IMG/VR virus record: IMGVR_UViG_3300015263_000221 | Location: 1-24,472 of that record | Source of the DNA: a virus | Strand: one strand, 5' to 3' | Length of the DNA stretch: 24,472 nt | In this document: positions 1-24,472 of the stretch, piece by piece | How positions within the stretch are numbered: the first letter of the stretch is position 1 | How the letters are laid out: each line of letters starts with the position of its first letter | Notes under the pieces: model-generated | Databases searched by the model: none | The model's input: only the letters and a program-made list of their open reading frames with translations | What the model was told of the DNA's origin: nothing | Translations under genes and position numbers: made by a program

Positions 1-1
1 A

Positions 2-2104
2 GTAGCCAATAATCAAGTATTAGCTTACGAATCATCTAGTAGTTTATGGAAGAACAAAACTTTTACAAAATCTGATGTTGGGCTATCAAACGTAGATAAT
101 ACATCTGATTTAAATAAACCAATTTCTACCGCTACTCAAACTGCTCTCAATGCAAAACAGGATTCTTTAGGGTTTACTCCTGAGAACATATCTAATAAAT
201 CTACAGACGGAACTCTAGCAAGTAACTCTGATACTTTATACCCTTCTCAAAAGGCGGTAAGAACTTACGTAGATACTTCAGTAGCATCGGCTACTATTCC
301 AGACGCTACGTCTTCTGTGAAGGGGAAGTTGAAGCTATCTGGAGATTTATCCGGAACAGCAGACTCGCCAACGGTCCCCGGTCTTGCCACTAAAGAACCA
401 TTAATTACAGCAGGAACAACAAGTCAATACTTTAGAGGCGACAAAACATTTCAAACACTAGATAAGGCTGCGGTTGGACTAGGAAATGTAGATAACACAT
501 CTGACTTAGATAAACCAATATCTACAGCGGTTCAGACAGCTTTAAACGGAAAATTTAATAATCCAACTGGAACCAATGTTCAGTATATCGCTGGAGATGG
601 GTCAATCTTAAACTTCCCAGCAGTTCCAACTGGAACTCAAATTGTTGCCACTGTAATTAACGGAACGGCTTCTACCATAGATGCATTTAGACCTGTATAT
701 ATTATTGGATCATCTGGTGGAGTTCCCACTATTGGGTTAGGATCTAGTTCTGGGTTTGTAACTAACCGAATAATTGGATTTACAACTACTAGCGTTGCTC
801 CGGGGGCAACAACTTCAATTGTTATTTTTGGTTTAGTAGAAAATGTAGATACCTCAGCGTTTGCTGCGGGAGACACATTATACTTAAGCATGACAGGAAC
901 AAGGTTAACTGCAACAAAACCAAGCACAAATGTTGTAGTACTAGGTACAATAGGTAAGAGCGATGCTATCACTGGCACTTTTCTTCTTAATTTAATAAGA
1001 CCTCTACAATTGTCTGATATGGCTGGAGTATTTATATCTAGTCCAGTTAGCGGACATTCTCTTGTTTATGACGCAGGATCTATTCGGTGGACGAACAGGT
1101 TTCTTACAAAATCTGAAGTAGGGTTGGCAAATGTTGACAATACAAGCGACATGAACAAACCCGTATCAACTGCACAACAGTCGGCTATTGATGCTAAAGT
1201 AGTCGATGCAATCAATGATGGGGTAACCACAAGTGCTCCATCTCAAAATGCAGTTTTTGATGCCTTGGCATTAAAGCAAGATTATTTTGGAACTTACACT
1301 CCAGAAGATGTTGCAAATAAAGCAGTTGATTTGTCAACTATAAATGACACATTATACCCTAGTCTTAAACTTGTTGATGATTCGTTTGTTAGGAATACAG
1401 GCGATGAAATGACGGGAACGTTAGTCAATCAGAGCAATTCAACATCAATCACTGACAATTTCAGGGTCTCTAACGGAAACAGTGAAGGAGGTGCTTGCTC
1501 AAGTTATGAAAACAAAGATGGGGGATTTCTAAAAATTGGAATGACGGGTACTTCATTTACTCCCGTCGATTTAATCAATACAAATTCTGGATTTATTAAA
1601 TCCTCTCAAGAAATGAGTATTGATGTAAAAAGTGAAATAAAAATAGGAATTGACGGGACTCAAGTTGCAAAATTTAACAACACACAATTTACGGCAAATA
1701 AAATTGATGCCTTGCCAATTGCAATAACTGAACTCGATTCAAACGCACCAAAAGATTATGATGAGGTTATATTTTATGGCGTGGATGATTCGAAAAATTA
1801 TAAAACTACATTTAGTGAATTGCCAATTTCAACTAAAGTTCAAGATGCCTTAGATACTAAAGAAGACGCAGTTGCATCTGGAACAAGTTCGCAGTATTAT
1901 AGAGGAGATAAGACTTTTCAAGATTTAGTCTTGTCAGCTATTGGACAATCGGGAGCAACTTCTGGTCAAGTCCCGACATGGAATGGTTCAACATGGGCTC
2001 CTCAAACCCCTACAGGAGGTGGCGGAGGAGCGATTAATTTAGATGGAGGATTTCCTGACTCTACATACGGAGCAGTAAGTCCTATTGATGGAGGGAGTCC
2101 ATAA
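2..2104 (+). CDS. Modular tail fibre protein, 5' end outside window
   Basis: The frame is open from base 2 to the stop at 2102-2104, so the gene begins upstream; a GTG at 317 is internal, because the fibre repeats continue unbroken before it. About 700 residues are visible. They hold repeated fibre modules with the cores VGLxNVDNTSD and KPxSTAxQ (near nt 80, 475 and 1120), a module with TLYPSQKAV (near nt 235), and two copies of a SQYxRGDKTFQ module (near nt 422 and 1885). A beta-rich domain at nt 635-1005 resembles one common in fibres of aquatic phages. The C-terminus is glycine-rich and ends in two DGG motifs, frequent at fibre tips. Role: receptor-binding or side fibre, inferred from these modules. 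It overlaps the next fibre gene by one base (TAATG), so the two are probably co-translated. Confidence 0.85.
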   Translation, partial: VANNQVLAYESSSSLWKNKTFTKSDVGLSNVDNTSDLNKPISTATQTALNAKQDSLGFTPENISNKSTDGTLASNSDTLYPSQKAVRTYVDTSVASATIPDATSSVKGKLKLSGDLSGTADSPTVPGLATKEPLITAGTTSQYFRGDKTFQTLDKAAVGLGNVDNTSDLDKPISTAVQTALNGKFNNPTGTNVQYIAGDGSILNFPAVPTGTQIVATVINGTASTIDAFRPVYIIGSSGGVPTIGLGSSSGFVTNRIIGFTTTSVAPGATTSIVIFGLVENVDTSAFAAGDTLYLSMTGTRLTATKPSTNVVVLGTIGKSDAITGTFLLNLIRPLQLSDMAGVFISSPVSGHSLVYDAGSIRWTNRFLTKSEVGLANVDNTSDMNKPVSTAQQSAIDAKVVDAINDGVTTSAPSQNAVFDALALKQDYFGTYTPEDVANKAVDLSTINDTLYPSLKLVDDSFVRNTGDEMTGTLVNQSNSTSITDNFRVSNGNSEGGACSSYENKDGGFLKIGMTGTSFTPVDLINTNSGFIKSSQEMSIDVKSEIKIGIDGTQVAKFNNTQFTANKIDALPIAITELDSNAPKDYDEVIFYGVDDSKNYKTTFSELPISTKVQDALDTKEDAVASGTSSQYYRGDKTFQDLVLSAIGQSGATSGQVPTWNGSTWAPQTPTGGGGGAINLDGGFPDSTYGAVSPIDGGSP
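302..385 (+). repeat. Fibre module copy shared with the second fibre gene
   Basis: Bases 302-385 encode a module beginning ATSSVKG and ending SPTVPGL that recurs at 2269-2352 in the next gene. A second shared module (TPEN...TLYPSQKAV) lies at about 177-277 here and about 2527-2627 there. The protein matches are close, but the DNA differs at many third positions, so these look like old duplications kept by selection. Confidence 0.7.
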
Positions 2105-3507
2105 TGGTACAAATACAACTTAGACGAGGAACAGCGGCTACTTGGACATCAGTAAATCCAACATTAGCAGCCGGAGAAATCGGTCTAGAAACCGACACAC
2201 AAAAAATAAAAATTGGAGATGGAACAACAGCTTGGACTGGTTTAGGGTATTATAACCCTACAATTGCAGATGCTACATCCTCTGTAAAAGGTATTTTAAA
2301 ACTCACAGGAGATTTAGGAGGTACTGCAGATTCTCCGACAGTTCCGGGACTATCAAACAAAGCAAACACCTCCACTACCATCTCTACCACCGCACCTCTT
2401 TCTGGAGGAGGGGATTTAAGTTCAAATAGAATTCTAAGTATTTCGCAAGCTTCCACCACTACAGATGGGTATTTAAGCTCAGTTGATTTTATTACATTTA
2501 ATAATAAACAAAATGCACTTGGTTTTACTCCTGAAAACGTAGCAAATAAAGATACAGATATCAATTTGGCGGCAAACTCAGATACTCTTTATCCTTCGCA
2601 AAAAGCGGTAAAAACATATATTGATACTGGTTTAGCCGGGAAAGGTGGGATAATTGATGTTCAATCGTTCACATCATCCGGGACTTGGACAAAACCAACT
2701 GGAGCAAAGCTTGTGGAAGTTTACCTTATTGGTGGCTCTGCTGGCGGTGGCTCTGGAAGAACTGGTGCTGCTGGTTTAGCTCTTTCTGGTGGAGGCGGTG
2801 GTGCTTCTCCTGCAATCGTTCATTATACTTTTGACGCTGCTGATCTGTCGGCAACTGAAACAATTACTGTTGGAGCAAAAGGGATTGGTGGTGCGGCAAT
2901 TACGGCAAACGATACTGATGGAATCGATGGTACTGCTGGCGGTGAAACTGCGATTGGCGTTGGTATAAACACCAAATTGAGAACTTACACAACTGCTGGC
3001 GGCGGAGGAGGAAAACTTGCTGCCGCTGGTGCTGGTGGTGGGTCTTCGATTGGTGCTACTGCATTTAATACTGGTCAAGGCTCTGGTGGCTCATCAAGTT
3101 CATCAGGAGGAATCGGTTCATCTGGTACAAATTCATCCGGCTTTAACACTTTGGGAGGAGCTTCTGGTGGTGGTATTTCAACTTCGAACATTCCTGCCGC
3201 TGGTGGGATTGGTTCACGATGGACTTCCATTTCTGTTCTTCCTCAAACAAACGGAGGCGCAAACGGTACGACTGGTGGCTCTGCCGATGCTGGTAATGGA
3301 GTTCTTACTGCCATGAAAATTTTTGGCTTCGCACTTGGAACTGGTGGCGGTGGTGGTGCAGGAGCAACAAACCGTAACGGCGGTAATGGCGGTAACGGAA
3401 ACGGCTTCTCTGGAGGAGGGGGTGGCGGTGCTGCTCGTAACGGATTTGCTTCTGGTAAGGGTGGAGACGGTACAGATGGCTTGGCTATTATTATCACTTA
3501 TTCTTAA
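2104..3507 (+). CDS. Tail fibre/adhesin with glycine-rich C-terminal domain
   Basis: The 467-residue product starts with about 50 residues (IQLRRGTAATWTS, then GEIGLETDTQKIKIGDG) typical of the N-terminal attachment domain of phage tropism-determinant and fibre proteins. Modules shared with the preceding fibre follow (residues 55-85 and 140-178). From about residue 181 the segment FTSSGTWTKP opens a long glycine-rich domain with many GGGGG and GGxGG tracts, ending ADG..IIITYS-like. Such domains occur in phage adhesins, and in some T-even-like adhesins they form stacked polyglycine helices that bind receptors. The start has a strong Shine-Dalgarno (GGAGGGAG, about 8 bases upstream) and overlaps the previous stop. 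Most likely the distal receptor-binding subunit; which fibre it attaches to cannot be seen. Confidence 0.85.
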   Translation: MVQIQLRRGTAATWTSVNPTLAAGEIGLETDTQKIKIGDGTTAWTGLGYYNPTIADATSSVKGILKLTGDLGGTADSPTVPGLSNKANTSTTISTTAPLSGGGDLSSNRILSISQASTTTDGYLSSVDFITFNNKQNALGFTPENVANKDTDINLAANSDTLYPSQKAVKTYIDTGLAGKGGIIDVQSFTSSGTWTKPTGAKLVEVYLIGGSAGGGSGRTGAAGLALSGGGGGASPAIVHYTFDAADLSATETITVGAKGIGGAAITANDTDGIDGTAGGETAIGVGINTKLRTYTTAGGGGGKLAAAGAGGGSSIGATAFNTGQGSGGSSSSSGGIGSSGTNSSGFNTLGGASGGGISTSNIPAAGGIGSRWTSISVLPQTNGGANGTTGGSADAGNGVLTAMKIFGFALGTGGGGGAGATNRNGGNGGNGNGFSGGGGGGAARNGFASGKGGDGTDGLAIIITYS

Positions 3508-3516
3508 GAGGGTTTT

Positions 3517-3684
3517 ATGAGATACGCTGTAATACAAGACAATGAAGTAGTTAATGTCATCAAAGCAGACGAAGAGTTTGCTTTAAAATATGCTCAAGAA
3601 ACTGGAAATACAGTAATATGTATTGAAGGGATTCAATGCGATATTGGATATAAATATATCGACAATGAATTTAAACTCGAATAA
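3517..3684 (+). CDS. Small conserved phage protein beside the fibre genes (55 aa)
   Basis: This 55-codon frame starts with ATG at 3517 behind an AAGAGGG Shine-Dalgarno and stops with TAA at 3682-3684, nine bases after the fibre gene. The product begins MRYAVIQDNEVVNVIKADEE and has one more short beta/alpha segment with two cysteines. It resembles small proteins often found next to phage tail fibre genes, in which a YAVI..N.VVNVI-like N-terminus is followed by an acidic patch. The family has no established function known to me; a fibre-associated or chaperone role is only suggested by position. Confidence 0.7.
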   Translation: MRYAVIQDNEVVNVIKADEEFALKYAQETGNTVICIEGIQCDIGYKYIDNEFKLE

Positions 3685-3699
3685 TCAAGTACTTATAAT
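3671..3699 (+). promoter_or_regulatory. Candidate sigma70-type promoter
   Basis: TTAAAC (3671-3676) is followed after 17 bases by a perfect TATAAT (3694-3699). It lies at the end of the 55-aa gene and would start a transcript about 65 bases before the 143-aa gene, in the only gap (3685-3770) of this part of the virion block. The -35 match is poor and AT-rich DNA gives chance hits. The gap also contains a small hairpin, TAGAC-AAAG-GTCTA (about 3734-3747). Confidence 0.3.
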
Positions 3700-3770
3700 T
3701 ATTAAAAAAAGCAGCTACAATAACAAATATAATTAGACAAAGGTCTAGTTATTTATAAGGGGAATGCAAA

Positions 3771-4202
3771 ATGATGGAAGAATTTAAGAAACTTCTTGTT
3801 GATAGGGCAAGAAAACAAGAGGGTAAGCCTAAAGACGAAGGGAAGCTCCGTGCTAAAGCCGCCATGGCTAAAGAGCTATCTGATATGCTAGGTAGCGATT
3901 TGACAGAAGATATGAAGGGAGCTGTAAAAAAAGTTACAGTTGCTTCTGATTCTGAAGAAGGTCTTAAGAAAGGTCTTGAAAAAGCTGAGGATATTCTTGA
4001 AGGTGGAGAAGAGGAATCTGAGTCAGAAGATTCCGAAGACTCTGAAGAGTCGGAAGATTCAGAAGAATCTGGTAAAGAAATGGGCATGGGAATGAAGCAC
4101 AGATATCGCCATGGTCAACCAGATTCAGAAAGTTCTTCTGAAATCGAAATGAAAATTGAAGAACTGAAAAAACAATTAGAAGAACTTAAGTCTAAGAGAT
4201 AA
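3771..4202 (+). CDS. Acidic phage structural-region protein with Ser/Glu/Asp tract
   Basis: The 143-residue product has three parts: a charged helical N-terminus (residues 1-50), a segment KKVTVASDSEEGLKKGLEKA (52-71) that I recall as conserved in small podovirus proteins located just before the tail adaptor, and an acidic low-complexity tract at 77-100 made of SED/SEE units. A Met/Gly/His-rich patch (103-114) and a C-terminal charged coiled-coil helix (122-143) follow. ATG at 3771 is preceded by AAGGGG; a second ATG follows directly. The gene ends four bases before the adaptor gene. It could be an assembly or scaffold-like factor, but nothing proves this; no catalytic motif is visible. The acidic tract is encoded by a GAAGAYTC-like microsatellite, so its length may vary. 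Confidence 0.75.
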   Translation: MMEEFKKLLVDRARKQEGKPKDEGKLRAKAAMAKELSDMLGSDLTEDMKGAVKKVTVASDSEEGLKKGLEKAEDILEGGEEESESEDSEDSEESEDSEESGKEMGMGMKHRYRHGQPDSESSSEIEMKIEELKKQLEELKSKR

Positions 4203-4205
4203 TTA

Positions 4206-5180
4206 ATGACTAGTACCGTTAAGGCAGGTTTAACCACGAATGCTCTGCTTAAATCTATTAAGCGCAGAGCGATGGTTCCTGATAACCAAAATACTTTTAC
4301 CGATCAAGACTTCATTGATTTGATGAATGAGGAAATGATGATTGGGCTAGTACCTTCTATTCTACAAATGAAAGAAGAGTATTTTATGTTCAAACAAATC
4401 GTACCTCTTTCTTCTGGTAAATCTAAGTATCCGGTTCCTGAACGTGCGCTAGCTAATAAACTAAGAGAAGTTTGCTTTAGAGACAGTACTGATAAGCTCG
4501 TTGGTAATGAATATGAAATGACCCAGATAGCGATTGATGATCGTTATACTGGTTTGTCAAATGGTACAGGCTCCGCTGATTTTACCGGTTTTAGACGATT
4601 TTATATGATGGGTAGTGATTTAGTACTACACCCTAGCGTAGGTCCGTCCCCTTACGGAAGTATCGCTTTTTACTACTACCTAAGACCAAATACAATCGTA
4701 AAAGAAAATCAAGTAGCAACTATTACAGGTGTAGATAGAAATCTCGGAACTATTAGTGTAGCAAATGTACCAACCGCTTTTTCGGTATCTCAAATATACG
4801 ATTTTATTAAAGCTAAGTCGCCACATAATATCCTAGATATCGATCAAACGATTATTAGTATTAACAACACTACCAAAACCATTACGTTAGCTGCTTCTTC
4901 TATTCCTGATGATCTAGAAGCAGGAGATTTTTTAGCATTGGCGGGCGAAACTTGCGTTCCTAATGTTCCAACTGAACTACACATGGTTCTCGCTCAGAGA
5001 GTAGCTCAACGAGTATTAGAAGCTCTTGGAGATACCGAAGGCTTGAACAATGCTAATGCTAAAGTAATTGAGATGGAAAGTAAACTTACTACAATGATTA
5101 ATAGTCGAGTTGAAGGAGCACCTAGAAAAGTAGTCAATAGAGCATTGATGACTGGCGTGAATAGAAATAGACGGAGATAG
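4206..5180 (+). CDS. Head-to-tail adaptor (tail tubular protein A-like)
   Basis: The 324-residue protein begins with a helical region (LLKSIKRRAMVPDNQNTF, then FIDLMNEEM) and a beta segment (LSSGKSKYPVPERALANKLREV), a layout typical of the ring-forming adaptor between portal and nozzle in short-tailed phages. A C-terminal helix holds ELHMVLAQRVAQRVLEALGD, followed by a basic tail (NRNRRR). The inserted beta-rich segment around residues 165-245 may make it larger than T7 gp11 (196 residues). The gene lies between the acidic 143-aa protein and the nozzle gene, the position expected for an adaptor. The assignment rests on pattern and order, not on a database search. Confidence 0.7.
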   Translation: MTSTVKAGLTTNALLKSIKRRAMVPDNQNTFTDQDFIDLMNEEMMIGLVPSILQMKEEYFMFKQIVPLSSGKSKYPVPERALANKLREVCFRDSTDKLVGNEYEMTQIAIDDRYTGLSNGTGSADFTGFRRFYMMGSDLVLHPSVGPSPYGSIAFYYYLRPNTIVKENQVATITGVDRNLGTISVANVPTAFSVSQIYDFIKAKSPHNILDIDQTIISINNTTKTITLAASSIPDDLEAGDFLALAGETCVPNVPTELHMVLAQRVAQRVLEALGDTEGLNNANAKVIEMESKLTTMINSRVEGAPRKVVNRALMTGVNRNRRR

Positions 5181-5182
5181 GA

Positions 5183-5824
5183 ATGGCTAACCAATCGATT
5201 ACTCTCAAAGCGTCTGGGCTAAACACCAATTTTCAATCGCTAATGGAAGTTCCTCCCGGAGCTTTACTTCAAGCCAAAAATATTGTAATTAATAGAGATG
5301 GTATAATTGAACCCAGAAGAGGACTGCAAACATACGCACCTTTAAAAAGTGCCGCTAATCCAGACCTAGATCCCAATTATCTTCAAGACGATTTAATTAG
5401 GGCTAAACAATTATTCGAATATAAAAAGAACATTTTAGTTCACGGAAGTCATCCAAATGGGAGAGATTATTTATTTGCTCTAGATGATACATTTGGGGAA
5501 AAGCGATACTCTCCTGTTGGAGTCAGCGGGTTCCCTTCATATGATCCTATTACGGACGACCCAGTAAAATCACAAATTACCTCCTATTCCCCAACCGCAA
5601 GGATTAGATCAGAAGAAGCTAAAGGTAATTTATACTTTACTACACTTAATGGAGTTAAGAAAATATCTTCAAAGGATGTAGAATCTTTTGAAAATAGATT
5701 TAATATAGAAGATGCTGGAGTACCTAAAGCTTCAGTTCCAGATGCCTATTTTAACAAGAGCAGCGACTGGTCCAATCCCTTCGAAAGTAGCTTATCGTAT
5801 TTTATGGACATACACGGACAATAA
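5183..5824 (+). CDS. Tail nozzle protein (tail tubular protein B-like), N-terminal part before a frameshift
   Basis: The 213-codon frame begins MANQSITLKASGLNTNFQS with PPGALLQAKNIVINRDGIIEPRRG, the usual start of nozzle (tail tubular B/stabilisation) proteins of short-tailed phages. The start has GGAGATAGGA just upstream and lies two bases after the adaptor stop. Only about the first 189 residues look genuine: after VPDAY the homologous continuation (TGPIPSKVAYRILWTYTDNN) is found in the next frame, and this frame ends in an unrelated tail (SDWSNPFES..). It should be read with the following frame as one gene of about 1583 residues if the frame change is made near 5750. Confidence 0.8.
   Translation: MANQSITLKASGLNTNFQSLMEVPPGALLQAKNIVINRDGIIEPRRGLQTYAPLKSAANPDLDPNYLQDDLIRAKQLFEYKKNILVHGSHPNGRDYLFALDDTFGEKRYSPVGVSGFPSYDPITDDPVKSQITSYSPTARIRSEEAKGNLYFTTLNGVKKISSKDVESFENRFNIEDAGVPKASVPDAYFNKSSDWSNPFESSLSYFMDIHGQ
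5709..5824 (+). other. +1 frameshift zone in the nozzle gene
   Basis: The upstream frame is open to 5824; the downstream frame is open only after a TAG at 5706-5708. The shift must therefore fall within 5709-5824, and the coherent protein suggests 5745-5765. Removing one T from TTTT (5749-5752) turns YFNKSSDW into YLTRAATGPIPSKVAYRI and gives one continuous protein. Either a one-base indel (assembly, sequencing or real mutation) or a +1 recoding site would explain this. No rare codon or stop sits in the A site of the TTT codon, which argues against classical programmed shifting. Confidence 0.75.
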
Positions 5825-8800
5825 CTCTAATCTTTTATTTGGGGCTCCGTCCTCTAGAGTAGTTGTATCAAATACAAATACTTCCGTAGACTTTAATGTA
5901 ATGCTTAATATACAAATCCCAAAAGAGATTTACGAAAGTCAAGATACTCGATACTACACTAAATTCAAATATAGGGTTTATAGATCCGAGATTCTTCAAA
6001 GCACTACAGCCGAACCTTCTGATGAATTATATCAAGTTTTTGAAGGAACTTTACCAAACAACACAGGTGGAAGCAATCCTTATACTGGGTATGTAAAATA
6101 TTTAGATACTATTACTGAAACTGCAAGATTAGGGGGAGTTCCTCTATATACCAACGCTAATAGCGGAGAAGGTATTTTAAAAGCTAATGAAATGCCCCCA
6201 GCCTGTAGAGATATTTCTACTTTTAAAGGGCATATGTTTTATGCCAATACAAAAACCAAAGAATCACTTACAGTTACTTTGTCTGATTTATCTAGAATAA
6301 ATACCAATAGTGATTTTGTAATCACAGATGGTACTTCAGAAGGGACTGACAATTATAAATTTATTTCTCAAACTAGAGGAGTAAATACTATTACCGTAGC
6401 GAGTGCTACCTTGGCAAGTTATGCTGGTAAGTGGTTTACTTTAAATACCGCAAACAATGCAGCATCTTATGCATTTTGGTTCGACCACACGGGAGCAGTA
6501 ACAACTCCTCCAGCAGGGATACCTACTTCGTCAATCCCGGTAAGAGTTAATATATTTAATGCTGCACCATCAGTTACCACAATTAGAGATGCAATAATAG
6601 CAAATATTAATTTAGCAAACTCGTCTCAAGCCACAGAGTTCTCTGCGGCAGCATCCTCTACTAACATCGCCATCGTTACCAACACAACCTATGGCAGTGC
6701 TAGCGCAGGAACATATTCTTCTACAGAGTTGACAATTGCATATAGCACTTCCGCAACAGTTAAAGGTGTTTATACTTTAACATTTAACTCCGCAAACGCT
6801 AACGATTATGCTGGAACTTATGTCACAATCACAGCAGCGAACTTTAACTTGGCATATGTTTTTTGGTTTGACCATACTGGAGTAGCTACTTCTCCTTCTG
6901 CCACTGGACTATATTCACAACCATATGTTTTAGTGAGAGTCAATATTGCAGGATTGGCTACAACAACAGCCATTGCCGGAGCACTTAATACAGCTATAAA
7001 TACTTTCCCAGTAGAATTCTCATCTGCTTCTCCAGCAAACGTACTTACTTTAACATATGTAAACTCTGGAGCAACTTCTATTCCATTATACAACGGTGGG
7101 GCGGGACAAATAACTAGAGCTACTGTTCAAGAATCTTTCAGTGACTACACAACATCGTCTACTCAATTCGTTGCCAGACTTACGATTAATTCTGCAGCCT
7201 ACTCTAATTTGACAGATCACATTCTCCGACTATATGATGCTAATAATAATATAAGAGTAGCTTTGTGGTTTGATACTACAGTGGGACAAAACGGAACTCC
7301 TCCATCCATTCCGAGCGGGTTTGTACCGTTAAAAGTAAATGCTTATGGTGGCGGCTCCCCTACAGGTAACACCCTAGCTACGGCTATTTTTAATGCATTA
7401 CAAGCATCCCCATACAGCAGTACTTTTGCTGCTACTACCCCCGGAACAACTTCTACTGTAAGAATTTTATATAATTTTTTTACTCTTACTTCACAGGACC
7501 AGACTCCATTTGCATCTTTTATAAGAACTACAACGGGTACTTTTTCCGGAGCAATCTCTGTAACTAACTTTCCGGGAATATCTAATAGAATGTTGATCGG
7601 CTCTTCCATAGAAGAAACAGCTAGAAACATGGTAAGAGCAATTAACGCTAAAGAAACTTCTAAGTATTATGCCATATATATTTCTAACTTTGGAGAAACT
7701 CCCGGTAAAATATTTATTCAAAAAAGAGTTTTTGATAATCTTTCGTTTATAGTTTGTTCTAAAAACTCAAACACAACAAGAGCTTTCTCTCCTACTTTAG
7801 GCTTAGCGTTGCCTAATTCTTTAATTACAAGTAATACAAATAAGACAACTGTTGTAACAGATAGGGGAATGTGGGCTGGTCCTTTTGCTAATAGTTTAGA
7901 TGATATTTTAATATTTGGAGCCAACTACTCTTCGACAAGTTCTCCATCTAGTGTTAGTGAATTAGTAACTTCTAAAATTTGTGGGAAGCAGAAAGTCGTA
8001 GCATCTGGAACTTTATCAGAATGGGCTTATCAGAATGTGTTTGAAATATCTGGAGTTACTGATGGAGTAACCTCTCCTGCAGCCTATTTTAATGCTGGGT
8101 ATACTGTATTCTTAAATACCTATGGCAATAGCAATCTTTTCACTTCCTCTTCCGAAGCTATAGGAAACCGAATTTATTTTTCCAAATACCAAGAACATGA
8201 AGCGGTTCCTCTTTTAAACTACATTGATATCGGGTCAAGAGATCAAGAGATTTTGAGGATTGTACAACTCAGAGAGTCTTTATTTATTTTAAAAGAAGAC
8301 GGAGTTTACCGCTTAGCCGGAGATCCCGGAGCGAATCCTACATGGGATGTTGGTGCATTTGACACTACTGCAATTATAAAAGCTCCAGACACAGCCATTA
8401 CATTAGGAAACCAGTGTTATTTTTTAAGTAATCAAGGTATTATGCAATTGAATGAATCTAGTATTCAATCGATTTCCAGACCTATTGATAATAAAATAAT
8501 GCCGCTCATAACTACTAACCCCAATTTACCAAGCTTGTCTTTTTCTGTATCTTATGAATCAGATAAATCTTTTTTAATGTGGACGGTTACGACTAGCAAA
8601 GACACTAAAACTACAATTGCATATAGATATAATTACGTCACTAATGCGTGGACTGAATGGACTTTATCTAAAACATGTGGACTTGTTAGCGTTCACGATG
8701 ATAAAATGTATATCGGGTCAGCGACCGATAATTATATAGAAGTTGAAAGAAAAAACTTTAATAGGTTTGACTTTGCAGATAGGGAACTTTTTGGATATAC

Positions 8801-9935
8801 TCTTACGGACGGAGCTTTAGGGAACTCTACGATAAATAATACTTTTTTATTTTCTTCTGTATCTGTTGGGGATGTGTGCGTCCAAACACAATATGTGACT
8901 GCTGACGAATTTAATAGATTATTAGCTAGATTGGATTCAAATTTTGCAACAGTTGCTAAAGATTATTTAGCTACATTAAAATTAAACAAAGGTGATAATT
9001 TAAGAAATAACCTAACAGCCTTGATGACTAAACTTGAGGCTAACGAAGGATTTTTATTTTCATCCTATTCTATATTGTTCCCAGATTCTGATCCAGAATT
9101 TACCACTATTTATGCCATAGAACCGCTGTATGCTTTACAACTTAAATACAACGAAGTGATTTATGTACTGCGTAGGGTTTTTGATAATATTGAAACGGCT
9201 ATATCCGCCCAAGTTCCCGCTGATTATAATGCAGGAACAACCTATAGTCTTGGCGATACTGTAACCTACGTAAATAAAACCTATTACAGATATATTAATA
9301 CGGTTTCTTCGGTTGGTAATTTACCGTCAAATACTACATATTGGGAGCCGTATAATCCTACTATAATTGAGGAGCTTAAAACCCTCAATAATAACTTTAC
9401 AACTTTACTAGGATATGTTCCGAAGTATAAATTATCTCTGACTAGTCTGAAATATGAAGCAATGATAACTGGATTAGACAAATCTAATAAGTTAGTTTTA
9501 TTTAATACTACTCCATCTTTCATGCAAGGTCCATTTACTGTTTTAAAAAATATTCCAGTTGAACTAGAGTATGCTCCACAACATATTGGCGATCCGGCTT
9601 CTAATAAGCAATTTTCTTCTGGAACATTCATGTTTGAGAGAAAGTCGTTTTCAAGAGCGGAAGTTGCTTATAATAATGATATAAGCGATAATTATGAGGA
9701 AGTAGTAGTTAATCTGAATTCGGCTAATACATTTGGATCTGGAACTTGGGGGGAGGGAACTTGGGGTGGATCGGGGGATCAAGCTCAAGTTAGAACATAC
9801 GTTCCGCTTAAGAAACAAAGAGGTAGATTCTTGGGTTGTAAGTTTATACATTCTGGAGCTTTGGAGTATTTTAGATTGTATGGACTTTCGCTATCTTACC
9901 GAGTATATACAATACCAGATAGGGATTATAAATAA
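5712..9935 (+). CDS. Tail nozzle protein (tail tubular protein B-like), main part after the frameshift
   Basis: This 1407-codon frame carries most of the nozzle. The first 13 or so residues after the ATG at 5712 are out-of-frame sequence; real homology starts near TGPIPSKVAYRILWTYTDN. Nozzle-like stretches include MPPACRDISTFKGHMFYANT, then RIVQLRESLFILKEDGVYRLAGD with GNQCYFLSNQGI, and a C-terminal GTWGEGTWGG with a RTYVPLKKQRGRF segment. Inserted are three tandem repeats of about 130 residues (starting near frame residues 227, 352 and 488) and a carbohydrate-binding-like domain (1168-1216). T7 gp12 has 794 residues, so this protein is about twice that length, mostly through insertions. The nozzle forms the distal tail tube and commonly carries exposed decorations; receptor contact by the insertions is inference. 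Confidence 0.8.
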   Translation: MLEYLKLQFQMPILTRAATGPIPSKVAYRILWTYTDNNSNLLFGAPSSRVVVSNTNTSVDFNVMLNIQIPKEIYESQDTRYYTKFKYRVYRSEILQSTTAEPSDELYQVFEGTLPNNTGGSNPYTGYVKYLDTITETARLGGVPLYTNANSGEGILKANEMPPACRDISTFKGHMFYANTKTKESLTVTLSDLSRINTNSDFVITDGTSEGTDNYKFISQTRGVNTITVASATLASYAGKWFTLNTANNAASYAFWFDHTGAVTTPPAGIPTSSIPVRVNIFNAAPSVTTIRDAIIANINLANSSQATEFSAAASSTNIAIVTNTTYGSASAGTYSSTELTIAYSTSATVKGVYTLTFNSANANDYAGTYVTITAANFNLAYVFWFDHTGVATSPSATGLYSQPYVLVRVNIAGLATTTAIAGALNTAINTFPVEFSSASPANVLTLTYVNSGATSIPLYNGGAGQITRATVQESFSDYTTSSTQFVARLTINSAAYSNLTDHILRLYDANNNIRVALWFDTTVGQNGTPPSIPSGFVPLKVNAYGGGSPTGNTLATAIFNALQASPYSSTFAATTPGTTSTVRILYNFFTLTSQDQTPFASFIRTTTGTFSGAISVTNFPGISNRMLIGSSIEETARNMVRAINAKETSKYYAIYISNFGETPGKIFIQKRVFDNLSFIVCSKNSNTTRAFSPTLGLALPNSLITSNTNKTTVVTDRGMWAGPFANSLDDILIFGANYSSTSSPSSVSELVTSKICGKQKVVASGTLSEWAYQNVFEISGVTDGVTSPAAYFNAGYTVFLNTYGNSNLFTSSSEAIGNRIYFSKYQEHEAVPLLNYIDIGSRDQEILRIVQLRESLFILKEDGVYRLAGDPGANPTWDVGAFDTTAIIKAPDTAITLGNQCYFLSNQGIMQLNESSIQSISRPIDNKIMPLITTNPNLPSLSFSVSYESDKSFLMWTVTTSKDTKTTIAYRYNYVTNAWTEWTLSKTCGLVSVHDDKMYIGSATDNYIEVERKNFNRFDFADRELFGYTLTDGALGNSTINNTFLFSSVSVGDVCVQTQYVTADEFNRLLARLDSNFATVAKDYLATLKLNKGDNLRNNLTALMTKLEANEGFLFSSYSILFPDSDPEFTTIYAIEPLYALQLKYNEVIYVLRRVFDNIETAISAQVPADYNAGTTYSLGDTVTYVNKTYYRYINTVSSVGNLPSNTTYWEPYNPTIIEELKTLNNNFTTLLGYVPKYKLSLTSLKYEAMITGLDKSNKLVLFNTTPSFMQGPFTVLKNIPVELEYAPQHIGDPASNKQFSSGTFMFERKSFSRAEVAYNNDISDNYEEVVVNLNSANTFGSGTWGEGTWGGSGDQAQVRTYVPLKKQRGRFLGCKFIHSGALEYFRLYGLSLSYRVYTIPDRDYK
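6390..7490 (+). repeat. Three tandem ~130-residue domains inserted in the nozzle
   Basis: Three copies begin near 6390, 6766 and 7172. Each has a strand pair ending in an aromatic core (AFWFDHTG, VFWFDHTG, ALWFDTTVG), a proline-rich loop, then (V/L)(R/K)VN followed by a helix ending A(I/L).(A/T)AI. Copies 1 and 2 are most alike and copy 3 is diverged. A similar WF.D..G..P repeat is recurrent in tail proteins of environmental phages, where its function is not settled. Confidence 0.7.
9213..9359 (+). other. Carbohydrate-binding-module-like domain inside the nozzle
   Basis: The encoded stretch reads YNAGTTYSLGDTVTYVNKTYY, then ..NLPSNTTYWEPY. The pattern W/Y..G..Y..GD.V.Y..K.Y....N....P....YW is that of CBM5/12 (chitin-binding type 3-like) modules, with the aromatic residues kept. 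Such modules appear on phage tail proteins and may bind surface glycans. It is about 49 residues and is flanked by helical segments. Confidence 0.6.
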
Positions 9936-9939
9936 ACTA

Positions 9940-9948
9940 TGGTATAAT
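9940..9948 (+). promoter_or_regulatory. Extended -10 promoter candidate (TGGTATAAT)
   Basis: A perfect extended -10 element lies between the nozzle stop and the ATG at 9957. No -35 is visible 16-18 bases upstream, as is normal for TGn-type promoters. Eight bases separate the element from the ATG, so a start about 7 bases downstream would give a leaderless or nearly leaderless message. The ATG has no Shine-Dalgarno. Confidence 0.4.
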
Positions 9949-9956
9949 AATTATAT

Positions 9957-10388
9957 ATGAAACTTCAATCGGTAAGAATTAAAACTAATGATTTTCCAAA
10001 GGACCAAAGAGAATTTGTTGATGCTCTAGGAGGTATTCTAAATCCTTTCATTGACAAGTTGGTTATTGGTTTTAATAAGAATTTTACCGTAGATGATAAC
10101 CTACCCTTTGAATTTAAGACTATTGATGTAGTAGTTGATGGAACAGGAAGACCTTCAGTATTCTTAACTCCTACCACTTTAGCTGCTCAAACTTTGACGG
10201 TGCAAACTAATCTTAAGAATTTTAAAGGATTCATTTGCATAAATGCTACGGATCTTTCTGGAGCAACCACTCCTTCTCACACCCCGTTTGTATCATTTAC
10301 AATCTCTGGAAATACTATAACTATTAGTAAAATCACAGGGTTAACAACTTTAAGAACATATCGTCTAGTACTATTAGGGATTAGTTAA
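9957..10388 (+). CDS. Conserved small tail-associated protein (143 aa)
   Basis: The N-terminus (MKLQSVRIKTNDFPKDQREF, then a helix ending NPFIDKLVIGFNKNFTV) matches a pattern I recall from small proteins encoded just after the nozzle in many podoviruses. The rest is beta-rich: a VFLTPTTLAAQTLTV segment, FKGFICINATDL and a C-terminal FTISGNTITISKITGLT segment, fitting a short jelly-roll-like or tail-tip domain. There is no enzyme motif. The gene starts 21 bases after the nozzle stop without a Shine-Dalgarno but just behind the TGGTATAAT element. A tail-tip or fibre-attachment role is inferred from position. Confidence 0.65.
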   Translation: MKLQSVRIKTNDFPKDQREFVDALGGILNPFIDKLVIGFNKNFTVDDNLPFEFKTIDVVVDGTGRPSVFLTPTTLAAQTLTVQTNLKNFKGFICINATDLSGATTPSHTPFVSFTISGNTITISKITGLTTLRTYRLVLLGIS

Positions 10389-10415
10389 TAATAACAAATA
10401 TTTAATAGGAAGCAT

Positions 10416-10739
10416 ATGTATTTGTGGGCTGAATATATTAAAGAACGTCAGGATGCGAAGATCATATGTTTAGAAGTTGGGTTTATAACATACAGACATG
10501 TGGAAGAAGACTCTGTATTTATATGCGATTTCTTCGTACTACCTGAGCATAGGAAGAAAGGGATCGGAAATAAGCTAGTAGATATGCTTATTAAAAAAGA
10601 AAACCCCAAAGTTCTTTACGCTAGTTCTGATACTGCTAGTTTAAATTGGGAACAGTCTCATAGTTTTATAATAAATTGGGGATTGGAAGAACTAGAAAGA
10701 GAAGATGAAACAGTATATTACGGAAAGGAATTAAGATAA
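10416..10739 (+). CDS. GNAT-fold acetyltransferase-like protein (possible gp13-like internal protein)
   Basis: The 107-residue protein has the GNAT core: a strand FICDFFVLPEH followed by RKKGIGNKLVDMLIKK (residues 33-60), which matches motif A, whose R/Q-x-x-G-x-G/A loop binds the acetyl-CoA pyrophosphate. Then come VLYASSDTASLNWEQSHSF and a C-terminal strand ending VYYGKEL. At 107 residues it is shorter than most GNAT enzymes. In T7-like phages a GNAT-related family (T7 gp13/DUF2833) occupies this place between nozzle and ejection proteins, so it may be virion-associated and not a free enzyme. It has a TAGGAAG Shine-Dalgarno 5 bases before ATG and overlaps the next gene by one base (TAATG). 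The GNAT call is fairly sure; the gp13 comparison is inference. Confidence 0.7.
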   Translation: MYLWAEYIKERQDAKIICLEVGFITYRHVEEDSVFICDFFVLPEHRKKGIGNKLVDMLIKKENPKVLYASSDTASLNWEQSHSFIINWGLEELEREDETVYYGKELR

Positions 10740-13459
10740 TGGGCGGCAAATCTGGAATAAAACTACCAAAAATAAAAGTAGAAGCACCTAAGATTACTGT
10801 AGGTAAGGATCTTGGAGCGGGCAATATTGCTAAGGCTGCTACTTCCGTTGCTCAAACTGTAGGTAAGACTGGGGGAGATGTTGTAAAGACTCTTGGCAAA
10901 GGAGCCGAGGGAATTGTTGCTAATACTGCAGATATCGGTCAAAGTCTTGCTAAAGGGGATTTTAAAGGAATTGGGAAAGAAGCTTTAGAGCTTGTTCAAA
11001 GTGGTAAAGATATCGCTAAGGGATTAACCTCAGCTAACGTAGGACTAACTAGTGGTCTGGTGGGGGCGGCTGGAAGTAGTATCGGAGATAAGAATATTGT
11101 AAAAGCTTCTCAGGATATTAATAGAGAAGCCAATAAAGGAATTAATACTTATGGCGATGCTGCAATTGATGTTGGAGCTAACATCGCAACAGGTGGAACT
11201 TACGGGTTAGCTAAGACTGCAGCTCAAGGTCTTTCCTCTGGAGGACTGGGCGGCTTAGTAAGTGGGAAAGGTCTTCAGGAGGCAGCTTTAGGGGCTGCTG
11301 GATCTTATGCTGGTATTGATCCAAATATGTTAAAAATGGGAATATCGGCAGCACAGGGAGATTTAAAAGGAGCGGCACTACAAGGATTAGGCTCTTTTGC
11401 TGGATTAACTCCTGAGCAAATGAAAATGGCAACCACGGGGGCAGCAGCTCTTACTGGAGACAAAAAGGGACTAGTATCTGGATTAGCTTCTCAATTTGGA
11501 GCAGGAGCTGATGTAGCCAGTATGTTAGGATCAGTTGCTGGCGGTAATAAGAATGACATGATTAGCGCATTAGGCGGACAGCTTGGACTAGATCCCAAAA
11601 CGACAAGTATGCTAGGAGCGGTTGCTAGTGGCGATATTAAAGGCGAAGCGTTGAAGCAATTGGCAGGAGCTACTGGACTTGACCCTAAACTACTAGATAA
11701 CGTATCTAAAGGCAAATTCGACCCAATGCAGCTAGCAGGAGCTGCTGGATTTAGCCCTTCATCTCTTTTAGGCGGAGCTGCAGACAAACTTGGAATTAGT
11801 GCTTTGACTAGTTCTCCAGAAGCTAAAGAAATGATGGAGATGGGAAGAAGTGCTGGACGAGATATTGCTTCTATTGAAAAAAATATTCAAGAAGCCAGAT
11901 CGGCAGCGGAGAGCACTTATAAGATTGCAGCGGGAGATACTTTAAATACCATTGCTAAAAAGATGGGAGTTGATCCGAAAGCTTTAGCTGAAGCAAATAA
12001 TATCAAAGATGTAAATAAAATTGCAGCAGGGGCTGTCCTCAAAATACCGGGGGTGTCTCAGGCTCAACAGGCTGTATCCGGAGCCAGAAAAAGTATTACC
12101 GATAAGTATTTAAAAGATGCTAGTGGAAAAACTATTTACGGTCCTAATAATGCTCCAATTCCAAATCCAGATTATAATCAAGAAGAAGCTGATAAACTGG
12201 CGATGCAACAGCAGGGTGGCACTGGACAATCTATTCTTATGCCAGAAGAACCGGGATTTTTAGATAAAGCAAAAGATTTTCTGGGAGGCATTGGGGATAA
12301 AGTCACTGGCGCAGTTGGGGCAGTTGGCGATTATATTAAAGAAAATCCAAATGTAGCAGCTACTGCCGTTCAAGGCGCAGCGGCTGTCGGTGGATACATG
12401 GCTGGAGAAGCCTCTAGAGAAGAAAGAGAAAAGCTCCTAGAGAAGCAAATCTTAGAAACGCAAGGCGTTCAAGCTCTAAAGAATTATCAACTTTCAAAAG
12501 AAAGAGATAAAGCATATGGAGAACAGCAACAATTTCTAGAAGAGAGAATTGCTGGTGGTGGCATGACCGCCAAAGAAAGAGAGATGCAGGAACAAGGAAG
12601 ACTTCGTGCAGCTAGAATGGCTGCTGCTGGAAGGCTTGCTGGAGTAGAGCAACAAGCTCGTATGGGACAGGGAGTAACGGGGGCTGGATCAGCTCTTGCG
12701 GCTTCCTTAGCTGGAGCCCAAGCCCAAGCTCAAGCGGGGGCTGAATCTGAAAGAGCAGCTGCTACAAGTGCTGCGGAAAATGTAGAGAAGGCATTTGCAG
12801 CTAGACCAGCAGCCTTAGAAGCTAAAGCTAAAGCTGAAATGGATTTAGCTCAAATGAAAGACGCTCAAGAGTTGGCAAAGCTACAGCAGATTGGAGTTTC
12901 TAGAGCAGGACTTGGTGCTATCGAAGCAGGTAGAGGAGAGGCTCAAGGTAGACTCATCGCAACAGGAGCAGACCTAGCTACGGGAGCTATCTACGATAGA
13001 CCAGTGCTTTCTTCAACTGCTACTGATAAAGAAAAAGAAATTGCAGCACAAGCAGAAGCAGATAGACAAAAAGCATTACAGACAAAGGCTGGAGCAGCGG
13101 CAACAGTATCTGGCACAGCCCCTACTCAAACCAATGCGCAAGTAGTAAGCACATCAGTCCCTCAAAAAGCGGCTCCTGCACCACAAACACAAGTGGATCA
13201 GTTTAACGCTGCTCTACGGAAGTCTAAAGCTGAAGCTCCTCAAACCACTGGAGTATACGCTCCTACGGCTAAGCCACAAAATCCTGTAGATAATATGATG
13301 AAGATTGTACAGAATCCATCGCAAGCTGTAAAAAATCCACAACAAACAATTAATACAGTAAAACAAGTGGCAAGTAATCCTCAAGCTGCTAAGGCAGAGG
13401 TTAAAAAGGCAGTGGGTGGAATTGTTCCAGATTCTTTAAAAAATATAATTAAATTCTAA
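10739..13459 (+). CDS. Ejection/internal virion protein with LysM domain
   Basis: The 906-residue protein starts with a Lys/Gly-rich segment and amphipathic helices (1-177), then about six degenerate repeats (178-350, consensus KGxALxxLGxxxGLDPxxLxMxxxAAxGD), a LysM domain (394-437: YKIAAGDTLNTIAKKMGVDP, ending GAVLKIPG), a small-residue helix with AATAVQGAAAVGGYMAG that could insert in a membrane, and a long coiled-coil, Ala/Gln/Glu-rich C-terminal half. LysM binds N-acetylglucosamine polymers such as peptidoglycan. Together with its place between the GNAT-like gene and three more helical proteins, this suggests an ejection protein that crosses or anchors to the cell wall during DNA delivery. 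No lytic transglycosylase motif was recognised. Confidence 0.75.
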   Translation: MGGKSGIKLPKIKVEAPKITVGKDLGAGNIAKAATSVAQTVGKTGGDVVKTLGKGAEGIVANTADIGQSLAKGDFKGIGKEALELVQSGKDIAKGLTSANVGLTSGLVGAAGSSIGDKNIVKASQDINREANKGINTYGDAAIDVGANIATGGTYGLAKTAAQGLSSGGLGGLVSGKGLQEAALGAAGSYAGIDPNMLKMGISAAQGDLKGAALQGLGSFAGLTPEQMKMATTGAAALTGDKKGLVSGLASQFGAGADVASMLGSVAGGNKNDMISALGGQLGLDPKTTSMLGAVASGDIKGEALKQLAGATGLDPKLLDNVSKGKFDPMQLAGAAGFSPSSLLGGAADKLGISALTSSPEAKEMMEMGRSAGRDIASIEKNIQEARSAAESTYKIAAGDTLNTIAKKMGVDPKALAEANNIKDVNKIAAGAVLKIPGVSQAQQAVSGARKSITDKYLKDASGKTIYGPNNAPIPNPDYNQEEADKLAMQQQGGTGQSILMPEEPGFLDKAKDFLGGIGDKVTGAVGAVGDYIKENPNVAATAVQGAAAVGGYMAGEASREEREKLLEKQILETQGVQALKNYQLSKERDKAYGEQQQFLEERIAGGGMTAKEREMQEQGRLRAARMAAAGRLAGVEQQARMGQGVTGAGSALAASLAGAQAQAQAGAESERAAATSAAENVEKAFAARPAALEAKAKAEMDLAQMKDAQELAKLQQIGVSRAGLGAIEAGRGEAQGRLIATGADLATGAIYDRPVLSSTATDKEKEIAAQAEADRQKALQTKAGAAATVSGTAPTQTNAQVVSTSVPQKAAPAPQTQVDQFNAALRKSKAEAPQTTGVYAPTAKPQNPVDNMMKIVQNPSQAVKNPQQTINTVKQVASNPQAAKAEVKKAVGGIVPDSLKNIIKF
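11270..11788 (+). repeat. About six ~22-33-residue degenerate repeats
   Basis: Repeat units begin near residues 178, 210, 243, 272, 301 and 329 of the LysM protein. Key features are GL(D/T)P or its variants about 13 residues after KG/KND, and GD(L/K/I) at the unit end. Each looks like a pair of short amphipathic helices, suggesting a solenoid or membrane-active array. The last unit is truncated. Confidence 0.65.
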
Positions 13460-13470
13460 GGGAGAATTTT

Positions 13471-13953
13471 GTGGGAAGTAAACTTAAGCAAGTGAAAAAT
13501 AAACAACAAAATCAAATGACGAAACAACAACCCAGAATGGCTCGTATAGTTCAAGGATTGGGGAATGGACAAACTAAGTTTGGAAATCTATTTAAAAAAA
13601 TTAACGTAACCCCAAAGCCCACCAATGTTCCGGCAGCGAAGCCTGATATTGGACAAGCCATGGGGCAAGCTACGCAAGCTATGGCACAGCCTCAACAATC
13701 TCCTTCTATACCTTTTAAAGAGTCAGCAATACAGCAGCCAGAGCTAGCCCAGCCACAGACAGCAGTTCAACCCGCTCCTGTTACTGCCCCTACTCCAATA
13801 CAACCAGCTCAATCTGCTTCAGCCGCACAAACTATAAGTCCCGCTCAACAGATGCAAACTCAGCAAAACCAAATGTATCAAACTGAGCCGGGTCCGGCAA
13901 AATCACAGGCTGAAATAGAAGAAGAAAAGAAAAAGCAAATGGGACAACTCTAG
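13471..13953 (+). CDS. Pro/Gln/Ala-rich disordered virion-region protein
   Basis: The product starts at a GTG behind a good AAGGGAGA Shine-Dalgarno, 11 bases after the preceding stop. Its 160 residues have a basic N-terminus (KLKQVKNKQQNQMTKQQPRM), a short ordered-looking piece (GNGQTKFGNLFKKINV), then a long low-complexity Gln/Pro/Ala region and a charged helical C-terminus (QAEIEEEKKKQ). No motif is recognised. It lies between two putative ejection proteins in one transcription unit, so an internal virion or DNA-binding role is plausible but unproven. Confidence 0.65.
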   Translation: MGSKLKQVKNKQQNQMTKQQPRMARIVQGLGNGQTKFGNLFKKINVTPKPTNVPAAKPDIGQAMGQATQAMAQPQQSPSIPFKESAIQQPELAQPQTAVQPAPVTAPTPIQPAQSASAAQTISPAQQMQTQQNQMYQTEPGPAKSQAEIEEEKKKQMGQL

Positions 13954-13961
13954 GATTATAA

Positions 13962-15479
13962 ATGAACAATTTAGCAGATCTACAAAAAAGAGCGAGAGAA
14001 TCTTTAGCTAATCAGCAAGGTCTCATAAAATCTACTATTAGAGGAGAAGATTTTACTGATGACGAAGTTGCAGATGAAATGAGAAGACTGCAAGAGCAAG
14101 ATAGCAGAATGGCTGAAAGAGAAGCTGAGAGACAATCTGATATTTCTAAACAGAACGATCAAGAGCAATCAGCTAGATTAGATAGATCATATGCTACAAA
14201 ACAAATGGGACTAGGCAATTCAATTGATCCTAAGCTTATGGACTATGCTTATAACATATTTCCAGCTTTGAATCAAATTGCACCTAAGTCAAACGTGCAG
14301 ATTCCCATGGCAGCAGAGGAATCCGAACAAGTTGAAGCAGATCAACCGGAAATGGAACAAACTTCCACAGAGTCTTCTGCTCAAAGAGCCCCCAGCTCCA
14401 TCTCCAAAATAAGCACACCTGCGACTACGGTAGAAAGATCTCCGGCTGCTCAACCTGAACAAGCAGCTACTAAAGCAGATGATTACTCTAAGATGCTTGA
14501 CCAAATGCAAGAACAACAAAGAAATGTTAGATATGCAGAAAGATTGGCTAAATTTAGAGATGCCGCTATCGGTGCTGGACTCGGAAAGAAATTTGAAACT
14601 GACTACGGGATGTATGAAGATTTACAAAAAGAAGCTGCTGCCCCAATTCAGAAAGTAAAAATACTGCAAGAATTGGAAAGTAATAAAGCCAAGAATGATC
14701 CTAATAGTGACATCTCAAAATTAATTAGAAAATCTTTGATTGATCTTGGTGTTAACATGGCAGGAATGGACGGAGTATCTTATGCTCAAATTGAAAAACT
14801 ATACCCTAGTGTAGCCAATGCTATGATGACTAAGTTAGCAGTAGAAGCTCGTAAAGAAGAAGCTGCACTTACTAGACAAATAAAAGCAGAGGCTAAAGCT
14901 GATAAAGATGAAGCACGTAAAGAAGCTTCGTATGAGAAGACAAGAACTATTGTAAATAATAAAATTGCAAAGTTACAAGAAAGTAAAACTTCTCCTTTCT
15001 CTGGATATAGCCAAGCAAAACAAACTTCTCAAATGATCGATAACGCAATCGAAGCTTGGGATAATTCTGACGACGATGCCAAGATTAAAAACTCAGTGGC
15101 TTTCATGCAGTACGCTAAGCTAGCTCAAGGCGATGATTCCGTTGTTCGCTCATCGGATATGCAAGCTTTGGCTGGGGGGCTCAATTACTCTAGTCCCTAC
15201 GCTCTACTAAATAAATTTGCAGCTAAAGCAGAAGGTTCTCCTTTTACTAAGGGGGAACTAGTAGAAATGAAAAAAGTAATCGACACTATTAGAAAAATTA
15301 AAAAGCAGCAATTACAACAAAGATTAGATCCTATTAGATTAGATGCTCAGCGTGGCGGGTATGACTTGGATCAATCAATATCTCCTGATATAATTGAAGA
15401 GATTTATTCTCCAGAACCTATGTCCGTAATAGATAAGGCAAAGAGATTAGAAGAACTTAGAAAAAAGCAAGGTAAGTAA
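13962..15479 (+). CDS. Putative internal virion (ejection) protein, coiled-coil rich
   Basis: The 505-residue product is almost wholly charged and helical: coiled coils at residues 5-75 and 285-335, a disordered Glu/Ser/Ala linker (about 110-165), and a more ordered C-terminal half containing AIGAGLGKKFETDYGMYEDL and the region FSGYSQAKQTSQMIDNAIEAW, then VAFMQYAKLAQGDDSVVRSSDM. I recognise no catalytic motif. Position corresponds to the internal core proteins (gp14-gp16) of T7-like phages, which are injected and form a channel. AGGA lies just before the ATG, and the gene ends one base before the next ATG. Confidence 0.65.
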   Translation: MNNLADLQKRARESLANQQGLIKSTIRGEDFTDDEVADEMRRLQEQDSRMAEREAERQSDISKQNDQEQSARLDRSYATKQMGLGNSIDPKLMDYAYNIFPALNQIAPKSNVQIPMAAEESEQVEADQPEMEQTSTESSAQRAPSSISKISTPATTVERSPAAQPEQAATKADDYSKMLDQMQEQQRNVRYAERLAKFRDAAIGAGLGKKFETDYGMYEDLQKEAAAPIQKVKILQELESNKAKNDPNSDISKLIRKSLIDLGVNMAGMDGVSYAQIEKLYPSVANAMMTKLAVEARKEEAALTRQIKAEAKADKDEARKEASYEKTRTIVNNKIAKLQESKTSPFSGYSQAKQTSQMIDNAIEAWDNSDDDAKIKNSVAFMQYAKLAQGDDSVVRSSDMQALAGGLNYSSPYALLNKFAAKAEGSPFTKGELVEMKKVIDTIRKIKKQQLQQRLDPIRLDAQRGGYDLDQSISPDIIEEIYSPEPMSVIDKAKRLEELRKKQGK

Positions 15480-15480
15480 C

Positions 15481-17538
15481 ATGGCATTAACTCCAGAAGA
15501 ATTGGCAGAACTTCAGGCTCTTGAGCAAGATGAGGAGCTTCAGAGTTTTTTAACTAAAAAGACAAAGCTCGATCAGGATGAGGCTGAGACTAGCATGTTA
15601 GAAGCTGGATTAAGAGGAGCTGCTCAAGGATTAACTGCTGGATTTTCTGACGAAGCAACTGCAGCGTTAGAATCTGCCCTAACTCCTAAGACATACGAAC
15701 AAGCTCTTAAGGAATCGCAAGCTGAGTATAAAAAAGCAGAGGAAGAATATCCTGTAACTTCTACTATTGGAGATATTGGAGGGGGGCTTGCTCAGGCGGT
15801 GGGTCTTTCAGTACTTGGAACTCCAGCAGCAGGTGCTGCGGCAGGGGCTAGTAAGCTAACTAAAGCTGCTCAAGTTTTAAAAAATATCGTAAATCCTGCA
15901 ACAAAAGCCGGATTTCTTAAAAATATTGGAAGTGCTGCTGTAGCTGGAGGCGTACAAGGTGCTGCTCAGGCTGTAGGAAGATCAGAAGAACAAGGCTTAG
16001 AAAGACTTAAAGAAGCTCCGGGAGGTGCATTAAGCGGTGCTGCGGTTGGGGGAGGTCTAGCTGGAGTTATTGGAGCTGCTGGAGCTGGAGTTAAAAAAGT
16101 AGGAGAAAAGATTTCAAAAGGAATTGACGAAGGAAAATATCCAACTTCTTTTAGAATGATTCGTCAAGGTGCTAGATCGGGAATGGAAGGTAGGGGGTTT
16201 GCTAAAGAAGCCAACCTAGATAAAACTCTACAAGAAGCTTTTGATGTAGCAGAGAACGTAGTACGTCCAGAAATTACAAATACTCTAGCCGATTTGAGAC
16301 AGTTTAGAGAAGGTATATTGGATAAGTCTACCGCAGTAATGGACTTGTCTGATATTGTTAAGGGATTTAATAGAGAGCTTAAACTTCTAAGAGATCCAGA
16401 AGGCGATCAGTTTAGGCAAATGATTAAAAATTCATACGATAACCTAACTGCAGATGGAAATCTAAACCCATCTAGAGCTAACGCTCTTGCTAAAGAAATA
16501 AAAGACTATCTGCAGGATAAGCCAGAACTGTCCGCTAAAGTTAAAAAGATAGGATATACGGCTGCTAACGATATTAAAAATCAAATTCGTAAAAGAATAC
16601 CTGATGATGAGGCTATGGCGATTATAGCTAACGACCCGGCTTTACTAGCTAAATATAGAAAATATATTCGCAACGTATCCGATGAAAGCCTAGCTGATAC
16701 TTTAAAAGATAGGATGAGACTTTCAGATAAAGATGCGCTAAAAAAAGCGAAAGACATCAAGATGGTTGTCAAAACTATGGGAGCTGCGTTTTCAGACGAA
16801 GATCCTGAGGTAGTTAGCAGCATCATCCAAGACCCTGCCATGAAAGCCCAATTTGAAAAAGTTCTAGGCTTAACAAGTCCAGTTAAGATTATTGATGACA
16901 AAATGCATCAGCTATTAACTGCTTCGGAAGTTATGGGCGATATTACTGGTGGTAAAGGAGAGGCTGAGATTATCAATGACATTACTAAAATATTTAAAAA
17001 TTTAGTAGAGCAGCCTAAAGATAGCACTTCTGCTTTCTTAGCAAAAGAAAGCTTCAAAAGAGCAATGGATAATATACGCCAAGCTTCCCCAGAAATGGCT
17101 GACACTATTGAGAAAAGAGTTGCTCCTATCCTAGAAAACATTAAGTATCAAAGATATATTATGGGTGAAGGATTTGAGAAGGGAGCTAGAGAAACTGGTC
17201 TACTTAGAGGTGTAGTTAAAGATATCGGAAAGCTCACTGCTGAGGGAGCTAACCTAGCTGCTCAAACGACAAAGGCTGCTGCCCAAGGTACTGCTGGACC
17301 AATTCCGGGAACTAGTACTATTCTTCGCCCTACTACTAGCGTATTCCAATCTGCTAAGCAAGTGGTTGACGATGTGCTACAGGCTAGACCTGATTCTAAA
17401 GTATGGCAAACTATCTCAGAAACTCTCGAAAAGGCTCTTAATGAGAAAGATGAGAATCGTAGAGCTGCCCTACTTAATACATTAATGCAGTATGAATCGT
17501 TTAGAAATATTATTAATCCGCTTAAAAAAGAAGACTAA
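15481..17538 (+). CDS. Large membrane-active ejection/internal virion protein
   Basis: The 685-residue protein has a charged N-terminus, then AQGLTAGFSDEATAALES, YEQALKESQAEYKKAEEEYP and TSTIGDIGGGLAQAVG (about residues 40-110). This pattern (GLT.GF.DE, Y..AL.., P....GD..GG) is characteristic of phage DNA-ejection/injection proteins. Two Gly/Ala-rich segments (about 95-125 and 148-203, with GAAVGGGLAGVIGAAGAG) resemble glycine-zipper membrane helices. The remaining 480 residues are charged helices. It follows the previous gene by one base. Likely it is released from the virion and lines the envelope channel. Confidence 0.7.
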   Translation: MALTPEELAELQALEQDEELQSFLTKKTKLDQDEAETSMLEAGLRGAAQGLTAGFSDEATAALESALTPKTYEQALKESQAEYKKAEEEYPVTSTIGDIGGGLAQAVGLSVLGTPAAGAAAGASKLTKAAQVLKNIVNPATKAGFLKNIGSAAVAGGVQGAAQAVGRSEEQGLERLKEAPGGALSGAAVGGGLAGVIGAAGAGVKKVGEKISKGIDEGKYPTSFRMIRQGARSGMEGRGFAKEANLDKTLQEAFDVAENVVRPEITNTLADLRQFREGILDKSTAVMDLSDIVKGFNRELKLLRDPEGDQFRQMIKNSYDNLTADGNLNPSRANALAKEIKDYLQDKPELSAKVKKIGYTAANDIKNQIRKRIPDDEAMAIIANDPALLAKYRKYIRNVSDESLADTLKDRMRLSDKDALKKAKDIKMVVKTMGAAFSDEDPEVVSSIIQDPAMKAQFEKVLGLTSPVKIIDDKMHQLLTASEVMGDITGGKGEAEIINDITKIFKNLVEQPKDSTSAFLAKESFKRAMDNIRQASPEMADTIEKRVAPILENIKYQRYIMGEGFEKGARETGLLRGVVKDIGKLTAEGANLAAQTTKAAAQGTAGPIPGTSTILRPTTSVFQSAKQVVDDVLQARPDSKVWQTISETLEKALNEKDENRRAALLNTLMQYESFRNIINPLKKED

Positions 17539-17552
17539 AAGTTGGGGTTGTT

Positions 17553-17885
17553 GTGGTTGATAAAGATAGACTTGCTAGAATTGAAGATAAACTAGATAAG
17601 ATTGCTGAGAAGCTTCAAGAAACTAATATTGTCTTAGCCGAGAATACTAAGTCTCTTATCATCCACGAAAAAAGAACTGACATTGCTGAGAATAAACTCA
17701 ACCTACTAGAAGTTCAGTTTAAAGAATACATAGCTAGAGACAGCGTTTTATTGCAAGAGATTGAAGAAAAGTTGGAACCTATCCATACTCACGTTACAGC
17801 CATGAACATTGTATTGAAATACATAATTCCAGCAGTAGGCGGGCTATTGGTGTTTCTTTTCAAAATCGGAGTTCTTAAATATTGA
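17553..17885 (+). CDS. Small coiled-coil plus C-terminal membrane helix protein (holin-like)
   Basis: The 110 residues comprise a long amphipathic coiled coil (about 4-85, starting DKDRLARIEDKLDKIAEKL) and one C-terminal hydrophobic helix (YIIPAVGGLLVFLFKIGVL). This architecture matches the XhlA/haemolysin-type family of one-helix phage proteins, which act as holins or holin partners. The start is GTG at 17553 with a weak GGGG-type Shine-Dalgarno. It is the last virion-strand gene, a usual place for a holin in T7-like order, but no endolysin follows; the next genes run on the other strand and overlap it by 42 bases tail to tail. Confidence 0.6.
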   Translation: MVDKDRLARIEDKLDKIAEKLQETNIVLAENTKSLIIHEKRTDIAENKLNLLEVQFKEYIARDSVLLQEIEEKLEPIHTHVTAMNIVLKYIIPAVGGLLVFLFKIGVLKY

Positions 17886-18431
17886 AATTAATCTTTTACC
17901 ATAATTAGATTCTGCCATTTTACGGTCGGCAGCAGTAACTGGGTTCATGCATATCTTATAATCTTGCCACATTTCTTCCAACAACTCTCCTTCCAAATTT
18001 TCATAATCTCCTCCATAATTATCATGAACCAGATTACTTACTAGATTAACTTCTTCCATAACTCCATCCACATCAGTTAGACTATCCACAAATGAATTAA
18101 TATCATCGGATCTATACGTCTGACCTGTTGCATTGGATACAGTCAATCCACATCGAGTTCTGGCATTATTACGAGTATAACATTCTCTACGTTCTTCCGC
18201 ATTTTTATGGAAGTTATCTGAGCTGTATTCCCCATTCTCATCTTTCTTGAATGCACCGCTCACATATTCTGCCATGAACTGATTCATGAATTTAAGCTCT
18301 GCGTCAGAGAGCTTCTTTAAATAATCCATGTCTAAAACTTCTTGTCTAGTCTTTGCGTTTAGTCTTGGGTTCAATGCCGGATATTTGTCTAAATCTCTTT
18401 TCTTTTTCTTTTGTTTTTTTGTCTTTGACAT
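17844..18431 (-). CDS. Conserved phage hypothetical protein with NNAR motif (195 aa)
   Basis: A Lys-rich leader (MSKTKKQKKKKRD) is followed by NPRLNAKTRQEVLDMDYLKKL and SDAELKFMNQFMAEYVSGAF, and then ECYTRNNARTRCG (about residues 82-94). The combination TRQ...DMDY..KLSD.E...M..F..EY plus Y.RNNAR.R recalls a conserved phage protein without known function. The C-terminal half is acidic. The start at 18431 has a strong TAGGAG Shine-Dalgarno 5 bases upstream, so it is preferred over the internal Met35. The gene overlaps the upstream gene by 86 bases and the plus-strand holin-like gene by 42. Confidence 0.65.
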   Translation of the reverse strand: MSKTKKQKKKKRDLDKYPALNPRLNAKTRQEVLDMDYLKKLSDAELKFMNQFMAEYVSGAFKKDENGEYSSDNFHKNAEERRECYTRNNARTRCGLTVSNATGQTYRSDDINSFVDSLTDVDGVMEEVNLVSNLVHDNYGGDYENLEGELLEEMWQDYKICMNPVTAADRKMAESNYGKRLISIFKNSDFEKKHQ

Positions 18432-18726
18432 AAGCTCCTAATATTTTATCTAAATCAATTGTACAAGTTTTTTTATCTATAAATAACGCACTAGATGTCT
18501 TTCTATTTAATTTTAACATATCATGTAGTAAACTCAAACTTACAGGACTTGCTGACCATCGTTTATAATGGTAATATAATATCTCTGTATATAGCTTATC
18601 TTTTCCGTCAACTAATCTATGGAGTTCTTGGTAATAGCCGATATCAAAGCTGTTATCATAATACTCTTGAGCAGCATCTTGTTGTTTGGCTATTTCAATC
18701 AATTCTTCGTCAGTAAGCTTTTTCAT
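18346..18726 (-). CDS. Unrecognised phage protein with Lys-rich tail (126 aa)
   Basis: The product is helical: an N-terminal KKLTDEELIEIAKQQDAAQE, a central Tyr-rich YTEILYYHYKRW segment followed by SLSLLHDMLKLNRKT, and a strongly basic C-terminus (KDKKTKEKEKRFRQ to KTKRKD). The centre resembles a helix-turn-helix-like arrangement but is too weak to call. The basic end is consistent with nucleic-acid binding. It starts in TAATG overlap with the preceding gene, with only a weak GAG Shine-Dalgarno, so it is probably translationally coupled. Confidence 0.6.
   Translation of the reverse strand: MKKLTDEELIEIAKQQDAAQEYYDNSFDIGYYQELHRLVDGKDKLYTEILYYHYKRWSASPVSLSLLHDMLKLNRKTSSALFIDKKTCTIDLDKILGAYVKDKKTKEKEKRFRQISGIEPKTKRKD
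18435..18440 (-). promoter_or_regulatory. Strong ribosome binding site inside the upstream gene
   Basis: TAGGAG on the minus strand sits 3-5 bases before the ATG at 18431, well inside the coding region of the 126-aa gene. It supports translation of the 195-aa protein from 18431 despite the 86-base overlap. Confidence 0.65.
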
Positions 18727-19157
18727 TAGAACTCTATAGCTAAACCTACACCGACTTGTTTAGACGTTGTGGCAAGCCCCACAACGCTTAAGCTACCTGC
18801 TAGTGGAACAGATAGCGTAGCTCCATAATGAATAGGGCTAGTAAAGTTAGAAGTGTCTTTGATGGCAAGCATCCCGAGTGTTATGCCTGATTTACTTTTT
18901 GTTTCTTTTGTGTTGCTGGTATTGGTCACAGTCTCTGTGGTAGTGTCTTCTGTCTCAGTTGTTTGAGTAGTAGAACTACCATCAGAGTTAACTGTTTCCG
19001 TAGTAACTTTCTTTTTTTTGGTCTGCTTCTTTTCAACTTCTACAATCTTAATTACTTCTTTAGTAATGACTTTGGGTTTAGGAGTTAGAACATACCTTCC
19101 TATCAACAAACCTGAGATAGCCACAATTATAGTTGTTTTGTTAAGCAGACCTTTCAT
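18726..19157 (-). CDS. Membrane-anchored periplasmic protein, possibly spanin-like
   Basis: The 143-residue product has a short positive N-terminus, one membrane helix (residues 8-24, TTIIVAISGLLIGRYVL), a Lys-rich VEVEKKQTKKKK-type segment, a Thr/Ser/Glu linker of roughly 45 residues with repeated TET units, and a C-terminal beta-rich piece (GITLGMLAIKD, then SPIHYGATLSVPLAGSLSVVGLATTSKQVGVGLAIEF in shorter strands). Orientation is N-in, so the bulk lies in the periplasm. A single membrane anchor, a long linker and an outward beta end would fit a protein reaching the cell wall or outer membrane, as an inner-membrane spanin does, but it lacks the helical coiled coil usual for Rz. It has a GGAG Shine-Dalgarno 7 bases upstream and directly follows the secreted protease gene. 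Confidence 0.6.
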   Translation of the reverse strand: MKGLLNKTTIIVAISGLLIGRYVLTPKPKVITKEVIKIVEVEKKQTKKKKVTTETVNSDGSSTTQTTETEDTTTETVTNTSNTKETKSKSGITLGMLAIKDTSNFTSPIHYGATLSVPLAGSLSVVGLATTSKQVGVGLAIEF

Positions 19158-19901
19158 TTAAAGCTCCAAATTTTTAACCGTATTTAAAAGCTTCCTAATT
19201 TCCCTAGCATCTTCTTCCTTCTCCACAACAGGAGCGGTAATTAGAGGACATCTAGATAGCTTAGCTCGAACTAGAAACGGTCCCATGGCAAAAGATTTTT
19301 CCACGGTTCCATTCAAGCTGTCGTCACATTTGAGAGTAACTTCCTCGTCAGCAAAACCATCTTTAATAGCGTTATTGCCAACTACCCAATACTCATCTCG
19401 AACAAGCTCAGCATAACTTTTCTTGCTATACTTCCCTTTAGTTCGAGAGATAACATGCTCATCCATTTTTTCAATTAGTTGGATTACGTGTCCTAGGCGA
19501 GAGCTAACCTGTTGAGGAATGTCGCCCTCAAAGCCACCAGAAGCCCTATGTGACATTACAGTGGCGTACTTTGTGACATATCGAACTTCACTACTTTGAA
19601 GAATGTGAAACCCCATACTAGCTGCAAAAATTGCTACAGCATGTACTGGTCGTCTCAAAGTATTCATATAGTTCATTAGTTCTAGACCAGCCATAACGCT
19701 TCCGCCCGGAGTATATAGAACCAAGATAATAGGATCTTCTTTTTTACCGACTTGAGATAGTCGGTTCAATTCGTGCATCACTTCTCCAATTGAACCTCGA
19801 TCTACTGGACCAAATAGACTCACAGTATTTTCGCTAGTAAGAACAATTTCTTTAGCGAATGCTGTTGGAATTAGTAGCAAAAGTAACAGGACAAACTTCA
19901 T
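19158..19901 (-). CDS. Secreted ClpP-fold serine protease
   Basis: Residues 1-16 (MKFVLLLLLLIPTAFA) form a Sec signal peptide with an AxA-type cleavage site before KE. The mature part is a Clp-fold protease: the oxyanion loop TPGGS (64-68), nucleophile Ser95 in FAASMGF, His118 in VMSHRASGG and Asp169 in VRDEYWVVG, with a following GFADEEV like the ClpP G.(V/A)D segment. The triad order and spacing match ClpP, but the protein is exported and no ClpX/ClpA is nearby, so it would act without an ATPase, probably in the periplasm. Two mature cysteines (192, 218) could form a disulfide. A strong AGGAGGG Shine-Dalgarno precedes the ATG, which overlaps the metalloprotease stop (ATGA). I recall similar secreted Clp-fold proteins in other phages; their targets are unknown to me. 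Prohead protease is unlikely given export and location. Confidence 0.85.
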   Translation of the reverse strand: MKFVLLLLLLIPTAFAKEIVLTSENTVSLFGPVDRGSIGEVMHELNRLSQVGKKEDPIILVLYTPGGSVMAGLELMNYMNTLRRPVHAVAIFAASMGFHILQSSEVRYVTKYATVMSHRASGGFEGDIPQQVSSRLGHVIQLIEKMDEHVISRTKGKYSKKSYAELVRDEYWVVGNNAIKDGFADEEVTLKCDDSLNGTVEKSFAMGPFLVRAKLSRCPLITAPVVEKEEDAREIRKLLNTVKNLEL

Positions 19902-20443
19902 GAATCCCTCCTAGAGATTGTTGGGTAGTTATAGGGATTCGTAAATAGTTCTTCTAAATACTCTTCCTCTAATTCTTGATAACAATTGGTAATAGTATCG
20001 ATATAAGGATACATCATGCTGTTGGAACAATATGGGTATGGTATTGGCTTCATCTGTTCGACGTGATCTCTTTTCAAAGTACAATGCCCCCACTCGTGGT
20101 ACATTAACACTTTCCGTCTCATAAAATCCATTCTATTCCAAGCTTGAATTGAAATCACCACAGTGTTAGTGGAAGGGAGGCAATATCCCAAAACCCCGAA
20201 AGGAACTGTACTTGAAAATATTGTAGTTAGTTTATAGAGTCTTAGGGGTGTTTTAAATCTTTTTGCATCAGATTGAAACATGTCAAAGTAAGTTTTAAAT
20301 TCAGGACTATTATAAACAGGAGAGTTACTTAGTTTACTTTTAGCTAATACTAGGATAATGAGGCAAGCTAAGAATAGCATAACATACGAAACCTTACTAA
20401 TAATGTCAGTTATAGATTTAATCACTATCCTTCCTTTGCTCAT
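19898..20443 (-). CDS. Membrane-anchored metzincin-like metalloprotease
   Basis: The 181-residue protein has an N-terminal membrane helix (about 19-35, SYVMLFLACLIILVLA) and a catalytic motif HEWGHCTLKRDH (116-127). H116 and H120 are zinc ligands and E117 the general base; D126 stands where metzincins have the third ligand (HExxHxxGxxH), with H127 next. SNSMMYPY (140-147) fits a Met-turn. An upstream strand (NTVVISIQAWN) resembles the edge strand of such enzymes. The catalytic part would be outside the cytoplasm. The start is uncertain: ATG at 20443 has only AAGG touching it, while GTG at 20425 has AAGGA 6 bases upstream and would shorten the product by six residues. It overlaps the HNH gene and the secreted protease gene (ATGA). 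Confidence 0.75.
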   Translation of the reverse strand: MSKGRIVIKSITDIISKVSYVMLFLACLIILVLAKSKLSNSPVYNSPEFKTYFDMFQSDAKRFKTPLRLYKLTTIFSSTVPFGVLGYCLPSTNTVVISIQAWNRMDFMRRKVLMYHEWGHCTLKRDHVEQMKPIPYPYCSNSMMYPYIDTITNCYQELEEEYLEELFTNPYNYPTISRRDS

Positions 20444-20831
20444 CCTTATAATATTGTATCATTATTTTTTCTTTACGCAAACTTTTTCGTTTAGTATTTT
20501 CTTCTTTGGTTTTATTATCGTGACAAGGTTTGCATAAAGCTTGATACCCTTCAACTCCGCAAAAGATTCTTTTAATAACTTCTGACCAGCTATCAAATCC
20601 CTCAATCGGAATAACTGGATTAATATGGTCGGCTTTAATTTCTTTCGGACCTACAATCGCAGGACATAATGCGCATTGGTATTTCCCCCTACCAACTCTA
20701 GCTCTATTTAAACATTCAGTCTTAGGAAACCAATAGCGGGATTGCTGACGTAGAGCAGCCATAAGAAAGCTCTTAAATCTAGGATCGTCAATGGACTCTA
20801 TTGGACCGTTCTTCTTACTCTTCTTTGCCAT
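20418..20831 (-). CDS. HNH endonuclease
   Basis: The 137-residue protein has the zinc-bound HNH fold: YQCALCPAIV (C53, C56), then IKADHINPVIP (D68, H69) and YQALCKPCHDNKT (C100, C103, H104, N106). HNH nucleases cut DNA through a metal-bound bba-metal site; in phages they act in DNA packaging, recombination, host DNA degradation or homing. The N-terminal LNRARVGRGKYQC context resembles small phage HNH proteins that carry no extra DNA-binding domain. Its stop overlaps the metalloprotease start by 8 or 26 bases depending on that start. AGAAAGG lies about 8 bases before the ATG. Confidence 0.8.
   Translation of the reverse strand: MAKKSKKNGPIESIDDPRFKSFLMAALRQQSRYWFPKTECLNRARVGRGKYQCALCPAIVGPKEIKADHINPVIPIEGFDSWSEVIKRIFCGVEGYQALCKPCHDNKTKEENTKRKSLRKEKIMIQYYKDEQRKDSD
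20453..20461 (-). promoter_or_regulatory. Extended -10 promoter candidate (TGATACAAT)
   Basis: This element lies within the HNH gene, 9 bases before ATG 20443. A transcript starting about 7 bases downstream would give a short leader ending at the alternative GTG (20425) with its AAGGAAGG site. It could uncouple the protease genes from the upstream nucleic-acid genes. It matches at eight of nine positions of the TGnTATAAT consensus; chance is possible. Confidence 0.3.
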
Positions 20832-21183
20832 TTTTAAAAACCTTTCTGTAATTACATTCAGTGCAGAGAAAAATAACCCCTACTGAAGGAACTTTGAGTT
20901 CTTTAACTTTATCGGATCTGCATTTGTCACATGGAGAAATCTTCTTAATATGCTCAAGAGAAGACCCCTTTTTAACTCCATCTATAATTTTCTCTACGGA
21001 CATATTATCCGTATTGTCTCTAAGATACGTAGCGGTTTTGCTAAACGCTTCTTGCAATGTAGACAACTGAGCTTTAAGTCTTTCATTGTCACTTTTAAGT
21101 CGTCGATTCTTTGCTTTTAATTCTTTTATTGTAGCTTCTGTAGCTTCATTCTCTGCCTCTTCTTTTCTACGATTTCTTCCCAT
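20815..21183 (-). CDS. Coiled-coil zinc-ribbon protein
   Basis: Residues 1-45 form a charged leucine-containing coiled coil (ATIKELKAKNRRLKSDNERL), followed by a linker helix (MSVEKIIDGVKKG) and a zinc ribbon with C85-x2-C88 and C107-x2-C110 separated by 18 residues, ending NYRKVF. This looks like a dimeric, nucleic-acid- or protein-binding regulator. I recall similar coil-plus-ribbon proteins in phages without a defined function. AAAGGAA precedes the ATG, and the gene overlaps the HNH gene by 17 bases, so the two may work together. Confidence 0.65.
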   Translation of the reverse strand: MGRNRRKEEAENEATEATIKELKAKNRRLKSDNERLKAQLSTLQEAFSKTATYLRDNTDNMSVEKIIDGVKKGSSLEHIKKISPCDKCRSDKVKELKVPSVGVIFLCTECNYRKVFKNGKEE

Positions 21184-21193
21184 CTATATTCCT

Positions 21194-21556
21194 TTAGTCT
21201 GAGAATCTAAAAACAATTCCTTCGGGGCTTATCATGTTGCCATCTATAAATATATCATAAAAAAACTTAACATCCTGAGAGTCCGAAACCTGTATAACAC
21301 TAGGAGTAAACTTCTTATCTATAGGTAGTGTATCATAAATTTCAGGAAACTTAAATCCTGTTAGTGTTTTTAATTTTGTTCTAGGGGAAATGTGGAACGC
21401 AAAAGCCGAGGAGATTTTTACAAAGTAACCATTGTGAGCAAGTACTGCGATATTCTTTACTGGACGATAAACCTTGTCTTCACAAAGAACCTCTGTCCCA
21501 ATCTTGAGATCCTTAAGATAAGTAATGCCATCTTTAGTAATTACTCGTAGTTGCAT
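21194..21556 (-). CDS. Stand-alone degenerate Hint-domain protein
   Basis: The 120 residues follow the Hint (hedgehog/intein) beta-fold: ITKDGITYLKDLKIGTEVL (5-24) matches the block-A loop T.dG...i.dlk.GD.Vl, VYRPVKNIAVLAHN the next strand pair, HISPRTKLKTLTG (55-67) block B, and FYDIFIDGNMISPEGIVF the last block. However there is no N-terminal Cys/Ser nucleophile, the block-B His is replaced (SPRT, not SPxH), and there is no terminal His-Asn. It should therefore not splice or cleave itself, and has no fused exteins. The start at 21556 has no Shine-Dalgarno but overlaps the dNMP kinase by 23 bases and sits behind a TGGTATAAT element. It could be a binding or structural relic; function unknown. 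Confidence 0.55.
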   Translation of the reverse strand: MQLRVITKDGITYLKDLKIGTEVLCEDKVYRPVKNIAVLAHNGYFVKISSAFAFHISPRTKLKTLTGFKFPEIYDTLPIDKKFTPSVIQVSDSQDVKFFYDIFIDGNMISPEGIVFRFSD

Positions 21557-22211
21557 ATTTGATATTATACCACATGGAAATTTCAGATTGTAGTTGTATT
21601 GCCGTACCAGTATTGTACACTATTACATCATATTCTGAGTCGTCACCTAATTGATTTTCGCTGACATGTAATTCAGTCCCGCTTAATTTAGTAGCTTCTG
21701 AGGGAATCTCTCTTTTTACTAAAACTAATACAGCACCAAGATTCTTGAGATGGGCTCTTTCATTTTTAAATCTGGCATCCGTTACTACTATATTACCTTC
21801 AATCTTAGCAACTCGCCTATCAAAGTATTCTAACCAGATGGTATCTTTTATATTAGTTCTACAGATATCCGTACCAAGAACCTGTAAAACTTCCCTAATA
21901 GAGTTTAAAGACCTGCCAATAAAAGAAGCATAGATAGTTTTCTGAGCATCCTCATTTACTCTAAATCCATCTAGCTCTAGTTGGTCTACTAAATCTTCTA
22001 AGTGGGTTGAGGATATGATTAGAGGAGTGGGAAACGGAAGTTCTTTCTTAGAAGGATCATCCATCCAAGGTCTAGGAATGTGGAATACGACAGAGGCAAT
22101 ATCCTTGAGTTCGTCAGCTAAACTAACCCTAATAAACTTATGGCGTTTGATTAAACCTTCCGCTGCGGTATCCTTTCCTGCAAACTTTCTTCCTGAAAAA
22201 GCAACTATCAT
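21534..22211 (-). CDS. Deoxynucleoside monophosphate kinase
   Basis: The 225-residue protein opens with a phosphate loop (SGRKFAGKDTAAEGL, residues 6-20; G7..G12-K13-D14-T15), the form seen in T4 gp1-type dNMP kinases (gp1 is 241 residues), and contains REVLQVLGTDICR followed by IVVTDARFKNERAHLKNLGA (about 113-163), also typical. Such enzymes phosphorylate dNMPs to dNDPs with ATP in the cytoplasm, recycling host nucleotides for phage DNA. AGAGGA precedes the ATG directly, which overlaps the previous stop (ATGA). The gene is complete. Confidence 0.8.
   Translation of the reverse strand: MIVAFSGRKFAGKDTAAEGLIKRHKFIRVSLADELKDIASVVFHIPRPWMDDPSKKELPFPTPLIISSTHLEDLVDQLELDGFRVNEDAQKTIYASFIGRSLNSIREVLQVLGTDICRTNIKDTIWLEYFDRRVAKIEGNIVVTDARFKNERAHLKNLGAVLVLVKREIPSEATKLSGTELHVSENQLGDDSEYDVIVYNTGTAIQLQSEISMWYNIKYATTSNY
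21564..21572 (-). promoter_or_regulatory. Extended -10 promoter candidate (TGGTATAAT)
   Basis: The nine bases are identical to the element at 9940-9948. Here seven bases separate it from the ATG of the Hint-domain gene, again with no Shine-Dalgarno and no clear -35 box. It lies within the 3' end of the dNMP kinase gene. Confidence 0.4.
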
Positions 22212-22621
22212 TCCTCTTCCCTTTCGTAAAATAATCCATTCTTAAGCTCCTCTTCCTCGGAGATATATCCATCCTGAGAAAGCATTGTCATGAAGATACT
22301 CAACATTATACACTCTAAATTTTTATGATTAGGAGTGTGATCCCAATGCTCTAAGTGAGACAATTCGTGAGCTAGATATTGTAGTAAATCTATAGTAGAG
22401 TACTCTTTTATCTTGTCAGATATCATATCATGGTAAGTGATATATAGAGTTATTCGGTAATTCTTTTGATCGTAATAAGTTATCAATCCATGAGAGTGTT
22501 GCCATCTCTCCTTGTTTCCAGTTTTGGAAGATATCTTTTTAAGCTTTTTTAGATTAGGGAGCAAATGCGAAACCGCATTAATATACTCCCTCATCCATTC
22601 TAACTTCTTTACGATAATCAT
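22208..22621 (-). CDS. SprT/YgjP-like metalloprotein
   Basis: The 137-residue product has AHELSHLEHWDHTPNHKNLE: H85, E86, H89 and H95 give HExxHxxxxxH, the same spacing as the third ligand in YgjP/WLM and SprT-like metalloproteases. The preceding beta strand (YRITLYITYHD) fits the fold. Residues 1-60 are basic and helical, then beta. In bacteria and phages the physiological role of such small proteins is mostly unknown; SprT relatives in eukaryotes cleave DNA-crosslinked proteins. There is no signal peptide, so it is likely cytoplasmic. No Shine-Dalgarno is visible; it starts 3 bases after the exonuclease stop and is probably coupled. Confidence 0.65.
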   Translation of the reverse strand: MIIVKKLEWMREYINAVSHLLPNLKKLKKISSKTGNKERWQHSHGLITYYDQKNYRITLYITYHDMISDKIKEYSTIDLLQYLAHELSHLEHWDHTPNHKNLECIMLSIFMTMLSQDGYISEEEELKNGLFYEREEE

Positions 22622-22623
22622 AT

Positions 22624-23421
22624 TTATTTTTTATAAGCTCGTAGTACTGAAGAAACCACAGAACTTTTAACGTATTCTGACAGTTGTAAAAATAACTCTT
22701 CTAGAGATAACACATCATACTTGTTATAAAGCTCCATAGATTTCCAAGCTTTCTGATTACCTTTAATACACTCATCCCATAAAGCAAATCCAGAAAACTC
22801 TCGATGGTCTTGTTTTTTGTATTTTTTATTTAGCTTCTTTGTCATGAACTCTAGTTTATTAGAAGTAAACCCGAACTTTCTAGAAGCCATTTTATAAGTA
22901 TCTACGGTTTGAAATTCACTAGGGCATCCCAATCCATGCTCAATAAATCTAGCGTTTAGTTTAGGTAAGTCAAACCTATCGCTGTTTTGTCCTATGATTA
23001 TATCGGCTTCATCCATGAGCTTCCACAAAGGCTTTAGTAGTTCTTTATCATTAAGTAGAGCCTTGCCTTTCTTCTTACGGTTATCCCGGTAGATAACCTC
23101 AGACTCGGAAGACCCTGCCCATTTGGCAGACCAAGACAGAATACTCCAGTCTTCGATGATCATATTAAGAGGGATGTTCTGGTTGAACGTACCCCAAATC
23201 CAAGCTTTAATTGGCTTGGTTTCGATATCGACATACAATACTTTTGGCACATCTTTTTCGATGTGTTTCGTATGCTTCTCAATCTTTCGACGCATGGAGT
23301 ATTCAGTAACATTCTCATCGAATTGACGATTAAAAAGTCTCGTAATTGACTTTCTACTTCTGCCTTTTTTATAGTGGCTTACAATAAAAGTTATCTGCTG
23401 TTTCGTTAATTCTTTTTTCAT
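22624..23421 (-). CDS. DEDDy 3'-5' exonuclease with N-terminal HTH
   Basis: Residues 60-250 contain the RNase H-like exonuclease motifs: VLYVDIETKP (D65, E67), IIIGQNSDRFD (N146, D151) and YNKYD (Y232, D236), giving the DEDDy set of proofreading-type exonucleases related to family B polymerase exonuclease domains. Residues 1-52 (LTKQQITFIVSHY, KKGRSRKSITRLFNRQ) look like a helix-turn-helix followed by a basic linker. The protein lacks a polymerase domain. It may trim or degrade DNA during replication or recombination; the HTH would target it. A weak AGGT site precedes the ATG. Confidence 0.75.
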   Translation of the reverse strand: MKKELTKQQITFIVSHYKKGRSRKSITRLFNRQFDENVTEYSMRRKIEKHTKHIEKDVPKVLYVDIETKPIKAWIWGTFNQNIPLNMIIEDWSILSWSAKWAGSSESEVIYRDNRKKKGKALLNDKELLKPLWKLMDEADIIIGQNSDRFDLPKLNARFIEHGLGCPSEFQTVDTYKMASRKFGFTSNKLEFMTKKLNKKYKKQDHREFSGFALWDECIKGNQKAWKSMELYNKYDVLSLEELFLQLSEYVKSSVVSSVLRAYKK

Positions 23422-23426
23422 AATAC

Positions 23427-23636
23427 CTACTGTGTTAACCTTGTAGTTTTGTTCATAGACTCACGAGCACACATCATATACATTGAGATAGATAGCATTA
23501 CAACTCTTTCTAAAGCTTCTCTTTGTTCGATATCTAAGTTGCTGACTTCTAGTTCCCCTTCTACTATATCTACTACACGTTCAATCCACTCATCTTCCAG
23601 AGTAATAGTAGCAATGGGATTCCCTTTTTGTTTCAT
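23427..23636 (-). CDS. Small unrecognised protein (69 aa)
   Basis: The 69-residue protein has a beta segment (NPIATITLEDEWIERV) then two helices (VVDIVEGELE; REALERVVMLSISMYMMCARESMNK). It is coupled to the flanking genes: AAAGGA lies 9 bases before its ATG, which overlaps the nuclease stop (ATGA), and the exonuclease starts 5 bases after its stop. The second helix is moderately hydrophobic but probably not transmembrane. No function can be assigned; position suggests a nuclease partner. Confidence 0.6.
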   Translation of the reverse strand: MKQKGNPIATITLEDEWIERVVDIVEGELEVSNLDIEQREALERVVMLSISMYMMCARESMNKTTRLTQ

Positions 23637-24160
23637 GCGTTGTCCTTTAAGTAAATAGCCTTCTTATCCCCAGCAAACTTTGACAACCTAGTATCTCCAA
23701 ATACTAAATTCTTAAAAGGTTTTTCTAATAGTATCTCTACTTCGGAGCAACTATCTCCAATAGCAACTCGACACCCTATTATAATATCATACTCATTACT
23801 AAATTCAAACAAAGGATCTTTAGCTTGGAATATCCAACTATCCCCATATCTACTAGCAGATTCGTAGGTTTGTGATTTTATATGAATATTGAATAGTCCC
23901 CATCTCATATCGGGGTCAAAGCTCTTTTTCTTTTTAGAATAGACACTCATATCTGGAGGAATTACGTTAAGCCTACCACGTTCGAGGTATATAAAAAATA
24001 CTCCCCACTCAGCAAGCTTTCCTATAAAGATATCTTGTTTAATCTTGTCGTAATTAAACTGCTTTCTTTTTTTGTAACAGTCTAGATTAGTAGAGATTAC
24101 TCTATCCGCAAAATGATCACACAGCTTTATAATGTCGGAATCTAAAAGATACTTGTTCAT
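23633..24160 (-). CDS. Possible PD-(D/E)XK-type nuclease
   Basis: The 175-residue protein contains KQDIFIGKLAEWGVFFIYLE (helix with E51), FDPDMRWGLFNIHIKSQ (D82/D84, then H93-x-K95) and SRYGDSWIFQAKDPLF. A helical Glu, an Asp-containing strand and a following strand ending in xK is the PD-(D/E)XK arrangement, but the (D/E) of the second motif is His here. Pattern and place among nucleic-acid genes suggest a nuclease or resolvase-like protein. Confidence is moderate; a structure prediction would settle the fold. It starts in ATGA overlap with the small lipoprotein gene. Confidence 0.55.
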   Translation of the reverse strand: MNKYLLDSDIIKLCDHFADRVISTNLDCYKKRKQFNYDKIKQDIFIGKLAEWGVFFIYLERGRLNVIPPDMSVYSKKKKSFDPDMRWGLFNIHIKSQTYESASRYGDSWIFQAKDPLFEFSNEYDIIIGCRVAIGDSCSEVEILLEKPFKNLVFGDTRLSKFAGDKKAIYLKDNA

Positions 24161-24273
24161 CGATTAAAGGTTCCGTTTTCATGACTGCTGGAAATGTTTT
24201 CCTCTTCATCAGTGAAAGTACGTTCGTGAGTTAGAGCACAAGAACAAAGCAATAGAAGCATTAGGTATTTCAT
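24157..24273 (-). CDS. Tiny probable lipoprotein (38 aa)
   Basis: The 38-codon frame starts at 24273 behind a strong GGAGGAA Shine-Dalgarno and ends in ATGA overlap with the nuclease gene. The product begins MKYLMLLLLCSCALTHERTF: a positive start, hydrophobic run and two cysteines. Cys12 in L-C-S-C gives a lipobox with an unusual residue at -2; Cys10 is an alternative. About 26 hydrophilic, acidic residues follow. It would be a surface or periplasmic lipoprotein. Superinfection-exclusion lipoproteins (for example T5 Llp) and outer spanins (Rz1) are this small, but the latter are usually proline-rich and next to Rz; neither can be confirmed. Confidence 0.6.
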   Translation of the reverse strand: MKYLMLLLLCSCALTHERTFTDEEENISSSHENGTFNR

Positions 24274-24275
24274 TT

Positions 24276-24455
24276 TTATTCCTCCGTATTAGTAATAACA
24301 AGTTCTTCTTCTGGTCGAATTTGATAGCCGCATGCCAATAGGAACTCTTTGAAATCAGATAAAATATCTGGCAAAGAAACAGCAACCGATTCTATCACAA
24401 CATTCGTTGTATCGAACTGATTACTTTTATCCCTTTCTTTTTTAAAAACAAACAT
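24276..24455 (-). CDS. Conserved small phage protein (59 aa)
   Basis: The 59-residue protein has MFVFKKERDK, then DTTNVVIESVAVSLPDILSD and FKEFLLACGYQI, ending in an acidic LVITNTEE. The pattern (F.R..D..D.T.V....AVSLP.I...F..FL.ACG) is one I recall from small conserved podovirus proteins of unknown function. The start at 24455 has a strong GGAGGA site 7 bases upstream. It ends two bases before the ATG of the lipoprotein gene, whose Shine-Dalgarno (GGAGGAA) lies inside this gene's last codons. Confidence 0.7.
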   Translation of the reverse strand: MFVFKKERDKSNQFDTTNVVIESVAVSLPDILSDFKEFLLACGYQIRPEEELVITNTEE

Positions 24456-24472
24456 TATTCATCCTCCGGAAT

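Follow-up and report, generated by a model that had tools for sequence, protein, structure and literature searches.

The peptidase ClpP (family S14, PF00574) is defined by its cytoplasmic partnership with ATP-driven unfoldases. In the E. coli enzyme, L48, F49 and Y62 form the docking pocket for the Clp ATPases, and R170 is needed for the assembly of the tetradecamer. ClpP folds that are encoded by phages are routinely annotated as head proteases, and the phage ClpP-type head maturation proteases (phrog_94, phrog_133, NF045542) are cytoplasmic and adjoin capsid genes. Clp-fold proteases that lie outside the cytoplasm and do not need an ATPase are also known, i.e., SppA and the NfeD1b-type enzymes (S49 and relatives), and these use a Ser–Lys dyad. 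The phage protein described here has the fold of the first group, finds its best profile matches in the second, and would work in the manner of the third, outside the cytoplasm and without an ATPase.

The window, i.e., the whole stretch of DNA that was analysed, is a 24.5-kb IMG/VR virus record. It is probably a fragment, since its first open reading frame is cut by the window’s end and none of its genes was recognised as coding for capsid, portal or terminase. The gene of interest (19158..19901, minus strand, 247 aa) is a genuine gene, found exactly where the sequence-only reading had placed it. A Shine–Dalgarno sequence (AGGAGG, 19907..19912, minus strand) lies just 5′ of the ATG, which overlaps by 4 nt (ATGA) the stop of the 5′ gene, encoding a metzincin (see below); the start codon, and with it the signal peptide, are therefore well supported.

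The ClpP fold that had been proposed for the product was borne out by the match to the Pfam model CLP_protease (PF00574; E = 3.7e-17, 63.2 bits against a cut-off of 20.2) and by an AlphaFold2 monomer model (mean pLDDT 93, pTM 0.88) that superposes on solved ClpPs, with Z 23.7 and 2.2 Å over 168 residues for C. difficile ClpP1 (6mx2). The best solved relative in a phmmer search was 1y7o (E 3.6e-13), and the NCBIfam ClpP models all scored far under their cut-offs (best 48.2 bits against 249). Over residues 20–191 the fold is common to the phage protein and to the solved S14 enzymes (6mx2, and 6hwn from T. thermophilus), as are the Ser and His of the triad, the oxyanion strand TPGG, the Gly-rich strand and the long helix ahead of the acid. 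Residues 192–247 (19161..19328, minus strand) lie outside the aligned part and form a C-terminal extension, with two strands and a helix assigned by DSSP on the model. Nearly the whole protein, extension included, is matched by the two best library structures, one from an uncultured Caudovirales phage (A0A6J5KYR7; 258 columns, TMq 0.82, 42% identity) and the other from Fadolivirus (A0A7D3V576 in BFVD; 233 columns, TMq 0.80, 26% identity). The latter belongs to a eukaryotic (amoeba giant) virus and, unlike cellular ClpPs, matches the extension too; an exchange of the extended fold between phages and giant viruses is possible.

The exported ClpP is no isolated case but belongs to a whole clade, with at least 77 distinct members. 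When viral contigs were scanned, the single protein as query brought up four relatives and an alignment as query 80 loci, from which 77 distinct members, the query included, were aligned after duplicates and partial copies had been dropped. Identity to the query is mostly 30–42%, and reaches 60–62% in L001, L006 and L007. Among 50,697 records of cultured phages there was no full-length relative, and the region has no DNA match in cultured phages. Genome contigs from 84,980 species of prokaryotes yielded one relative, in a MAG that has several copies; the one contig of this MAG that was read (L086), with SbcC/SbcD-like genes and a gp46/47-like gene order matching that of large phages, looks like a phage contig. 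The clade was not found in the other 57 genomes from the class and phylum of this MAG. Given the absence from related genomes, the phage-like L086 and the lack of a relative in cultured phages, the family appears to be carried by phages and to be known almost exclusively from metagenomes. An origin as an ordinary host ClpP was rejected on the first two of these grounds, and a plasmid origin because no full-length relative was found among plasmids. The MAG (G001, bog_1112, Deltaproteobacteria) comes from a bog, and its contigs C54, C79 and C273 carry the exported-ClpP family; either these contigs were mis-binned, or they hint that the carrier phages infect this bacterial group.

In a quick tree with long isolate branches (77 rows, 41 of them exported members), a branch with SH-aLRT 99.6 separates the exported ClpPs from bacterial ClpPs, from isolate-phage ClpPs, most of them annotated as head maturation proteases, and from second, cytoplasmic-type ClpPs of the same phages. 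The separate descent of the exported clade is well supported by these sequences. Clustering with prohead proteases in a phylogeny had been set beforehand as the check on the proposal that the protein is not one of them; it came out negative, and the proposal stands. Most of 30 carrier contigs encode a second ClpP, and in L001, L006 and L007 the exported one is the only one.

The N-terminus of the protein (MKFVLLLLLLIPTAFA, followed by KE; 19854..19901, minus strand) is a predicted Sec signal peptide with signal peptidase I cleavage between A16 and K17: K2 stands ahead of an uncharged hydrophobic run of 14 residues, and AFA precedes KE at the predicted cleavage site. A comparable N-terminus arose in 191 of 20,000 shuffles of the protein. 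A signal-like N-terminus (signal peptide, anchor or lipobox), taken as K or R ahead of a hydrophobic run, free of charges, of 11 residues or more, was found in 73 of the 77 clade members and in one of 49 control ClpPs (bacterial, plasmid and isolate-phage ClpPs, and second ClpPs from the same phages), with p = 7e-29, a value inflated by kinship within the members and within the controls. The sole control that passed (L055) has no such N-terminus when read from its own open reading frame, and its pass looks like an artefact of testing every Met. The four members that failed are signal-peptide-like, as in L006 (MKFLILLLLMINTAFSKE, where an Asn interrupts the run), or their start is doubtful (L081). 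A lipobox is present in few members, and the lineage that carries the gene in its head module tends towards an uncleaved-looking anchor with a long linker. The export signal of the clade is thus well supported, and the clean signal peptide that the sequence-only reading had seen was upheld by the features of the N-terminus itself and by their conservation across the relatives.

The nucleophile S95 (FAASMG; 19617..19619, minus strand) aligns with S97 of E. coli ClpP, and the catalytic histidine H118 (MSHR; 19548..19550, minus strand) with H122. Both had been assigned correctly as triad residues and are invariant (77/77), as are M96, G97, G126, R153 and D185, and the TPGG strand is invariant or nearly so across the 77 proteins. 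Since S95 and H118 are kept in sequences that are mostly as distant from the query as stated above, the active site is under selection. The third residue had been given as D169, and here two alignments conflict. A pairwise phmmer alignment with 1y7o, with a gap at 171, places D169 on the ClpP Asp, whereas in a multiple alignment with 11 ClpPs (the E. coli enzyme and ten from retrieved loci) the catalytic Asp, present in 11/11, falls on E170 (19392..19394, minus strand). Conservation decides between them: of the 77 members, 71 have E at position 170, five have D and one has Q, while at position 169 N is found in 42 members and D in 21. The catalytic acid is thus most likely E170, replacing Asp171 of ClpP, and not D169, and the third residue of the triad departs from the Asp that characterises S14.

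The C-terminal extension contains two cysteines, C192 (19326..19328, minus strand) and C218 (19248..19250, minus strand), which are invariant in all 77 members and are candidates for a disulfide with each other; two further cysteine columns are common to about 20 members. The number of cysteines in the mature protein is even in 73/77 members and in 29/49 controls (p = 1e-6, inflated by kinship like the value above). An even count is the expectation for an oxidising compartment and was therefore counted in favour of a periplasmic location; together with the conserved pair it fits periplasmic disulfides, as judged from sequence.

The residues by which ClpP docks its ATPase are lost in the clade. 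L48, an aromatic residue at F49, and Y62 are each present in 11 of the 11 reference ClpPs, while at these positions the exported proteins have, respectively, mostly polar or charged residues, K/E/R, and V/F, so that the hydrophobic docking residues are lost. A Clp ATPase (AAA_2) scored above the cut-off in one of 30 carrier contigs and in 14 of 14 control genomes; the contigs may be fragments, and an ATPase encoded by the host would be compatible with this count. Within that scope, the claim that the protein lacks an ATPase partner was confirmed on nearly all of the relatives’ contigs. The equivalent of R170 is N or D in the exported clade, which makes ring assembly uncertain.

Compared with ClpP of family S14, which resides in the cytoplasm or in organelles with its Clp ATPase, the phage protein is therefore predicted to be exported, has Glu for Asp, lacks both the docking residues and the R170 equivalent, and adds an extension with an invariant cysteine pair. 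From the phage head maturation proteases it differs in the signal peptide, the cysteine pair and the separate branch of the tree. The invariant H118 sets it apart from SppA and the other S49 enzymes; the SppA model reached 12.4 bits against a cut-off of 155.45, and no S49 Pfam match was found in the window’s ClpP. No paper on an exported or periplasmic phage ClpP was found in the literature searched, which covers subscription journals sparsely; the fold is known, and its relocation and the accompanying changes are, as far as could be tested, new.

The exported ClpP occurs in four genomic settings. In the window, L001, L006, L007 and L029 it is close to a membrane-anchored metalloprotease. In about 15 other loci the order is cytoplasmic ClpP, PD-(D/E)XK nuclease, exported ClpP, a small protein, a dedicated head maturation protease (phrog_1028), a scaffold-like protein and phrog_752, the capsid protein; in L003, the portal and terminase genes lie upstream of these. 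The phrog_1028 protease is a gene separate from the exported ClpP in the two loci that were scanned (E 8e-42 in L004 and 8e-48 in L002), and its cluster (c14) is present in most loci of this setting. Besides the exported ClpP, the head-module phages have one or two ClpP-fold proteins that lack a signal peptide (L003:4251-4952 and 6265-6837; L004:2432-3064), and with the dedicated head protease of the scanned loci the module has as many as four protease-fold genes. In about 30 loci, many of them from large phages, the exported ClpP lies between gp47-like and gp46-like recombination genes, as named from their sequences. In several of the remaining loci, the exported ClpP is followed by a protein with a signal peptide and a TM segment (c26) and by TM coiled-coil proteins. 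The distance from capsid genes that had been claimed for the window holds for its close relative L006, where the capsid gene is 27 kb off (on its 79.7-kb contig ClpP occupies 9.1–9.8 kb, and the genes for capsid, phrog_14242, for portal and for terminase lie within 37.1–44.8 kb), but it does not hold for the lineage that has the gene inside the head module. The L006 contig was considered as a complete circle, but the suspected end repeat has only 20 bases and completeness is not claimed.

The window’s lineage has a run of membrane proteins around ClpP. Directly downstream lies a 143-aa protein with an N-terminal TM segment (18726..19157, minus strand), and membrane or secreted products make up 12 of 20 genes within two genes of ClpP and four of 39 farther away in this setting (p = 1e-4); in the other three settings such an enrichment was absent or not significant. 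The upstream gene (19898..20443, minus strand, 181 aa), to which the exported ClpP is translationally coupled according to the overlapping junction, encodes a matrixin-like metzincin with an N-terminal TM helix, the zinc motif HEWGHCTLKRDH (20063..20098, minus strand) and a Met-turn-like SMMYP. Five relatives all keep the zinc ligands, SxMxP and three cysteines; their motif is of the type HE(W/L)GHCxLxxxH, i.e., HExxHxxxxxxH, which exceeds the classical HExxHxxGxxH by one residue, and their Met-turn reads S(I/M)MxP. The metzincin fold is predicted by a model built from five sequences (pLDDT 82.9), which compares with the MMPs (MMP-9) at Z 10.0 and 3.0 Å over 114 residues; Foldseek alone gave weak matches (best E 0.011). 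Lys/Arg ahead of the TM helix suggests that the catalytic domain faces the periplasm. The pairing of the two proteases, which the sequence-only reading had drawn attention to, is real in the window, where the genes overlap, and is limited to the window’s lineage: the metzincin is directly adjacent in 4/78 loci and close by in a fifth, and the pairing was dropped as a general rule.

We put at roughly 60% the probability that the protein is a Sec-exported ClpP-fold peptidase that acts independently of ATP, in the periplasm, on envelope proteins of the host. The precursor would be exported by Sec and cleaved after A16, whereupon the mature protein would fold in the periplasm, with C192 and C218 oxidised to a disulfide, and assemble, perhaps as a ring. 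Ser95, His118 and Glu170 would then hydrolyse their substrates without ATP; since there is no Clp ATPase, these would be peptides and unfolded or exposed segments rather than tightly folded proteins, and would be offered during infection by envelope proteins of the host. In the window’s lineage, the co-translated, membrane-anchored metzincin may work alongside in the same compartment. A wider proposal, that this phage-specific branch of ClpP forms a disulfide-stabilised periplasmic proteolytic chamber, independent of ATP, with which many unrelated phages break down envelope proteins of the host in the course of infection, is tentative and on balance doubtful. A large phage clade with the active site kept, the docking residues lost and an export signal and a cysteine pair gained would be a new use of the ClpP fold and a periplasmic phage activity hidden by current annotation, because head-protease and generic ClpP models are the only ones that its members match. 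With a single signal peptide, serine and cysteine pair to probe in a laboratory host, the system is cleanly testable.

The annotation as a head protease has its own logic: the hydrophobic N-terminus could tether the enzyme to the membrane where proheads assemble, and there it would cut scaffold or capsid proteins. The best PHROG matches are indeed head maturation proteases (phrog_94, E 6.9e-17; 76/77 members), and the loci with the gene a few positions ahead of scaffold and capsid would suit this role. In both of those loci that were scanned, however, a dedicated phrog_1028 protease is encoded, and its cluster is present in most of the others; the NCBIfam head-maturation model NF045542 gave 51.9 bits against a cut-off of 120, the tree places the clade apart, the capsid gene of the close relative is remote, and a cysteine pair and a cleavable signal peptide would be unexpected in a cytoplasmic enzyme. 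Identity as a prohead protease was rejected on tree, context and model cut-offs, and the tethered variant is very improbable. That the protein has retired from catalysis and serves as a periplasmic binding or scaffold protein is likewise highly improbable: the acid has changed from Asp to Glu, and to Gln in one member, and the ring-assembly Arg is lost, but a retired enzyme would be unlikely to keep S95, G97, H118 and the TPGG strand (nearly) invariant in 77 divergent proteins.

If the protein is, as we prefer, an active periplasmic peptidase, its purpose may be sought in lysis: it would belong to a late cassette that breaks the envelope, with proteases helping spanin-like proteins to clear the periplasm. 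Small TM coiled-coil proteins (c65/c51), and also c26, with its signal peptide and C-terminal TM helix, are encoded by the next genes in the window’s relatives and in some five further phages; one c65 and one c51 protein weakly match Rz-like spanins at E 0.002–0.006, values that are common among coiled coils. A transglycosylase-like gene lies 41 kb away in a close relative, and the c65/c51/c26 neighbours are missing from two large lineages, which leaves a lysis role rather unlikely; c26 and c65 as proven spanins were rejected as unsupported. Degradation of a receptor or of a periplasmic defence protein early in infection, i.e., superinfection exclusion or counter-defence, would suit the predicted export, the carriage by very different phages and the linkage to early-type genes (in the window a dNMP kinase and a polymerase exonuclease, and in the large phages genes for recombination), but it comes without a known receptor or defence target and is also unlikely. 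Because the lineages keep the exported ClpP in very different neighbourhoods, the context implies no single role; the varied settings argue for a portable module rather than a part of one fixed cassette, and leave lysis, envelope remodelling and exclusion as rival purposes of similar weight.

Several small proteins recur in these neighbourhoods. In the large-phage loci L009, L011, L017, L038, L043, L045, L053 and L064, a protein of about 118 aa with a signal peptide (c34) is encoded directly upstream of the exported ClpP, and several of its representatives end in aromatic-rich strands, e.g., INSSWDF. The c26 protein (L001:8987-9364, L006:7000-7386 and L007:6786-7160, and also in L056, L067, L027, L021 and L073), with a coiled-coil-like middle between its signal peptide and its TM helix, is found beside or near the exported ClpP in distant phages; it has no family match and no match among cultured phages, and in the window’s relatives it begins ...KGxxxPFDGxLFTxE.... 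The window itself encodes at 17553-17885 (plus strand) a 110-aa coiled-coil protein with a C-terminal TM helix (cluster c23), similar in shape to XhlA-type holin-associated proteins but with no family match; in 11 loci this protein is conserved at the operon’s convergent end. A small protein at 22208-22621 (minus strand) with a zinc-peptidase-like HELSHLEHWDH and no Pfam match is kept in L006 and L007, and a 906-aa glycine/alanine-rich protein of virion type is encoded at 10739-13459 (plus strand), with a LysM-like domain at about residues 380–445.
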